Positions 1 through 64,000 of a stretch of DNA of 64,000 nucleotides are shown here, one piece after another. The translations under genes and the position numbers were made by a program. Source of the stretch: Verrucomicrobia bacterium IMCC26134 (GTDB lineage Bacteria; Verrucomicrobiota; Verrucomicrobiia; Opitutales; Opitutaceae); the NCBI GenBank assembly GCA_000972765.1, contig CP011265.1, positions 1,969,501-2,033,500 on the forward strand. Direction: 5' to 3'. Every line of letters begins with the position of its first letter. Position 1 is the first letter of the stretch. The notes beneath the pieces are model-generated. The model did no database searches. It saw only the letters and a list, made by a program, of their open reading frames with translations, and was not told where the DNA came from.

Positions 1-290
1 TCCAGGGCTGGTGCGAGTGAAGCGCGCAAGCCGGGCACTACGCGCCAAAGCGTAGGCGCGGTTGCGTCGTCGGGCTTGAGTCCAAGCAGCCGGTGCGCGG
101 CGGCGTTTGCATAAGCGATCTCGCCGTCCGAGTCGACGACCAGCAGGCCCTCCTGCAAGACGTTGAAAACGCGTTCAAACAATCCCCGCTCCCGTGCCAG
201 ACGCTGGGCCAGACCGGCCAGAGTAGGAGCGTCCAGCGTCTCGACGCGCTCGAGCATGCGCTCGAGTGATGTGGTTTTCTTGGCAGCCAT
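1..290 (-). CDS. PAS-domain sensor protein, probably histidine kinase (N-terminal fragment)
   Basis: The reading frame is open from an ATG at 290 to the left window edge, so only about 96 residues are visible. They begin with a charged helical stretch (ARG/GLU rich, residues 8-35), followed by a PAS-like fold: LFERVFNVLQEGLLVVD, then a DG turn and IAYANAAAHRLLGL. This pattern is typical of the PAS sensor of NtrB/PhoR-type kinases. The catalytic part lies outside the window, so the kinase call is inference. The gene starts 42 bp after the rnhB stop on the same strand and may be co-transcribed with rnhC-rnhB. Confidence 0.6.
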   Translation of the reverse strand, partial: MAAKKTTSLERMLERVETLDAPTLAGLAQRLARERGLFERVFNVLQEGLLVVDSDGEIAYANAAAHRLLGLKPDDATAPTLWRVVPGLRASLAPAL

Positions 291-332
291 GAAAAGGGTG
301 GACCGGCGTATTGAGTGGCGGGGTTCTCTTGC

Positions 333-1097
333 TTAATCGTCGGACAACAAGCCGAGCTGGCCAGGGTCGATACGGCTGGCGAAGAGTTTGCGGAGGAACG
401 TGTCCCGATGCTCGGCGCAACGCCCCAATCGCAAGACCGCCTCCCGGTGCTCTTCGGTGCCGTAGCCCTTGTGCTGGGCGAAGCCGTAACCGGGGAATTT
501 TGAATCGAGGTCGATCAACAGGCGGTCACGGGTCACCTTCGCTATGATCGAGGCCATCGCGATGCAAAGTGAGCGTGTATCGCCCTGCACAATCCCAGCG
601 TGCGGATAGGGAAAGCCGCGCAGTGCAAGGCCGTCGATGAGGATACGGGCGCGCACCTGGGGCTTATACGCGGCGATGTCTTCAGCGGATGAAAACAAGT
701 CAGGCTCGGATGGCGGGGCCACGAAGGCCGAAGGCGGATAAATGCCCTCAAGCGCGCGTCGCATGGCAAGTTTGGTGGCGCCCAGGATATTGAGCGACTC
801 GATCTCGGCCACATCGGCCGTGCCGAAGTTGGCATGTATTTCCCCCTCCGCGGCCAGCGCTTCGAACTCCAGGTAGAGCGCGTCGCGCTCGGCTACCGTG
901 AGTTGCTTCGAGTCGTTGATACGACGCGCGTTCGCATCCGCCCAGCGACTGCTCAAAAAATCGCGCGTCACCAGCACCGCCGCCGCCACCACTGGACCGG
1001 CCAAGGCTCCGCGACCGGCTTCATCGACGCCGATGAGTTCATCGTGCGCCTCGAGGTGCTTGAGATCAAAGCGGCGGAGTTGACGGCGGGGGGCCAT
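333..1097 (-). CDS. rnhB: ribonuclease HII
   Basis: This enzyme cleaves the RNA strand of RNA-DNA hybrids and nicks at single misincorporated ribonucleotides. The signature GVDEAGRGALAGPVVAAAV carries the first two acidic metal ligands (Asp25, Glu26). It is followed by NDSKQLT, LIDGLAL and MASIIAKVTRDRLL, which hold the other active-site acids, and by the C-terminal YGFAQHKGYGTEEH motif. The length of 254 residues is slightly above the usual 200-230, mainly because of an insertion after the first third. It lies 32 bp downstream of rnhC on the same strand, so the two RNase H enzymes are probably co-transcribed. Confidence 0.95.
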   Translation of the reverse strand: MAPRRQLRRFDLKHLEAHDELIGVDEAGRGALAGPVVAAAVLVTRDFLSSRWADANARRINDSKQLTVAERDALYLEFEALAAEGEIHANFGTADVAEIESLNILGATKLAMRRALEGIYPPSAFVAPPSEPDLFSSAEDIAAYKPQVRARILIDGLALRGFPYPHAGIVQGDTRSLCIAMASIIAKVTRDRLLIDLDSKFPGYGFAQHKGYGTEEHREAVLRLGRCAEHRDTFLRKLFASRIDPGQLGLLSDD

Positions 1098-1129
1098 GAG
1101 GCGCTAAACGTGCGTTAAGAACGGTTGCT

Positions 1130-2134
1130 TTACCACTCCATCTTAGGGGGAGGCGGCTTGAGCGGAAGTTCGTCGAGTTTACCCGCTTCGCTAACCACCT
1201 CGTAGGCAGTGCGGAAATGCAGCTTGGCGAAGTTACCCAAGGCACGCGCGCCAAAACGATTGATGATATCATGCGCCTGCACCTTGACCGCGGCACTGGC
1301 CCCCTTTTGCAATTTCGAGCCGTATTCCAGAGAGAGTTTGTGCATCTGGCGGACGTATTCCGCACGGGCCACGATCGAAGCCGCCGCGACCACCGGATCC
1401 TCCTCCGCTTTGGTTCGCATGCGCAGCTCAAAGCCGGTGACCCCGAGCTTAACCAATTCACGTTGCACAAGCGGAGTCTCGGTAAACTGGTCGAGCAGCC
1501 CCCAAGGCGCCGCCTTCTCTTTTAACGCCTCCTGCAAGGCGCGGGCATGCTGGAAGGCGAGAATCATATTCTGACTGCGAAAGCGCGTGCCCATGAGGCT
1601 GTTGTATTGGGCCATGCTGCTACACAGGATGGTCTTCACCACCACGCCGTGCGTATTGCGGATGATTTTATCCAATTCGAGGATTTTGCCCTCGGTGATT
1701 TTCTTCGAATCTTGTGCCCCCGCCGCACGCCAGGACTCGATCATGGATTTCGAGCCAATCACGGTCGCCGCAATCAACGGGCCGAAAAAGTCGCCTTTTC
1801 CCGACTCATCGAGTCCGGCGTGCGTCTCAAACCAGTCGGGATGCAAAACCTCGTCGTAGCCCAGTGTGGCCATGCCAGTCACCTCCGGCTCCAGTATCAT
1901 CGTGATGAACTCCTCGGTTCCTTTGCCTGCAACGACCAGCTTGCCGCTGGTATAAGCGGTCACATTGCAGTTAGCGCCCTTGAACGCGTAATCGGCATAC
2001 GCCACCTCAAACGCATCCCAACCGCGGCCCTTGAGGATTTCGCGGAGCTGCGCGCGCTTGGTAGCGTCGAGCTTGATCGTGTAGGTGCTGAGTTTCTTCG
2101 GCGCGGATCCGTCGCCGGAGGATGATTTTGCCAT
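1130..2134 (-). CDS. rnhC: ribonuclease HIII
   Basis: RNase HIII degrades RNA in RNA-DNA hybrids and is distinguished from RNase HII by an N-terminal TBP-like substrate-binding domain. Residues 15-90 match that domain (STYTIKLDATKRAQLREIL, then TAYTSGKLVVAGKG). The catalytic domain starts near residue 105 with HAGLDESGKGDFFGPLIAA and continues with QDSKKITEGKI and AAASIVARAEYVRQM. The 334-residue length fits the family. The ATG at 2134 opens the frame. Having both HIII and HII adjacent is unusual, because bacteria more often pair HI with HII or HII with HIII at separate loci. Confidence 0.93.
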   Translation of the reverse strand: MAKSSSGDGSAPKKLSTYTIKLDATKRAQLREILKGRGWDAFEVAYADYAFKGANCNVTAYTSGKLVVAGKGTEEFITMILEPEVTGMATLGYDEVLHPDWFETHAGLDESGKGDFFGPLIAATVIGSKSMIESWRAAGAQDSKKITEGKILELDKIIRNTHGVVVKTILCSSMAQYNSLMGTRFRSQNMILAFQHARALQEALKEKAAPWGLLDQFTETPLVQRELVKLGVTGFELRMRTKAEEDPVVAAASIVARAEYVRQMHKLSLEYGSKLQKGASAAVKVQAHDIINRFGARALGNFAKLHFRTAYEVVSEAGKLDELPLKPPPPKMEW

Positions 2135-2236
2135 GCATTCAACTGGTCACAAATTACGGCAAAAACCCATGAAAAATTATCCCCGATCTTTCGCAGCCGT
2201 CGCTTTTGTGCTCTGAATGCATCCTTCCTCCTTCAC

Positions 2237-3286
2237 GTGCCTATACCCGCCGACGTCCTAATCGCCAATCGCGATACCTTTCGCAACGCCCTGCTTGACT
2301 GGTATCGCGCCAACCGCCGCCGCTTGCCGTGGCGCGAGGAGCCTTCGCTCTACAAAACCGTGGTCAGCGAATTCATGCTCCAGCAGACGCAGGTAAAAAC
2401 GATGCTGCCTTATTTTGCACGCTGGCTGGAGGCGCTACCAAATTTCAAAGTGCTAGCCGCGGCCGAGGAGACACAGGTGGTGAAACTCTGGGAGGGACTC
2501 GGATACTATTCACGGGCGCGGAATCTACACCGCCTCGCTCGTGCCATCGTCGCCCTGCCCGAGCCGCCGCGCGCCCCGGAAGCATGGCGGGAGTTACCGG
2601 GCATCGGTCCCTACTCTGCCGCGGCGATCACAAGTATCACGTTTTCAGCGCCGATCGCCGTCGTGGATGGCAACGTGGTGCGTATCCTTTCCCGGCTCGT
2701 CGCCGACTCCACCCCGTATCGCGACAGCACCGCCGCCGCCAAGTCACTCGGGCCGCTCGCAGACGCTTTGCTCAACTCCGGCAGCCCAGGTGACCACAAC
2801 CAGGCCATGATGGAGCTCGGTGCGACCGTTTGCCACCGGAAGAACCCGCTTTGCACTGTCTGCCCGGTCTTAAACCTGTGCGCAGGCAGGCGTAGCGGCG
2901 AGCCCGAGGCCTACCCACGTCTCGCAGCGAAGATCATTGAGTCCCGAACCGTCTTCCGCGCCTGGTGTCGTCGCGATTCCGATGGCGCCGTCCTGCTGCA
3001 CCGGACCGCATCGTCTGCTCGAAGACTGGCCGGTCAACACGAGCTACCGTCCGCCGAGCACCTGGGTCTCAGCCCTGCCGCACTCGAAAAGTCAGGAGCA
3101 CTGCTTAAAACCAAGAAGCGCGGCATCACTCGGTATGCGTTTACCGAACCCATTCATGCGCTGCCCGCCCAAAAGGTATCGGCGCCTCTGGCCGACGGCT
3201 TGGTTTGGGTAGAGCCAACCCAGTTGGAAAGCGTGCTCATGTCCGGCCCGCACCGCAGATGGGTGCGTGAGTTACTGGCGGAGTGA
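2237..3286 (+). CDS. mutY: A/G-specific adenine DNA glycosylase
   Basis: MutY removes adenine mispaired with 8-oxoguanine in base excision repair. The catalytic segment is SEFMLQQTQVKTMLPYF (residues 45-61), the helix-hairpin-helix is LPGIGPYSAAAI, and the GPD Asp is in VVDGNVVRIL. A four-cysteine iron-sulfur loop follows with spacing C-x6-C-x2-C-x5-C (around residues 196-212). The C-terminal third is a degenerate Nudix-like 8-oxoG recognition domain. The start is GTG at 2237, since no ATG precedes PIPADVLIANRD in frame. The gene is divergent from rnhC with a gap of about 100 bp that must hold both promoters. Confidence 0.95.
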   Translation: MPIPADVLIANRDTFRNALLDWYRANRRRLPWREEPSLYKTVVSEFMLQQTQVKTMLPYFARWLEALPNFKVLAAAEETQVVKLWEGLGYYSRARNLHRLARAIVALPEPPRAPEAWRELPGIGPYSAAAITSITFSAPIAVVDGNVVRILSRLVADSTPYRDSTAAAKSLGPLADALLNSGSPGDHNQAMMELGATVCHRKNPLCTVCPVLNLCAGRRSGEPEAYPRLAAKIIESRTVFRAWCRRDSDGAVLLHRTASSARRLAGQHELPSAEHLGLSPAALEKSGALLKTKKRGITRYAFTEPIHALPAQKVSAPLADGLVWVEPTQLESVLMSGPHRRWVRELLAE

Positions 3287-3358
3287 TGATCCGCCCCTAT
3301 TCCAGTTCTACAGCAACTCGCCAACGACCACCGAGGCGACAGAGGCCCGTTTCAGGTT

Positions 3359-4306
3359 TTAACCAAACCGTTTCGCCACAAGCGCCTCGACGCGTTGCTT
3401 AGATAGTAAAACGTCCTCCGCAGACACGCGCGGACTGAGTTCCAGCGTAAGGAGATGCTCGGGACGCCAATGCCTGCTTATCATTTCGAAATCTACCCCT
3501 CCAGAGCCGATAGGTTGATGATCTTTGCCTTCAGCACTGACATCATGAAGGTGAAAGCCCAGCAAATGAGGAGCATAGCGGGCCAGATGCTCGTGATGCT
3601 TGAGCATGCCGATACCCTGTTTAATCTGGGCATGACCGGTATCGTGCCAATATCCGCAAGGGGCCTTCCCTTCGAGTTTTGAAAAAAGGGAATCAAAATC
3701 ATCGTCGACCGGCAGTTCCTCGAATTTCTCTCGGTTTTCGCAACCGAGCTTCACTCCCCTCGCCATGGCATAGGCTCCAATCTCTTCGATGCTGGCCAAA
3801 ACTTGATCCCAAGCCGGCACCATTTTTTTTCTCAGTTGGACGCAGGCCTTGCGCAAAACTTCCGCGTATTTTGGGTCGGCGGTCGTCGCATAGATGTGAT
3901 TCTTGAGATATGCGTTGATTTTGCGCGAAGGCGTAAACCAGAAAAATTTCACGCTACCCAGATGCAGCACCATCACTTTAGCGCCGACTTTTTCACTAAA
4001 ATCCAAGGTTCGTTTGGTCTGGCGAAGCCATTGTTCGTGACCACGATAGTCTATCGCTGAAGGCTGAAAAAGATTAGGCGCCGGTTGGTGCAGACCGGCG
4101 GGCAATGGGCAAAAATTATGCGTGGAGCTTACTTTTATAAAACCCTCGTGAAGGGCCTTTAATATCCCGGGGACCAAAATAATACGAATCCCATGACTCA
4201 ACTCTACGTGGGTAAAACCCATATCCGCGATTTCGCGCATCATCACGTAACCGTCGTTATGACGGAAGGAAGACCAACAACTTGAAAACGCGATTATAGG
4301 TTTCAA
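3359..4306 (-). CDS. sugar phosphate isomerase/epimerase-like TIM-barrel protein
   Basis: This 315-residue protein has the xylose-isomerase-like TIM-barrel pattern (AP endonuclease 2 superfamily). Beta strands end in likely divalent-metal ligands: THVELSHG near residue 34, VMVLHLGSVKFF near 110, LGCENREKFE near 187, GYWHDTGHAQIKQ near 218, LLGFHLHDVS near 247 and LTLELSPRVSAED near 285. The substrate is unknown. It is convergent with mutY. The rpsU terminator lies just upstream, so it likely has its own promoter in 4307-4375. Base composition is a little more AT-rich than its neighbours. Confidence 0.75.
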   Translation of the reverse strand: MKPIIAFSSCWSSFRHNDGYVMMREIADMGFTHVELSHGIRIILVPGILKALHEGFIKVSSTHNFCPLPAGLHQPAPNLFQPSAIDYRGHEQWLRQTKRTLDFSEKVGAKVMVLHLGSVKFFWFTPSRKINAYLKNHIYATTADPKYAEVLRKACVQLRKKMVPAWDQVLASIEEIGAYAMARGVKLGCENREKFEELPVDDDFDSLFSKLEGKAPCGYWHDTGHAQIKQGIGMLKHHEHLARYAPHLLGFHLHDVSAEGKDHQPIGSGGVDFEMISRHWRPEHLLTLELSPRVSAEDVLLSKQRVEALVAKRFG

Positions 4307-4375
4307 TTTCGTATACTAAGTCACCGGCAAACAGACTTCGTCAAGGACGGGAAAAACCACCGGATTTTTTGCCAT

Positions 4376-4424
4376 AAAAAAGCCGCACCCGCGATCACTC
4401 GCGGGCACGGCTTTAAAAAAAATT
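4376..4424 (-). terminator. intrinsic terminator of rpsU
   Basis: An inverted repeat (AAGCCG-N2-CCCGCGA, 4-nt loop, TCGCGGG-N2-CGGCTT) is flanked by A/T runs on both sides. On the minus strand it ends in CGGCTTTTTT, 35 bp after the rpsU stop. Two central base pairs are mismatched. It separates rpsU from the downstream isomerase gene. Confidence 0.8.
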
Positions 4425-4458
4425 ATGCGTAACGTCTTAGGCTAGTTTCAGCCAAGTA

Positions 4459-4656
4459 TTACTCAGCATAGCGGCGACGCAGCATCTGGGTGAAGGCCAT
4501 GACCTTCTCCTTGCGGCGACGCTTCTCGCAGGGCTTCTCGTTGTAGCGCTTGAAGCGGACATCTTTAATGATGTTTTCGCGCTCGAGCTTTTTCTTCAAG
4601 CGGCGCAGGGCGCGATCGACAGGCTCGTTTTTGCGGATTTTGATCTCGATGGACAT
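4459..4656 (-). CDS. rpsU: 30S ribosomal protein bS21
   Basis: This 65-residue, highly basic protein has the S21 signature: IKIRKNEPVDRALRRLKKK followed by ERENIIKDVRFKRYNEKPCEKRRRK. bS21 sits near the anti-Shine-Dalgarno end of 16S rRNA on the 30S platform and affects initiation. No purine-rich Shine-Dalgarno sequence precedes its ATG; upstream is CCGAGACCATTCAC. The gene is monocistronic: it is divergent from dnaE across about 208 bp and is followed by a clear terminator. It is relevant to the general lack of Shine-Dalgarno sequences in this window. Confidence 0.96.
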   Translation of the reverse strand: MSIEIKIRKNEPVDRALRRLKKKLERENIIKDVRFKRYNEKPCEKRRRKEKVMAFTQMLRRRYAE

Positions 4657-4864
4657 GTGAATGGTCTCGGTTCGGTTAGGTAAAAGTGAAGAACCAACCG
4701 GCCGTATCCGCCCTCGTCAACGGCAATCTTGCATTCGGCAAACTTCCTTTCCTCTTTCTCCCGCACAGACCCATATCCCTGCTTCAATTTTCATCCCACT
4801 TAGTCTAGCTTCCGCACTTTAACTACTCGCTAAGCCTGCCCGCCGCCTCCTGCTTCTCCATCCC

Positions 4865-7800
4865 GTGTCGCTCGCCGCCTCCGATTTCGTCCACCTCCAC
4901 GTCCATTCCGACTACAGCCTGCTGGACGGCGCCTGCAAAATCGACCGTCTCATGGCCCGCACCAAAGAGCTCGGCATGACCGCCGTAGCCCTGACTGATC
5001 ACGGCAATCTCTTCGGCGCGATAGAGTTTTTTAACGCCGCGAAATCCGCCGACCTCAAACCCCTCGTCGGTTGCGAACTCTACATCGCGCCCGGCTCCCG
5101 TCTCGAGAAAACGGGAAAATCCGAGGACGGTAAAAACTACTTTCATTTGGGCGTCCTGGCCAAAAACCTCAAGGGATACCAAAACCTGCTCAAGCTGGTT
5201 TCCGACGCTCATCTCAAAGGATTCTACTATAAGCCGCGCGCCGATCTCGAAACCCTCGCACGCCATGCCGAGGGACTCATTGGGTTCACCGGTTGTCTGG
5301 CCGCCGAGGTTCCCCAGCACCTCATGCACGGTCGCGAAGAGGAGGCCCGCGCCGCCTGCGCCCGCTACGTCGAAATTTTCGGCCGCGAAAACTACTTCGT
5401 CGAGATTCAGGACCACGGCCTCAAGGAGCAAAAAGCCGTCATCCCAGGCCTGCTCAAACTCGCTGAAGAGTTTGGACTCAAACTCATCTGTTCAAACGAC
5501 GTCCACTACGTCCGCGCCGAGGACGCCGCCTCCCACGATACCATGCTCTGCATCCAGACCGGATCAAAGGTCGCGGATGTAAACCGCATGCGCTTCGACA
5601 CCACTCAGTTTTACCTGAAGTCCACCGATGAGATGCTTAAACTCTTCGGCGAGTTTCCCGAGTCCCTGACCAACACCCGGCTCGTCGCCGAGATGTGCGA
5701 GGTCAAAATCCCCTTCCCCAAGGGTTCCGAACGTTACCCACGTTACCCGCTCCCGCCCGAGGTCATCACCGCACACGCCACCTCCACTTCTGCCGCCACC
5801 GCTTATCTCGCCCAACTCTGCGTGGAAGGACTGAAACGCCGCTACGGCACAGACCACGCCGCCATTACCGCCACTCCCGTCGTCGCCGAACGTCTCGCCA
5901 AGCTCGTCAATCTGCCCGAGGGCCAAAAACCCGCACCACCCGACTACTCCGGACTCAGCCCCGACGAACTCCTCGTCCTGCGCAACGGCTACGAACTCTC
6001 CATCATCAACATCACCGGCTTCGTGGACTACTTCCTCGTCGTCTGGGATTTCATCAACTGGGCGCGCGAACACCAAATCCCCGTCGGCCCCGGCCGCGGC
6101 TCGGGCGCCGGTTGCTTGGTGGCCTACCTTTTAGGCATCACCAATATCGACCCCATTCGCTTCGGCCTGCTTTTTGAGCGCTTCCTCAACCCCGAGCGTG
6201 TGTCGCCACCCGACTTCGACATCGACTTCTGCATGCGCCGTCGCGTCGAGGTGATTGATTACGTCCGCCAGAAATACGGCAACGCCTGCGTCGCCAACAT
6301 CATCACCTACGGCACCATGGGACCAAAGATGGTCATCCGCGATGTCGCCCGGGTCCAGGATCTGCCCTTCGCCGAGGCCGACCGCCTCGCCAAGATGATC
6401 CCCGACGAGCTTAATATCACTCTCGCCGACTCCATTAAAAAATCCGCCGAGCTCTCCGGAGAGATTGCCCGCAATCCCGTAGCCAAAAAAATCATCGACC
6501 AGGGTCTCGTCCTAGAGGGCATGGTGCGCAACACCGGCAAACACGCCGCCGGCATAATCATCACCGACCAGCCCCTCGAGGAGTTTGTCCCCCTCACGTT
6601 GCAAGAAGGCGACGTCACCGTGCAGTTCGACATGAACGCCGTTGGCAAACTGGGGCTGCTCAAGATGGACTTCCTGGGCCTCAAAACCCTCACCGTCCTC
6701 GCCGATGCAGTGGACAACGTTCACCGCACCGCCGACCCCGCGTTCGACCTCGAAAAACTCGGCCTCGAAGACCCCGTCACCTACAAGCTCCTCAACTCGG
6801 GCAAGACCATCGGCGTCTTCCAGCTAGAGTCCGGCGGCATGCAAGGCGCCGCCCGCCAGGTCGGCATCTCCACCATCGACGACATCAACGCCATCTCAGC
6901 ACTCTACCGTCCGGGCCCGATGCAGTTCATACCCGACTATGCGCGCGGCAAAAAAGACCCCGACTCCGTCGTATACCCACACCCGCTGCTCGAACCAGTC
7001 CTCAAGGAAACCTTCGGCGTCATCGTTTACCAGGAACAGGTGATGGAGTGCGCCCGCGTCATCGGCGGATACACCCTCGGCGGCGCCGACATGTTGCGTC
7101 GCGCCATGGGTAAAAAAGACGCCGATGCCATGGCCAAAGAGCGCGTCAAGTTCGTCGCCGGCGCCGAAAAACTTCACGCCATCCCCTCCGCCAAGGCCAA
7201 CGAGATATTCGATCTCCTCAACAAGTTCGCCCAATACGGTTTTAACAAGTCCCACTCCGCCGCCTACGCCGTCATCGCCTACCACACCGCGTATCTAAAG
7301 GCCAACTACCCCGTGCAATTCATGGCCGCCGTGCTCACCGCCGAGCTGGGCAACGCGGAGAAAGTCGCTCACTTCATCGCCGAAGCGGAGGCCATGAACA
7401 TAACCGTCCTCGGCCCCGACATCAACGAATCCCGCGAAACCTTCACCCCTGTCTTCAAAAACGAGGCCGCCTGGATTCGTTTCGGTCTGGCCGGAATCAA
7501 GGGCGTCGGCGAGCAGGCCGGCCAAAAAATCATCGCCGAACGCGAGGCCAACGGCCCCTTCCGCGATTTCCGCGACTTCCTCCTCCGCGTGGACAGCCGC
7601 GCCCTTAACAAACGCGTAGTCGAATGCCTCGTCGCAACCGGCGCTTTTGATTTTTCAGGCGCGCAACGCGAGGAGCTTTACCCGCAGATCGACGAGCACC
7701 TCTCCGCCCTCGCCGACCTCGTCCGTAAATACCCATCCCTGCGCAAAGATGCTCCCGACCTCAAATCCGTCGACGAAGCCCCGAAGGCCGAGACCCTCGC

Positions 7801-8737
7801 CTTCGATTTCGGCATGGAGCTTACAGCGCAGCCCCCGCCCCCGCCCGCCGTGCTCGCCGCCGAATTTGCCCAGCTCCTGAAACACAGCCGCCCGAGCGCC
7901 GCCGTCTCGATAGCCGCCAACCGCAACATCCCTGCTCCGTCCGCCGGCTTTGGCGACCTGCTATCTTCCCCCACAACAACCACGTCTGCCCAACCCGCCC
8001 CGCTCGCCGCCAAGACCAAGAGCCCCACCACCGCGCTCGCTTTCACCGCCGCCACCCGTCTCCAGTTCGAAAAGGAACTACTCGGCTTCTACGTCTCGGG
8101 TCACCCGCTCGACGCCTACGCCGGGCTTATCGAGGCCCTCGACACCTACCCTGTCGGCGAGCTCTTGGAGCAGGATGACCGCACCGAGTTCCGCCTCTGC
8201 GGCATCGCCGGTTCGCTCCAGAAGAAACTGGCTAAAAAAGATAATCGCCCGTGGATGGCATTCACCCTTCAGACGCGCCACGCGACAATCGGCCTCAATA
8301 TGTTTGCCGACGCCTTCGCCGCCTACGGCTCAACCCTCACGGAAAACGCACTCATCTGTGTGCTCGGCACCATCATAGTCGGCCAGGAGGGGCCGCGCAT
8401 CAACGTCAAGGAAGCGTATCCATTGCCCGGTTACACCTCCGCCAATCTGAAGCGCATCCGCTGGCTCCTTCATCCCGACCATCCACGCACAGTCGAATTC
8501 CTCCACCTCCTGCGCACCACTCTCGACAAACACAGCGGCGACACCCGGATCGACCTTGGCTTCGTCTTTGAGGACCGGGTGGCCGCTTTCGGCGAAGCGA
8601 GTTCCGCGCTGGGCTTTCGCTTCAGTTCCGAAGCCTACAAACCACTCCGCCAGCACCCCGCCGTCGCCGGTCTTCAGGTCGAGACCAAACGCCTTGAAAT
8701 CAAAAACGACCGCAAATGGGGACCGAAACGCGGTTAA
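4865..8737 (+). CDS. dnaE: DNA polymerase III alpha subunit
   Basis: This is the replicative polymerase catalytic subunit, 1290 residues. The N-terminal PHP domain starts with FVHLHVHSDYSLLDG (residues 8-22). The polymerase aspartates are in PPDFDIDF (about 449-456) and LLKMDFLGLKTLT (about 600). A helix-hairpin-helix region (IKGVGEQAG, about 880) and a C-terminal OB-fold (from about 1120) follow. Residues about 985-1060 form a low-complexity Pro/Ala/Thr linker (AQPPPPPAVLAAEF and on) before the conserved FEKELLGFYVSGHPL. The family usually has about 1150-1180 residues, and this linker accounts for much of the excess. The start is GTG at 4865. Confidence 0.97.
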   Translation: MSLAASDFVHLHVHSDYSLLDGACKIDRLMARTKELGMTAVALTDHGNLFGAIEFFNAAKSADLKPLVGCELYIAPGSRLEKTGKSEDGKNYFHLGVLAKNLKGYQNLLKLVSDAHLKGFYYKPRADLETLARHAEGLIGFTGCLAAEVPQHLMHGREEEARAACARYVEIFGRENYFVEIQDHGLKEQKAVIPGLLKLAEEFGLKLICSNDVHYVRAEDAASHDTMLCIQTGSKVADVNRMRFDTTQFYLKSTDEMLKLFGEFPESLTNTRLVAEMCEVKIPFPKGSERYPRYPLPPEVITAHATSTSAATAYLAQLCVEGLKRRYGTDHAAITATPVVAERLAKLVNLPEGQKPAPPDYSGLSPDELLVLRNGYELSIINITGFVDYFLVVWDFINWAREHQIPVGPGRGSGAGCLVAYLLGITNIDPIRFGLLFERFLNPERVSPPDFDIDFCMRRRVEVIDYVRQKYGNACVANIITYGTMGPKMVIRDVARVQDLPFAEADRLAKMIPDELNITLADSIKKSAELSGEIARNPVAKKIIDQGLVLEGMVRNTGKHAAGIIITDQPLEEFVPLTLQEGDVTVQFDMNAVGKLGLLKMDFLGLKTLTVLADAVDNVHRTADPAFDLEKLGLEDPVTYKLLNSGKTIGVFQLESGGMQGAARQVGISTIDDINAISALYRPGPMQFIPDYARGKKDPDSVVYPHPLLEPVLKETFGVIVYQEQVMECARVIGGYTLGGADMLRRAMGKKDADAMAKERVKFVAGAEKLHAIPSAKANEIFDLLNKFAQYGFNKSHSAAYAVIAYHTAYLKANYPVQFMAAVLTAELGNAEKVAHFIAEAEAMNITVLGPDINESRETFTPVFKNEAAWIRFGLAGIKGVGEQAGQKIIAEREANGPFRDFRDFLLRVDSRALNKRVVECLVATGAFDFSGAQREELYPQIDEHLSALADLVRKYPSLRKDAPDLKSVDEAPKAETLAFDFGMELTAQPPPPPAVLAAEFAQLLKHSRPSAAVSIAANRNIPAPSAGFGDLLSSPTTTTSAQPAPLAAKTKSPTTALAFTAATRLQFEKELLGFYVSGHPLDAYAGLIEALDTYPVGELLEQDDRTEFRLCGIAGSLQKKLAKKDNRPWMAFTLQTRHATIGLNMFADAFAAYGSTLTENALICVLGTIIVGQEGPRINVKEAYPLPGYTSANLKRIRWLLHPDHPRTVEFLHLLRTTLDKHSGDTRIDLGFVFEDRVAAFGEASSALGFRFSSEAYKPLRQHPAVAGLQVETKRLEIKNDRKWGPKRG

Positions 8738-8774
8738 TTAAAATACTAGCCCCGCCCTCGATTCGCCCGTGCGA

Positions 8775-9500
8775 TCAGTGGCCGTGGTCGATGAACAACA
8801 TCATCAAGCCTAGCACACTGAAAACCACCGCCAACAGCGCCGCCTCGTAACGCTCGATCCGTTTCAGATCAAATCGCTCCAGCCCTCGCAAAGTAAGCCA
8901 GGTAAAAAGCGTCATACCGCCCAAGGTGCCCGCCGCGAGGATAGCACTGAGCACAAAGAATCCGGTCCAGCCGAAGTCCACGCCCGATAGATAAACGGGC
9001 AAAAACGCCTCGCACGGCGACAACGTAAGCATGACAAGCAATCCGCTGATCGCAGCCCAGTCGCTACTTGTATCCGCCACTACCGGACTCTCCCGCAACT
9101 CGTGCTCCAAGTGACTCTCCGTCGCTTCATGACCACACTCCTCGTTGGCATGATGCTGACTGCCGGGCAAATGATGATGACGTAAGCCCGCTCCGCGAAG
9201 CTGCTGCACGCCGAAATACGCCCCCACCGCCAGCAGCAGACCGCCCGCAATCCACTTGAAAAGCTCGCCGAAGTGATCGTCCAAGGCAAAACCCAGCCAC
9301 GCTACAACCAGACCGAGCAGCGACGTCAGTGCAACGTGGCCGAGCCCGGCGGCTACTGCCACCCACATCGTTTTCCCTTTGCGCCAGCCACGCGCCCGCG
9401 CCACCAGCACGAAAGGCAGCCAATGCGTCGGCAATGCCGCATGGAAAAACGCCACCGTAAAGCCGGTGGCCGCCAAGGTCGTGAGGACGGTTGTGTTCAT
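8775..9500 (-). CDS. polytopic membrane protein with His-rich loop, nickel/cobalt-transporter-like
   Basis: The 241-residue protein has about six hydrophobic segments (near residues 5-25, 45-70, 83-103, 145-165, 175-198 and 212-236). The first carries HAALPTHWLPFV, resembling the HxxxxDH-type metal motif of NiCoT/UreH/RcnA-like transporters. A cytoplasmic-type loop at about 107-140 is packed with histidines (LRHHHLPGSQHHANEECGHE). Histidine loops between membrane segments are common in Ni, Co or Zn carriers. The metal and direction are unknown, and assignment to one family is inference. It is convergent with dnaE and divergent from hemF. Confidence 0.55.
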   Translation of the reverse strand: MNTTVLTTLAATGFTVAFFHAALPTHWLPFVLVARARGWRKGKTMWVAVAAGLGHVALTSLLGLVVAWLGFALDDHFGELFKWIAGGLLLAVGAYFGVQQLRGAGLRHHHLPGSQHHANEECGHEATESHLEHELRESPVVADTSSDWAAISGLLVMLTLSPCEAFLPVYLSGVDFGWTGFFVLSAILAAGTLGGMTLFTWLTLRGLERFDLKRIERYEAALLAVVFSVLGLMMLFIDHGH

Positions 9501-9697
9501 AAAATAGTGTGCGGCGCAGCCGTTGACAGAACCGCGGACCTGAAGACATCGCGCGTCCTATCACTGCTGTCGAGCCCAGCCACCCTAACAAAGTCGTCAA
9601 GCCCCCCGACCCAACAAGGTGCAGTTCATTCCCTGCGGGATAAATCTGGCGCGACGGTGCGTCAGCGTGTTTGGTTCAAATCCTTTTCGACTCCACT

Positions 9698-10753
9698 ATG
9701 TCCGCCCCACCCGATCTTGCCGCCGTCAAAAGCTACCTGCTCGACCTTCAGGACAGCATTTGCGCAGCCTTGGCAGAGGAAGATGGCGGCGAAACCTTTA
9801 AAACCGACGAGTGGACCCGGCCAGAGGGAGGCGGCGGTCGCACGCGCATTCTGACCGAGGGTTCTGTTTTCGAAAAAGCCGGCGTCGCTTTTTCTCACGT
9901 GACCGGCACCAAACTTCCGCCCAGCGCCACCGCGCATCGGCCGGAGTTGGCCGGAAAACCCTGGGTGGCGATGGGCGTCTCCCTCGTGATCCACCCGAGA
10001 AACCCCCGAGTCCCCACCAGCCACGCCAACGTCCGCTTCTTCTGCACCACCGAACCCGCTTCCGCCCCCTCACCTCACACGCCTGAACCGCAGCCTAAGG
10101 CAACTGGTCAATCAATGCTTGAGAAAGCTCCGGTTTTGCCAACGCCACAAAAAATCGCCGGCGAGGCACCGGAAAGCTCATGGTCAAGTTCGACCGCCGC
10201 TCCCGTCTGGTGGTTTGGAGGCGGCTTCGACCTGACGCCCTTTTACGGTTATGAAGAGGACTGCGTTCACTGGCACCGCACCGCTCGCGAAGCCCTGGCG
10301 CCCTTTGGTTCCGAGCACTATCCGCACTTCAAAAAATGGTGCGATGATTACTTCCACCTAAAACACCGCTCCGAGCCGCGCGGCATAGGCGGTGTGTTCT
10401 TCGACGATTTCTCCGGCCTCGGCTTCGAACAATCCTTCGCGCTCATGCGTGCGGTGGGCAACGCCTACATCCCCGCCTATCGCCCCATCGTAGCCCGCCG
10501 CAAGGCCGCCGCTACCAACGATTCCGAGCGGGACTGGCAGTTGTATCGGCGCGGTCGTTACGCAGAATTCAACCTGGTCTGGGATCGCGGCACACACTTC
10601 GGCCTGCAAAGCGGTGGCCGAACCGAAAGCATCTTGATGAGCCTCCCGCCACTCGTCCGCTGGGACTACGGACGTGTCCCCGCGCCCGGAACCGAAGAAC
10701 ACCGCCTCCACACCGATTTCCTCCGCCCCCGCGACTGGGCTGATTTAGCCTAG
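9698..10753 (+). CDS. hemF: oxygen-dependent coproporphyrinogen III oxidase
   Basis: HemF converts coproporphyrinogen III to protoporphyrinogen IX using O2. Conserved blocks are [20 protein letters not shown] (residues 44-63), SHANVRFF (108-115), [20 protein letters not shown] (169-188), [36 protein letters not shown] and ESILMSLPP. The ATG at 9698 was chosen over a GTG at 9671 because homology begins only after it. Residues about 117-168 are an atypical Pro/Ser/Ala-rich insertion between VRFF and WWFGGG. This makes the protein 351 residues instead of about 300. It is first in hemF-hemE-hemG, with 13 bp to hemE. Its presence implies aerobic heme synthesis. Confidence 0.95.
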
Positions 10754-10766
10754 AATTCTCTTACAA

Positions 10767-11801
10767 ATGAACTCCCGCGAACGTTTCCTCGCCGCCCTCG
10801 CCTGCCAGCCACTCGACCGCCCCCCAGTTTGGGTGATGCGACAGGCCGGTCGCTACCTGCCCGAATACCGTGCCCTCAAGGCGAAGTCGTCATTCCTTGA
10901 GATGGTGCGCACCCCCGAGCTCGCGACCGAGGTCACACTCCAACCCCTCAAGCGCTTCCCCGGACTCGACGCCGCCATCTTATTCTCTGATATTCTCGTC
11001 ATCCCCGAGGCTCTCGGCCAGCCCTATGCATTCCGCGATAGCGGCGGCATCCAAATGGCCTACCGGCTCGACAACCGCGCCCAGATTGACGCCCTCGCCC
11101 CAGCCTCAGCCGTCACTGATAAACTCGCCTATGTCGGCGATGCCCTCCGACTCCTGAAACGCGAAGTCGCCACCACCGGCCACACCCTGCTCGGCTTCGG
11201 CGGCTCACCTTGGACACTGGCCACCTACATGCTCGAAGGTGGGTCCTCCGAGGACTTCGCTCGCGCCAAGTTACTATTCTACACCGATCGCACTTCTTTC
11301 GACGCCTTGCTGGAAAAACTCACCGCCGCGCTGGTCGCCTATTTCCAAATGCAGATCGAGGCTGGAGCCGACGCCATTCAGATATTCGACAGCTGGGGCG
11401 GCATCTTGGCCGGTCCGGATTACGAAGCCGCCTCACTCCAGTGGATCCGCAGGCTCGTCGCCGCCCTGCCTGCCGGTTTTCCGGTCATCCTTTACGCCAA
11501 GGGAACCGCGTCCCATTTTGCCGCCCAAGCCGCCTCCGGCGTTCGTGCCATCAGCGTCGACTGGACCGCCGACCTCGCCGCCGTGCGGACCAGTCTGCCG
11601 GCCAACATTGCTCTCCAGGGCAACCTCGACCCGGTGCTCATGACCACCACCCCTGATATCGTGCGCATCCAGACCACCCGCCTGCTTGCCTCGATGCGAG
11701 GTCGGTCGGGTCACATCTTTAACCTCGGTCACGGCATCACCCCCGACGCCAAACTCGAATGTATGTCCGCCCTGGTCGAGACCGTCACCAGCTTTCGTTA
11801 A
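10767..11801 (+). CDS. hemE: uroporphyrinogen decarboxylase
   Basis: HemE decarboxylates the four acetate side chains of uroporphyrinogen III to give coproporphyrinogen III, the step before HemF. The signature RPPVWVMRQAGRYLPEYR lies at residues 18-35. LFSDILVIPEALG, GFGGSPWTLATYMLEGG and IQIFDSWGG follow, and the C-terminal block is FNLGHGITPD. The 344-residue length matches the family. The ATG is 13 bp after hemF, so the genes are very probably co-transcribed. The leader before the ATG (ATTCTCTTACAA) has no Shine-Dalgarno sequence. Confidence 0.97.
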   Translation: MNSRERFLAALACQPLDRPPVWVMRQAGRYLPEYRALKAKSSFLEMVRTPELATEVTLQPLKRFPGLDAAILFSDILVIPEALGQPYAFRDSGGIQMAYRLDNRAQIDALAPASAVTDKLAYVGDALRLLKREVATTGHTLLGFGGSPWTLATYMLEGGSSEDFARAKLLFYTDRTSFDALLEKLTAALVAYFQMQIEAGADAIQIFDSWGGILAGPDYEAASLQWIRRLVAALPAGFPVILYAKGTASHFAAQAASGVRAISVDWTADLAAVRTSLPANIALQGNLDPVLMTTTPDIVRIQTTRLLASMRGRSGHIFNLGHGITPDAKLECMSALVETVTSFR

Positions 11802-11915
11802 GTCGCGCCTGCGACACCTAGGGCCACCGGAGCTTTCGCCAACCATTGGCGCGCGATTTCACAATAAACACAGCGACATTCGTCCGTAATTTTCGGAATA
11901 CTGACGAACTGGTCT

Positions 11916-13313
11916 TTGCCTTCCGTGGACATCCCCCCCCCTCAACTCCCTGTCGCCATCATAGGAGCCGGCCTTACCGGTCTAAGCGCCGCACACCATC
12001 TTGCCCTCGCCGGTAAGGCGATACGCGTTTATGATGCCTCCGCTGAACCTGGGGGTGCGCTGCGCACCGAACTCCACCCCGACGGATGGTTGATCGAAGC
12101 CGGACCGAATTCTCTGCAGGAAAACCCCGAGGTCGCCAGCCTGATCGCCACCCTCGGCCTCGAATCCGAGCGTATCGCCTGCTCTCCCGCCGCCAAAAAC
12201 CGCTATATCGTCCGCGGTGGCGTTCTGCGCGCGATGCCAGCCAGCCCGGCCGCGTTTATTACGTCCTCTTTTTTCTCAGTCCGCACCAAATTCAAACTCC
12301 TCACCGAGCTTACCCGCCGCCCCTTGCCACGCGTCGAGGACCTGCCCCTCTCCGCCTTCATTCGCGAGCACTTCGGCGACGAACTCGTCACCTACGCCCT
12401 CGATCCTTTCATTTCCGGCATCTACGCGGGCAACGCCGACCTGCTTTCCGCCCGCCATGCCTTCCCCTCCCTTTGGCAAGCCGAGCTGGAACACGGTTCC
12501 CTCGTTCGCGCCCAGATCGCCAGTGCCAAAGCCAAACGAGCCCGTGGCGAGCCCTCCGGTCCGCCCCCCATTGTCAGTTTCAAATCAGGCCTCGCCGCCC
12601 TGCCACGCGCACTCGTCGCCTCTCTGCCGGGCGGGTGCCTGGAGCTGAAGGCCAAAGTCGAAGCACTCCTCCCCCAACCAGACGGAACCTGGCTCGTCCG
12701 CTGGGTGCGCGACGGCACCACCACTACCGAGCGAGTTGGCCAGGTATTGCTCGCGCTCCCGGCTGGGGCCCTCGCCAAACTCACCATCGGCGTCCCTGGC
12801 CTGCCCACTTCACTCTCCTCGCTCGACACACTCGAACACCCTCCGGTCACCTCGCTTTTCCTGGGTTACCGTCGTGCCGATGTAGCGCATCCGCTTGATG
12901 GTTTCGGCGCACTGGTTCCCTCTATCGAAAAGCGCTCGCTGCTAGGAGTTTTGTTCAGCTCTTCTCTTTTCCCCGACCGCGCCCCTGCCGGCCACGTAGC
13001 TATGACCGTCATGGTGGGAGGTTCGCGCCGCCCGGACCTCGCCAGGCTGCCGCAGCAAGAGCTCCTGCCTATCATCCAAAAAGAACTCTCATCCCTGCTG
13101 GGCGTGCGCGGTGCGCCAGTCTTCGTTCGCTCCACCGCATGGCCTCGCGCCATTCCTCAATACAAACTCAACCACGACGAACACCTCGCAGTGATCGCCT
13201 TTGCGGAGGCCCGACACCGGGGACTGTATATCGGCGGAACCGTGCGCGATGGCATCAGCATGACCAACTGCCTAGCCGCCGGCACCAAACTCGCGGCCCG
13301 GGTCACTGCTTGA
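11916..13313 (+). CDS. hemG: protoporphyrinogen oxidase (FAD-dependent, HemY type)
   Basis: This enzyme oxidises protoporphyrinogen IX to protoporphyrin IX. The FAD-binding dinucleotide fold VAIIGAGLTGLSAAHHLALAG is at the N-terminus, followed by GGALRTE and the substrate-entry region. The C-terminal FAD block is LYIGGTVRDGISMTNCLAAG. The length of 465 residues and the amine-oxidase-type architecture identify the HemY class rather than the flavodoxin-like HemG. The start is taken as TTG at 11916; a GTG at 11925 is an equal alternative, and no ATG precedes the fold. It follows hemE after 114 bp and completes coproporphyrinogen to protoporphyrin together with hemF. Confidence 0.92.
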   Translation: MPSVDIPPPQLPVAIIGAGLTGLSAAHHLALAGKAIRVYDASAEPGGALRTELHPDGWLIEAGPNSLQENPEVASLIATLGLESERIACSPAAKNRYIVRGGVLRAMPASPAAFITSSFFSVRTKFKLLTELTRRPLPRVEDLPLSAFIREHFGDELVTYALDPFISGIYAGNADLLSARHAFPSLWQAELEHGSLVRAQIASAKAKRARGEPSGPPPIVSFKSGLAALPRALVASLPGGCLELKAKVEALLPQPDGTWLVRWVRDGTTTTERVGQVLLALPAGALAKLTIGVPGLPTSLSSLDTLEHPPVTSLFLGYRRADVAHPLDGFGALVPSIEKRSLLGVLFSSSLFPDRAPAGHVAMTVMVGGSRRPDLARLPQQELLPIIQKELSSLLGVRGAPVFVRSTAWPRAIPQYKLNHDEHLAVIAFAEARHRGLYIGGTVRDGISMTNCLAAGTKLAARVTA

Positions 13314-13463
13314 AACACACCAGCGCTTAACCGCACATCTCGTTTTGGCCTGCCTCGCCATTCGGGATAGGGCCTAGGATATTCGGACATTCGCGCGACC
13401 AGCGTGCGCCGCCCTTGACTCCCCTCCTGAGCCTCGTAGCCTCCGCCGCCTTTCACTTCCGGC

Positions 13464-16388
13464 ATGGCGAACGATCTAAAGCACACCCTCAGCCTCCCCA
13501 AAACCGATTTCCCTATGCGTGGGGATCTCCCTAAGCGCGAACCCGTGCGCCTGGCGTCCTGGGAAAACTTCTCCCTTTACGCCACGCTCCAGGCTAAGCG
13601 AACCGCGGCCGGCGCACCCGCCTTCGTCCTCCATGACGGCCCCCCGTTCACCAATGGCGATGTCCATATCGGAACGGCGCTGAACAAATCCCTCAAGGAC
13701 ATCACCCTTCGCTACAAGTCCCTGCGCGGCTTTCGCACCCCCTACGTCCCCGGTTGGGATTGCCACGGCCTCCCCATCGAGCAAAAAGTCGCCAAGGAAC
13801 TTCAGGCCGCAGGCTTGAGCCTGCCCACCGCCGAGCTCCGCTCGCGCTGCGACGCTTTCGCCGAAAGCTGGATCAAAAAGCAAACCGCCTCATTCAAGCG
13901 TCTCGGTGTCCAAGCCGACTGGGCCAACGAATATAAAACCAAGGCCCCAGCTTTCGAGGCCGATATCCTCCGCACTTTTGCCTCCTTCGTCGAACAGGAC
14001 CTAGTCTATCGCTCCAAGAAACCCGTTTACTGGAGCATCCCCTTCGAAACCGCCCTCGCCGAGGCCGAGATCGAATACGCCGAGCACACTTCCATCGCAA
14101 TATGGGTTAAGTTTCTCGTCCCCGTTACCGAGGCCGATAAATTCGGCCTGCCCTCCGACAAACCGCTCAGTATCATCATCTGGACCACCACCCCCTGGAC
14201 CATCCCAGCCAACCTTGCCATCGCACTGAATCCAGAAATCGAATACACCGTGGCTGACCTCGGCATCGAACGCATACTCGTTTCGAAAGCCCTGCTTCCC
14301 GCCGTCCTCGATGCCGCCAAGATCACCGGCGATGCCGCCTCAGCGGTCATCAGTCCTTCGAACCTTACCATTACCGGTGCCAAGCTCGAAGGCATCCAGC
14401 CCCGACACCCCTTCATAAACCGCCCGTCCCCCGTCGTCCTCGCCGACTACGTCACCACCGACTCAGGCACCGGCTGTGTCCACACCGCCCCCGGCCATGG
14501 CGCCGAGGACTACCTCACCGGCCTCAAATACGGTATGCCCATCTATTGCCCCGTCGGTGACGATGGTCGCTATCTGGACGACGGCCAGCTCCCCGCCGAC
14601 CTCGCAGGCATCACCTGCCTCGAAACCGTAGAGGAGCTCGCCACCAAGAAGCCGAGTCCGGCTAATCTCGCGGTCCTCAAAAAACTCGCCACCCCAGACG
14701 CCGCCACCGGCCACGTCGCCCTGCTCGCCAAGGCAAAATACGTGCACAGCTATCCACATTGCTGGCGCTCCAAGACCCCCATCATCTTCCGCGCCGTGGA
14801 CCAGTGGTTCGTCTCGCTCGATCCCGCAGCCGCGGGACCGGCCACTCCACGACAGAAGGCCCTCGCCGCCATCAAACACGTCACCTGGTTCCCTTCCTGG
14901 GGTCAGGCCCGAATCACCGGCGCCGTCGAGTCCCGCCCCGATTGGTGCATCAGCCGCCAGCGCTCTTGGGGCGTGCCTATAATCGCTTTTTACGACTCAA
15001 ATAAAAAAGCCTACATCGACGCCTCAGTCATTCGCGCCGTAGCCGCCAAGATTGCCGCCCACCCGCACGGCACCAACCTATGGTATGAACTCACCGCCGC
15101 AGAGCTGCTCGCCGGCGTAGCCCTCCCCGACGGTTGGCCTGCCGCCATCGACCTCACTAACGGCCGAGACACCCTCGACGTGTGGCTGGACTCCGGAAGC
15201 TCCCACGCCGCCGTCCTGCGTAACCACCAGGGCACCACCCAGTGGCCGGCCGACCTCTATCTTGAAGGCTCCGACCAGCACCGCGGCTGGTTCCAGTCAT
15301 CCCTTTGGACGAGCGTCATCGCCTTCGGTTCCGCTCCCTACAAAGCCGTGCTTACCCACGGCTTCATCGTCGGCGAGGACGGCAAGAAAATATCAAAGTC
15401 AGGCTCTTACGAAAAACCTCCGACCTCCGACAACTTCATCAACGACTACGGCGCCGACGTCATCCGCCTTTGGCTAGCCTCGCAGGACTTCACCCAGGAC
15501 ATCACCTTGTCCAAAAAAATACTCGATAACGCCGCCGAGCAGTATCGCGGGTTTCGCAACGCTTTCCGCTACCAGCTCTCTATTCTTCACGATTTTGACC
15601 CGTCGAAGGATGCCCTCCCGCACACCAAACTCGACGTCCTCGACCGATGGGCATTGCACCAGACCGCCAAACTCCTCGCCGAGGCTACCGCGGCCTACGA
15701 CGCCTACGAGTTCCATCGTGTCATCAGCCTCTGCGCCCACTTCGTCTCCACCACGCTCTCCGCCGTTTACAACGACGTCTGCAAGGACCGCCTCTACACC
15801 TACGCGGTCAACCACCCCCAGCGCCGCAGCACCCAGACCGCCGTCCACGCCATCCACGGAGTGCTCGTGCGCATACTCGCACCCGTCCTTACCTTCACCG
15901 CCGACGAAGCCTGGTGTCACGCCCACTTCAAGGCCGACCTCGCTCCCGTCGGCGCCCACACGCCCTCCATCCACCTGTCCGACTGGCCCGTCGCGGATGC
16001 CGCTTGGACCGACCCCGCGCTCGACGCCGATTTCACCGAACTCCTCAAGGTCCGCGCCAAGGTCAACGAAGCCCTCGAGCCCCTGCGCCAGGCCGGTCAA
16101 CTGGGTAAATCCCTTGACGCCGCCGTTACATTGGAAGTCACCGGCGGCGACCCGCTCGATGCAGCCCTTCGCCGTCACGAGGCCTTTCTCCCCGAGCTGT
16201 TCATTGTTTCACACGTAGTCCTTGCCGAGACCCCTGCCTCGCAAGCTCTCGTAGTCACTGCAAGACCCGCAACAGAACTCGGACTGGCCCGCTGCCCGCG
16301 GTGCTGGCGCTCAGTGCCCGGCCTGCTTCCCACCGGACACGGGGAGGTTTGCCCGCGCTGCGCCGAGGCCATAACCCCGACACCATAA
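13464..16388 (+). CDS. ileS: isoleucyl-tRNA synthetase
   Basis: This 974-residue class I synthetase charges tRNA-Ile. The HIGH motif appears as DVHIGTALNKSLKD (about residues 63-76) and the KMSKS loop as GKKISKSGSYEKP (about 640). WDCHGLPIE and the editing-domain block (WTTTPWTIPANLA) are present. The C-terminal zinc finger is CPRCWRSV with CPRCAEAI (about 943-966). The ATG at 13464 gives the expected N-terminus with FPMRGDLPKREP. It is transcribed with hemG orientation after a 150-bp gap. I saw no T-box-like leader. Confidence 0.97.
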   Translation: MANDLKHTLSLPKTDFPMRGDLPKREPVRLASWENFSLYATLQAKRTAAGAPAFVLHDGPPFTNGDVHIGTALNKSLKDITLRYKSLRGFRTPYVPGWDCHGLPIEQKVAKELQAAGLSLPTAELRSRCDAFAESWIKKQTASFKRLGVQADWANEYKTKAPAFEADILRTFASFVEQDLVYRSKKPVYWSIPFETALAEAEIEYAEHTSIAIWVKFLVPVTEADKFGLPSDKPLSIIIWTTTPWTIPANLAIALNPEIEYTVADLGIERILVSKALLPAVLDAAKITGDAASAVISPSNLTITGAKLEGIQPRHPFINRPSPVVLADYVTTDSGTGCVHTAPGHGAEDYLTGLKYGMPIYCPVGDDGRYLDDGQLPADLAGITCLETVEELATKKPSPANLAVLKKLATPDAATGHVALLAKAKYVHSYPHCWRSKTPIIFRAVDQWFVSLDPAAAGPATPRQKALAAIKHVTWFPSWGQARITGAVESRPDWCISRQRSWGVPIIAFYDSNKKAYIDASVIRAVAAKIAAHPHGTNLWYELTAAELLAGVALPDGWPAAIDLTNGRDTLDVWLDSGSSHAAVLRNHQGTTQWPADLYLEGSDQHRGWFQSSLWTSVIAFGSAPYKAVLTHGFIVGEDGKKISKSGSYEKPPTSDNFINDYGADVIRLWLASQDFTQDITLSKKILDNAAEQYRGFRNAFRYQLSILHDFDPSKDALPHTKLDVLDRWALHQTAKLLAEATAAYDAYEFHRVISLCAHFVSTTLSAVYNDVCKDRLYTYAVNHPQRRSTQTAVHAIHGVLVRILAPVLTFTADEAWCHAHFKADLAPVGAHTPSIHLSDWPVADAAWTDPALDADFTELLKVRAKVNEALEPLRQAGQLGKSLDAAVTLEVTGGDPLDAALRRHEAFLPELFIVSHVVLAETPASQALVVTARPATELGLARCPRCWRSVPGLLPTGHGEVCPRCAEAITPTP

Positions 16389-16445
16389 GCCGGGGCATCC
16401 GCTATTTTTTGATTTCTTAACACCCCCAAAAAAAACACACCCGTC

Positions 16446-16710
16446 ATGGCCAAATCAAAATCCAAGCCCGCCCCGAAATCCAAGTCCGTCTCCAAATCCA
16501 AGCCCGCTCCCAAGTCAAAGCCCGCCGCCAAAACCAAGCCCGTCGCCAAGAAAAAGCCCGTCGCCCCCAAAAAGCCCGTGGCCAAGAAAGCGACCAAGCC
16601 TGCCTCCAAATCTTCACCTAAATCCAAGTTGAAACCTGTCTTGAAATCAGTCCCTAAAGTCGCAGCCAAGCCGAAGACCGCAACCGGTTCCAAGGCCCCG
16701 GCGAAATCAG
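16446..16710 (+). repeat. in-frame degenerate Lys/Pro/Ala-coding repeats
   Basis: The 5' part of the DksA-like gene consists of imperfect tandem units encoding variants of KSKPAPK and KPVAKK, such as AAGCCCGCCCCGAAATCCAAG. The repeats stay in frame and encode the basic tail. Such DNA is prone to slippage, so tail length may vary between strains. Confidence 0.8.
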
Positions 16711-17645
16711 TAAAAACCAACAGACACCCGCCCGCCGGCAAACCGGCCAAGGCCATCGCCAAACCCGAACCTTCACGCGCCTCATCCAAGGCCCCCGTTA
16801 AATCTACCGTGTCCGAAAAATCATCCAAAGTATCGTCCTCTTCCGCCAAGCCTGTTACGGGGAAATCCCCCGTCGCATCCGAAGGGAAAAAGCCAAACGG
16901 GGCCGGAGCGGCACGAGAAAAATTGCGTTCCCGTATTCTCGCGCAGAAAACAAAACCAGCCAAACCGGTCGCGTTTTCACTCGATGAAGTGAAGGAGTTC
17001 GCCAAGACGATTTCCAAGAATCAGGCCGCCGAAAGCATCGCCGCACCGGTAAAAGCGAAAGCTGCCGCCAAACATACCATCCTGCAGTCCAACTCGCTAC
17101 GCGCGGCCAAACCGGCCCATATCAAAGCCGCCTCCCTCGCTGATATTCTTGGGTTTAACCCCAAGCAAAAAGCCTCCCACGCCGAAAGCGAAGAGGCGCT
17201 CATTCCCGACAAGTATAAACGTTACTACAAGCTCCTCATCGAGCTTCGCAACCATGTGACGGGACAAGTTGACCAACATTCCGAGGAAACCCTCAAGCGC
17301 TCCGCAAAAGAGGATTCCGGCGACCTCTCCAGCTACGGCACTGATGGCGGCACCGATTCCTTCGATCGCGACTTCGCCCTCAGCCTTGTCGCCAACGAAC
17401 AGGAAGCGCTTGCCGAGATTGAAGCCGCGATCCAGCGCATCAAGGCCGGTAACTACGGCATTTGCGAACACACCCTTAAACCCATCTCCAAAGAGCGTCT
17501 GGTCGCAGTTCCCTTTACCCGTTACACTGCGGAGTCACTGAAGGTAATCGAGAAGACGCGCTACAAGGTTCGCGGCCAGACCGGAATCCTAGGCGAGGGC
17601 GAAGAGGGCGCCAAGGTCGAGGACGACTCCGGCGGCGACGAATAA
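16446..17645 (+). CDS. TraR/DksA-family protein with histone-H1-like lysine-rich tail
   Basis: Residues 1 to about 120 are low-complexity Lys/Pro/Ala repeats (KPAPKSK, KPVAKK), resembling histone H1 tails. The C-terminal part from about residue 255 is DksA-like. A coiled coil (YKRYYKLLIELRNHVTGQV) leads to an acidic tip (GTDGGTDSFDRDFALSL), then a zinc-finger remnant GICEHTLKPISKERL and PFTRYTAESL. Only Cys340 remains of the four cysteines; the others are Thr, Ser or absent, so zinc binding is probably lost. DksA proteins bind RNA polymerase through its secondary channel. The tail may bind DNA or RNA; that is inference. The gene is followed by a strong terminator. Confidence 0.85.
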   Translation: MAKSKSKPAPKSKSVSKSKPAPKSKPAAKTKPVAKKKPVAPKKPVAKKATKPASKSSPKSKLKPVLKSVPKVAAKPKTATGSKAPAKSVKTNRHPPAGKPAKAIAKPEPSRASSKAPVKSTVSEKSSKVSSSSAKPVTGKSPVASEGKKPNGAGAAREKLRSRILAQKTKPAKPVAFSLDEVKEFAKTISKNQAAESIAAPVKAKAAAKHTILQSNSLRAAKPAHIKAASLADILGFNPKQKASHAESEEALIPDKYKRYYKLLIELRNHVTGQVDQHSEETLKRSAKEDSGDLSSYGTDGGTDSFDRDFALSLVANEQEALAEIEAAIQRIKAGNYGICEHTLKPISKERLVAVPFTRYTAESLKVIEKTRYKVRGQTGILGEGEEGAKVEDDSGGDE

Positions 17646-17671
17646 TCGCCTCGCCTTTATCCATCGGTTTT

Positions 17672-17703
17672 AAAAGTCCTCGGGGTTCATCCGGGGACTT
17701 TTT
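17672..17703 (+). terminator. intrinsic terminator after the DksA-like gene
   Basis: A 12-bp stem (AAAAGTCCTCGG pairing with CCGGGGACTTTT, one G-T pair) with a short loop is followed by further T residues. It starts 27 bp after the stop codon. It isolates this gene from the glycosyltransferase gene at 17745. Confidence 0.85.
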
Positions 17704-17744
17704 GCATTCTACACGCTGCGATTGCCCACTGCTTCTTATTAGTA

Positions 17745-18887
17745 ATGCGCTGGCTTGTCCTCACCTCCTCCACAGGCACGGGCCATAACATGCGTGCCGA
17801 GGCCCTCCGCCTCTGGGTCGAGCGTGAATGCGGCTCCGACGTAGAGCTACGCATCCATCAGACGCTCGAGACCACGCACCCGCTCTACCGTTTCGGAGTC
17901 GGTCTCTACAATACCATCCAGCGGCGTGCCCCGCGCCTGCATCACATCTACTTTAATTACCTCGAACTCGCCGGCATGCACCGACACGGCGAACGTATCC
18001 TGGGTCGCGATAAGTTTTCCGCCGCTGTCGCAGCCTTCGCCCCGCACCGCGTCATCAGCGTCCACGCACACACCAACCACGGCTTCTTCACTCTGGCCCG
18101 ACGCGCCCTGCCGGCCTCACCTCCACGCTGCCTCACCTACTGCGGCGAGCTTTTCGGCGGCTACGGCTTTAGCCGTCACTGGGCCAACCCTTCCGCCGAT
18201 GGCTTTATCGGTGCCACACCCGAGGTCTGCGCCGCCGCCCGTGCCGTCGGCACGCCCACCGAGAACGTATATCACGGCGGTTTTCTACTCCGTCCTTCGC
18301 TCTACGCAACGGAAGAGGAGGGTGAAGCCCAAGCCGTCGCCCTCGCCGCCGAACTCGGTCTGGATCGCCGTGCCTTTACCGTTGTGCTCAGCACCGGACT
18401 CGCCGGCGCCAACAACCACCTTCCCATCCTGCGCCGCCTGGCCGCCACCGGGAAAAAGTTCCAGGTCATCGCCCTTTGTTCGCGCAATACCAAGGCGCTC
18501 CACGCCATCGAGGCCTACGCCGCCGGGCACCCCTCCCTCACGATACGCGCCCTCGGCCAGACCGACCGCATACTGGCCCTGCTTTGTCTTGCTTCCGCCT
18601 TAGTCGCCCGCCCCGGCACCGGAGCAACCAGTGAATCCATCCTGACCGGCACACCGCTCATTCACAATTGCATCGGCGGCATCATGCCGCAGGAACTCAT
18701 CACCATCCAACACTGCCGTCAGCACGCCTGCGCGCTCACCGCCCGCTCCGCTCGCGAGGTCGTTAACTGCATCTTAAAATTACAAGCTGAACCCACTTTT
18801 ACCGTCGAACTTCGCCATCGCCTGCACGCCGCCCGTCCCGTCGGCAATCCTGCACAAATCGTTCGCTGGATTCTGAAACGGCCTTGA
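17745..18887 (+). CDS. MGDG-synthase-like glycosyltransferase (GT28-type)
   Basis: The 380-residue protein begins with VLTSSTGTGHNMRAEAL, matching the N-terminal S-x-G-x-GH motif of monogalactosyldiacylglycerol synthase and processive lipid glucosyltransferases. The C-terminal half has the GT-B sugar-nucleotide site: VVLSTGLAGANNH, LGQTDRILALLCLASALVARPGTGATSE and GTPLIHNC. The family transfers sugars from UDP-sugars to membrane lipids at the cytoplasmic face. The acceptor here is unknown. Its stop overlaps the region of the next gene, an SCP2-like protein, and the run continues to the sugar genes at 19721-22981. This suggests glycolipid or lipid-linked glycan synthesis, by inference. Confidence 0.75.
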   Translation: MRWLVLTSSTGTGHNMRAEALRLWVERECGSDVELRIHQTLETTHPLYRFGVGLYNTIQRRAPRLHHIYFNYLELAGMHRHGERILGRDKFSAAVAAFAPHRVISVHAHTNHGFFTLARRALPASPPRCLTYCGELFGGYGFSRHWANPSADGFIGATPEVCAAARAVGTPTENVYHGGFLLRPSLYATEEEGEAQAVALAAELGLDRRAFTVVLSTGLAGANNHLPILRRLAATGKKFQVIALCSRNTKALHAIEAYAAGHPSLTIRALGQTDRILALLCLASALVARPGTGATSESILTGTPLIHNCIGGIMPQELITIQHCRQHACALTARSAREVVNCILKLQAEPTFTVELRHRLHAARPVGNPAQIVRWILKRP

Positions 18888-18901
18888 TAGAATCAACCCC
18901 G

Positions 18902-19693
18902 ATGGCCGATTACTCCGACACCTCCCCGTCCTTGCTTGCCGCACTCTATCTGGAGGCCGTTCTCCCCGCCATTCCCGTCTTGGCCGCACAGGACTCAGGA
19001 CTTTCTTCCGCTCTCGCCGGGCCTGACTTCGGCGTGGTTTTCGCCACATCTCGCGGTTTGCGCACACGCCTTTCCGTCCGCGATGGCATCACGTCCGCCT
19101 GTTTCGGCCCCGCAGCAGTGCCTCAGCCCGGCGACGTCCATATCTGGTTCCCATCACCTGCCCAGGCGGTTCGAGCCCTTGATGGCAGGCGCCGGCCCGC
19201 TCTCGCCCTGCCGATCGGCGGATGGTTCCAGCTGCCGCAACTGAAACGTATAAACGTAGCAGGCAAGCGGCTCGAGGCTCTACTCAACAATCGCCCCGCC
19301 GCCACTGACCCTGCCCTCGCCTTCCACGCTTGGGGCAATCTAGTGGTCGGACTCGCCGCCGCAGCCACCTGGTTGCGCCACCATCCCGACGCCCCCGCCA
19401 CCCGCGCCCGCCTCGGCTCCGGTGTCGTGGTATTCTCCTGCCCGGCGCTTCCCGCCCCACTGTGGCTCGACCTTGCCACTCTCGTCACCGGCAGCGGCCC
19501 GACGCCCCCCGACGCCATGCTCATGGTCACTATCACCTTCGCCGACCTCGCCACGCTCCTCGCCGAACTTGATCAGCAGCTCGACGCGTCCGCCGCCCTC
19601 GGCCTGGGAACCCTACGCATTACCGGTCACCTGCCTCTGGCGGAAAACCTCGGACTTCTCCTCCTAAAAGTTGGCGCCCTCCTCAAACCATGA
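18902..19693 (+). CDS. protein with two SCP2-like lipid-binding halves (tentative)
   Basis: This 263-residue protein has no familiar catalytic motif. Residues about 30-125 follow the SCP2 pattern: a hydrophobic strand and DG turn (GVVFATSRGL, LSVRDGITSACFG), then GDVHIWFPSPAQAVRAL, and an amphipathic C-terminal helix. Residues about 140-263 repeat it (VVVFSCPALP, AMLMVTITFADLATLLAEL, GTLRITGHLPLAENLGLLLLKVGALL). SCP2 folds bind sterols, fatty acyl chains or isoprenoids (as in UbiJ/UbiT). The ATG at 18902 lies 14 bp after the glycosyltransferase stop; a TTG at 18884 would overlap it. The assignment is by pattern only and needs a profile search. Confidence 0.5.
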   Translation: MADYSDTSPSLLAALYLEAVLPAIPVLAAQDSGLSSALAGPDFGVVFATSRGLRTRLSVRDGITSACFGPAAVPQPGDVHIWFPSPAQAVRALDGRRRPALALPIGGWFQLPQLKRINVAGKRLEALLNNRPAATDPALAFHAWGNLVVGLAAAATWLRHHPDAPATRARLGSGVVVFSCPALPAPLWLDLATLVTGSGPTPPDAMLMVTITFADLATLLAELDQQLDASAALGLGTLRITGHLPLAENLGLLLLKVGALLKP

Positions 19694-19720
19694 ACGCCTT
19701 CTTCCTGAATTTGACTCGCG

Positions 19721-21022
19721 ATGGCTATGCGGGAAGCGAAGGTAATCTACAGCGTCCGAACCTGCGTTCCCTTGCCTCCTTCACGTGAGCCTCTTCCGTT
19801 GAATTTCGCCAACTCCCAAGCTCTCTTCCGCCGCGCCGCTGAGGTCATCCCCGGCGGTATCTACGGCCACACCACGCCCGCCGCCACCCTGCCGGGAGCC
19901 ACGCCCTACTATGCAGTCGAGGGCTTCGGCTGCCGCTACCGCGATCTCGATGGCAACACCTTCATCGATTTCCTCTGCGGCTATGGCCCGATGTTGCTCG
20001 GCTACCACCACCCGGAGGTCGAGGACGCCGCCACCGCCGCCCGCGCGCGCGGCGCCGCCTTTAATCACCCCACCCCGCTCATGGTCGAGCTAGCCGAGGC
20101 CCTTGTCGCCCGCATCGACTTCGCCGATTGGGCAGTCTTCGCCAAAAACGGCGCCGACCTCACCAGCTGGACCGTCATGGTTGCCCGCGAGTATACCGGT
20201 CGGCCAAAAATCCTCAAAATTCGCGGCGCCTACCATGGCACCCACGCCTGGTGCACCCTCGGTCACGGCGGCCTCATCCCCGAGGATCGCGCCCACATCC
20301 ACGATTTCCCCTTCAACGATGTCGCCGCCTTGGAGACCCTTTTCGCCCTCCATCGCGGCCGAATAGCCGGGCTCATCCTCACGCCTTTTCACCACCCCGC
20401 CTTCGCCGACTCCGAGCTGCCTTCGCCCGCTTTCGTCGCCGCCTGCAACCGCCTCTGCCGCGAGCATGGCACGCTCCAGATCCTCGACGATGTGCGCTGC
20501 GGTTTCCGGCTCTCGACCGGCGGCTCGCATTCGGTTTACGGCTACACGCCCGACCTCTCGATCTACTGCAAGGCGATCGCCAACGGTCACCCCCTCTCCG
20601 CCGCCGTCGGCCGCGCCGCCCTCAAGCCCGCCGCCAGCCGGGTCTTCCTCACCGGCAGCTACTGGAACGATCCCGCCCCCATGGCCGCCGCTCTTGCCAC
20701 CCTCGCCGTCATCGAGCGCGACAACATCCCCGCCCGCCTCGCCGCCCTCGGCGAACGCTTCGTCACCGGCTTCCTCGCCCTTGGCGAAAAACACGGCGTC
20801 CCCCTCCGCGCCAGCGGCCCACCCGCCATGCCCTATGTGCGAGTCGCAGACGATCCGTCCTTCATCCGCACCCAGCAGCTCTGCGCCGCCGCTGTTGCCG
20901 AGGGCGTGTTCCTCCACCCGCATCACAACTGGTTCATCAGCGCCGCCCATACCGAAGCCGATATCGATGAGGCACTGCAACGGCTCGACACCGCCTTCCT
21001 CAACCTTTCCCTTTCATCATGA
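19721..21022 (+). CDS. class III PLP-dependent aminotransferase (glutamate-1-semialdehyde aminotransferase-like)
   Basis: It shows the fold-type I aminotransferase pattern: SQALFRRAAEVIPGGI, DLDGNTFIDFLCGYGPMLLGY, KNGADLTSWTVMVAREYTGR, the PLP-phosphate and Asp region LQILDDVRCGFRLS, and the Schiff-base lysine in YCKAIANGHPLSA (Lys284). It resembles HemL but sits with sugar-nucleotide genes, so it may aminate a keto sugar or make an amino-acid decoration rather than aminolevulinate. ATG 19721 gives 433 residues. Homology starts near TTG 19799, which may be the real start. Its stop overlaps the next ATG by 4 bp (ATGA). Confidence 0.8.
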   Translation: MAMREAKVIYSVRTCVPLPPSREPLPLNFANSQALFRRAAEVIPGGIYGHTTPAATLPGATPYYAVEGFGCRYRDLDGNTFIDFLCGYGPMLLGYHHPEVEDAATAARARGAAFNHPTPLMVELAEALVARIDFADWAVFAKNGADLTSWTVMVAREYTGRPKILKIRGAYHGTHAWCTLGHGGLIPEDRAHIHDFPFNDVAALETLFALHRGRIAGLILTPFHHPAFADSELPSPAFVAACNRLCREHGTLQILDDVRCGFRLSTGGSHSVYGYTPDLSIYCKAIANGHPLSAAVGRAALKPAASRVFLTGSYWNDPAPMAAALATLAVIERDNIPARLAALGERFVTGFLALGEKHGVPLRASGPPAMPYVRVADDPSFIRTQQLCAAAVAEGVFLHPHHNWFISAAHTEADIDEALQRLDTAFLNLSLSS

Positions 21023-21888
21023 TCATCCTCCTCGGCGGTTCCGGCTACGTTGGCCAGGCTTACCAGCAACTTCTCGCGCAAAAGGGCATTCCCTTCCGCA
21101 ATCTGCGGCGCGCCGAGCTCGACTACACCGACTCCGCTACCCTCACCGACTTCCTGCGCGAGACCCGGCCGGATTTCCTCATCAACGCCGCCGGCTACAC
21201 TGGCAAACCTAATGTGGACGCCTGCGAACTCCACAAAGCAGAGTGCCTCTTCGGCAACGCCGTCCTCCCCGGCCGCGTCGCCGAAGCCTGCGCGTCCGCC
21301 GGCGTGCCATGGGGCCACGTCTCCTCCGGTTGTATCTTCACCGGCGCCCGTCCCGACGGCTCCGGTTTCACCGAAACCGACGCACCCAACTTCACCTTCC
21401 GCCGCGATAACTGCTCCTTTTATTCCGGCACCAAGGCACTCGGCGAAGAAACCCTGGTCGGCGCGCCGGACGTCTACATCTGGCGCCTGCGGATCCCTTT
21501 TGATCATCGGGAAAGCCCGCGTAACTACCTCACTAAGCTGATGCGCTATGATCGCCTGCTCGAGGCCGCCAACAGCATCTCTCAACTCCAAGAGTTCGTC
21601 GCCGCCACCTTCGCCTGCTGGGAAAAGCGTGTTCCTTTCGGCACCTACAACGTCACCAACCCCGGCCCTGTCACCACCCGCGAGGTCGTCGATCTGATTC
21701 TACAGAGCGGAGTCCACCCGAAAGACTACCGATTCTTCACCGATGAAGCTGAGTTCATGCGCATTGCAGCCAAGACCCCCCGCAGCAACTGCGTCATGTC
21801 CTCCGCCAAACTCACCGCCGCCGGCATCACACTGACCCCGGTGCGCGAGGCGATTCAACGCGCTCTGGCGAATTGGCAAAAAGCCTGA
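21019..21888 (+). CDS. RmlD-like NAD(P)-dependent sugar-nucleotide reductase
   Basis: The 289-residue short-chain dehydrogenase starts with a Rossmann motif MIILLGGSGYVGQAYQQLL, followed by LDYTDSATLTDFLRETRPDFLINAAGYTG, close to dTDP-4-dehydrorhamnose reductase (RmlD). The catalytic Ser/Tyr/Lys region is HVSSGCIFTG and FYSGTKALGEE (Tyr-x3-Lys). It overlaps the aminotransferase by 4 bp, which indicates translational coupling, and precedes the dTDP-glucose 4,6-dehydratase by 40 bp. It may reduce a keto-sugar made by that enzyme. The exact product is not clear from sequence. Confidence 0.8.
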   Translation: MIILLGGSGYVGQAYQQLLAQKGIPFRNLRRAELDYTDSATLTDFLRETRPDFLINAAGYTGKPNVDACELHKAECLFGNAVLPGRVAEACASAGVPWGHVSSGCIFTGARPDGSGFTETDAPNFTFRRDNCSFYSGTKALGEETLVGAPDVYIWRLRIPFDHRESPRNYLTKLMRYDRLLEAANSISQLQEFVAATFACWEKRVPFGTYNVTNPGPVTTREVVDLILQSGVHPKDYRFFTDEAEFMRIAAKTPRSNCVMSSAKLTAAGITLTPVREAIQRALANWQKA

Positions 21889-21928
21889 CGTCCCTTTTCG
21901 CGTCCACTAGGGCATACCTCTTCTTTTT

Positions 21929-22981
21929 ATGAAAATCCTAGTCACAGGCGGCGCAGGTTTTATCGGCTCAAACCTAGTCCGACACCTCCTCGCCTCGACC
22001 GCCAACGAGGTTCTCACCGTAGATGCGCTAACCTACGCCGGAAACCTAAACTCGCTCACCGACGTCGCCGCGCATCCGCGCCACCGCTTTGTCCAGGCCG
22101 ACATCACCGACGCCGTCCTCCTCCGCCATCTCTTCGCCGACTTCTCCCCTGGCTGGGTCATGCACCTCGCCGCCGAATCCCACGTGGATCGCTCGATCGA
22201 CGGCCCCGGAGCCTTTATCCAGACCAACGTCGTCGGCACTTTCACCCTGCTTCAGGCCGCCCGCGCGCATTTTGACTCTCTGACGGGACCCGCCCGCGAT
22301 CGTTTCCGTTTTCTTCACGTCTCAACCGATGAGGTCTATGGATCGCTCGGCCCATCCGGCCTCTTCACCGAGCACACGCCCTACGACCCGCACTCGCCCT
22401 ACTCTGCTTCCAAAGCCGCCAGCGACCACCTTGCCCGGGCCTGGGCCGACACCTACCGCCTGCCCGTCCTCGTTACCAACTGCTCCAACAACTACGGTCC
22501 CTACCAGTTCCCCGAAAAACTCATCCCCGTCGTCATCCTCAAGGCCCTGCGCGGCGACCCGATCCCCGTCTACGGTAAAGGGGAAAACATCCGCGACTGG
22601 CTCTACGTCGGTGACCACTGCGAGGCCCTCCACACCGTCGTCACCTCAGGCCGCCCCGGACAGACCTACAACATCGGCGGCAATAACGAGCGCAAAAACA
22701 TCGACCTCGTCCGCCTGCTCTGCACCTTGCTCGACGAACTCCGCCCCCGCGCCGACGGCAAGTCCTACGCTGCACAAATCAGTTTCGTCGCCGACCGCCC
22801 CGGGCACGATCTGCGCTACGCCATAGACGCCACCAAAATCAAAACCGAGCTCGGATGGACCCCGAAGCAAGACCACTCCTCCGGCTTCCGCCAGACCGTC
22901 GCCTGGTATCTGGCCAACGAATCTTGGTGGCGCCCCATCCTCGACGGCACCTACCGACTCGAGCGGTTGGGGTCGGCCTGA
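21929..22981 (+). CDS. rfbB: dTDP-glucose 4,6-dehydratase
   Basis: RmlB/RfbB makes dTDP-4-keto-6-deoxyglucose. [20 protein letters not shown] carries the NAD-binding GxxGxx[27 protein letters not shown] (catalytic Thr-Asp-Glu), [11 protein letters not shown] (Tyr-x3-Lys) and [17 protein letters not shown] are diagnostic. The length of 350 is typical. A pyrimidine-rich leader (CCTCTTCTTTTT) replaces a Shine-Dalgarno sequence. No rmlA or rmlC is in the window, so the dTDP-rhamnose pathway is incomplete here. The product may instead feed the neighbouring reductase and aminotransferase. Confidence 0.92.
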
Positions 22982-23035
22982 AGGCAAGTTCGAGCCGCGT
23001 GCGCTTTGTGACCATTTCCACAGTGTGCTCGCACC

Positions 23036-24070
23036 TCACCAACTCAGTGCCCGCCAGACGGCATCCGTGAAGCGCATGTAACGCAGTCCGGTCATGAAAT
23101 TTGTCCGAAGCACCGGAGCACCCTTGCGCACACTGGCGACAAAATCCGCTTCCACGCGCCATGCATCCGCTCCAGCGCTGACGAGCGGCACCCAGCCTGT
23201 GTCGTGGCCACCGACCTCAGTTGCGGGCCGCGTTTCCAAGACTCCGCGCCGCCCGTCCCAGCGAATTTCGCCCCGCGTGCCGTTTATACGGATCTCCGTG
23301 CGCGGCAACGAAGGCTCCAGTCCACTATGTGTCATGCGCAATTTCGCCCCGGCCAACGAACGAAACACGCCCTCCACCGTTAATGACTCCGGCAAGTTAA
23401 CTTCTCGCATGCCGCCGTCGGGACTTTGCCGCCGGGCCGTGTTGATGTAGCCACGCACGGCAGTCACCTCCGCGTCGGCGCCAAGCCAGCGCAGCAGCAC
23501 TTCGTAAAAAATCCCGATTGTGAGCATATTCACGCCGCTGTAACGTCGCTCCAAACGCCAGGTGATCGGCGTCGCGGGATTCGCGTAGGCTCCATTAATA
23601 TCCCACACTTCAACGGTGCGCAGGTCGCCGGCATGCCCTGAAGCCAGCCAAGTCATCACCGCCGCATCGACGCCGAGAGTATGCGGCGCCGGCACCAATT
23701 GCGCGACGAGTCCTTGCTTCACTTTGGACGAGGCGAGCATCGCCTCCGCTTCGTGCAAGGTCGCCGCCATACGTGCCTCGCAGAGCACGTTTTTTTCCGC
23801 GGCCAGTGCGGCCAGAGCGACCTCCGCGTGGAGATCCGGCCAGGTGCCGATGCAGATCGCGTCAATGTCCCTCGCTTCCACCACTGACCGCCAATCCGAC
23901 TCGACGCGGGCGATTCCCCATTCCTTAGCCACTCTTTCCGCCGAGGAGGTGGATCGATTGGCAACGGCCCGAAACTCCACCAGGGGCAATGCGCGAAAAC
24001 CCGGCAGGTGCCGCGCTGTGGTGTTGCCTCCCGCGCCGACGAAACCGATCCGCAGCGGGGCGCGGCTCAT
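23036..24070 (-). CDS. Gfo/Idh/MocA-family oxidoreductase
   Basis: The N-terminal Rossmann fold (LRIGFVGAGGNTTARHLPGF), the variant of the usual EKP block (LAAEKNVLCEARMAATLHEAEAML) and the C-terminal alpha/beta domain with LRTVEVWDINGAYANP identify the family, which oxidises or epimerises sugars and inositols with NAD(P). The EKP lysine is replaced in CEARMA, so catalysis may differ. The start at 24070 is chosen because its ATG overlaps the pheA stop as ATGA; an upstream ATG at 24112 lies inside pheA. The substrate is unknown, and linkage to pheA looks like operon convenience. Confidence 0.8.
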   Translation of the reverse strand: MSRAPLRIGFVGAGGNTTARHLPGFRALPLVEFRAVANRSTSSAERVAKEWGIARVESDWRSVVEARDIDAICIGTWPDLHAEVALAALAAEKNVLCEARMAATLHEAEAMLASSKVKQGLVAQLVPAPHTLGVDAAVMTWLASGHAGDLRTVEVWDINGAYANPATPITWRLERRYSGVNMLTIGIFYEVLLRWLGADAEVTAVRGYINTARRQSPDGGMREVNLPESLTVEGVFRSLAGAKLRMTHSGLEPSLPRTEIRINGTRGEIRWDGRRGVLETRPATEVGGHDTGWVPLVSAGADAWRVEADFVASVRKGAPVLRTNFMTGLRYMRFTDAVWRALSW

Positions 24071-25155
24071 GTGACGCTCGGGTAGCTGCCCAGCCACTTG
24101 ACCAAGGGGCAAAACGCGCGCAGCTCGGCCACCGCCTCCTTCATCGCGGCGTCCTCGTAGTGACCGCTCACATCAATGAAGAACAGGTAATCCCAGGGAC
24201 GGCGTTTGCTCGGCCGTGACTCGACCTTGGAGAGGTTCAATCCGCGCGAGCTGAAGGGCGTCAACATGCGCATCAATGCGCCTGAATTCGCCGCCGCCGC
24301 TTCGCCGAGAGAGATGACGAGGCTGGTAAGATCGCGGCCGCCGCCGACCGCGCCGGAGGCTTTTTTGCCGATGACGAAGAAGCGCGTGGTGTTGTCGTTG
24401 CGATCCTGGATGTTGCGGGCCAGCACCGGCACGCCCTGCACCAGCGCCGCCAGTTCGGCCGCTATGGCCGCCGCTCCCGGTTCGGCGCGGGCGATTTCGA
24501 CCGCCTTGGCCGTGCTTGCGGTATCGATGAGCTGGGCGTGCGGCAGATGCCGTTGCAGCCAGGCGCGACACTGCGCGAGGGCCTGATCCTTGGAATAAAC
24601 CTTCGTCACCTTCTCCAGCGGCGTGGTGGATATGAGCGAGTGGTTGATTTCCAGATAAATTTGCGCAACCGCCTTCAGTTCACTTTCAACGAACCCGTCC
24701 AGCGCCTCGCGCACCGAGCCCTCGGTCGAATTCTCTATCGGGATAATGCCGTAGTCGGCTTCACCTTTTTCCACCGCAGTGAAAATATCCCCGATGGTCG
24801 CGATTGGTTGATAATCCACGCTCGCGCCGAATTTTTTAATGGCCGCCGCATGCGTATAGGTCGCCTCCGGCCCGAGGTAGGCGATTTGCAAAGGTTTCTC
24901 CAAGGCGATCGCAGCCGACATGATCTCGCGGTAGATGGCCTGCAATGCCTCCGGCTTGATCGGCCCCTGACTCAGCGCAGTGACCTTGCGAAACACCGCG
25001 TCCTCCCGCTCCGGCACATAGATCTGGCCGCCGGTATTGCGTTTCAGGCGGCCGATCTCGGCGGCGAGGGTGAGGCGTTCGTTGAGGGTGCGCACCAGCT
25101 CACGATCAAGGTGATCGATTTGCTCGCGGATGGGTTGGAGGGGATCGGCGGACAT
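24067..25155 (-). CDS. pheA: bifunctional chorismate mutase/prephenate dehydratase
   Basis: The P-protein converts chorismate to prephenate and then phenylpyruvate for phenylalanine synthesis. Residues 5-90 are the AroQ chorismate mutase (IREQIDHLDRELVRTLNERL). Residues about 92-270 are prephenate dehydratase (IAYLGPEATYTHAA, GIIPIENSTEGSV, NDNTTRFFVIG). Residues about 285-362 are an ACT domain with the Phe-binding type motifs SGALMRMLTPFSSRGLNLSKVESRP, indicating feedback control by phenylalanine. The ATG shares a base with the scpB stop (TGATG), and the gene overlaps the next gene by 4 bp. Confidence 0.96.
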   Translation of the reverse strand: MSADPLQPIREQIDHLDRELVRTLNERLTLAAEIGRLKRNTGGQIYVPEREDAVFRKVTALSQGPIKPEALQAIYREIMSAAIALEKPLQIAYLGPEATYTHAAAIKKFGASVDYQPIATIGDIFTAVEKGEADYGIIPIENSTEGSVREALDGFVESELKAVAQIYLEINHSLISTTPLEKVTKVYSKDQALAQCRAWLQRHLPHAQLIDTASTAKAVEIARAEPGAAAIAAELAALVQGVPVLARNIQDRNDNTTRFFVIGKKASGAVGGGRDLTSLVISLGEAAAANSGALMRMLTPFSSRGLNLSKVESRPSKRRPWDYLFFIDVSGHYEDAAMKEAVAELRAFCPLVKWLGSYPSVT

Positions 25156-26156
25156 CAGGCGTTTTCGGCGGAAGGTTGCGGTTTCGAGGCTGGTTGGTCC
25201 GAGGCGGATTCGGAGACGATAATATCTTCAGCGGCAGCAACTGGCGGCGAAACTTTGGCCGCCGCCTCGCCGGACGTTTCGCCTGAAAAACCGGCGTCAA
25301 CCGCAGGCACTCCGGCAGACGGTGCGTAATGCTTGATATTAACAGGCTCAAGCGAAGGCGAGGCGCCCTCTCCGTCCTCCAAGGGGAGCCCCATTTCGGC
25401 GTCGGCGGGAGGCGCGGAGTTGGCCGTGTGGTTGAGCCATTCATCGATCTGACGGGAGGACAACACGTCCGAGGCCGGCAGTTCAACGAGGGACTTTACA
25501 CCGACGAACTCGAGGAATTTATCCGTGGTGCCATACTGCAAAGGCCGCCCGGGCAAGTCGGCGCGGCCGACCACGTAGATCATCTCTCGTTCCAGTAAAC
25601 GGTTCAAACCCGCTTCGGCCGACACGCCGCGGATGGCTTCCAGTTCCGACCGCGTCACCGGTTGGCGGTAGGCCACGACCGCAAGGGTTTCGAGCGCCGA
25701 CTGGGAGAGTTTTACCGGGGGCGGTTCGTCGCGCAGAATACGGATCCACCGGGCGAAACGCGGATGCGTGACCAACCGGTAGCCACTCGCACCATCGAGC
25801 AGCACGTAGATGTCGTTCTGCGCTCGCAATTCGGCGGCCAGCGCATCCATCGCCTCGCGGATCTGGGTGGAGGTGACGAGCGAGGGAACGTCGGCGTAAA
25901 GCTCTTCGTCCCCTGGTGTGGGAGTGAAAACGCCGCTCTCCACTATACCAGCCTCCGCCGAACCAGTTTCGATTGCGTGGGCCGCCGCCACCGCATCATC
26001 CAACGGCACCTCGGCCGCCTCGGTATCCAACGCCGCCAGGGCAATCAGGGCTTTCTCGTGGAAGCGCGTGAACACGGACTGGATGTCTTTGATCGTCAGC
26101 GGTTGGTTCGAAGAGAACAGCAACGCCTTGAGCACGAGTTTGAGATTGAACGCCAT
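25155..26156 (-). CDS. scpB: segregation and condensation protein B
   Basis: ScpB is the winged-helix kleisin-associated subunit of the bacterial SMC condensin. Recognisable blocks are LVLKALLFSSNQPLTIKDIQ (residues 5-24), YRLVTHPRFARWIRIL, LSQSALETLAVVAYRQPVTRSELEAIRGV, LLEREMIYVVGRADLPGRPLQYGTTDKFLEFVGV and SLVELP. At 333 residues it is much longer than the usual 180-220. A Glu/Asp/Pro/Ala-rich C-terminal tail from about residue 230, and an N-terminal insertion around residues 45-75, account for this. No scpA is visible nearby. It is translationally coupled to pheA. Confidence 0.93.
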   Translation of the reverse strand: MAFNLKLVLKALLFSSNQPLTIKDIQSVFTRFHEKALIALAALDTEAAEVPLDDAVAAAHAIETGSAEAGIVESGVFTPTPGDEELYADVPSLVTSTQIREAMDALAAELRAQNDIYVLLDGASGYRLVTHPRFARWIRILRDEPPPVKLSQSALETLAVVAYRQPVTRSELEAIRGVSAEAGLNRLLEREMIYVVGRADLPGRPLQYGTTDKFLEFVGVKSLVELPASDVLSSRQIDEWLNHTANSAPPADAEMGLPLEDGEGASPSLEPVNIKHYAPSAGVPAVDAGFSGETSGEAAAKVSPPVAAAEDIIVSESASDQPASKPQPSAENA

Positions 26157-26445
26157 GCGGTGTAAAAAACGAATTAAGCCCCGCGCTCAGCCCGCCGCGC
26201 AACCTCGAAAAGCAAATCCGCACAGTGAGCGCACCAAAGGGCTTGATGACTCTTACCTGCATAAACCCGCGTATTCCCCGTATGCAAATCCTGATCAGAT
26301 GCACGGCCGCACAACCATGTTACGCCGACGTTAATTCGCTAAAGAGTCACTTGATTTATCGTGCTACATCAACAACTTCCACGATCCACTTACTTTCCCA
26401 ACCTTCTGCGCCACGGCGTGGAGTATTTCGCCCTTCAGCCACTAA

Positions 26446-26748
26446 ATGCCCCCCATCGGACCTAAATCCGCATCTCCACTTTCCGTTCCGGTGAAAGCAT
26501 CGGAACGCATTGAGGCCATGATGAAGGCGGAACACATCAAGTCCAGTGCGCTGCAGCAAAAATTCCTCCTTCAACTCGAAAAAATTGAGGAGATAGAGTC
26601 GCGTTTAGGGCGCGAGGATATCGATAAAAAGGAATGGGAAGCGCTCGTTAATCTCTGCCACCAGATTCTGAACGAGGTTCAAGAACTCCACCTCAGATCC
26701 TACCTGGAGCACGCCTACGTGCACAATAGATTCTCCACGGAGATCTAG
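26446..26748 (+). CDS. small helical hypothetical protein
   Basis: This 100-residue frame has a near-continuous helical, charged sequence from residue 18 on (ERIEAMMKAEHIKSSALQQKF, LQLEKIEEIESRLGRE, WEALVNLCHQILNEVQELH). It has no known motif, signal peptide or membrane segment. The amphipathic heptads suggest a coiled-coil or helical-bundle partner protein. It stands alone between scpB and a convergent membrane-protein gene, and its GC content is lower than that of the neighbours. Codon use looks genuine, but function is unknown. Confidence 0.6.
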   Translation: MPPIGPKSASPLSVPVKASERIEAMMKAEHIKSSALQQKFLLQLEKIEEIESRLGREDIDKKEWEALVNLCHQILNEVQELHLRSYLEHAYVHNRFSTEI

Positions 26749-26788
26749 TCATCCCCCGGGCCAAGCCCCCCCGAGGCAAGCGACTGTT

Positions 26789-26824
26789 TTTCGGTTTATT
26801 TGGGGCCATAAAAAGCCAGTCGAC
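26789..26824. terminator. possible bidirectional terminator
   Basis: CGACTG-TTTTT and AAAAA-GC-CAGTCG form an imperfect hairpin between two convergent genes, so A/T runs flank the stem on both strands. The loop is about 17 nt and two bases bulge, so it is a weak call. Confidence 0.4.
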
Positions 26825-26863
26825 CGCCCCAACCGCACCGTCGCCTTGTCGGAGGGATCGCAG

Positions 26864-27340
26864 CTACACCACCTTGCGCCGACGCAAACCGCGCACGCTC
26901 CAGGCGATCAGGCCGAGATTCCCCGCCAAGGCCACACAAGGCTCTCGCGCAATCACACCCAGCGCGATCAAGCACGCACCCAGCGCCAAAAACATAATAT
27001 CCCAAATCTGCCGCGCCCCGACCGCGACTTGGAACCATGCCAGCGCCAACCACACCAGACCACCCGCCGCCAACGAGCCCAGCAGCAGTCTTGCCGCGGT
27101 CTGTGACTGGCCTTCACGCGCAAGCAGCACCGCGAGCAGCCAGAACAACAATTGATTGAACGCGACGAAGCCGACCCCAAGTGCCGTGACTAGTGTGCCG
27201 TTAACTGGATACTGGCCGTTCGCGTCCACCGGCACGCGTGCCGCCAAAGCGCATCCTGAGCAGCAATAGACCGGTTTGTCGGGCGTCACTCGTGCGACGC
27301 GCAACGGCAACCCGCAATGCAGGCAAGTGACGCTAATCAT
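26864..27340 (-). CDS. membrane protein with N-terminal metal-binding CxxC/CCxxC domain
   Basis: From the ATG at 27340 the protein opens with VTCLHCGLPLRVARV and YCCSGCALAARV, matching the cysteine-rich metal-binding domain found before copper-type P1B ATPases (FixI/CcoI-like, PF12156 pattern). Here it is followed by only about four membrane segments (near residues 50-70, 80-105, 113-130 and 132-150) and no ATPase domain. It could be a metal-sensing or donor protein for cytochrome oxidase assembly, but no cco genes are nearby. An upstream ATG at 27397 is less likely. Confidence 0.6.
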   Translation of the reverse strand: MISVTCLHCGLPLRVARVTPDKPVYCCSGCALAARVPVDANGQYPVNGTLVTALGVGFVAFNQLLFWLLAVLLAREGQSQTAARLLLGSLAAGGLVWLALAWFQVAVGARQIWDIMFLALGACLIALGVIAREPCVALAGNLGLIAWSVRGLRRRKVV

Positions 27341-27542
27341 CGTGAGCCTCCTCTGTTGATCAGGCCGGGAAAAGTTCGCGCATTCATAATAACTCACCAG
27401 AGCGATACGTCTTTATGTCTCGGGCAAATGATTTCCACTGGTTCGACCATGACAGACTGATTATGAGCAGTGGAACCTTGTCCACTCCGTCGCGCTTCAG
27501 CTATGGATGCGCGCCATATGGCTCAAACCCCGAATATTACGG

Positions 27543-28568
27543 TTAACTCGTTCCGTCGCGCGGTGCCATACCCAGCTTAATAACCGGAAAAGGCGTTTTC
27601 GCTACGAGCGGCGAGAGCATTCCCGATGAAAGCCTCGTGCCAAGCCCCAGCGGACACCCTCGCAAAAACTCCACCGCCGGCAGCATACGCCCGCCTGGAC
27701 GTTGCAGGCGAAGCACCCGCAATAGACCCTCACCGGTGCCGATCAGCAAGCCGGAGTCATCACTCCCCGCCACCAGACCGGGCTCGGCCGAGCCGGCCAC
27801 GACATCAGCCAAACCGAGTTTCAAGAGCTGGCCCGCAGCGTCTGTCTGTGCTGCCGGCCAGGGGTTTAGGCCGTTGATCCGCGCGGCGAGTGAGGAAGCA
27901 GGTGCAGTGAAATCGAGCACCGCGTCCTCCTTGCCTAGTTTGCGACAAAACGTGGCCGCGCCTTCGTCCTGCGCGATAAAATCTAGGGTGCCGCCGCGTA
28001 GTGCCGGCAGCGCCCTTGAAAGCAGCGGCACGCAGGCGCCGGAGAGCTTTTGCTCGATCTCCAAGGCGGTATCATGGGGGGTGATGTAAACGCTCTCCCG
28101 ATCTGCCACCGGTCCGGCATCGAGCCGGCGAACGATTCGCATCAACGACACGCCAGTTTCCCGCTCACCGCACGCGACCGCGGTCTGGATGGGCGAGGCA
28201 CCACGGTATTTCGGCAACAAAGAGGCATGAAAGTTAAGCGTGCCATAAGGCGGCACCGCTATGAAGTCATCGCGCAGGATGTGACCGTAGGCCATCACCA
28301 AGGCCAGTTCCGGCGTCGAGGCAGCGTAGGCTGCACTCACCTCGGGCGTGAGCTTATCCGGCTGATGAACAGGCAGGCCGCGGGCGAGCGCCCACTGCTT
28401 GATCGCGTTGGCCTGCACTTTCTGACCGCGCCCAGTCGGACGATCCGGCTGGGTATAAACTGCCGTCAGTTGAACCTGTGCGGCCCCGTCCCCCGCCATC
28501 CACTCAAGCAATGGCAGCGCGATGGCATCCGAACCGAAAAAAACTGTGCGCAGAGGCGACGTGGACAT
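27543..28568 (-). CDS. fmt: methionyl-tRNA formyltransferase
   Basis: Fmt formylates initiator Met-tRNA. The sequence has VFFGSDAIALPLLEW at the N-terminus, VYTQPDRPTGRGQK, the catalytic Asn-His-Asp region (LVMAYGHILRDDF, GTLNFHASLLPKYRGASPIQ with the SLLPxYRGxxPI signature) and LDAGPVADRE. The C-terminal OB-like domain begins near residue 210 (INGLNPWPAAQT). The length of 341 is slightly above the usual 310-320. It is divergent from der across 144 bp. No def (peptide deformylase) gene is adjacent, unlike many genomes. Confidence 0.95.
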   Translation of the reverse strand: MSTSPLRTVFFGSDAIALPLLEWMAGDGAAQVQLTAVYTQPDRPTGRGQKVQANAIKQWALARGLPVHQPDKLTPEVSAAYAASTPELALVMAYGHILRDDFIAVPPYGTLNFHASLLPKYRGASPIQTAVACGERETGVSLMRIVRRLDAGPVADRESVYITPHDTALEIEQKLSGACVPLLSRALPALRGGTLDFIAQDEGAATFCRKLGKEDAVLDFTAPASSLAARINGLNPWPAAQTDAAGQLLKLGLADVVAGSAEPGLVAGSDDSGLLIGTGEGLLRVLRLQRPGGRMLPAVEFLRGCPLGLGTRLSSGMLSPLVAKTPFPVIKLGMAPRDGTS

Positions 28569-28712
28569 AACCCGTTAAGCCAGTAGGCTGATATGCCGTT
28601 AAGTAAATAAGTTTACCACCCGAAGAGGCAGTCCGATGATCATTTCAAAACACATGTGCGTCCGGGCTTGTGCCGCCGCCTAGTGCCCCCGTAGACTGCG
28701 AGGTTAAACTCT

Positions 28713-30413
28713 ATGTCACGCATCGTCGCTATCGTCGGACGCCCCAATGTGGGCAAAAGCCGCCTCTTTAATCGGCTTACCCGGTCGCGCATTTCCATCG
28801 TGCATGACCAACCGGGAGTCACTCGCGACGTAGTATCCGCTCAGGTCAAAGACGGGGGCTACACGCTGCTCGACACCGGTGGCTTGGGACTGAAGGGCGG
28901 CGACTCGCCCGCCGAACTCACCGCCGCCTCCGAGCGCCAGGTGGACTTCGCGATGCAATCGTCCGACATCATCCTCTTTGTGATCGATGGTCTCGCCCCG
29001 GTAACCTCCCTCGACGCCAAGATCGCGACGATGCTCCGTCGCGATAAGCGCAACGTCATCCTCGTGCTCAACAAAGCCGACTTCAACGACGACAAGATCG
29101 ACCTCGGGGAAGTTTACCGGCTCGGTTTTGGCGAACCCATCCGTTTCTCCGCCGAACACGGCCGCGGTGAGGCCGACTTGCGCCAGCTCATCGCCAAACG
29201 CCTTGGCGAACTTGAATCCCCTGTCGCCTCCCAGGCCGTCGCCACCTATGCCGCCGGCGAAAACCCCAACTCCGGCGAGCCCTTCGAGGACGACGAAGAC
29301 ACCTCCGGCGACGTTGACGACGGCGAGGCCGACCGCGACACCCGTTCCACTGCGATGGGCGGCGGCAAGGGCCCCACCCCCGAAAAACCCCTCTGCGTCT
29401 GCTTCATCGGCCGGCCCAATGTCGGTAAATCATCCCTCAGCAACCGGCTCCTCGGCAGCGACCGCCTCATCGTCAGCGATGTGCCCGGCACCACCCGCGA
29501 CGCAGTCGAGATCCCCTTCGTGTTCCTCGGTCGCAACCGCAAGGAATACCCCTTCCGCCTCATCGACACCGCTGGTATCAAAGCCCAGACCAAGCTCGCC
29601 TCGCCTGTCGAGTATTTTTCCCGCCTGCGCTCCCTCGATGCCATCCAACGCTGCGACGTGGTTTTCCTCGTGCTCGACGCCATCGACGGCGTGACCTCGC
29701 AGGACAAAGCCATCGCCGGCGAAGCCATCAAGGAGCGCAAACCCGTCATCATTATCGTCAACAAGTGGGACGTGGTGCGCGACGCCTTCAAACGCAAGAT
29801 GGAGCCTGACTGCGCACCCGAGGCAGCCCTCCACGGCTACAAGACCGAGCGTGAATACCGCCTAAAGTATGAGCGCTCGCTGCGCTCCAGCCTTTTTTTC
29901 ACCCCCGGGGCGCCCGTGCTCTTCGTCTCTGCCATGAGCGGCTACGAGGTGGACCGCATGCTCAACGCCGCGGTGCAGCTCAACCGCACACTCGACAAAA
30001 AACTCCCCACCGGCCGCCTCAACGCCCTGCTCGGCTACCTCTGTGATCGCAATCCGCCTCCGGCCATCGGCGGCAAGCGCTTCCGCGTTTACTACGCCAC
30101 GCACACCACGCACCGGCCTTTCCGCATAAAACTTTTCTGCAACCGTGAGGACCGCCTCTCGGAGCAATACCGTCGTTACCTCGAGGCCGGCATGGTCAAG
30201 GAGTTCGGCCTCGACGGCTGCCCGGTTTATTTCGATCTGGTCGGCAAACCCAAGCACGAACCCGGCACCGCCTACTCCGGCAAAGCCGCACTCGAGGCCA
30301 AGCGCCGCGAGGAGTCGGAGCGTCCCGCCTACGTGCCGAAGTGGAAGATCCGTGAAGTCCGCGAGGATGCGGGCATGGGAGAAGCTTTTAAGTATGAAGT
30401 TATCGACGATTGA
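28713..30413 (+). CDS. der: ribosome-assembly GTPase Der (EngA)
   Basis: Der is a 50S-assembly GTPase with two tandem G domains. The first has VGRPNVGKSRLFNRL, a DTGG switch II and NKAD; the second has IGRPNVGKSSLSNRL, IDTAGI and VNKWD. A KH-like domain follows (residues about 410-500). The protein has 566 residues against the usual 440-490. An acidic linker (GEPFEDDEDTSGDVDDGEAD, near residues 190-212) separates the G domains, an insertion follows NKWD, and a basic C-terminal tail is added. GAGGT 8 nt before the ATG is one of the few Shine-Dalgarno-like sites in the window. Confidence 0.95.
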   Translation: MSRIVAIVGRPNVGKSRLFNRLTRSRISIVHDQPGVTRDVVSAQVKDGGYTLLDTGGLGLKGGDSPAELTAASERQVDFAMQSSDIILFVIDGLAPVTSLDAKIATMLRRDKRNVILVLNKADFNDDKIDLGEVYRLGFGEPIRFSAEHGRGEADLRQLIAKRLGELESPVASQAVATYAAGENPNSGEPFEDDEDTSGDVDDGEADRDTRSTAMGGGKGPTPEKPLCVCFIGRPNVGKSSLSNRLLGSDRLIVSDVPGTTRDAVEIPFVFLGRNRKEYPFRLIDTAGIKAQTKLASPVEYFSRLRSLDAIQRCDVVFLVLDAIDGVTSQDKAIAGEAIKERKPVIIIVNKWDVVRDAFKRKMEPDCAPEAALHGYKTEREYRLKYERSLRSSLFFTPGAPVLFVSAMSGYEVDRMLNAAVQLNRTLDKKLPTGRLNALLGYLCDRNPPPAIGGKRFRVYYATHTTHRPFRIKLFCNREDRLSEQYRRYLEAGMVKEFGLDGCPVYFDLVGKPKHEPGTAYSGKAALEAKRREESERPAYVPKWKIREVREDAGMGEAFKYEVIDD

Positions 30414-31305
30414 TTACCGTGGAGCGGCCGCGCTCCGTCTAGAAACCGGCGCACTCGCCCTCGAAGTCACCACGGGAGTGGGACCTCGCATCACCTCGCT
30501 GCGCTCCAAAAAAGGCAAGGCGGGTAATCTGTTTCTAGAGATGCCCGCGGATGAGAAACGCGCAGGTGAACTGCTTCTGCGCGGAGGCCACCGTCTTTGG
30601 CACGCCCCTGAGCATATCGTGCGCACCTACCAGCCCGACGACGAGCCGTGCGCGCTGAAGCCGGTGAAAAACGGCATCGCCCTCGCCCAGCCCACCGAGG
30701 CCAAGACTGGCATCCAGAAGGCGGTTAAAATCGAACTCATCGGCGATCGCACCATCAAGGTCACGCACGCGCTGACCAACCACGGCCTCTGGCCGGTCGA
30801 AACCGCCTGCTGGGCGCTCACCATGTTCCGCGATGGCGGCTACGGCGTGCTGCCGCTTTTCCCCAAGGGCGACCACGCGAGCGGAGATTTGCTGCCCGCT
30901 TATTCGCTCGTGCCCTGGACCTACACCGACCTCTCGCTCGACGGGTGGGACCTCCATCGCGACTACTTCGGCGTGGACGTGCCCGCCTTCGAGATCGCGC
31001 AAAAACTAGGCATCACCGGCTACCCCGGCTGGTCGGCTTACTACTTTGGCGGCACCACTTTTGTGAAGACTGCCAAGATAATCGCCGGCGCGACGTATCC
31101 GGATCGCGGATGTCCCTTCGAGCTGTTCACCAACGGCAAGATGATGGAGCTGGAGACGCTCAGCCCTCTCGTCACTCTCGCCCCCGGCGACTCCGTGCAA
31201 CACGTCGAGCATTGGACCTTGTTCGACGGCTTGAAAGAGCCTTCCACCGACGGCGCCTTCGCCGCCCTCAATGCCGAGGTCGGCAAGTGGCTCAAGGGAC
31301 TTTAA
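30394..31305 (+). CDS. DUF4380-like / aldose-epimerase-like carbohydrate-binding protein
   Basis: This is a 303-residue beta-rich protein. LETGALALEVTTGVGPRITSLRS at the start, LRGGHRLWHAPE around residue 65, VTHALTNHGLWPVETACWAL, DLHRDYFGV and QHVEHWTLFDGL near the end resemble the galactose-mutarotase-like fold of DUF4380 proteins. These cluster with sugar catabolism genes, but the enzymatic function is unknown. The ATG at 30394 lies within the last 20 bp of der in another frame, so it may be coupled to der translation. It is convergent with araD and ends near a shared terminator. Confidence 0.65.
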   Translation: MKLSTIDYRGAAALRLETGALALEVTTGVGPRITSLRSKKGKAGNLFLEMPADEKRAGELLLRGGHRLWHAPEHIVRTYQPDDEPCALKPVKNGIALAQPTEAKTGIQKAVKIELIGDRTIKVTHALTNHGLWPVETACWALTMFRDGGYGVLPLFPKGDHASGDLLPAYSLVPWTYTDLSLDGWDLHRDYFGVDVPAFEIAQKLGITGYPGWSAYYFGGTTFVKTAKIIAGATYPDRGCPFELFTNGKMMELETLSPLVTLAPGDSVQHVEHWTLFDGLKEPSTDGAFAALNAEVGKWLKGL

Positions 31306-31359
31306 GTCCATCACGTGATGCAACCGGCCGATGCCGCCGGTTGCCACCACCCCTAAAGC

Positions 31360-31403
31360 AAAAGACCCGCGACCCGCTTTAATCAGACGGTCGCGGGTCT
31401 TTT
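31360..31403. terminator. bidirectional intrinsic terminator between DUF4380 gene and araD
   Basis: A perfect 15-bp inverted repeat, AAAAGACCCGCGACC and GGTCGCGGGTCTTTT, has a 14-nt loop. The stem is bounded by A and T runs on both strands, so it can serve both converging genes. Confidence 0.9.
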
Positions 31404-31414
31404 CTTATAGCCTT

Positions 31415-32125
31415 TCAGCAATGACCGCCGGGCTGCCCGTAGTAGGCGCCCGGGCCGTGCTTGCGTTTGAAGTGTTTGTCGCGGAGCGAGGACTCGATCA
31501 ACGGCAGGGCAGGTTCGAGCTGGAGCGACATCAGCGCCATGTGCGCGATGCACTCCGCGGCGACGGCGATCTCGACGGCCTTGGCGACCGTCTTGCCCCA
31601 CGTGAAGGGCGCGTGACGATTGACCAGCACGGCCGGAAAATCGGCGGGATCGAGCCCTCGGCTGGCGAAGAGCTCGACGATAACATTACCCGTCTCCCAT
31701 TCGTAGGCTCCGCTGCCGATCTCGGCTGGCGTCATCTTGCGGGTGACCGGTATATTACCGTAGAAATAGTCGGCGTGGGTAGTGCCGAAAATAGGGATCT
31801 CACGACCAGCCTGCGCGAACGCGGTGGCGTGCGACGAGTGGGTGTGCACCACGCCACAAATATCGGGGAACCCGAGGAAGAGCCGTCGGTGCGTGGGGGT
31901 GTCGGACGAGGGGCGCATCGTGCCTTCGACTTGTTTGCCGTCGAGGTCGATGAGGACCATGTCTTCAACCTTGAGATCAACGTAAGCCACGCCGCTGGGC
32001 TTGATCGCAAAAATACCCTTGGCGCGATCAATGGCGGAAGCATTGCCAAAGGTCAGGTTGATCAGGCCGTGCTTTGGCAGGGCAAGGTTGGCTTCGTAGG
32101 CTTCGCGTTTGAGTTCGGTGAACAT
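31415..32125 (-). CDS. araD: L-ribulose-5-phosphate 4-epimerase
   Basis: AraD converts L-ribulose 5-phosphate to D-xylulose 5-phosphate, the last step of L-arabinose entry. Class II aldolase features are clear: GNASAIDR, KPSGVAY, SSDTPTHRRL, the zinc ligands in VVHTHSSHATAFAQ (His-x-His) and a third His in VNRHAPFTWGKT. The C-terminal RKHGPGAYYGQ is typical of AraD. The length of 236 residues is normal. It is the third gene of araB-araA-araD and is followed by a strong bidirectional terminator. Confidence 0.95.
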   Translation of the reverse strand: MFTELKREAYEANLALPKHGLINLTFGNASAIDRAKGIFAIKPSGVAYVDLKVEDMVLIDLDGKQVEGTMRPSSDTPTHRRLFLGFPDICGVVHTHSSHATAFAQAGREIPIFGTTHADYFYGNIPVTRKMTPAEIGSGAYEWETGNVIVELFASRGLDPADFPAVLVNRHAPFTWGKTVAKAVEIAVAAECIAHMALMSLQLEPALPLIESSLRDKHFKRKHGPGAYYGQPGGHC

Positions 32126-32140
32126 AGGAATAAAATTTTA

Positions 32141-32226
32141 AACTACGGAGAGCACGGAGAGACGGAAGAGAGTCTGGAAGCCTGGTCTCGATCGTCTCCT
32201 CCGTAATCTCCGTGTCCTCGTTGGTT
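32141..32226. repeat. imperfect inverted repeat in araA-araD gap (ara hairpin 1)
   Basis: The left arm, AACTACGGAGAGCACGGAGA, and the right arm, CTCCGTAATCTCCGTGTCC with GTTGGTT, can fold into a long imperfect hairpin. The left arm is similar to that of the element at 33787-33860 in the other ara gap, so both appear to belong to one repeat family. Confidence 0.6.
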
Positions 32227-32231
32227 GAAAA

Positions 32232-33746
32232 TTAGGCGCGGAAGCCGTTTTCGAGGTGGTAATACACCTCGTTGCTGCGGAGGTCTTGTTTGAGCTGGGC
32301 GATCCGGGTGTCGGCGTTGATGTGGACGGTCTCGATGCCGGCGATGGTCGCAAAGTCTTCCAGCATCTCGCTGGTGACGCTGTAGCTGTAGCCGGTATGG
32401 TGCGCGCCGCCGGCGAGAATCCAAGACTGGCAGGCGGTCTTGAAGTCGGGTTTGCATTCCCAGACGGCACGGGCAACAGGGAGCTTTTCCATCTTCGGCA
32501 CCTTGACGGCGACGACCTCGTTAATGATGAGACGGAAGCGATTGCCGAGGTGAACGAGCGAGGCGTTGAGGGCCTCCCCGGTGGGTGCGTCGAAGACAAA
32601 GCGGACCGGGTCTTCCTTGCCACCAATGCCAAGCGGGTGAACTTCGACCTTGGGCTTGCCGGACGCGATGGTCGGGCAGATTTCAAGCATGTGGGAGCCG
32701 AGCACCTGGTGCCCCCTGGGCGACATGTGATAAGTGTAGTCCTCCATGAAGGACGTGCCGCCGGGGAGGCCGTGGCCCATGACCTTCATCGCGCGGACGA
32801 GGGCCGAGGTCTTCCAGTCGCCTTCACCGCCGAAGCCGTAGCCTGCCGCCATGAGGCGCTGCGTAGCCATGCCGGGGAGTTGCTTAAGGCCGTGGAGGTC
32901 CTCAAAGGTATCAGTGAAACCCTTCGCGCCGACGGTCTCCAAGAAAGCAGCCATCCCAAGCTCAAGACGGGCGCTGTAACGCAGCTCTTCGTGACGTTTA
33001 CCGCCTTTTTTGAGGGCGGGCGCGACGGCGTAGAGCTTTTCGTAATCAGCACAGAGAACGTTGATGGTCTTGTCGGAAATGGCGTTTACCTGCTGGACAA
33101 GGTCACCCACACCGTAGCCGTTGACCTCGAAGCCGAACTTAATCTCGGAAGCGACCTTGTCGCCTTCGGTGACGGCGACATAGCGCATGTTATCACCAAA
33201 GCGCACGAAGCGGGCGCCCTGCCAGTCATGCCAGGCGTGGGTGGCACGCATCCAGGCGGAAATGCGGTCTTGCACCTCGGAATCGGACCAGTGGCCGACG
33301 ACAACCTTGCGGCCAAGGCGCAGGCGGGTGTGGATAAAACCTGCCTCGCGGTCGCCATGGGCAGCCTGATTGAGATTCATGAAATTCATGTCGATCGTGG
33401 ACCAGGGCAGGTCCCGATTGAACTGGGTATGAAGGTGCAGAAAGGGCTTCTTGAGCGTGGTGAGGCCGCGGATCCACATCTTCGAGGGCGAGAAAGTGTG
33501 CATCCAGAGGATGAGTCCGGCGCATTTGGCATCAGTGTTGGCCTCGATGCATACCTTGGCGATCTGATCGGCGTCCACGAGTAGCGCCTTGAACTTCAAG
33601 GGCAAAGCCAGACGCTTGGAGGCTACAAGACCGTCAACGACGGCCTGTGCGTTGGCTGCGACCTGCTTGAGCGGGCCGGGGCCATAGAGGTGCTGCGAAC
33701 CGCAGACGAACCAGATTTCGGGAGTGGAGAGATTTACGAGTGACAT
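32232..33746 (-). CDS. araA: L-arabinose isomerase
   Basis: AraA interconverts L-arabinose and L-ribulose using Mn2+. [21 protein letters not shown] at the N-terminus, [45 protein letters not shown], and the metal-binding Glu/His residues in [18 protein letters not shown] and MEDYTYHM identify it. The ATG at 33746 gives 504 residues, the usual size, and leaves [13 protein letters not shown] as N-terminus; an upstream ATG at 33800 adds an unlikely extension. It is transcribed between araB and araD, separated from each by about 100-120 bp that contain hairpin repeats. Confidence 0.97.
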
Positions 33747-33786
33747 GGGAGGGAGGAGGGAAAGAAACGAGAGAAACGGAGTTTTT

Positions 33787-33860
33787 AACCACAGAGACAC
33801 AGGGGCACGGAAGTTGGAAACCGAGGATTTTAACCTCTGTGTGTCCGTGCCTTTGTGGTT
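33787..33860. repeat. imperfect inverted repeat in araB-araA gap (ara hairpin 2)
   Basis: AACCACAGAGACACAGGGGC opens the left arm. TCCGTGCC and TTTGTGGTT form the right arm, pairing with GGCACGGA and AACCACA. An internal CCTCTGTGTG can also pair with CACAGAG. The hairpin sits between the araB stop and the araA start and could act in RNA processing or differential expression. Confidence 0.65.
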
Positions 33861-33867
33861 TTAATAA

Positions 33868-35529
33868 TCAGGCGGATTGGGCTGCTTTGATTTCGAGGAG
33901 GTCTTTCATGACGCGGGAGAGATCGGCTGATTTGTTCACGCCGCCAAAGCTGTCGTGAAGCTCGCGGTAGAGCGAGTAGAGTTGATTGTAGACCTTCTGA
34001 TTAGCGGCCTTGGGCTTGTAGGAGACGCCGGCCTTGAGGCGGGTCATCTTTTTCTGCGCGGTTGCAAAATCCGGATGCGCACCGGCCAGCACAGACGCAG
34101 AGAGAGCCGAGCCGAGAGCGCAGGCCTGGGATGAACCGGCGACGAGCATCGTGCAACCGGTGACATCGGCGTAAATCTGCATGAGCATCGGGTTTTTCTC
34201 CGCGATGCCGCCGGCACAGACGACGCGGTCAATGGGCACGCCGTATTGCTTGAAACGCTCGATGATGGCTCGCGCGCCGAACGCGGTGGCTTCGATGAGG
34301 GCGCGGTAGAGCTCGGCCTTGGTCGTGTAGAGCGTGGTGCCCACGGTGAGCCCGGTGAGGAGCTGATCCACGAGAACGGTGCGGTTGCCGTTGTTCCAGT
34401 CGAGCGAGAGCAAACCGGACTGGCCGGGTTTGAGCTTGGCAGCTTCGGCCGTGAGAGTGGCGTGCAGTTTCACATCACCGAGCACGACTTCGACAAACCA
34501 TTTAAAAATGTCGCCCACGGCGGATTGCCCTGCCTCGAGGCCGTAATAGCCCGGGAGAATCGCTCCCTTGACGATACCGCAGATGCCCGGGATATCCGGC
34601 ACGGCTTTGGAGGCCGATACCACTCCGCAATCACAGGTGGAGGTGCCGATGACCTTGACGAGAGTGCCTTCGGCGACGCCCGAGCCGATGGCGCCGTAGT
34701 GCACATCCATCTCGCCGATCGCGATGGCGATGCCGGCGGGTAGACCGAGTTTTTTAGCCCAGGCCGGACAAAGCGTGCCGGCGGAGGCAGTGGCATCGTG
34801 GGCCTTTTCGTAAAGGCGGTCGCGCAAGGCCGCGAGTGCGGGATCAAGCTTGGCAAGAAACTCCTTGTCGGGCAAACCGCCCCAATCGTCGGCGTAGAGA
34901 GCTTTGTGGCCGGCGCAGCAAACGCCGCGTTTGACGGTCTTAGGGTCGGTGACACCGGCGAGCACGGAGGGAATCCAGTCGGCGAGCTCGACCCAGGAAT
35001 ACGCAGCTGTAAAAACTTTAGGGGCAGTGCGACGGCAGTGGAGAATCTTGGCCCAGAACCATTCCGAAGAATAAGTGTTTCCGCACTTGGCGATGAACTG
35101 GGGCCGGATCTTCGCGGCAAGCGCCGTAATCTCCGCCGCTTCCTTTACGCTGGTGTGGTCCTTCCAGAGCCAGCAATGAGCAGCGAGGTTACCCGACCAT
35201 TTTTCATCAAGGGCGAGCGGGGTGTTGCTGGCATCGACCGGAATGGGGCTGGAACCAGTGCTATCGACACCCAGGCCGATGACCTGACGGGCGTCGAAGC
35301 CCTTGGTTTTCTTCGCCTGCGCGAGGGCGAGTTTGATGGATTTCTCCAAGCCGAACAGGTAGTCGGCCGGATTTTGGCGGGCGAGGTGGTGATCCTTGGG
35401 ATCGAGCAGCACGCCTTGGTGGCCGCTGGGATAGTTGACGACTCCGGTGCCGAGCTCGGCGCCGTCCTTGCAGCGAACAACGAGCGCGCGGACTGAGTTG
35501 GTGCCGTAATCAATGCCGATGGTGAACAT
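33868..35529 (-). CDS. araB: L-ribulokinase
   Basis: AraB phosphorylates L-ribulose. It is an FGGY-family kinase of 553 residues. The N-terminal phosphate motif is TIGIDYGTNSVRALVV. VIGLGVDSTGSSPIPVD, WKDHTS, and YSSEWFWAKILH in the substrate domain follow. The C-terminal ATP-binding block is VVCAGGIAEKNPMLMQIYADVTG, with ACALGSALSA. It is the first gene of the ara operon and is divergent from a LacI-family regulator across 89 bp, which must hold the promoter and probably the operator. Confidence 0.95.
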   Translation of the reverse strand: MFTIGIDYGTNSVRALVVRCKDGAELGTGVVNYPSGHQGVLLDPKDHHLARQNPADYLFGLEKSIKLALAQAKKTKGFDARQVIGLGVDSTGSSPIPVDASNTPLALDEKWSGNLAAHCWLWKDHTSVKEAAEITALAAKIRPQFIAKCGNTYSSEWFWAKILHCRRTAPKVFTAAYSWVELADWIPSVLAGVTDPKTVKRGVCCAGHKALYADDWGGLPDKEFLAKLDPALAALRDRLYEKAHDATASAGTLCPAWAKKLGLPAGIAIAIGEMDVHYGAIGSGVAEGTLVKVIGTSTCDCGVVSASKAVPDIPGICGIVKGAILPGYYGLEAGQSAVGDIFKWFVEVVLGDVKLHATLTAEAAKLKPGQSGLLSLDWNNGNRTVLVDQLLTGLTVGTTLYTTKAELYRALIEATAFGARAIIERFKQYGVPIDRVVCAGGIAEKNPMLMQIYADVTGCTMLVAGSSQACALGSALSASVLAGAHPDFATAQKKMTRLKAGVSYKPKAANQKVYNQLYSLYRELHDSFGGVNKSADLSRVMKDLLEIKAAQSA

Positions 35530-35618
35530 GGGTATAAGAGCGGGGTTTTAAGAACAAAGTCACATTGAGGCCAACAAGACGACTGGTAAACCAACGCGAT
35601 ACTTGACAGTAATGCGAA
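35530..35618. promoter_or_regulatory. divergent araB / lacI-type regulator control region
   Basis: This 89-bp gap must contain both promoters. The only dyad I see is TGGTAAACCA (arms TGGT/ACCA, 2-nt centre), which is weak but shares the AAAC core of LacI-type operators. On the minus strand, TTGTTG and TTCTTA with 17-bp spacing is a poor sigma-70-like match for araB. Confidence 0.35.
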
Positions 35619-36716
35619 ATGGCCCGCGTCACCATGTCCACCATCGCTGCCCGAGCCGGCGTTTCAAAAAACACCGTCTCGCTGGCCCTGCGCAACGATC
35701 CCCAAATCCCAAAAGCAACCCGCACGCGGATCGAGCGCCTCGCGCAAAAACTCGGCTACGTAAAAAATCCAGTCGTTGCCCAGCTTATGACCGAGCTGCG
35801 CAAAGCCCGCCCTACCGGCTATCAACGCACCTTCGCCTTGCTCAACGCCAACCACGACGCGCGCGCCTTCACCCGCCACCCGACCATCCCCGCCTACGTG
35901 GCGGGGTGTCGGCGCCGCGCGCAGCAGCACGGGTGCAACTTTGACGAGTTCTGGTTGCACGACCCCGAGCTGGAAGGGGAAAAACTCGGGCGCATCCTGC
36001 GGGCGCGTGGAATACAGGGTGCCATCGTGGTCGGCTTGATGAAGGAGAACCGTCTGCCCGAGCGCCATCTCGCGCTCTGGCGCGAACACGCCGTGGTCGT
36101 AACGGGCGTGCGCACGCGAGAGCCGACCTTCGCCTTCGCCTGCGTTGACCATCATGCGCTCGTGTTGGAAGCCATGAACCAAGCCCGTCGACTGGGCTAC
36201 GTCCGCCCTGCCCTCGTGCTGGAGGAGAGCATAGACCAGCTCGTCGACGGACGTTTCAGCTCCGGTTTCTGGGTCGGACAACAAAGACTGAAGGCACTGA
36301 ATCGCCTGCCCGCCTACACCTCCGTCGAGGCGACGAGGGCCGCCCCGCGTCGCTTCCAAACCTGGGTGAGAAAACATCGACCTGATGTGATTTTCACCCT
36401 GCACACAGTGGTGCGCGAGTGGCTAGAGGCAGACGGTTGGCGATCACCTCGGGACATCGGCCTTATCCAACTGGAGCGACGGCGCGGTTGCGAAGACTGG
36501 GCCGGCATGGAACAGCACAACGACCTTACTGGAGAAGCCGCCTTGGACATGCTGGTCTCCCAACTCTACACGGGCGAGATCGGGCTGCCGGCTTTCCCCC
36601 GCGCCACCCTGATCGGAGCGACTTGGATGACCGGAAAAACCGTGCGCCCGCAAGAAGTGCCCCCAGAGGCAAAGTCTACGAACCGAGCCGCCACCCGGTC
36701 CGCCGACGTCGCCTGA
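35619..36716 (+). CDS. LacI-family transcriptional regulator, putative arabinose-operon regulator
   Basis: The N-terminal helix-turn-helix is textbook LacI: VTMSTIAARAGVSKNTVSLAL with the hinge helix IERLAQKLGYVKNPV (residues 4-55). The rest is a periplasmic-binding-protein-like effector domain that is divergent from most LacI proteins (GAIVVGLMKENRLPERHL, FACVDHHALVLEAMNQA, DVIFTLHTVVREWL). Its divergent position next to araB suggests control of araBAD by L-arabinose or a derivative; this is inference from context. Only 5 bp separate its stop from the end of the convergent methyltransferase gene. Confidence 0.85.
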   Translation: MARVTMSTIAARAGVSKNTVSLALRNDPQIPKATRTRIERLAQKLGYVKNPVVAQLMTELRKARPTGYQRTFALLNANHDARAFTRHPTIPAYVAGCRRRAQQHGCNFDEFWLHDPELEGEKLGRILRARGIQGAIVVGLMKENRLPERHLALWREHAVVVTGVRTREPTFAFACVDHHALVLEAMNQARRLGYVRPALVLEESIDQLVDGRFSSGFWVGQQRLKALNRLPAYTSVEATRAAPRRFQTWVRKHRPDVIFTLHTVVREWLEADGWRSPRDIGLIQLERRRGCEDWAGMEQHNDLTGEAALDMLVSQLYTGEIGLPAFPRATLIGATWMTGKTVRPQEVPPEAKSTNRAATRSADVA

Positions 36717-36721
36717 AAAGC

Positions 36722-37894
36722 TCATTCTACCCTCAAGATATACCCTCGCAGGTATTCGCTCTCGGGCATCGTGATCAACACCGGATGGTCCGGAGGTTGG
36801 TGGCAGAACTCAACGACCTGCACCTTGCGCTTCGCGTCCGCCGCCGCGTCGGCCAACACGCCGCGCAGCTCCGCATCCTGCATGTGATGCGAACATGTGT
36901 AGGTCGCCAGCAAACCGCCTGGAGCGAGGGCCTTCATCGCTCGCAGGTTGAGCTCCTTGTAGCCGCGCAAGGCACCTTCGAGCGTGCTCTTCGACTTCGC
37001 GAAGGGCGGCGGGTCCAGCACGATCAGGTCCCAAGTCTCGTCGTGCTTGGCTCCGAAATAGTCGAACACGTTGACCGCGGTGAACTCCGCCTTGACGCCG
37101 TTGCGCTCGGCATTGCGCTTCGCCTGCGTGATCGCGTCGAAGGCGCTGTCGAGCCCCTTCACCGTCGCCGCGCCTGCCCGCGCCGCGTGCAAAGCGAACG
37201 AGCCTTGGTTGCAAAACGCATCCAGCACACGGCGCCCCTTGGCGTGACGCGCCACCGCCGCATGCTGCTCGCGTTGGTCTAGGTAGAACCCGGTTTTTTG
37301 ACCGTTCTGCAAATCGAGCCAGTAATCGAATCCGTCGATCGCATGCCAGCGTGGCTCCCAAGCCTTGCCGCTGCGGGTGCGGATTTCCTGCGGCAGGCCC
37401 TCGAGGCGACGAATGTTGGCGTCGTTTCGCAGGATGATTTCCGCCGCCTGCGTGCGCTCGGCCAGCAGCTCGACGATCAGGTCGGAGCGGCGGTCCATCG
37501 CGAGGGTCTGGATCTGCACCACGAGCGTGTCGCCAAATTGATCAACCACCACGCCGGGCAGGTCGTCCGACTCGGACCAGATCAAACGGCGGTTTTTACC
37601 CGCACCCGCCGGAGCTTCGTCGCGGCGTTTCACCGCCCGGTCGATCGCCGCGCGCAAAAAGGCCTCGTTCAACTCCACCCGGTCGCGGCTCAGCCGGCGC
37701 CAGACGATCTGCGATTTCGAGTTGTAGATGCCACTGCCGATAAAGCGCCCGGTGCGGTCGCGTCCCTCGACCAACTCGCCGTCGTGGCTGGGAGCGGGCA
37801 AGGTCTCGACTTCGTTGCCAAACACCCACGGGTGTCCGGCCAACGCGCGAGACTTGGCATTGGGTTTTAACTTAATGAATGCAACTTCGGACAT
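36722..37894 (-). CDS. rlmI: class I rRNA (cytosine-C5) methyltransferase, RlmI-like
   Basis: An N-terminal PUA-like domain (FIKLKPNAKSRALAGHPWVFGNEV, residues 4-27) is followed by the EEHEE-like domain and a SAM-dependent methyltransferase domain: GFYLDQREQHA, RVLDAFCNQGSFALHAARAG as SAM motif I, VNVFDYF, and the catalytic block LIVLDPPPFAKSK. Family members methylate 23S rRNA C1962. The ATG at 37894 starts directly before the PUA domain, and the frame upstream of it has no homology. The length is 390 residues. It is divergent from prfC across about 120 bp. Confidence 0.85.
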   Translation of the reverse strand: MSEVAFIKLKPNAKSRALAGHPWVFGNEVETLPAPSHDGELVEGRDRTGRFIGSGIYNSKSQIVWRRLSRDRVELNEAFLRAAIDRAVKRRDEAPAGAGKNRRLIWSESDDLPGVVVDQFGDTLVVQIQTLAMDRRSDLIVELLAERTQAAEIILRNDANIRRLEGLPQEIRTRSGKAWEPRWHAIDGFDYWLDLQNGQKTGFYLDQREQHAAVARHAKGRRVLDAFCNQGSFALHAARAGAATVKGLDSAFDAITQAKRNAERNGVKAEFTAVNVFDYFGAKHDETWDLIVLDPPPFAKSKSTLEGALRGYKELNLRAMKALAPGGLLATYTCSHHMQDAELRGVLADAAADAKRKVQVVEFCHQPPDHPVLITMPESEYLRGYILRVE

Positions 37895-38016
37895 GTGACC
37901 AACAACCACACCCCACCCGCATCCAACACGAAAGCTCAAAAACACCCCGCCACCCGCAAGATTGCGTTTTCCCTTCCCCTCCCAGCCTCCGCCCCCTTCC
38001 CTCTTACTTTATCTCC

Positions 38017-39657
38017 ATGACTCCCGCCCAGGAAATAGCCCGCCGCCGCACTTTTGCCATCATCTCCCATCCCGACGCCGGTAAAACCACGTTGACCGAG
38101 AAGTTTCTTCTCTACGGCAACGCCATCCATCTCGCCGGCTCCGTGACCGCCCGCAAACAGCAACGCGCCACCACCTCCGACTGGATGGAACTCGAAAAGC
38201 AGCGAGGCATCTCCGTTTCCTCCACCGTTCTCCAGTTCGATTACCAGGGCTATGCCGTCAATCTGCTCGACACCCCCGGCCACAAGGACTTCTCCGAGGA
38301 CACCTACCGCGTGCTCACCGCCGTCGACGCCGCCCTCATGGTCATTGACGCCGCCAAGGGCATCGAGCCCCAGACCCGCAAGCTCTTCGAGGTCTGCAAA
38401 CGTCGCGGCATCCCGATCTTCACCTTCATGAACAAGTGCGACCGTCCCACGCAAAACCCCCTCGAGCTCATCGACGAGCTCGAGCGCGTGCTCGGTCTCG
38501 CCCCCTGCCCCGTCACCTGGCCCCTCGGCAACGGCCCCACCTTCAAGGGCGTCTTCGACCGGCGCGTCAACCAGGTCCACCTCTTCGAACGCACGCCCCA
38601 CGGCGCCTACCGCGCCCCCGTCAACGTCACCGGCCTCTCCGACCCCGCCGTGCGCGATAAATTCGACGACTACACCTACAACGAGGTCACCGAACAGATC
38701 GCCATGCTAGACGGCGCCACCGCCCCCTTCGATCTCGCCGCCATTCACGCCGGCAAACAGACCCCAGTCTTCTTCGGCTCCGCCGTGAACAACTTCGGCG
38801 TCCAGCTCCTCCTTGAGGGGTTCCTCAACAACTCCATTCCTCCCACCACGCGCTGCTCAGTCTCAATGAGCACACCCGGCGCGCCGGCCCTCACCGAGGC
38901 GAGAGAGATTCCCGTCACCCACCAAAAATTCTCCGGGTTCGTCTTCAAGATTCAGGCCAACATGGATCCGAAGCACCGCGACCGCATCGCATTCCTCCGC
39001 GTCTGCTCAGGAAAGTTTGAGCGCGACATGGTCGTCACCCACCAGCGCACCGGCAAATCCGTCCGCCTCTCCTCCTCGCACAAGCTCTTCGGCCAGGAAC
39101 GTGAGACGGTGGATGTCGCTTGGCCGGGCGATGTCATTGGCCTTGTCGGCCACGACGCCTTCGGTATCGGCGATACCCTCAGCGAGGACCGCGCCATCGC
39201 TTATGACGAGATCCCCCGCTTCCCATCCGAGGTATTCGCCTACATCAACAACCCGACCTCTGCCGACGCCAAAAAATACCGCACCGGCCTCGAACAGCTC
39301 CTCCAGGAAGGCGTAGTCCAGTCGTTCATGCCGCGCAACGCCCCCCCCGGCGCGACCCTGCTCGCCGCCGTCGGCCCGCTCCAGTTCGAGGTCGTGCAAG
39401 CCCGCCTCAAATCCGAATACAACGCCGAGTGCCGCATCGAGCCCACCCCGTGGACGCAGCTCCGCTGGGTCGAACCGCACCCCTCTCTCGCCAACCCCAA
39501 CGACATCATCGTCGCCAGCGGCGTTGCCTTCGGCACCGACAAGTTCGGCCACCCCATCGTGCTATTCCCAAACGACTGGACGCGCGACTACTTTATGGAG
39601 AAAAACCCCGAGCTTAAACTCCACGAGATGCCCATCGAGCAAACCAGCGCCGCGTAG
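38017..39657 (+). CDS. prfC: peptide chain release factor 3
   Basis: RF3 is the translational GTPase that recycles RF1/RF2 after termination. The G domain has ISHPDAGKTTLTEKFLLYG (P-loop), RGISVSSTVLQF, LLDTPGHKDFSEDTYR (switch II) and NKCD. RQ-like residues and domains II-III follow (KFSGFVFKIQANMDPKHRDRIAF, EVVQARLKSEYN). The ATG at 38017 is chosen because homology starts there; the frame is open further upstream without similarity. The length is 546 residues. The leader is pyrimidine-rich (CTTACTTTATCTCC) with no Shine-Dalgarno. Confidence 0.96.
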   Translation: MTPAQEIARRRTFAIISHPDAGKTTLTEKFLLYGNAIHLAGSVTARKQQRATTSDWMELEKQRGISVSSTVLQFDYQGYAVNLLDTPGHKDFSEDTYRVLTAVDAALMVIDAAKGIEPQTRKLFEVCKRRGIPIFTFMNKCDRPTQNPLELIDELERVLGLAPCPVTWPLGNGPTFKGVFDRRVNQVHLFERTPHGAYRAPVNVTGLSDPAVRDKFDDYTYNEVTEQIAMLDGATAPFDLAAIHAGKQTPVFFGSAVNNFGVQLLLEGFLNNSIPPTTRCSVSMSTPGAPALTEAREIPVTHQKFSGFVFKIQANMDPKHRDRIAFLRVCSGKFERDMVVTHQRTGKSVRLSSSHKLFGQERETVDVAWPGDVIGLVGHDAFGIGDTLSEDRAIAYDEIPRFPSEVFAYINNPTSADAKKYRTGLEQLLQEGVVQSFMPRNAPPGATLLAAVGPLQFEVVQARLKSEYNAECRIEPTPWTQLRWVEPHPSLANPNDIIVASGVAFGTDKFGHPIVLFPNDWTRDYFMEKNPELKLHEMPIEQTSAA

Positions 39658-40022
39658 GCGATTCTGAGTTTAAAATCGGCTCGGCGTAAACGCCATGCTT
39701 GGCGCGACAACAATGACAAATGCCGAAAAGGGCCAGCGCATTGGGCCGAACTCAGACCCCGCGCCCCGCTCTGAAGCGCCAACGAACGAAGCAATGCGTA
39801 TGAATGAGGAACTATAAAACACCGCTTACCCCGTTAACCTTACGCCCAACGCGGCTTCCTTTTTTCATTCCGTCTTCTGCAGCCAACCTCCGCCCTTGGT
39901 GTGCACCATCCGCCTTAGACAAAATGCATATGCCGCCTCATATGCCTAATTATTTACCGCCTCGCTATTCCCTGATTTTTCACGGGTAAATTTAAACCGC
40001 ATCGTCTCATTCACTTTTCATT
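39658..40022 (+). other. prfC-terC intergenic region
   Basis: These 365 bp contain no convincing gene. GCATATG-CCGCCT-CATATGC at 39926-39945 forms a perfect 7-bp inverted repeat and also holds two direct copies of CATATGCC spaced by 12 bp, a possible operator. The stretch is AT-richer towards terC. I looked for a yybP-ykoY manganese riboswitch, common before terC genes, and did not find its conserved sequences. Confidence 0.4.
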
Positions 40023-40763
40023 ATGAATTACGACTTCCTCTTGGATCCAAATGTCTGGGCCACCTTCGCCCTTCTGGTCGGTCTCGAACTCGTGCTCGGC
40101 ATCGATAATGTCCTCATGATTTCAATCATGACCGGCAACCTGAAGCCGGAAGAAAAGCCCAAGGCTGTGCGCGCCGGCCTCGCCCTGGCTCTCATTCTTC
40201 GCATCAGCGCACTCCTCGGCGTCAGCGCTTTGTTAGCGCTCAAAACCCCGGTGATTTTCGGGCTCTCATGGAAGGATATCATCCTGGCCTCCGGCGGACT
40301 CTTCCTGATCTACAAGGCATCTAAGGAAATCCACCATTCGGTCGAAAACCCGCTCGACGAAGAAGGTGCCTCCGCGAAGAAACTCAGCAGCTTCGGCGCG
40401 GCCATCGCGCAGATCGCGATTCTGGACCTCGTTTTCTCCATCGACTCCGTCATCACCGCAGTGGGCCTCACACCGCACCTGGTGGTTATCTTCGCCGCCG
40501 TCATTGTCTCTTTCGTCATCGTGCTCCTATTCGCCCGCAAAGTCGGCGACTTTATCCATAACCATCCCGCGCTCAAGGTGCTATGCCTAGCCTTCCTGCT
40601 CGTCATCGGCGTGACCCTCATGATGGAGGCTTTTCACCAACACATGCCAAAGGGTTACCTTTATGGGCCCATGGGCTTTGCCCTCATCGTGGAGTTGGCC
40701 CAGATGCGGCAAGCCCATAAAATCAAGCAACGCAGCGCCGCCAATCACCGCGTGGATAAATAA
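40023..40763 (+). CDS. TerC-family integral membrane protein
   Basis: This 246-residue protein has seven likely membrane helices. It carries the two acidic membrane motifs of the TerC/Alx family: LVGLELVLGIDNVLMISI in helix 1 and AILDLVFSIDSVITAVGL in the central helix. Members export Mn2+ or Ca2+ or protect from tellurite. The leader TCATTCACTTTTCATT before the ATG lacks a Shine-Dalgarno sequence. It is convergent with the isomerase gene at 40798. The metal is not known here. Confidence 0.88.
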   Translation: MNYDFLLDPNVWATFALLVGLELVLGIDNVLMISIMTGNLKPEEKPKAVRAGLALALILRISALLGVSALLALKTPVIFGLSWKDIILASGGLFLIYKASKEIHHSVENPLDEEGASAKKLSSFGAAIAQIAILDLVFSIDSVITAVGLTPHLVVIFAAVIVSFVIVLLFARKVGDFIHNHPALKVLCLAFLLVIGVTLMMEAFHQHMPKGYLYGPMGFALIVELAQMRQAHKIKQRSAANHRVDK

Positions 40764-40770
40764 CCAATCC

Positions 40771-40795
40771 GCGAAACGCGACCAGGTCGTTTCGC
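40771..40795. terminator. possible convergent terminator after terC
   Basis: GCGAAAC-GC-GAC, a 3-nt loop and GTC-GTTTCGC form a hairpin with a 2-nt bulge exactly between the convergent stops of terC and the isomerase gene. There is no T tract, so it may be only a structural barrier. Confidence 0.4.
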
Positions 40796-40797
40796 CT

Positions 40798-41574
40798 TCA
40801 TGCCTGATCCATACGGTTCAACCATTTACGAAGCGTGGACGCGTCACGGATGAACGCTTCCGGTGTGTCATCCGGCACGAACTCCATGAGCGCATAGTGT
40901 TCGTCGGGCAATGTGCGCAACTCGCGCCAAAACTCCGACCACCTCGCCTCGCCCTCAGCCAGTGGATGACGGTCCCTGGAGGTAGGCCACCAATGGAAAA
41001 CATGGAGAGTGCTCACTCGCGAAAGCACCGCGCGCAGGCCGTTCACACAGTCGGCGGTAAGCTCGCCGTTGTGTGGCTGCCAACCGGTAAACACATTCGG
41101 ATGGTCCACTTCCACCAGTAATTGAGCAGCGGAATCGTTGGTATCAGTCAGCGTTCCACCGTGAAATTCCAGGGTGATCGACACCCCTACTTGGGCCGCC
41201 AAGCTGGCGATCCTCCGCAAGTCCTCGATCACATTCCAGCGCCCGTTTTCATCCACATCCGCAGATCCCTTGACGCCCGGCCAAACCCGAATGGTCGGCG
41301 CACCAAGCTCGACCGCTGAATCCAGCACAGAACGGAAAGCGAGTCCGTTACTCTCACTGCTGCCTGCCCGGTAATAGCTTCCGTAGGCCGCTACACGGAG
41401 TCCCGCCTCCTGCGTGATCGCCCGCACCTCACGGGCACGTGCGACATCACCATGCGGCACATGAATGTCCCCGCCCCACTCGATGCCACGCAAGTCCGCC
41501 TTGCGGACCAATTCCACAATTTCGAGGGGGCATAGTTTGCGAAAAGTGATGGAGACGAGACCAGGGTGAATCAT
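40798..41574 (-). CDS. sugar phosphate isomerase/epimerase-like TIM-barrel protein
   Basis: This 258-residue protein shares the xylose-isomerase-like barrel but is not closely similar to the one at 3359. Strand-end motifs are LRGIEWGGDIHVPHGD (residues 28-43), VAAYGSYYRAG, IRVWPGVKGSADV, ITLEFHGGTLTD (likely metal Glu), FTGWQPHNGE, LHVFHWWPTSRDRHPL and YALMEFVPDD. Such proteins isomerise free or phosphorylated keto sugars, or act on inositols. No pathway neighbour is present, so the substrate is unknown. Confidence 0.75.
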   Translation of the reverse strand: MIHPGLVSITFRKLCPLEIVELVRKADLRGIEWGGDIHVPHGDVARAREVRAITQEAGLRVAAYGSYYRAGSSESNGLAFRSVLDSAVELGAPTIRVWPGVKGSADVDENGRWNVIEDLRRIASLAAQVGVSITLEFHGGTLTDTNDSAAQLLVEVDHPNVFTGWQPHNGELTADCVNGLRAVLSRVSTLHVFHWWPTSRDRHPLAEGEARWSEFWRELRTLPDEHYALMEFVPDDTPEAFIRDASTLRKWLNRMDQA

Positions 41575-41910
41575 AAGATGACATCAAATCGCCGGAAGAA
41601 GCACCCGACAAGCCCGCGACTTTGTGCCCGCTCTCTTTTTTCAATGAAAACTCCAGATACCGAGATTTTCCTAGCCGAAATAATTCAGTTGCACTGCAAA
41701 ACACTAACTTTTTCAGAAACCAGTGCTTGCCTTCACCCGCCATTTAAGTGCCTCCCGTAAGCAATGAGTTTGTTGCCAAACAGTCCATAGGCCTCAAATA
41801 GGTTAAAAATTACTCCCAACCTTGAACCTGATCCTCAACTGACCTCTCTAGGCACAAACAAACCAAGGATTGACCGTTTACACCCTGCCGGATTCGCGGC
41901 GTTTGTAGTA
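41575..41910. other. AT-rich divergent intergenic region
   Basis: This 336-bp gap lies between the minus-strand isomerase and the plus-strand Pro-rich protein. It is AT-richer than average, holds several poly-T/poly-A stretches (CTCTCTTTTTTCAATG, CTAACTTTTTCAG) and a TTGACC at 41870, and has no credible gene, RNA or clear -10 partner. Divergent promoters are expected here. Confidence 0.4.
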
Positions 41911-43272
41911 TTGCCCGAAGCACGCTGGTCAAATGCACGAGAAGCACTCGTATCAGCTTTGTCTGGAGGTGATACACTCCAGCCCTTCATCACTACCCCA
42001 ATTCATGGACCAAAGGTGGGCCCTGCAGTTGCTTCACGGCCTGCTCCGGCACCCGCCCCTCCGGTGCCGGTCAAACTGGCGGCTCTGCGCAACGCCAACC
42101 CGGCGGCAACCCTTGCCGTCGAGGTGCCCTCGTCACCCGCCTCTAAAACACACTCCCTTCGCGATGCATCAAACCCATCAAAAACAAGCAGGTTAACCCC
42201 TCGACCCGCCACTCCCCTGCTCCCCCTCGAAGCAGGCCCGGTTCCGGCCGACTTGGATTCAAAATCGCCCCCTGTTCCAAGCGAGGCGCAGCCCGAAGCA
42301 GACTCCACAATAACAGCAGGAGCAACCGACTCTATCCCTGCTCAAGACGATACCCCTTTGACGGTCAAACTACGAGTAGCCTCCCGACCTGCAGCGCCCA
42401 ACCCGCTCGAATCCACGCCTCCCCTCACTGCCCCCGCCGCCCCCTCCGCACCGGTATCGAAACCACGTTTCCCGCAGGAAGAGATTCCCCTACTTCCTAT
42501 CCCGGGAATCGCAGCACTGAAGCGGCGAACGACACCAGTCCCGACCGCAAGCAGGCCATCACGCGCTCCATTTAGCCAATCGAATACTCAACCTGCATTT
42601 GGTCGCGATAAGAGTCCTGCTCCCGCAAGCCCAAATCTGCCAAATGCGCAGATACCCTCTGCCAAAACACTCCCATCCGGTCCAACTGAAAGCACTCGTC
42701 TAACACGCCATCCTATTGCTAAATCCGCTCTTCCCGTCGGTAAGATCGAGCCCCAAGAGGAAACGCTGAAATCATCTCCGTGGGAAAACGCCGGACGGTT
42801 TCTTGGCTATGCGGTCATCGTGGCGATTCTCGGTGTGATCGTAAACACCCTCTACCAGTCCTATAAGGAAATGCATACTGCGTCGGACCCAGCAGAGCCA
42901 AAACTTGCGGCTCCGATTGCCGTAGATGCACCTGTAAAGACCGCCGCAATCAGTTCGCCCCCATCTACACCTAAACCGATAGACCCAACTCCATCACCCA
43001 CGCCCGCGGTTTCGAATACCCCGCAAAACACCACCCCGCTCCCTTCTCCGCCGCCTGCACCGACCGATGAGTTCATCACCGCAGTCAATGGGCTGAAAGT
43101 CACGGGGGTTTTGATCGGGACTCCGTTACGCGTAATAATTAACGGTCGACGGTTCGAAACTGGCGACTTGGTGAATGAAAAGCTCGGTGTCAGACTGGTC
43201 GGCTACGAAGCGGATAGTCGCAGCCTTGTTTTTGAAGACCGAACAAAAGCAAAAGCTAAATTTCGCTACTAA
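41911..43272 (+). CDS. Pro-rich single-pass membrane protein, unknown function
   Basis: The 453-residue frame has a disordered Pro/Ala/Ser/Thr-rich N-terminal region (about residues 1-285), one membrane helix (GRFLGYAVIVAILGVIVNTLY, about 290-310), another Pro-rich linker and a compact C-terminal domain. That domain (TAVNGLKVTGVLIGTPLRV, ETGDLVNEKLGVRLVGYE) resembles small beta domains of PilP/GspC-type secretion proteins. Topology is likely cytoplasmic N-terminus and periplasmic C-terminus. No ATG or GTG precedes the TTG at 41911 in frame, and CTG or ATT further upstream are alternatives, so the start is uncertain. Codon usage is less C-biased than that of its neighbours. Confidence 0.6.
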   Translation: MPEARWSNAREALVSALSGGDTLQPFITTPIHGPKVGPAVASRPAPAPAPPVPVKLAALRNANPAATLAVEVPSSPASKTHSLRDASNPSKTSRLTPRPATPLLPLEAGPVPADLDSKSPPVPSEAQPEADSTITAGATDSIPAQDDTPLTVKLRVASRPAAPNPLESTPPLTAPAAPSAPVSKPRFPQEEIPLLPIPGIAALKRRTTPVPTASRPSRAPFSQSNTQPAFGRDKSPAPASPNLPNAQIPSAKTLPSGPTESTRLTRHPIAKSALPVGKIEPQEETLKSSPWENAGRFLGYAVIVAILGVIVNTLYQSYKEMHTASDPAEPKLAAPIAVDAPVKTAAISSPPSTPKPIDPTPSPTPAVSNTPQNTTPLPSPPPAPTDEFITAVNGLKVTGVLIGTPLRVIINGRRFETGDLVNEKLGVRLVGYEADSRSLVFEDRTKAKAKFRY

Positions 43273-43375
43273 GGGCACCCGCGAGAAAATTTTTTATTAA
43301 TACGCCTAGCCGTGTTAAGCTATCAAATACCTGGGCGGAAAATCGAACGCACGCAGATATACGAGGATCGAATTC

Positions 43376-43855
43376 ATGAGCATTTTAGGATGCGTAATAT
43401 CGACAATTGCGCACATATTCTTTTGCTCACATGAAGCTTCGGTCCTCATGCGTATTCCCATCATCCCTTATCTATCGTTTTCCAGTCTGGTCGGTGATGC
43501 ATTGGCGGAAGATTTGGACCAGTTGGTCGCTAAAAAAAACTCCACCGAAGTCGTGCTCTTTTCGGATGAGACGGGTGTCAGGAATGCCTTGATGCCGATC
43601 GGCCCGGGGCATCAGCACACTAAACTTGACGAACTTGCCGGCGAGGAAATCGAAGGGCTGAAGCCTTTGTGCGCCATCCGCCTTGACCCGGACGGAACCA
43701 AGCCGGATCCAACTCTAGAATATGAACGGATGCTAGCCCGGCTAGAATCCAAACTGAAGGAACGCGAAACCGAACTCGATCGACGCGAAAAAACCTTGAT
43801 CCACTTGGAGAAAGATTTCTTTGAACGCGGCGGACATTCTAACGTAGCCAGTTGA
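43376..43855 (+). CDS. hypothetical protein with C-terminal coiled coil
   Basis: This 159-residue protein, or 135 residues from the ATG at 43448, is unrecognised. The first 24 residues are hydrophobic-rich and may be an upstream artefact; [21 protein letters not shown] is a plausible real start. The middle ([18 protein letters not shown]) is globular. Residues 115-150 are a strongly charged heptad coil ([20 protein letters not shown]). It lies between the Pro-rich membrane protein and pgi on the same strand. Confidence 0.55.
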
Positions 43856-43971
43856 ATGAAAATTATCCGGCACCGGGTATCAATGATCTGGCGGTGGAAT
43901 TACTTTGGCATCGAATACACCGGACAGTTCATACGAGCATCGCGACTCGCACGCCTTTCACTTTAACCCTT

Positions 43972-45540
43972 ATGTCATCCTGGTCCCGCTTCACGCACTG
44001 CACCTGCCATAACGCCTCGCTAGGCTTCTCGCTCGACTACAGCCGCATCCCTTTTCCTGACACCTTCCTCGCCGGCTTGGAACCGGCCATGCAGCGCGCT
44101 TATACCGCGATGAAGTCGCTCGAGTCGGGCGCAGTCGCCAACCCCGACGAAAACCGGATGGTCGGCCACTACTGGCTGCGCGCCCCCAAGCTCGCACCCA
44201 CCGCTGAACTCACCCAGGCGATCGAACAATCGCTCGTTCAGATCCGGGCCTTCGCTTCCGATATCCATGGCGGTGTTCTGCGCGGATCCACCGGAAAGCA
44301 GTTTACCCAGCTCCTGGTCATTGGTATCGGCGGATCCGCACTGGGCCCCCAGCTCGTCAACCACGCCCTCGGCCGTCCCGGAATAGACAAGATGAGCGTG
44401 CTCTTCTTCGACAACACCGACCCCGACGGCATGGACTACGTGCTAGGCCAGCTTGCGGGCAAACTCCCGGAGACTCTTGCTCTTGTGATCTCCAAGTCAG
44501 GCGGCACCGCAGAGACGCGTAATGGCATGCTAGAAGCCATCGCTGCATTCACTGCATCGGGACTGTCCTACACCAAACACTTCGTAGCCGTAACTGGTGA
44601 TGGCTCCAAGCTAGACCAGATCTCAATTAAAGAGGCATGGCTGGCCCGTTTCCCGATGTGGGACTGGGTAGGGGGCCGCACATCCGAACTCTGCACCGTC
44701 GGACTGCTGCCGGCCGCCCTGCAAGGGATCGACACCGACGCCATGCTGGCCGGTGCCGCCGCTATGGACGTTGCCACTCGCTCCGAAGTCACCAGCCAAA
44801 ACCCAGCAGCCCTTCTCGCGCTCATGTGGCACTACGCCACCGATGGTCGCGGCGCGAAAGACATGGTTGTCCTCCCCTACAAGGACCGCCTCCTGCTTTT
44901 CTCCCGTTACCTTCAGCAGCTCGTGATGGAATCCCTTGGCAAGGAGTTAGACCTCCAAGGCAAACCCGTAAACCAAGGCATAGCGGTCTACGGCAACAAG
45001 GGCTCCACCGATCAACACGCCTATGTGCAACAACTCCGCGAAGGTGTTAGCAACTTCTTCGTCACCTTCATCGAGGTCCTGAAGGACCGCTCCGGACCCT
45101 CTCTGCAAGTCGAACCTGGCGTAACCTCGGGCGACTACCTACTTGGCTTCTATCTTGGCACACGCGACGCACTGAGCGAAAAAGACCGTCACTCCATCAC
45201 CGTTACAGTGGACGAGCTTAGCCCACGTTCCCTCGGTATGTTGATCGCCCTTTACGAGCGAGCGGTCGGTTTCTATGCGTCCCTGATCGGGATCAACGCA
45301 TACCACCAGCCGGGAGTTGAAGCAGGGAAAAAGGCCGCCACGGTCGTGTTGGGGCTCCAGCAAAAACTAGTCACCACGCTAAAGAGCAACCCGGGGCGCA
45401 GCTACACCGCGGAATCCCTTGCCATGGAAATAGGCGGCAGCGCGGAGTTATCTTTTAAAATACTGAATCACCTCGCCGCTAATGGTGCGGTTAAAAAACA
45501 AACCGCAGAACCTTGGTTTAACTCAACATTTTCAATTTGA
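43972..45540 (+). CDS. pgi: glucose-6-phosphate isomerase with C-terminal winged-helix-like extension
   Basis: Pgi interconverts glucose-6-phosphate and fructose-6-phosphate. SIS-fold motifs are clear: [36 protein letters not shown], the catalytic Glu and Lys regions [19 protein letters not shown] and [16 protein letters not shown]. The start at ATG 43972 follows the conserved N-terminal pattern; an open frame from 43852 has no homology. Beyond about residue 460 the protein adds about 60 residues ([34 protein letters not shown]) that look like a winged helix. A strong terminator follows. Confidence 0.93.
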
Positions 45541-45545
45541 ATTAA

Positions 45546-45577
45546 TTACCCGTGTTTAAAAACACGGGTAACTTTCT
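45546..45577 (+). terminator. terminator after pgi
   Basis: A near-perfect palindrome, TTACCCGTGTTT-AA-AAACACGGGTAA, is followed by a C/T-rich tract (CTTTCTCCTTTC), 5 bp after the pgi stop. It could act in both directions, though the next gene is on the same strand. Confidence 0.75.
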
Positions 45578-45625
45578 CCTTTCAAAGCAATCCGCGCCGC
45601 ACAATCCTCTTAGCTTAATCCCCGC

Positions 45626-46381
45626 ATGAAAGCCCTCACTCTTAGTCTCGCCATTCTAGCTCTCCTTGGCTCCGCCGCCTCTGGATTTTTCTATATCCAA
45701 ATCGGCAACACCAAAACTGTGCTGCAAAACGAACTCTCCACCGAGCAAGTCAAATCAACCGGCCTGAAATCCAATCTGGATAAGACCAGCGCAGAGCGAG
45801 ACGAGCTGCAGACCAAGCTCAGCAGCACGGATGCAGAGCTCGGTGACACCAAGTCAAAGCTCACCGCATCTGAGGCCCAATCCTTCCAGCTCAACCGCGA
45901 TCTCACCCAAATTAAGGGTGTTGCCGCAAAATCAGAGGCCGAAACCCAGAAGCTGAACGCCGAGGTCAGCGAACTTCGCCGCGATCTGGTTCAGGCTCGC
46001 ATCGAGGCCCAAACCGGCAGTCCCGAGGAAATCGAAAAATACAAACAGACCATCGCCTCGCTCCAATCGAAACTTGCGGTCTTCCAGCCGGAGGGTGTCA
46101 CCGTAAACCCATCGGACGCCACCGGCACGCCCGGTCAACCCGCCCGTCCCACCAGCGGCACTTCACATGTCGCAGTTGTTGGCCCCAAGAATTCCTTCGT
46201 TGTTCTCGATATCGGTTCCAGCTCAGGCATCGCGCCAGGTCAGAAATTCCTTGTTGCCCGCGCCGGCCAGGTTCTGGCCGAAGCCATCGTGAGCGAAGTA
46301 AAGGACACCTACGCGATCGCGCAGATCACGCCCTCTTCAATCAAGGGTGCGCTCTCTGTCGGCGACATCGCCTCGTATTAA
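45626..46381 (+). CDS. membrane-anchored coiled-coil envelope protein with C-terminal SH3-like domain
   Basis: Residues 1-25 form a signal anchor (LTLSLAILALLGSAASGFFYI). Residues about 35-155 are a long coiled coil of Ser/Thr/Lys/Glu-rich heptads (SNLDKTSAERDELQTKL and repeats). After a Pro/Thr linker, residues about 180-251 form a beta domain (VVLDIGSSSGIAPGQKFLV, GQVLAEAIVSEVKD) like the FlgT/SH3-like fold of cell-envelope proteins. It probably spans the periplasm. The small lipoprotein gene follows 22 bp later. The precise function is unknown. Confidence 0.65.
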   Translation: MKALTLSLAILALLGSAASGFFYIQIGNTKTVLQNELSTEQVKSTGLKSNLDKTSAERDELQTKLSSTDAELGDTKSKLTASEAQSFQLNRDLTQIKGVAAKSEAETQKLNAEVSELRRDLVQARIEAQTGSPEEIEKYKQTIASLQSKLAVFQPEGVTVNPSDATGTPGQPARPTSGTSHVAVVGPKNSFVVLDIGSSSGIAPGQKFLVARAGQVLAEAIVSEVKDTYAIAQITPSSIKGALSVGDIASY

Positions 46382-46403
46382 TTTCAGCATCGCCCGCCTC
46401 ACC

Positions 46404-46592
46404 ATGTCTCACCTCCCCCGCCTACTGCTCCTAGCCCTCGGCCTGTCGCTTATCGCGCTGGCAGGTGGGTGCGCCACCAAGCAGGCGGAAGATTCCACCA
46501 TTCCTTGGAGCCGGCCCGCCAGTTGGGAAGGCGGAGTCCCTGGTATGGGAGGCTTTGGCGGCCCAAATAACGGCGGCAGTGGTTCTCGCTAG
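46404..46592 (+). CDS. small lipoprotein, unknown function
   Basis: From ATG 46404 the 62-residue product has a signal peptide (LLLLALGLSLIALAGGC) with a lipobox LAGGC and lipidated Cys23. The mature part is short, ending in a Gly-rich tail (GGVPGMGGFGGPNNGGSGSR). It starts 22 bp after the coiled-coil gene and shares its orientation, with a terminator 24 bp after the stop, so the two form an operon. It may anchor or interact with the neighbouring coiled-coil protein. No known family was recognised. Confidence 0.65.
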   Translation: MSHLPRLLLLALGLSLIALAGGCATKQAEDSTIPWSRPASWEGGVPGMGGFGGPNNGGSGSR

Positions 46593-46616
46593 GCAATTAG
46601 CTTCCACGCTGAATTT

Positions 46617-46653
46617 AACCCGGTCTGGTTACTCAACCAACCGGGTTTTTTGT
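46617..46653 (+). terminator. intrinsic terminator after lipoprotein gene
   Basis: AACCCGGT-C-TGGTT, loop ACTC, AACCA-ACCGGGTT, then TTTTG. The stem has 13 pairs with one bulged C and a T run on the plus strand. Confidence 0.85.
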
Positions 46654-46699
46654 TGCCCGATAGCCCGACCTCCTCGTCCCTGCTTAGCAGCCCGATCCC

Positions 46700-47449
46700 A
46701 TGCCCGATCCCACGTCAACCACCCCGAATCTCGCGGATGACGCCATTTCACGTCTATCCGCACGTGCCGGGCATCTCTACGTCGTGGCCACGCCGATCGG
46801 CAACCTTGCCGACCTGACCGACCGCGCCCGCCTCATTTTATCAACTGTCGATCTGGTCGCCTGCGAGGACACCCGCACCACCGGGGCATTACTCACCCGT
46901 CTCGGCCTCCACCGCCCGCTGCTGCCTTACCATGATCACAACGAAGCCTCCGTCGCGGAACAGCTTGTCGCCCGACTAAGGGAAGGCAAATCGATCGCCG
47001 TCGTAAGCGACGCCGGCACGCCCGCGATCAGCGACCCCGGCTTCCGAGTTGTCAGGGCCTGCCGTAAAGCCGGACTGCCTGTCATACCAGTGCCGGGCGC
47101 CTGCGCCATTGCTGCCGTGCTCAGCGCAAGCGGCCTGCCGAGCGACGGCTTCCTGTTCGCCGGCTTCCTCCCGCCCAAGACCAGCGCGCGCAGCGCCTTT
47201 CTTACCAAGTATCGGAGCTTCGATTACACCCTGGCCCTCTACGAAAGCTGCCACCGGATCGACAAGTTTGCCTCCGAGATCACGGCCCTGCTCGGTCCGG
47301 AGAGGGTGGTTTGCATCGCCAAAGAGGTGACCAAACTTCACGAGACATGGCTGGTAGGCACCGCCACCGAAGTCGAGGCCCGGCTAGCCAAGACCAGCCT
47401 CAAGGGTGAATTCGTGGTGCTGATCGCGCCCGAGGGCTTCACCCTCTGA
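46700..47449 (+). CDS. rsmI: 16S rRNA (cytidine-1402 2'-O)-methyltransferase
   Basis: RsmI methylates the ribose of C1402 in the decoding centre. The tetrapyrrole-methylase fold begins with LYVVATPIGNLADLTDRARLIL (residues 26-47), then VACEDTRTT, VSDAGTPAISDPG (SAM-binding) and VPGACAIAAVLSASGLP. The length of 249 is slightly short of E. coli RsmI (about 286) because the C-terminal region is reduced. It is convergent with glgA, with 14 bp between stops. Confidence 0.95.
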   Translation: MPDPTSTTPNLADDAISRLSARAGHLYVVATPIGNLADLTDRARLILSTVDLVACEDTRTTGALLTRLGLHRPLLPYHDHNEASVAEQLVARLREGKSIAVVSDAGTPAISDPGFRVVRACRKAGLPVIPVPGACAIAAVLSASGLPSDGFLFAGFLPPKTSARSAFLTKYRSFDYTLALYESCHRIDKFASEITALLGPERVVCIAKEVTKLHETWLVGTATEVEARLAKTSLKGEFVVLIAPEGFTL

Positions 47450-47463
47450 GCTCGGCCGGAAAC

Positions 47464-48897
47464 TCAATCATAGAGCGCTTCGTAGCCAGCCACTGCCTTG
47501 TCCCATCCGAATTCGGTCTGCATGGCACGAAGTTGCGCGGAACGGTAACGAGCCTTGTCACCGTAAAGCGCCTGCGCCCGACGCAAGCCCGCCAGAACAC
47601 CTTCCGCTGTAGGAGATATCACGATGCCGGTGCCGTTCAATGGGTTGCCCGCGAGGTCTTTCACCGTATCGACCAGACCACCGACATTGGTCACAATCGG
47701 TATCGTGCCGTAAACCTGAGAATACATCTGATTCAGGCCACAAGGTTCGAAACGCGAAGGCATCAGGAAGAAATCGCTGCCCGCCTCGATCAGATGGCTC
47801 ATGCATTCGTCATTCCGGGTGCACAAGGCGACCTTCCGCGTCAAGCTGGCCGCCAGTTCACGCAATCCTTCTTGCAGGCGTGCATCACCGGAACCCAGCA
47901 CGATCAACCGCACTTCTTCTCGTTTGAAAAACTCCCTGTTGGCCAGAACAAGATCCACGCCTTTCTGCGTGGTCAAGCGGCACACCATGCCAAAGACAGG
48001 ACCTTTGAAATCCGAGTCGAAACCGTGGCGGGCCAACAGGGCCTCCCGGCAGAGCTTTTTACCCGCCAGATCCCGTGCGTCGTATTTGGACGGCAACATC
48101 TCGTCCGTCGCCGGATTCCACACATTCCTATCAATGCCGTTCAACAAACCGACGAGATCCTCATCGCGCGTGGCTATGACTCCGTCCAACCCGCAGCCAA
48201 ACTCCGGCGTCTGAATCTCTTTCGCATATTGCGGACTCACCGTCGCCACCCGATCTGCGAACAAAATACCGCCCTTCATCATGCTGAGCTGGCCGTAATA
48301 CTCCACGCCATCGATGCCCATCAACTCATCGGGCAGGTTGGTGCGGTAAAAAGACCGCATCGGAAACACGCCCTGAAAGGCGATGTTGTGAATCGTAAAA
48401 ACGGTCCGCATCGCCAGCACGTCGCCGTGCCGTTGTTCCGCGTGACGCAAGAGAAGAGGTAGTAAGCCCGTCTGCCAGTCGTGACAATGAATCACGTCCG
48501 CATTCATTCGCAGCAGGCGCATCGTCTCGACGACTCCCTTGCAGAAGAATATAAAACGGTGGTGGTTGTCTTCGTAGTCGCGCTCTCCGGTGCCATAGGC
48601 GTTGCGCCGGTCAAAAAACTCATCCCGGCACACCAGGTAAACCGTGAGTCCGACCCGCGGGGAAAAGGTTTTTATTTCCCCGCTCATAAACACATCGCCC
48701 ATCTCGATTTTCGGGCGTAACACCGTTACAGCCTCCGCGGCGTCCGGATCATCCACCACGCTACGGTAGCCGGGCAGGAAAACGGCCACTTCGTGACCTC
48801 TGTCAACCAGTGCCCCGGTCAAAGAGGCCACCGCATCCGCCAACCCTCCGGTTTTCATGTAGGGATATAACTCACTCGCGGCGTGGACGATTTTCAT
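47464..48897 (-). CDS. glgA: glycogen synthase (ADP-glucose type)
   Basis: This GT5 enzyme elongates alpha-1,4-glucan from ADP-glucose. MKIVHAASELYPYMKTGGLADAVASL at the N-terminus has the KxGG ADP-glucose motif. FTIHNIAFQGVFP, TVSPQYAKEIQTPEFGCGLDGV, LNGIDRNVWNPATD and LMPSRFEPCGLNQMYSQVYGTIPIV are diagnostic. The length of 477 is normal. There is no glgB, glgC or glgP nearby, so the glycogen pathway is scattered. The minus-strand leader upstream of the ATG (TAACCCCGCAT) has no Shine-Dalgarno. Confidence 0.96.
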   Translation of the reverse strand: MKIVHAASELYPYMKTGGLADAVASLTGALVDRGHEVAVFLPGYRSVVDDPDAAEAVTVLRPKIEMGDVFMSGEIKTFSPRVGLTVYLVCRDEFFDRRNAYGTGERDYEDNHHRFIFFCKGVVETMRLLRMNADVIHCHDWQTGLLPLLLRHAEQRHGDVLAMRTVFTIHNIAFQGVFPMRSFYRTNLPDELMGIDGVEYYGQLSMMKGGILFADRVATVSPQYAKEIQTPEFGCGLDGVIATRDEDLVGLLNGIDRNVWNPATDEMLPSKYDARDLAGKKLCREALLARHGFDSDFKGPVFGMVCRLTTQKGVDLVLANREFFKREEVRLIVLGSGDARLQEGLRELAASLTRKVALCTRNDECMSHLIEAGSDFFLMPSRFEPCGLNQMYSQVYGTIPIVTNVGGLVDTVKDLAGNPLNGTGIVISPTAEGVLAGLRRAQALYGDKARYRSAQLRAMQTEFGWDKAVAGYEALYD

Positions 48898-49026
48898 ATG
48901 CGGGGTTAGATATAAGTAGAATTAAGCATGCAAATTGCCACCCCGAAACCGCAAGGCACCCTTAAAGCCCCCGTCTCGGTGCAACCGCTTTGCCCCTTTG
49001 TTGTATATCATTGCCAGTGACAACCA

Positions 49027-50094
49027 TCAGCTAATCGCGCTTCTAACCTGTTCTAGGTTAGCAAGGATATCATCGCGATTGGCGCGTCGGTCTTCGCCCA
49101 AAGGTTCGACCCCAGCGGCCACCACCGGACGGTAGTCGAGGCCCCGCAGCACTGCCAGTCTCCAGTATCCCGGGTTGCAATACCTGCGCGAGAGCAGTTC
49201 CACCACCCTAGTCCCCGGTGAGCAAAACACGATGTTCGCCAGTCCAGCGCCATGGGGAGCCACCACCACTCTCGCCCTGCGGCACACCCCGATTTGCTGG
49301 TCCCATGTCAGTTCCTCCAAGCACACTTTTTTGAAGCCGTTCGCCTCAAGCATACCCCAAAGCGCGGCTTCATTGGCCACGCGACGTCGGCCTGCTTTCT
49401 CACGGCTAAAATAAACCCGCTCACCGCATCCGGACGCTACGCGCCCCAACGATTCCGTAAATTCGTCGATCAAGCGCAGGGTGCGTGGAACCGGGGTCGC
49501 CGCAGTCGCGACCAGTCCGGGCACCAAGAGTGGCGCACAGGCCAGGTGTTGCTCCCGCCGGACGGCGATCACTTGCTCCGCCCCGCCACGGAGACGAAGG
49601 GCCTCGCGGGCCAATCCGGAATCAACGTGCAACAGGAGGTTTTCGACGCAGCCAGCCGGCACGGACAATAATCTGGGGAATTCCTCCAGCAGCCAATGCG
49701 CATATCCGTCGCCTAGATTCACCGCGACGACGGCGGTGGAGCCGTTGACCGCTTGCGGCAGCCGCAAGCGTTTAAAACCAAGCAACCAGTGATACTCCGC
49801 CGGATTACCGTGATCACCTGAAACATCGCGAGCCAAGAGTGTGCCGTCTGAAGAGAGCACCGCTCCTGCGCCAAATATCCGGCCCGACGGCAAATCAGCC
49901 AGCACATACCCTTCACTCCGCACCGTGTTCATGGAGCGAAAATACTCCCGCACCTCAGGCCTCGCATACGACGGCACCGGATACTCGATGCTTTCACCCA
50001 TTTCATGGCGACGAAAAGCACCGCCTTCATGCGAAACTAAATCCGCCAGACCTATACAACGAATCGGCGGAGCGATTTTGACCGCGAGTGTCAT
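49027..50094 (-). CDS. GT61-family glycosyltransferase
   Basis: The 355-residue protein carries the GT61 (DUF563) core: VVAVNLGDGYAHWLLEEFPRLL (residues 120-141), a RVYFSREKAGRRRV block, then VCRRARVVVAPHGAGLANIVFC (about 275-296) with the conserved PHGA motif, and VVELLS. GT61 enzymes transfer xylose, arabinose or GlcNAc-type sugars, in bacteria usually to capsule or other surface glycans. No signal peptide is evident, so it probably acts in the cytoplasm. No other capsule genes surround it, and xerC follows 30 bp after its start on the same strand. Confidence 0.75.
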   Translation of the reverse strand: MTLAVKIAPPIRCIGLADLVSHEGGAFRRHEMGESIEYPVPSYARPEVREYFRSMNTVRSEGYVLADLPSGRIFGAGAVLSSDGTLLARDVSGDHGNPAEYHWLLGFKRLRLPQAVNGSTAVVAVNLGDGYAHWLLEEFPRLLSVPAGCVENLLLHVDSGLAREALRLRGGAEQVIAVRREQHLACAPLLVPGLVATAATPVPRTLRLIDEFTESLGRVASGCGERVYFSREKAGRRRVANEAALWGMLEANGFKKVCLEELTWDQQIGVCRRARVVVAPHGAGLANIVFCSPGTRVVELLSRRYCNPGYWRLAVLRGLDYRPVVAAGVEPLGEDRRANRDDILANLEQVRSAIS

Positions 50095-50123
50095 TCCAGT
50101 TAAATTTTTTTTGACCGGCGCGC

Positions 50124-51101
50124 TCAGGCCCGCGGGTGAGCTTTGGCGTAGACCTCGCGCAACCGCGCAACGCTGATATGAGTATAGATTTGCGTCGTGT
50201 TAAGTGAAGCGTGACCGAGCAACTCCTGCACGAGACGCAAATCAGCTCCCGCGTTTAACAAATGCGTGGCATAGCTGTGACGGAGTTTGTGGGGAGTCAG
50301 ATCCAGCGGCAGCCCCGCGAGGGCCAGATACCGCTTCAACAATAACTGCACGGAGCGCACCCCGAGCCGACGGTGACGCGTATCAACGACAACGGGAGCA
50401 TCCGGCCCCGTATCGCGGGCAAACTCGTCCCTCCACTTTACCAGCACACCCGCAGCCACTCTGCCGAGCGGGCAAAGCCGTTCTTTCCGTCCCTTGCCGA
50501 GCACTCGCGCGACGCCGCTCTCCACGTCCACTCCGCTGAAATTGAGCGCGACGACCTCGCTCACCCGCAAGCCACCACCATACAGCAACTCCATCACCAA
50601 GCGATCCCGCCAGGCGACAAAGGCCGACTCGGTTCCATTCTCCAGCAATCGCTGCGGCCCCAGCAAAAGCAGCTTCATCTGCGCCTCGGTCAGGAACATG
50701 GGCAGGCGTTTCTCCAGCTTCGGCAACATAAGTCCGACGAGCGGGTTTTTCGCCAGGCGCCCCCGGCGCTGCCAGAATTTGTAAAACGCCCTCAACCCCG
50801 AGGCGTGGTTGTGCAACGTTCTTCGGCCAAGGTGCCCTTGCGCCTCAATCACGAAGTCGCGCATCAGGCGCGGAGCGAGTCCATCGAAGGTGCCTTGCCA
50901 ATGCCCGCCTCGAACCAGCCAGTCCGTGAAATGTTCAAAGGCCTGACGATAGTTGCGTAGCGTGTAGGCCGAGTAACGCCGCTCCAACGCGAGGTAATCC
51001 GCGAAGGGCGCCCACCACTCGGCGAGCACAGCGGGGTCGAGGGAGGGCGGAGGTTCCGCCTCGCTTGCGCCGGCTTTAGGAGTGGGGCTGCGCTTGGTCA
51101 T
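50124..51101 (-). CDS. xerC: tyrosine recombinase, XerC/XerD family
   Basis: This is a site-specific recombinase that resolves chromosome dimers at dif. The SAM-like N-terminal domain (FADYLALERRYSAYTLRNYRQAF) is followed by the catalytic domain with Arg in LLYGGGLRVSEVVALN, the RHSYATHLL box with His-x2-Arg in TPHKLRHSYATHLL, His in LGHASLNTTQIY and the nucleophilic Tyr. Tyr lies in TQIYTHISVARL. A Pro/Ala/Glu-rich N-terminal stretch is added. ATG 51101 is preferred; a GTG at 51128 is possible. It looks like a housekeeping enzyme, not a phage integrase, since no phage genes or att repeats surround it. Confidence 0.9.
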   Translation of the reverse strand: MTKRSPTPKAGASEAEPPPSLDPAVLAEWWAPFADYLALERRYSAYTLRNYRQAFEHFTDWLVRGGHWQGTFDGLAPRLMRDFVIEAQGHLGRRTLHNHASGLRAFYKFWQRRGRLAKNPLVGLMLPKLEKRLPMFLTEAQMKLLLLGPQRLLENGTESAFVAWRDRLVMELLYGGGLRVSEVVALNFSGVDVESGVARVLGKGRKERLCPLGRVAAGVLVKWRDEFARDTGPDAPVVVDTRHRRLGVRSVQLLLKRYLALAGLPLDLTPHKLRHSYATHLLNAGADLRLVQELLGHASLNTTQIYTHISVARLREVYAKAHPRA

Positions 51102-51155
51102 GCGTCGGCCCGGCTTGGCCCGCGCCACGTCGTGAAACGCAGCGCGGAATCAGGC

Positions 51156-52556
51156 TTAGATATGGATCGCTTCGTTGCTCGTCGCAGCGGCGGCCTCGGC
51201 GAGAGCCTCGGAAAGGGTCGGATGCGCGTGGATGGTCTGGTGAACGTCCTCGACGGTCGCCTCCAGGCTGATGGCCAGTCCGTATTCCGCGATGAGCTCG
51301 GTGGCGTCGCTGCCAACGATATGGGCTCCGTAGATCTCCCCCGTTTTTGCGTCAGAGATGACTTTAACGAAGCCATCACTGTCAGCGGATGCCACTGCCT
51401 TGCCGGACGCGGTGAAGGGAAACTTACCGACCTTGTAGTCGAGTTTCTTTTCCTTGGCGGCCTTTTCGGTAAGGCCCGTGGAGGCGACCTGAGGCTGGCA
51501 GTAGGTGCACCCGGGAAACCCTGTCACGCGCTTGGGCGTGCCGTGGCCGAACATGCCGTTGACTGCGTTGACCGCCTCGAACGTGGCGATGTGGGCCAGC
51601 CAGGGCGGACCGATGATGTCGCCGGCCGCATAGATGCCCTTGATCGTCGACTCGTAATTATTGTCCACCTTCACGTAGCCGCGCTCGAGTTCGAGTTGCG
51701 CGCCACGGCCGAGCAATCCCTCGGTATTGGCCGTCACCCCGATGGCGGAAAGGATGACGTCGGACTCGACCTCCACGCGTTTGTCGCCCTCGACGAGGTC
51801 GATCTTTACCGAGTCCTTGCCGACGCGAAAGTTTTCGCACTTGGTGTTGACGAAGACCTTGACGCCCTGTTTCTCGAAAGCACGGTGCACCGCTTTTGAG
51901 GAATCGTCGTCTTCAACCGGGAGAACGTTGGGCAACATTTCTACCAGGGTGACCTTGGTGCCGAGGGCGTTGAAGAAGTAGGCGAACTCCACGCCGATGG
52001 CGCCGGCGCCAACTATCGTGACGGATTTTGGCTGGGTTTTGAGGTCCAGCGCCTCGCGGGAGGTCATCACGCGCACCCCATCATACTCGAGACCGGGGAT
52101 GCGGCGCATTTTGCAACCGGTGGCGATGAGGATCCGCTTCGCCTTGAGGAAGGTGCCCTTCTTGTCGCCGGAGGTAATCTCGACCATGCCGGAAGCCGGA
52201 ACATGCGCGTGGCCGATGATGTAATCGACCTTGTTCTTTCGAAAAAGGAACTCGATGCCCTTGGCCATCTGCTTGGCGACGTCGCGCGAACGCAGCATCA
52301 CGGTGGCGAAGTCAAAGGAGACCTCCTTGACTATAAGGCCCATGGTGTCGGCCTTTTTAATCTTCTGGTAGAGCTCCGCGCTCTTCAAAAGCGCCTTGGT
52401 CGGGATGCAACCCCAGTTCAAACAGGTGCCTCCAGCCCGCTCCATTTCAATGCAGGCCACTTTTTTGCCAAGTTGTCCGGCTCGAATGGCACCGGCGTAA
52501 CCTGCCGGGCCTCCGCCGATGACGATGAGATCGTAGTCCGTAGTAGTGTCAGCCAT
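51156..52556 (-). CDS. lpdA: dihydrolipoyl dehydrogenase (E3)
   Basis: This FAD enzyme reoxidises dihydrolipoamide for the 2-oxo acid dehydrogenase and glycine cleavage complexes. The FAD motif LIVIGGGPAGYAGAIRAGQLG is followed by the redox disulfide GGTCLNWGC (Cys45, Cys50), the second dinucleotide motif TIVGAGAIGVEFAYFF, and the active-site His-Glu pair in TIHAHPTLSEALAE. The length of 466 is typical. E1 and E2 genes are not adjacent. It starts 120 bp after the menA stop, on the same strand. Confidence 0.96.
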   Translation of the reverse strand: MADTTTDYDLIVIGGGPAGYAGAIRAGQLGKKVACIEMERAGGTCLNWGCIPTKALLKSAELYQKIKKADTMGLIVKEVSFDFATVMLRSRDVAKQMAKGIEFLFRKNKVDYIIGHAHVPASGMVEITSGDKKGTFLKAKRILIATGCKMRRIPGLEYDGVRVMTSREALDLKTQPKSVTIVGAGAIGVEFAYFFNALGTKVTLVEMLPNVLPVEDDDSSKAVHRAFEKQGVKVFVNTKCENFRVGKDSVKIDLVEGDKRVEVESDVILSAIGVTANTEGLLGRGAQLELERGYVKVDNNYESTIKGIYAAGDIIGPPWLAHIATFEAVNAVNGMFGHGTPKRVTGFPGCTYCQPQVASTGLTEKAAKEKKLDYKVGKFPFTASGKAVASADSDGFVKVISDAKTGEIYGAHIVGSDATELIAEYGLAISLEATVEDVHQTIHAHPTLSEALAEAAAATSNEAIHI

Positions 52557-52675
52557 GGTAAAAATACAAAAAGGGTTCTGAATAGACTAAAGTGCCAGCG
52601 TCACCCGCGGGTTTTTACGCCGCAAGGGCAAAACCCGTGCGCGCCCACAGGTTTTGCCCTCGGGCACAGAGCGTT

Positions 52676-53557
52676 TCACCGCACGAAGATCGCTGCGCTT
52701 AGCATTAAACCGTAAACCGCTAGCCAGCTTCCGGTCGCGCCCAGCAAGGCGATGCACTTTGCCGGCGTAGTCGCCTGTTTAAGCCGCATCAGTTGCAGGA
52801 ACATCAAGATAGCCGCCACCAGACTAAGTCCGACCGCTGGACGTGGATTGATGGCGTGAATCGTTAGGAGATGCAGTGGACAATAAATCGCCGCCAGATG
52901 CGCCACGGCGAACTGCGCCCGGGCATACCCGCGGCCCCACTTTACCACCAGCGTGCGTTTACCGGCCCTCGCATCCGTCTCAACGTCACGATAGTTGTTA
53001 ACCACGAGGATATTTGTCGCCAAGGCCCCGACTCCCGCCCCGGCGATCAAGGAGGCTTCAGTCAACATGCCGCATTGCACATAGGCCGTCGCTCCCACCG
53101 CCACGAAACCAAAGAACACCAGGACGAACAGATCGCCGAGTCCATGATAGGCCAGCGGGTAGGGCCCGCCGGTGTAAGCCACTCCGCAGACTATGCTGGC
53201 CATGCCGACCACCAACAAGGGCCAGCCGCCATAGGACAGCAAAGTGAGCCCCACCCCAAACGCCACCGCGAACACCGCGAACATCGCCACCCGCATCGTC
53301 TGCGGCTTGATCAGTCCGCTCGCCACGGCGCGTCTCGGCCCCACCCGGTCTGCCGTATCCGCGCCCTTTTTAAAATCGTAGTAGTCGTTGGCAAAGTTGG
53401 TTCCGATTTGCACCAGCAAAGCGAAGCCCAGACAAGCCATCGCCGCCGGCCAAATGATCGCAAGCTGCCGCGCCGCGATCGCCGTGCCCACACACACCGG
53501 CGCCACCGCTGCAGGCAGGGTCCTCGGGCGTGCGGCCTCCCACCACACTCCGATCAC
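52676..53557 (-). CDS. menA: 1,4-dihydroxy-2-naphthoate polyprenyltransferase
   Basis: MenA attaches the isoprenoid tail to DHNA in menaquinone synthesis. It is a UbiA-family membrane protein with about nine helices. The prenyl-diphosphate Asp motifs are FANDYYDFKKGADTADRVGPRRAV (residues 55-78) and NNYRDVETDARAGKRTLVV (about 185-203). RPRTLPAAVAPVCVGTAIA at the N-terminus fits MenA. It overlaps msrB by 4 bp (ATGA). Menaquinone is therefore likely the main respiratory quinone; other men genes are not in the window. Confidence 0.92.
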   Translation of the reverse strand: MIGVWWEAARPRTLPAAVAPVCVGTAIAARQLAIIWPAAMACLGFALLVQIGTNFANDYYDFKKGADTADRVGPRRAVASGLIKPQTMRVAMFAVFAVAFGVGLTLLSYGGWPLLVVGMASIVCGVAYTGGPYPLAYHGLGDLFVLVFFGFVAVGATAYVQCGMLTEASLIAGAGVGALATNILVVNNYRDVETDARAGKRTLVVKWGRGYARAQFAVAHLAAIYCPLHLLTIHAINPRPAVGLSLVAAILMFLQLMRLKQATTPAKCIALLGATGSWLAVYGLMLSAAIFVR

Positions 53558-54063
53558 GCCGCGCCCCCCGTCTGCGTCCGCTCCCGCACCCAGGCCGCAT
53601 AAGCCTCGCGTGGGACAAAGCGGAGGGCTGCCGAGTTAATGCAGAAACGCAGTCCGGTGGGACGCGGTCCATCATCAAAAACATGACCGAGATGCGCCCC
53701 GTCCACCGCGCAATGAACCTCGACGCGCCTCATCCCGTGGCTGGTATCGACCTCTTCTTCGACGAATTTAGCCTCGATAGGCTGGCTAAAACTAGGCCAG
53801 CCCGTCCCGCTCTCAAATTTATCGCGGCTGTCAAAGATGGGAGTGTCGCTGCAAACCGAGAAATAGACGCCGTCCTCGTGATGGTCGTAATACTCGTTCC
53901 GAAACGGCGGCTCAGTGCCTTGAAGGCGGGTCACCCTAAACTGGGCGGCGGTCAGCTCAGCCCGCCATTCGTCGACAGATTTCTGCACCGCCCGACCGGC
54001 CATGCCAATCACGACTTTTGAGGGCAAACCACAGGCGGAGAGGGATGTTGAGTCGGAAGCCAT
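53554..54063 (-). CDS. msrB: peptide methionine-R-sulfoxide reductase
   Basis: MsrB reduces methionine-R-sulfoxide in proteins. Blocks: EPPFRNEYYDHHEDGVYFSV, KFESGTGWPSFSQPI, VHCAVDGAHLGHVFDDGP and the catalytic Cys in GLRFCINSAALRF. The two CxxC zinc pairs are degenerate: each keeps one Cys (SVCSD, HCAVD), so zinc is probably not bound as in classical members. The N-terminal 20 residues may be dispensable; an internal ATG precedes AGRAVQKSVDEW. It overlaps menA by 4 bp, so both are co-translated. Confidence 0.92.
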   Translation of the reverse strand: MASDSTSLSACGLPSKVVIGMAGRAVQKSVDEWRAELTAAQFRVTRLQGTEPPFRNEYYDHHEDGVYFSVCSDTPIFDSRDKFESGTGWPSFSQPIEAKFVEEEVDTSHGMRRVEVHCAVDGAHLGHVFDDGPRPTGLRFCINSAALRFVPREAYAAWVRERTQTGGAA

Positions 54064-54109
54064 AAAAGCACCATGCAGCTCGACTCGGCTTGCGCAACTC
54101 CAGCTGCGA

Positions 54110-54673
54110 TCAGAACGACGCTCCGGAATTTTTTACTGGATCAACACCCGGCTTATTGGCGGCATCGCCAGCGCCGCCACCGACGAGCGCCGCGAGTTGC
54201 TCCTGGATCGAAAGGAAGAAGGCGGGACTGAGCTCGGCCGACTCGATCTCGTGCAGGCTGTGAAGTTTGGTGTGTTCATAGACCATCCGCTGCCGGTCTG
54301 CGCTCCGTCCCTTGGGGCGCAGCACGCGTTTGCGCTCAAGCATCAAGGCCAGCACCTGCAACAACCGCTCGTTCTCGGCTGTGCGTTCATTGGTTGGATC
54401 CGATAAGGCCAGAAACAGCGTCTCGGCGGTCAGCTTGAGTTCTCGCTCCGGATTTTCTCCAGCCTTGCGCACTTTGAAAACCTGCAGCCAGCGACAAGCC
54501 ACGGGGCCCGGATTCTGGAATTCCACCTGCGAGGCCTCGCCCACGTCGTAACGCACCACCGCCCCGCCTTGAGAAACGTCACGGATCAAAAAGCTCACCA
54601 CGCGCTCGCCTTCGACGAAATCACGTCCGGTGTGGTGGCAGCGCGTAGCCAGCGTTTGCAGTGTCAGCTCCAT
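54110..54673 (-). CDS. conserved protein of unknown function
   Basis: From ATG 54673 the protein has 187 residues. The N-terminus ATRCHHTGRDFVEGERVVSFL resembles a CxxTGxxFxxGExxxSxL motif I associate with uncharacterised Verrucomicrobia and Planctomycetes proteins, but I cannot confirm that by search. The middle is helical (LKLTAETLFLALSDPTNERT, LLQVLALMLERKRVLRPKGR). There is no signal or membrane segment. It is divergent from the metallophosphatase gene. An ATG further upstream (54766) is unlikely. Confidence 0.6.
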   Translation of the reverse strand: MELTLQTLATRCHHTGRDFVEGERVVSFLIRDVSQGGAVVRYDVGEASQVEFQNPGPVACRWLQVFKVRKAGENPERELKLTAETLFLALSDPTNERTAENERLLQVLALMLERKRVLRPKGRSADRQRMVYEHTKLHSLHEIESAELSPAFFLSIQEQLAALVGGGAGDAANKPGVDPVKNSGASF

Positions 54674-54734
54674 AATTGGCCTTTCTTGTTTACGTCCACA
54701 GCCGGACGACGCTAGCACAATCTCCACACCATTC

Positions 54735-55394
54735 ATGAACGGTCGCATAATCGCCATCGGCGACATCCACGGATGTCACCTAGAATTCGCCGAGCTTCTC
54801 GAGCGCCTTGCCCCGACCAAGGATGACCAGCTCATCCTGGTTGGTGATCTTGTGAACCGCGGTCCGGACAGCGCCCGCGTCATCGACCTCGCCATCGAAC
54901 ACCGCGCTATCTCTCTGTTGGGCAACCACGAGCTGCGTTTGCTCAACTATCGTCGCACCGGCGACCGTTCCCTTCTCAAGGAAACCGACGAGATCACGTT
55001 TAACCAGCTCCGCCCTGAACACTGGAGCTACCTCGATCAGATGCCGCTCACCTACGAGATCGAGGAACTGAATACCGTTTTTGTGCACGGCGGCTTTCTC
55101 CCCAACGAGCCTTGGGCCAAACAACCGGCTACAGTCGTCACCCGCATCCAAGTGATCGACGCGCAGGGCCGACCGATGAAACGTGCCGACTGCTCCGAAT
55201 GCCCCCTCTGGGCCGACCTCTGGAACGGACCTCCTTTCGTCGTCTACGGCCACACTCCACGCCCCGACATCTATAAACTCAAGTGGTCGGTCGGTATCGA
55301 CACTGCCTGCGTCATGGGTGGTCATCTCACCGCCTACATCCTCCCCGAACGACGTTTTGTTCAGGTCAAGGCCCGCCGCCGTTACTACCCCTGA
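54735..55394 (+). CDS. calcineurin-like metallophosphatase (PrpA/ApaH-like)
   Basis: This 219-residue phosphoesterase has the family motifs in order: IIAIGDIHGCHLEF (GD-x-HG), LILVGDLVNRGPDS (GDxxxRG), LLGNHELRLL (GNHE), VFVHGGF and VVYGHTPRP. It is like PrpA-type Ser/Thr phosphatases and diadenosine tetraphosphatase. Two Mn or Fe ions are expected in the site. The ATG at 54735 is chosen because homology begins there and the longer upstream frame is unrelated. The isochorismatase-like gene follows after 19 bp, suggesting co-transcription. Confidence 0.85.
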   Translation: MNGRIIAIGDIHGCHLEFAELLERLAPTKDDQLILVGDLVNRGPDSARVIDLAIEHRAISLLGNHELRLLNYRRTGDRSLLKETDEITFNQLRPEHWSYLDQMPLTYEIEELNTVFVHGGFLPNEPWAKQPATVVTRIQVIDAQGRPMKRADCSECPLWADLWNGPPFVVYGHTPRPDIYKLKWSVGIDTACVMGGHLTAYILPERRFVQVKARRRYYP

Positions 55395-55413
55395 TTCCCC
55401 CTCCCTCCTCATC

Positions 55414-56022
55414 ATGGCCCGCTCCCGTAAATCCTCGGTTTCTCCGTCTCCCTCACCCGCCGCCACAGTGGAATCTGCCGTGCCTGGCGCAGCCCTGCTC
55501 GCCTTGGATCTGCAAACCTCTCTGCTAAGCGGCATCCACGAACCGGCGTCCTTGCGCGCCCGTGCCGCTCTCGCGCTCACCGCCGCCAGCGGCCTGGGCA
55601 TACCGGTGATTTTCAGCGAGCAGGTCCCAGCCAAACTCGGCCCTACCGACCCTCGCCTTCGCAAACTCTCTCCGGATGCAAAGGTATTTGCCAAAAACGC
55701 CTTCTCCGCATTCGCCGATGAATCGATCGCCGCACACCTGCACGATCAGGGAATAGAGCACCTTCTGCTCTGCGGCGTGGAAACTCCAGTCTGCATCTAC
55801 CAGACTGCCCTCGGCGCTCTCGGATTCGGGCTGCAGGTCACCGTGCTCAGCGATGCCGTGGGCGCGCGACGCTCCTCCGACGCCTCCGCCTGCCTTGCCG
55901 CGCTCCGACACGCGGGAGTTCACGTCCTGCCGGTCGAGACGGTATTTTACGCGCTGCTGCACGACGCTGCACATCCCTACTTCAAGACCTTCACCCAACT
56001 GGTTAAGTCGGCCGCGAAATAG
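55414..56022 (+). CDS. isochorismatase-family hydrolase
   Basis: The 202-residue protein, after a Ser/Pro-rich N-terminus (residues 1-22), shows the cysteine-hydrolase fold: ALLALDLQTSLLSG (catalytic Asp), IPVIFSEQVPAKLGP, VFAKNAFSAFAD (Lys) and LLLCGVETPVCIYQTAL with catalytic Cys. Family members include nicotinamidase and isochorismatase, and many hydrolyse unknown amides (YcaC-like). It starts 19 bp after the metallophosphatase. The substrate is unknown. Confidence 0.8.
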   Translation: MARSRKSSVSPSPSPAATVESAVPGAALLALDLQTSLLSGIHEPASLRARAALALTAASGLGIPVIFSEQVPAKLGPTDPRLRKLSPDAKVFAKNAFSAFADESIAAHLHDQGIEHLLLCGVETPVCIYQTALGALGFGLQVTVLSDAVGARRSSDASACLAALRHAGVHVLPVETVFYALLHDAAHPYFKTFTQLVKSAAK

Positions 56023-56079
56023 TCATTCGCTTCGCAACACTCGCCACCGTTCAGTTTAAACCTCAGCTCCCTTTTCACC

Positions 56080-57087
56080 ATGGCCGAAGCCGCTCCCCTG
56101 CTCTCAGTTCGCGAACTCAAATCACCCGAGCTTCACCCCGGCGCTCCCTTTGCTGCCGTCCTCGTCGTCAAAAAGCTCCAGATCAAAACCGCCGCCAATG
56201 GAAACCCGTTTCTCAGTCTGGAGCTCGGCGACCGGAGCGGCTCGTTTAGTTGCACCGTTTTTGGCGACAGCCCGCTCTGCGAGCCCTTGAAGGCCGCCGG
56301 TGAAGGCGCGGTGGTGCGCATCGAGGGACGGTCCGATTCCTTCCAGGGTAGATTTTCGCCCAAACTGCTTCGCGCCTCGGTCCTGGGCGAAGAGGAATTG
56401 GTCGCCGAGCCCGGTCTGGTCGATGCCTTGGTCGAATCAGCCCCCGAGGACGGGGCCGCGCTGTGGACTGAATTCCAGGCCTACATCGATGCGATCGGAC
56501 ACGACGAACTGCGCATGACTGTGCGCAGTGTCTTTGAGGAAATCGGCGAGTCATTTCGTTATGCCCCGGCTGCCGTCGCCATGCACCACGCATACCGTCA
56601 CGGTCTGGTCGAGCACACCTTGCACATGGCCCGCGCCTGCCGGGCCTTGCTACCGCTCTACACCGAGGTCGATGGGGACCTCGCGATGGCCGGCATTCTC
56701 CTGCACGATACAGGCAAAACCATCGAATACGAGGGCACTCTTGCCACCAAACGCAGCCGGCGTGGAATCCTTCAGGGCCACGTGGTGCTCGGCTATCAAC
56801 TCGCTCGCAAGCACGGCCTCAAAGCCCGCCTCGACGCCGACCGGCTCGAACGACTGGAGCACATCATCCTCAGCCACCAAGGCGAACCCGAGTGGGGGGC
56901 CGCTGTCTACGCCGCCACCCCCGAGGCCGTTTTTGTAAGCATGATCGACAATCTCGACGCCAAGATGGGCATGGTCCAGCGCGCCCTGAGGCAGGCAAAC
57001 GAAGCCGACCTGTTCTCCGAACGTCTGCCCGGACTATGCACCGTCCTGCTCACCCGTCCAATCTCTCCGCCCAAGCAAGCGGAGTGA
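56080..57087 (+). CDS. OB-fold/HD-domain 3'-5' exoribonuclease, YhaM-like
   Basis: Residues about 25-100 form an OB-fold (AAVLVVKKLQIKTAANGNPF, SFSCTVFGDS). Residues about 150-310 carry an HD hydrolase domain with MHHAYRHGLVEHTLHMARAC, GILLHDTGKTIEY (HD pair) and HIILSHQGEPEWG. This arrangement matches YhaM/CBF1, which degrades RNA 3'-5'. The 335-residue length fits. The leader CAGCTCCCTTTTCACC before the ATG is typical of the pyrimidine-rich starts in this window. It is convergent with queD. Confidence 0.8.
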   Translation: MAEAAPLLSVRELKSPELHPGAPFAAVLVVKKLQIKTAANGNPFLSLELGDRSGSFSCTVFGDSPLCEPLKAAGEGAVVRIEGRSDSFQGRFSPKLLRASVLGEEELVAEPGLVDALVESAPEDGAALWTEFQAYIDAIGHDELRMTVRSVFEEIGESFRYAPAAVAMHHAYRHGLVEHTLHMARACRALLPLYTEVDGDLAMAGILLHDTGKTIEYEGTLATKRSRRGILQGHVVLGYQLARKHGLKARLDADRLERLEHIILSHQGEPEWGAAVYAATPEAVFVSMIDNLDAKMGMVQRALRQANEADLFSERLPGLCTVLLTRPISPPKQAE

Positions 57088-57176
57088 GGAACCGGGGCCG
57101 CCTGAATACGGCCAGCCTGTATTCGGTTCAAAAAACGCCGGCGCTCCCCCCGGAAAAACCGACTACCGACCACGAA

Positions 57177-57530
57177 TCAGCGCTCCACCCGAGCGCAGGT
57201 CCTCGCGGTCTCGTGCACGTGGACGTGCGAAAGCGAAGGCAAGGCAGGCGAAACTTGCTCGATAATCCAAGCGCCGAGGTTTTCCGCCGTCGTCGCGAAG
57301 GACAGGATGTCGTTGAGAAACTGGTGGTCCAGTCGATCCACCAACGGCTTCATGGCATCGGATATCTCTGCAAAATCCACCACGAAGCCACGCGCATCGA
57401 GCGGTCCAGTGCAAAAAACCTCCACCACGTAGGAATGCCCGTGCACGTTGCGACACTTGTGGCCGACCGGCAGATACGGGAGCGAATGCGCCGACTCGAA
57501 GGTGAACTTTTTTGAAACCGTGAACTTCAT
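57177..57530 (-). CDS. queD: 6-carboxy-5,6,7,8-tetrahydropterin synthase
   Basis: QueD converts dihydroneopterin triphosphate to CPH4 in queuosine and 7-deazaguanine synthesis. The zinc ligands are His15 in TFESAHSL and His30/His32 in CRNVHGHSYVVEV; Cys26 (GHKC) is the catalytic cysteine. DFAEISDAMKPLVDRLDHQFLND and a C-terminal VHVHETARTCARVE complete the pattern. At 117 residues it matches the bacterial QueD size. No queC, queE or queF is adjacent. Confidence 0.92.
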   Translation of the reverse strand: MKFTVSKKFTFESAHSLPYLPVGHKCRNVHGHSYVVEVFCTGPLDARGFVVDFAEISDAMKPLVDRLDHQFLNDILSFATTAENLGAWIIEQVSPALPSLSHVHVHETARTCARVER

Positions 57531-57623
57531 GGGACTGGGTTAGGGACGCTCGCGCTGTTCCGCAAGTCCTCCGAGCCGATCCGGCCCGGCGCGCCCTCGA
57601 AGGGCACGGCGGACGCGGAAAAC

Positions 57624-58763
<1,140 letters not shown>

Positions 58764-58930
58764 AAGTTATGGTGCTAGAAAACAATGATTAACTAACGGG
58801 GTTCCGTGATGAAGTAGTTCGCGCGACGGGTCACGGGCACCAACGAGCGGTTAAAAAGGAAATGCAAGGTTCGCGCCTAGGCAGAGTCAACCGCGCCCTT
58901 CAGGGTGTTTCCACCCTCATCGCAGACGAC

Positions 58931-59815
58931 TCAAGACAGGCCAAACCCGGCTCGATTTTTCAAAAATTTCTCCGGCGACAGGCCGTGCACTCGCTTAAAA
59001 ACCCGGGAAAAGTGGTAAGCATCCAGCCCGAATTCATCCGCCACCTCGCGCACCAAACGCCCGCCTTCCTCCAGACGCGCCGCCGCCTGGTTCATGCGCA
59101 ATCGAATCAAAACCTGATAGGGCGGTTGCCCGCAAAAACGTATGAAAAGACGGCTCAAGTGCGACGAAGTCACATGACTCGCCTGCGCGACCGCATCGGC
59201 GGTGCGCAACTCTCCTGCCCTCGCCTCCAAAATATCCCGGCATCGTTGATAAGTTTGAAAAGCCCGCCAGGCCCTCGCCTCGGCCGGAGCCGCTCCGTCG
59301 CCGACCAACTCCAACAGGGTCTCGAGCCGCAGGGTCACCAATCGCTCCGCTCGCAACGACGTTTTCAAACCCTCCCCGATCAGTTGATCGAAAGCCAGAC
59401 GCACTTCATCATCCTTGCCGAGTCGACGACAAACACCCTCCGCCAGACCCGCCGCCACCAATTTAGCCGCGGATCCTTGGCCGCAAAAATCGACAAAATA
59501 CTTCCTCAACGGGCTCTCCGGCCGCGTCCGGATTTCATGCGGCACACCGGGGCCGTAGGCGAAGACCACGCCGCGTTCTAGCCGGTGCTCTTTACCGGCC
59601 AGAACCAAGTCGCCCTCGCCGCCGGCCACAAACTCGAGCGACCAATACGGGAAATCCCCGCGTTTCAGGCGGTAGTCTGGCGCGCACTGTTCCCAGCCTC
59701 CGCAAACCACCGTTAACGCGGGTTTAATCCGCGGCCTCAGCTCACGGTAAAACCGCCGCGACTTCGTCACCTGATTTGAGATAAATGCGGGTGGGGCGAG
59801 GTGCGTCGAAGTCAT
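58931..59815 (-). CDS. AraC-family transcriptional regulator, likely of the fucose cluster
   Basis: The N-terminal half is a cupin-like sensor (YRLKRGDFPYWSLEFVAGGE, GVVFAYGPGVPHEIRT). The C-terminal AraC-type double helix-turn-helix spans about the last 100 residues: DAVAQASHVTSSHLSRLF and FGLDAYHFSRVFKRVHGLSPEKF. The start is uncertain: ATGs at 59860, 59833 and 59815 are in frame, and 59815 leaves a more reasonable promoter gap to the divergent fucU. Its position opposite fucU-AKR-ADH-lactonase suggests it senses L-fucose or a derivative (inference). Confidence 0.85.
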   Translation of the reverse strand: MTSTHLAPPAFISNQVTKSRRFYRELRPRIKPALTVVCGGWEQCAPDYRLKRGDFPYWSLEFVAGGEGDLVLAGKEHRLERGVVFAYGPGVPHEIRTRPESPLRKYFVDFCGQGSAAKLVAAGLAEGVCRRLGKDDEVRLAFDQLIGEGLKTSLRAERLVTLRLETLLELVGDGAAPAEARAWRAFQTYQRCRDILEARAGELRTADAVAQASHVTSSHLSRLFIRFCGQPPYQVLIRLRMNQAAARLEEGGRLVREVADEFGLDAYHFSRVFKRVHGLSPEKFLKNRAGFGLS

Positions 59816-59903
59816 GCGGCTAGACCGATTCATTTTATTCTCAAAATCAAGGATCGTCATCTATCGGACAAGGAATGCCATGTCTTAGGTCGTCAACTTA
59901 AGG

Positions 59904-59909
59904 TAATAT
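59904..59909 (+). promoter_or_regulatory. possible -10 box of the fucU operon
   Basis: TAATAT lies 18 bp before the fucU ATG. The partially repeated CTTAGGT / CTTAAGGT just upstream (59884-59904) could be AraC-type half-sites. There is no good -35 hexamer, as expected for an activator-dependent promoter. Confidence 0.3.
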
Positions 59910-59927
59910 TCTCCCCCCTGCTCACCC

Positions 59928-60317
59928 ATGCTTCGATCCGGTCTACTCAATCCCGCCGTCCTCCACTTGCTCGCCCGTGTCCGCCACACCAACACGTTGG
60001 TCATCGCTGACCGCGGTTTTCCATTCTGGCCGGCAATAGAGACGGTTGATCTTTCCTTGGTCGACGATGTGCCCACCGTAGCGCAGATCGTAGCCGCCCT
60101 GCGCACAAATTTCGTCATAGGCCGCGTATTTGCCGCCGAGGAATTACGTGCCGCCAATACGGCCGATAAGCTGTCCCGTCACCTCGCTGCTCTCGATGGA
60201 CTGCCGCTCGTTTTCGAACCACACGTCGCTTTCAAACTTCGCGTGCCGCACGCCATAGGCCTCATCCGCACCGGCGACACCACCCAATACGGCAATCTCA
60301 TACTCGAGTCCGCCTGA
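59928..60317 (+). CDS. fucU: RbsD/FucU-family mutarotase
   Basis: This 129-residue protein has the fold that interconverts sugar anomers. MLRSGLLNPAVLHLLARVRHTN, VIADRGFPFWP and PLVFEPHVAFKLRVP are the family blocks; FucU acts on L-fucose and RbsD on ribose. The neighbours (aldo/keto reductase, zinc dehydrogenase, lactonase-like amidohydrolase) point to L-fucose rather than ribose. It is the first gene of the plus-strand operon that runs to the window edge. Confidence 0.85.
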   Translation: MLRSGLLNPAVLHLLARVRHTNTLVIADRGFPFWPAIETVDLSLVDDVPTVAQIVAALRTNFVIGRVFAAEELRAANTADKLSRHLAALDGLPLVFEPHVAFKLRVPHAIGLIRTGDTTQYGNLILESA

Positions 60318-60347
60318 ACTTCGGTCTGCTCAACGCATTTACCCTCC

Positions 60348-61283
60348 ATGCAATACCGCACCTTGGGCGCCACCGGCGTCAAAGTCTCCGCCCTCGCCTT
60401 TGGCGGTTCCTCCCTCGGCTCTGCCTTCGGCCCCATCGATGAGAACGACGGTATTCGAGCCGTCCATGTCGCCCTCGACCACGGGATAAACCTGATCGAC
60501 ACCGCCCCCTACTACGGCGCGACCAAGGCCGAGATCGTCTTGGGCAAAGCACTCAAGGGCGTCTCTCGCGATCGCTACATCCTAGCCACCAAGGTCGCCC
60601 GCTACGGACCGGAGCAGAAAGACTTCGATTTCTCCGCCGCTCGTGTCACGCGCAGCGTTGACGAGAGCCTGTCCCGCCTTGGCGTCGACCATGTGGATTT
60701 CATCCAAGTCCACGACATGGAGTTCGGCGACCTCGATCAAATCGTCAACGAGACCATTCCCGCCCTCCGCAAGGTCCAGACCAGCGGCAAGGCCCGCTTC
60801 GTAGGCATCTCCTGCCTGCCGGTTCGCCTTTTAAAACACGTGCTCGACCGCGTGGCCGTGGACCAGATCCAAAGCTACTGCCACTACTGCCTCAACGACA
60901 GCGCCCTGGCCGATCTGCTTCCCTATCTCGCGGAAAAAAAGGTCGGTATCTTTAATTCCGCTCCTTTGGCCATGCGTCTTTTAAGTAACGAAGGCCCCCC
61001 TGGCTGGCACCCGGCCCCCGCCGCCTTGCGTGAAAAGTGCGCCGCCGCCGCCGAGCTCTGCCGTGCCCGCGGTTCCTCGATTGGCAAGCTCGCCCTGCAG
61101 TTCTCGATGGCCCACCCCGGCATCCACACCCACATCGTCGGCACCGCCAGCCCCACCCGTGTGCTGCAAAACATCGCCGATGCCGCCGCTCCTCTCGACA
61201 AAGCGCTGCTCGCAGATGTCCTCGCTGTCTTCACGCCCGTGCACAACCTCACCTGGTCTTCGGGCCGTCCGGAAAACAACTGA
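60348..61283 (+). CDS. aldo/keto reductase, L-fucose (L-galactose) dehydrogenase-like
   Basis: This is an NAD(P)-dependent AKR of 311 residues. The catalytic tetrad positions are present: Asp and Tyr in LIDTAPYYG, Lys in [11 protein letters not shown] and His in [13 protein letters not shown]. The N-terminus [22 protein letters not shown] and the C-terminal [15 protein letters not shown] resemble L-fucose/L-galactose dehydrogenases. It would oxidise L-fucose to L-fuconolactone. It lies 30 bp after fucU. The assignment of substrate is by context. Confidence 0.8.
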
Positions 61284-61303
61284 ACCCCGCGCCTTTGCAT
61301 CAC

Positions 61304-62323
61304 ATGAAAACCCTCCTCATCGACGCACCGGGAAAGTTCTCTTACGGCGATAAACCCGTCCCTGTTCCCGCCGCCGGCGAAGTTCTGCTGCGCGTCCGCC
61401 GGCTCGGCTTTTGCGGCTCCGACCTCGCCACTTTTCGCGGAGGCAACCCCCTCGTATCCTATCCTCGCATACCCGGACACGAGATCGCCGCCACCATCGC
61501 GGCCGTGTCCGAGGGCGTGCCCGCTTCGTTTACCGCCGGCCAGGAGGTCACCGTCATGCCCTACACGACTTGCGGCAAATGCAGTTCCTGCCGCCAAAAA
61601 CGCTTCAACGCCTGCCGTCACAACCAGACCCTTGGCGTCCAGCAAGACGGCGCGTTTACCGACTTTATCACTGCGCGCTGGGAAAAGCTCGTCCCGTCCC
61701 AGGGACTTGGCCTGCGCGAACTCGCCCTCGTCGAGCCGCTCGCGGTCGGCTTCCACGCCGTCGCACGCGGTCGCGTCACCGCGGCTGACATCGTCCTCGT
61801 CTTCGGCTGCGGCATGATCGGGCTGGGCGCCATCGCCGCCGCCGGCATCCATCGCGGAGCCACCGTAATCGCCGTCGATATCGAGGACAACAAACTCGCC
61901 GTCGCGCAAAAGGCCGGCGCCACCCACGTCATTAATTCGCGAACCGAAAACCTCCATGAGCGTCTGCTCGCCTTGACCGATGGTCACGGTCCCGGCGTCG
62001 CCATCGAAGCGGTGGGCAATCCCGCCACCTTCACCGCCGCCGTAGACGAGGTCTGTTTCGCCGGCCGAGTGGTTTATATCGGCTACGCCAAGGCGCCCGT
62101 GTCCTACGAGACGAAATACTTCGTCATGAAGGAACTCGACATCATGGGCTCGCGCAACTCCACGCCCGAGGACTTCCGCGACGTCGTCGCCATGCTGACT
62201 TCCGGCCGCTATCCCGTCGCCGATACCGTCACGCGCACCGTCCCCTTCAGCGAGGCCGGCCAGGCACTCGCGGAATGGTCGGCCAACCCAGGCGCTATCA
62301 CCAAAATCCACGTGGAGCTCTAA
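61304..62323 (+). CDS. zinc-dependent medium-chain alcohol dehydrogenase (sugar acid dehydrogenase-like)
   Basis: From ATG 61304 the protein has 339 residues. The catalytic zinc ligands are in [10 protein letters not shown] and GHEIA. The structural zinc site is [15 protein letters not shown] (C-x2-C-x2-C-x7-C). The Rossmann motif is [18 protein letters not shown]. In the L-fucose pathway such an enzyme could oxidise 2-keto-3-deoxy-L-fuconate or L-galactonate. The AKR ends 20 bp upstream. A longer open frame upstream is non-homologous. Confidence 0.85.
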
Positions 62324-62359
62324 ACGCCGATCCCTTCGCGAACCTAAGGTTTTAGCCCC

Positions 62360-63199
62360 ATGCCCGTCATCGATTCACATCATCACTTCTGGCATTATTC
62401 CGAAGCCGATTACGGGTGGATTCCTCCCGCTTGGTCTGCGCTTCGCCGCGATTTTCTACCTGTTGATCTCGCCGCCGAGCTTGCCGCCGCTGGCGTTGAC
62501 GGCGTCGTCTCCGTGCAGGCCCGCCAGTCGCTCGAAGAAACCAGTTGGTTGCTCGATCTCGCAGCACGCCACGCTTTCGTGCGAGGCGTTGTCGGCTGGA
62601 TTCCCCTGGTCGATCCTGACGTGGAGGCCTGCCTCGACCGCCTCGCCATCCACCCTGCCGCCGCGAAGCTACGCGCCGTCCGCCACGTGCTCCAAGCCGA
62701 GGCGGACGACGCCTATATGCTCTGTGAGGATTTCAATCGCGGCATCCGCGCCATCGGCCGCCGCGGTCTGGCCTACGATATTCTTATCCTCGAGCGCCAC
62801 CTGCCCCACACGTTAGCCTTGGTGGATAATCACCCTGATCAGGTCTTCATCGTTGATCACATCGCCAAACCGCGCATCGCCGCCGGTGAGTTGGAGCCTT
62901 GGGCCAAAAACATCCGCGAGCTCGCCCGGCGTCCCCACGTCGCCTGCAAGCTTTCCGGGCTCGTCACCGAAGCCGACGTCTCCAGTTGGACGCCCGCCAT
63001 GCTTCAACCCTATCTAGATGTCGTGCTGGATACCTTCGGTCCGCAACGCCTTCTCTTCGGCACCGACTGGCCGGTTTGCCTCGCCGGGGTTGCTTACTCG
63101 CGGTGGAAACAGCTCATCGAGTCCGCCCTTTCATCTTTTTCAACTTCCGAGCGTGCCGCCGTCATGGGTGGCAACGCCGTCCGTCTCTATCGCCTGTAA
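62360..63199 (+). CDS. amidohydrolase, L-fuconolactonase-like
   Basis: This 279-residue TIM-barrel amidohydrolase-2 protein has the HxH zinc motif VIDSHHHFW at residues 4-12, VIVDHIAKPRI-like VFIVDHIAKPR at about 172, and LLFGTDWPVC at about 233 with the catalytic Asp. COG3618 members open L-fucono- or L-rhamnonolactones. It is the third enzyme after the AKR, as expected for the lactonase step. A weak TAAGG is 10 nt or more before the ATG. Confidence 0.82.
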   Translation: MPVIDSHHHFWHYSEADYGWIPPAWSALRRDFLPVDLAAELAAAGVDGVVSVQARQSLEETSWLLDLAARHAFVRGVVGWIPLVDPDVEACLDRLAIHPAAAKLRAVRHVLQAEADDAYMLCEDFNRGIRAIGRRGLAYDILILERHLPHTLALVDNHPDQVFIVDHIAKPRIAAGELEPWAKNIRELARRPHVACKLSGLVTEADVSSWTPAMLQPYLDVVLDTFGPQRLLFGTDWPVCLAGVAYSRWKQLIESALSSFSTSERAAVMGGNAVRLYRL

Positions 63200-63219
63200 C
63201 CTCTTCCCTTTTTCCCGTC

Positions 63220-64000
63220 ATGTCCTCCATTAATCGTTTCCTCCTCTCCTCCGATCTCCGTATCGCGACCAATCCGTGCGTCAGCCCGGATTTCTGTCTC
63301 GATTGGACCGCCCTGCGCGCTAAAATCTCCGGCAATGCCGCCCTTATCCATTGGGAAAAGAGCCGATTTGAGACCGCCGCCGGGGAGTGGACACTGATCG
63401 AAGATCGCACCACCGGCGACTGCGCCTGGCACTTGCTCGCCAACGCAGGCGTCGATGCCGCGGCTGTTTTGGAAGATGGCTTTCATGCCGCTGAGAAACA
63501 GGCCTATTTCCCCGCCACCTTCGCCAACCTACTCCGCCTCAAAAACCTCGTCCAGAGCCACGACGCGCAGAGCACCATTTTCCCGACCGGCGGTCAGAAC
63601 CTTGGTCGTGGCACCCTGGGTATCGGCGCGCGTTTCACCACGCTACACTGGCCCGCCGTCGACTGGTCCATGGGCGCGCTGGGCCTCGGTGTAACCGCCA
63701 ACCAGAACTCCATCCCGCGCGAGCTCGTTTACGACGTCGAGGCGATGCTGGCCAACCGGCTCGACACCGTGCCGTTTCCTTTCATCGGCGCCAACGTGCC
63801 CGAGGGCCACCAAGGCCAGAGCGTAGAAGGCATGAGCCATGGCTGCGTGCTCGCCAAACTTCGCCACGGCTTCCACCTCCGCCGCATCGCCTGGAGCTTC
63901 AACGCCGACCACCAGCCCATCGGCGGCAAATTCGATGTCCGCGAGGATGCCCTCGTCCGCGGCTGTCTGCTGGCCAGCTACATCACCTTCGATCTCTCAC
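63220..64000 (+). CDS. sugar-catabolism protein of unknown identity, N-terminal part (tagaturonate-epimerase-like, tentative)
   Basis: The frame starts at ATG 63220, 20 bp after the lactonase gene, and is open to the right edge (about 260 residues visible). It has no signal peptide. The blocks IGARFTTLHWPAVDW, LVYDVEAMLANRLDTVPFPF, VPEGHQGQSVEGMSHG and AWSFNADHQPIGGKFD followed by LLASYITFDLS recall the DADH and TxDPS region of UxaE-type tagaturonate epimerases, but I could not establish this. The position in the fucose operon suggests a role in processing the sugar acid. Confidence 0.5.
   Translation, partial: MSSINRFLLSSDLRIATNPCVSPDFCLDWTALRAKISGNAALIHWEKSRFETAAGEWTLIEDRTTGDCAWHLLANAGVDAAAVLEDGFHAAEKQAYFPATFANLLRLKNLVQSHDAQSTIFPTGGQNLGRGTLGIGARFTTLHWPAVDWSMGALGLGVTANQNSIPRELVYDVEAMLANRLDTVPFPFIGANVPEGHQGQSVEGMSHGCVLAKLRHGFHLRRIAWSFNADHQPIGGKFDVREDALVRGCLLASYITFDLS

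Follow-up and report, generated by a model that had tools for sequence, protein, structure and literature searches.

The block at positions 17745-22981 of the window (the whole 64,000-nucleotide stretch of DNA that was analysed) raises the question of which of its five genes belong together, and on what kind of molecule they might act. A lipid glycosyltransferase and a putative lipid carrier are followed there by an aminotransferase and two genes of the type seen in sugar-nucleotide synthesis. The first-pass annotation had described this gene order, with a 14-bp gap between the first two genes and a 4-bp overlap between the aminotransferase and RmlD-like genes, and all five open reading frames were confirmed at the positions it gave:

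17745..18887, + strand: GT-B lipid glycosyltransferase (GT), MGDG-synthase/YpfP-like, of the "type B" subfamily, 380 aa
18902..19693, + strand: putative tandem SCP2-like lipid carrier, 263 aa from the ATG
18902..19309, + strand: N-terminal SCP2-like half, residues 1-136, assigned by homology to the C-terminal half and not by fold search
19310..19690, + strand: C-terminal SCP2 half, residues 137-263 (Pfam SCP2 at residues 158-251; fold match 8af3)
19721..21022, + strand: class III, FumI-like aminotransferase (AT), for which the true start may be the TTG at 19799
21019..21888, + strand: RmlD-like SDR, a neighbour outside the conserved unit
21929..22981, + strand: RmlB, dTDP-glucose 4,6-dehydratase (TIGR01181), a neighbour outside the conserved unit

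The SCP2-like reading frame is already open from a TTG at 18884, upstream of the ATG at 18902. The AT start may lie up to 26 codons downstream of 19721, as its relatives mostly match from about residues 14-31 and FumI from residue 33. Scanning the window for Rfam families and tRNAs gave no matches.

The conserved unit consists of the GT, the SCP2-like protein and AT. Linkage of the GT and SCP2-like genes in relatives had been set beforehand as a test, and in 33 of 36 SCP2-like loci a GT on the same strand preceded the SCP2-like gene (a count that excludes a second, 37-residue SCP2 fragment of genome G229). The upstream GT match ended within about 415 bp of the SCP2-like gene in 32 loci and 1.1 kb from it in one, and AT was found downstream within 0.71 kb in 30 of the 36, all these distances being rough because the SCP2-like gene ends of distant loci were estimated; the AT neighbours were located by tblastn. 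The SCP2-like and AT genes remained adjacent where the GT was not upstream: in G005 the GT lies about 1.75 Mb from the pair, and the loci of G105 and G216 showed no GT ahead of the SCP2-like gene. Among 387 Verrucomicrobiota genomes, with the best few candidates per genome scored, the SCP2-like protein, AT and a type-B GT (types A and B being defined by identity to the window GT) all occurred in the same 13; the genomes are related and hence the counts are not independent. These 13 genomes represent nine families, with AT at 49-100% identity and the type-B GT at 42-100%. AT was on another contig in four of them, where the GT and SCP2-like genes were still a tight pair. Within the window's genus only 6 of 15 genomes encode the SCP2-like protein.

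The two genes downstream of AT behaved differently. RmlB scored 477.5 bits against TIGR01181, above the cut-off of 365.1, and the RmlD-like gene was rejected as a true RmlD (82.4 bits versus the rmlD cut-off of 224.05). Matches to these genes at >60% identity were found near the SCP2-like gene in only 3 of the 27 genomes having at least 3 kb of downstream sequence (3 of 35 overall, the other 8 having too little). A sugar-nucleotide operon was therefore rejected as the conserved unit, and the "sugar-nucleotide run" that the GT had been said to lead is mostly local, the regular partner being AT. The same result bears on the amino- or deoxysugar route suggested in the first-pass annotation. Spelled out, RmlB would produce a keto-sugar nucleotide, AT would aminate it, the RmlD-like SDR would modify it and the GT would place the sugar on an SCP2-carried lipid. 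Although the window's gene order and the AT/RmlD-like overlap suit this route, as do the RmlD-like and RmlB genes that follow in relatives G102 and G222 (78-83% identity), no match to the pair was found close to the SCP2-like gene in 24 of those 27 genomes or near the four unlinked ATs, and in G222 the pair lies 5 kb past AT. Some class III enzymes do use sugars, and a C-6' aminotransferase matched AT with an E value of 1.8e-35, but AT is far nearer FumI, and the GT relatives adjoin acyl-chain and serine-palmitoyltransferase-like (SPT-like) genes. We consider the sugar route unlikely.

The 263-residue protein had been thought to contain two SCP2-like halves, with AlphaFold modelling named as the check. 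For the C-terminal half this was upheld by fold. The whole protein was modelled with a pLDDT of 89.7 and a pTM of 0.88 (falling to about 60-68 at residues 91-110), and residues 139-260 of the model matched a sterol carrier protein (8af3) with a Z score of 12.1 and an rmsd of 2.5 over 111 residues. Pfam SCP2 (PF02036) matched the C-terminal half only, at 18.0 bits and thus under the cut-off of 21.3; a short homologue in a relative passed that cut-off (24.9 bits), and 4 of 12 aligned homologues matched at E<=1. A Pfam SCP2 search of the window's own genome returned nothing at E<=0.001, and a PDB sequence search with the SCP2-like alignment gave one chance match (E 0.5). The N-terminal half may share the fold, to judge from its homology to the C-terminal half; folded alone it gave a low-confidence model (63.7) having no Foldseek match at E<=0.001. 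Profile comparison of the two halves by hhalign gave a probability of 86.8 and an E value of 4.3e-6, whereas an earlier comparison with shallow half profiles had given a probability of only 2%. The deeper profiles comprised 28 N-half and 34 C-half rows, and shuffled and reversed controls were run on the 28 common rows; five short versions, G259 and G581 were left out of the N-half profile, G259 was left out of both, and a G109 fragment was omitted from the start. An SCP2 match in G084 was dropped (E 7.8e-4, one stop, absent among the profile-search matches). The reading frame is under purifying selection (dN 0.19, dS 1.09 versus L067). The protein would fit a role in presenting a lipid to the GT.

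The nearest solved relative of AT was FumI (6hbs), at 41.9% identity over 394 aligned residues, a level that does not fix the AT substrate. The E value of this PDB match was 9.5e-99, the next best being 1.2e-49. AT residue K284, presumably the PLP lysine, aligned with a lysine of FumI, and the DD motif was also aligned. AT was closer to FumI (334 bits) than to the aminomutase (173 bits), and its assignment as hemL was rejected (206.8 bits versus a cut-off of 527.3). PMC2933618 describes FumI, the fumonisin/aminopentol aminotransferase, as a catabolic enzyme of Sphingopyxis; it deaminates a sphinganine-like compound, hydrolysed fumonisin B1, by passing the 2-amino group to pyruvate. This relationship and the lipid-gene context suggest that AT may act on a long-chain lipid. 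Alternatively, AT could act on a small molecule (an amino acid or headgroup) later attached to the lipid, with the SCP2-like protein serving the GT only. The four genomes in which AT is unlinked from an otherwise tight GT-SCP2 pair would be accounted for in this way, and AT does also resemble glutamate-1-semialdehyde aminomutase. However, where the GT is not upstream it is the SCP2-like and AT genes that form the adjacent pair, and AT, like FumI, aligns without the insertions seen against aminomutase 3l44. A small-molecule substrate seems improbable to us.

The lipid-type assignment of the GT was borne out by its matches. It scored 22.4 bits against Pfam MGDG_synth (PF06925/GT28), below the curated cut-off of 25, and its PDB sequence matches were MGD1 (E 9e-8, the alignment covering residues 3-344) and processive diacylglycerol beta-glucosyltransferase (E 2e-6); NCBIfam PRK13609 gave a partial match. 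In a GT tree of 54 rows (43 different; 10 type A and 44 type B), which carried long-branch warnings, a single 100/100 branch separated the two types. The ten type-A GT loci (16-17 kb) contained an ACP-FabA/Z fusion in at least nine, a ketosynthase in at least eight, an SDR in at least seven and an SPT-like gene in at least six, all low estimates because antisense ORFs were picked in several of these loci. In other families (L136, L138 and L139) the type-B triad has neighbours of these same kinds, as it does within the window's genus in L109 and L115 (the L115 triad being cut by a contig end).

An SPT-like orthologue was present in 25 of 25 tested SCP2-like genomes (15 + 10) and in 0 of 20 tested genomes lacking such a GT. 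For the SPT-like protein of L055 the nearest solved chains were annotated as serine palmitoyltransferase (8guh and 3a2b); against the NCBIfam SPT models it scored below the cut-offs (370.4 versus 640 bits and 336.0 versus 500). The locus SDR weakly resembled 3-ketodihydrosphingosine reductase, one of many SDR models that it matched. The ketosynthase lay inside the available locus sequence in only 5 of 35 genomes; in the window genome it is about 227 kb, and the SPT-like gene about 75 kb, from the block. Genomes with type-A GTs have the SPT-like gene without the SCP2-like protein or AT, and hence the carrier is not required for the pathway as such; one genome (G359) has a type-A-like GT and no SPT orthologue. 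That the GT-SCP2-AT set travels with an SPT-like enzyme in some Verrucomicrobiota suggests a bacterial glycolipid pathway of which little is known. The GT could instead be a plain diacylglycerol glycosyltransferase of the MGDG/YpfP type, with the SCP2-like protein and AT accessory for other reasons. MGD1 and the processive glucosyltransferase are indeed its nearest solved relatives, and the partial PRK13609 match agrees, but these matches are weak and under curated cut-offs, the relatives adjoin SPT, ketosynthase and ACP genes, and the SPT orthologue was absent from all 20 tested genomes that lack this kind of GT. We think this explanation doubtful, if somewhat less so than the other two.

The reading we prefer, to which we give a probability of roughly one half, is that a lipid carrier serves the GT and AT as one functional unit in an SPT-dependent glycolipid pathway. 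It is based on gene order, co-occurrence, the SCP2 fold of the C-terminal half, the homology of the halves, the FumI relationship and the linkage to and co-occurrence with SPT-pathway genes; from these we infer the identity of the lipid, the action of AT on it, the hand-off between enzymes and the identity of the sugar. The long-chain lipid would come from an SPT-like (alpha-oxoamine synthase) pathway that has a dedicated ACP-dehydratase, ketosynthase and short-chain reductase, and would be completed by the GT, the SCP2-like protein and AT. The tandem SCP2 protein would bind the hydrophobic intermediate and hand it to the two enzymes; AT would alter a long-chain amine or ketone, and a sugar would be attached by the GT. 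A more specific and more tentative version, which we hold somewhat less probable than not, is a lipid-carrier metabolon in which the tandem SCP2 protein shuttles an SPT-derived intermediate between the FumI-like AT and the type-B GT to give an undescribed glycolipid class having a trans- or de-aminated long chain.

If the preferred reading is true, bacterial sphingolipid-type synthesis would turn out to include a soluble lipid carrier as well as an aminotransferase, and a role of FumI-like enzymes outside mycotoxin breakdown would be suggested; the metabolon would give such enzymes a biosynthetic home. Among the matches listed (titles and abstract openings) in open-access literature on SCP2 with glycosyltransferases, on sphingolipids or glycolipids of Verrucomicrobiota and Opitutaceae, and on polar lipids, no description of the GT-SCP2-AT set was found. 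PMC11334938 has already reported Spt-like proteins from 22 Verrucomicrobiota MAGs, and the authors of PMC11087976 state that flippases or lipid transporters were not yet identified for the pathway they studied.

Several known systems share parts of this arrangement. UbiJ, an SCP2 accessory protein of ubiquinone synthesis, has the same fold (entries 6h6n-6h6p were among the best structure matches), and a modelling study (PMC9499169) proposed that it holds a lipid intermediate inside an enzyme complex. The tandem SCP2 protein may play an analogous role, but differs in its doubled domain and in its partners, a GT and an aminotransferase. The window GT aligns with MGD1 as would a glycolipid GT of the MGDG synthase or YpfP (UgtP) kind, yet falls below the family cut-offs and has relatives linked to SPT-type genes. 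Unlike catabolic FumI, AT accompanies a biosynthetic lipid locus. Bacterial sphingolipid synthesis, as described in PMC11087976 and PMC12134224 (SPT, ceramide synthase, ceramide reductase, and PfSgaAB of Pseudomonas), has in common with the present loci an SPT-like enzyme, a ketoreductase-like SDR, an ACP and GTs, whereas here an SCP2 carrier and an aminotransferase belong to the set, and a ketosynthase and an ACP-dehydratase fusion are found near the GT.

The five genes lie on the plus strand of a 4.0-Mb genome assembled as a single contig, and both the genes and their spacing are as the first-pass annotation described:

17745-18887 (+), GT-B lipid glycosyltransferase (GT)
18902-19693 (+), SCP2-like protein of 263 residues
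19721-21022 (+), class III aminotransferase (AT)
21019-21888 (+), RmlD-like reductase gene
21929-22981 (+), RmlB, dTDP-glucose 4,6-dehydratase

The GT matches Pfam MGDG_synth below the cut-off, and its alignment with MGD1 spans residues 3-344. Pfam places the AT in class III, RmlB scores above its equivalog cut-off and the RmlD-like gene below its own. Upstream lie a flavin amine oxidoreductase (11916-13313, plus strand; Pfam Amino_oxidase E 4e-48), perhaps a protoporphyrinogen oxidase, followed directly by a large gene that reads as IleS by eye (13464-16388). Next is a 399-residue protein (16446-17645, plus strand) having a long Lys/Ala/Pro-rich N-terminal tail, histone-H1-like by eye. Towards its C-terminus it has a DksA/TraR-type zinc finger that scores under the Pfam cut-off (E 0.0041).

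The SCP2-like gene is under purifying selection. Its Pfam SCP2 match is below cut-off and confined to the C-terminal half of the protein. In genus g2, one of the compared genera, the homologue has 183 residues (loci L050, 9366-9917, and L051, 9624-10175) and consists of the C-half only, the N-terminal half having been lost with retention of the GT and AT neighbours. The L050 protein passes the Pfam cut-off (24.9 bits), and that of L051 gave no SCP2 match at E<=0.01. An AlphaFold model of the 263-residue protein (12 sequences; pLDDT 89.7, pTM 0.88) had SCP2 proteins and UbiJ, the SCP2 accessory protein of ubiquinone synthesis, as its top PDB matches in Foldseek. VIA-align gave Z 12.1 over 111 residues for 8af3 and Z 11.8 for the SCP-2-like domain of human MFE-2, with nearly all alignments to SCP2 proteins falling on residues ~139-260. 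Folded alone, the N-half gave pLDDT 63.7 and no significant Foldseek match. A profile of 28 N-halves aligned in register with one of 34 C-halves over 119 columns (probability 86.8%, E 4.3e-6, score 39.3); the controls scored 13.4 (C-profile reversed) and no more than 15.4 (60 column shuffles). A shallower comparison gave only 2% probability. Given this homology between the halves, the protein seems to have arisen by internal duplication. Hence, of the two SCP2-like halves originally proposed, the C-half stands by predicted fold, and the N-half looks SCP2-like through its homology to the C-half, not by a fold match of its own.

The SCP2-like protein was found in 25 of 252 genomes of the family, 6 of 15 of the window's genus and 13 of 387 sampled from the phylum. 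Type-B GTs (the subfamily of the window GT; 42-100% identity) and the AT (49-100%, E<=1e-80) were each found in the identical 13 phylum genomes, which span nine families, three outside the order; these searches used a draw of the same size (387), and genome handles agree where printed. Another 33 phylum genomes had only a more distant type-A GT (33-38%), and one, G392, had both types; each search scored a few top candidates per genome, so a gene recorded as absent may in some cases have been missed. In a sample of 100 family genomes, a GT of at least 48% identity and a clear SCP2-like match occurred in the same ten genomes, of which three have the short SCP2-like version; one further SCP2-like match, in G084, was dropped. 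An AT of at least 54% identity occurred in 13 of 130 genomes, all containing the SCP2-like protein. The genomes are related, and thus neither these co-occurrence counts nor the linkage counts below are independent. Two genomes of the genus, G044 and G075, lack the GT, SCP2-like protein, AT and SPT-like (serine-palmitoyltransferase-like alpha-oxoamine synthase) orthologue, which looks like joint loss.

Among 36 SCP2-like genes from 35 genomes, 33 are preceded by a GT on the same strand (the exceptions being G105, G005 and G216) and 30 are followed by an AT. Of the six without a downstream AT, two lie at contig ends, and the AT sits on a different contig in G440, G370, G578 and G581. The RmlD-like and RmlB genes, which the annotation had placed in one run with these genes, were nearby in 3 of 27 genomes having at least 3 kb of downstream sequence and do not belong to the conserved unit. 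In G102, of the same genus, a small helix-turn-helix protein (L109 12907-13374; MarR/TrmB-like, below Pfam cut-offs) separates the AT from the RmlD-like gene. In two loci from other families (L136 3987-6553, L138 9219-11843) an additional GT (PF13528) adjoins the triad of GT, SCP2-like protein and AT, together with proteins of 339, 327 and 159 residues lacking Pfam matches.

Ten type-A GT loci (16-17 kb) contained an ACP-FabA/Z fusion (9), a ketosynthase (8), an SDR (7) and an SPT-like gene (6), as grouped by similarity clusters and identified via members from L053, L055 and L056. The type-B triad adjoins the same gene kinds in G486, G324 and G392, of other families, and in G102; in G109, also of the genus, the order KS-SDR-GT4-GT-SCP2 runs to the contig end. 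A ketosynthase fell within the extracted locus in 5 of 35 genomes, and in the window's genome the ketosynthase group and SPT-like gene are at sites away from the block. An SPT-like orthologue (52-73%; partial in G105) was present in all tested genomes with the SCP2-like protein (15/15 and 10/10 in two sets), in 4/4 and 1/2 type-A GT genomes, and in 0/2 and 0/18 without such a GT (best matches at most 36%). The ketosynthase was less telling, being present in 20 of 21 genomes including G044, which lacks the GT (57% homologue). The nearest solved relatives of the L055 SPT-like protein are serine palmitoyltransferases, but it scores under the NCBIfam SPT cut-offs and hence may use a different amino acid. 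Spt-like proteins have already been reported in 22 Verrucomicrobiota MAGs (PMC11334938).

The best solved relative of the AT is the fumonisin/aminopentol aminotransferase FumI (E 9.5e-99; next 1.2e-49), with 165 of 394 aligned residues identical. A lysine and the DD motif coincide in the two proteins, and the insertions that appear when the AT is aligned to the aminomutase 3l44 are absent. The reaction of FumI moves the 2-amino group from hydrolysed fumonisin B1 onto pyruvate (PMC2933618), and fumonisins are described as resembling sphingosine and sphinganine (PMC9858248). As a FumI-like enzyme here meets an SPT-linked GT, we infer that the AT acts on a long-chain lipid. Alternatively, its substrate could be a sugar or headgroup. 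The neighbours of ATs unlinked from GT-SCP2 gave no lipid signal: in two genomes the gene following the AT is inositol-monophosphatase-like (L145 7297-9377, by Pfam; L146 8100-10357, by eye), and elsewhere the neighbours are others.

The earlier suggestion of a lipid carrier is strengthened, and a sugar-nucleotide pathway as the joint function of the block is not supported. A modelling study proposed that, within the Ubi complex, the UbiJ SCP2 domain holds intermediates of ubiquinone synthesis and releases product to the membrane (PMC9499169). By analogy, the tandem protein would pass an intermediate between the two enzymes, AT and GT. Support for the GT as one putative client comes from its tight pairing with the SCP2-like gene, with 4-bp overlaps in L140 and L141, and support for the AT as the other from the SCP2-AT pairs lacking an upstream GT in G005, G105 and G216. 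The triad would then be a variant on known kinds of system, the SCP2 accessory protein and SPT-type glycolipid synthesis.
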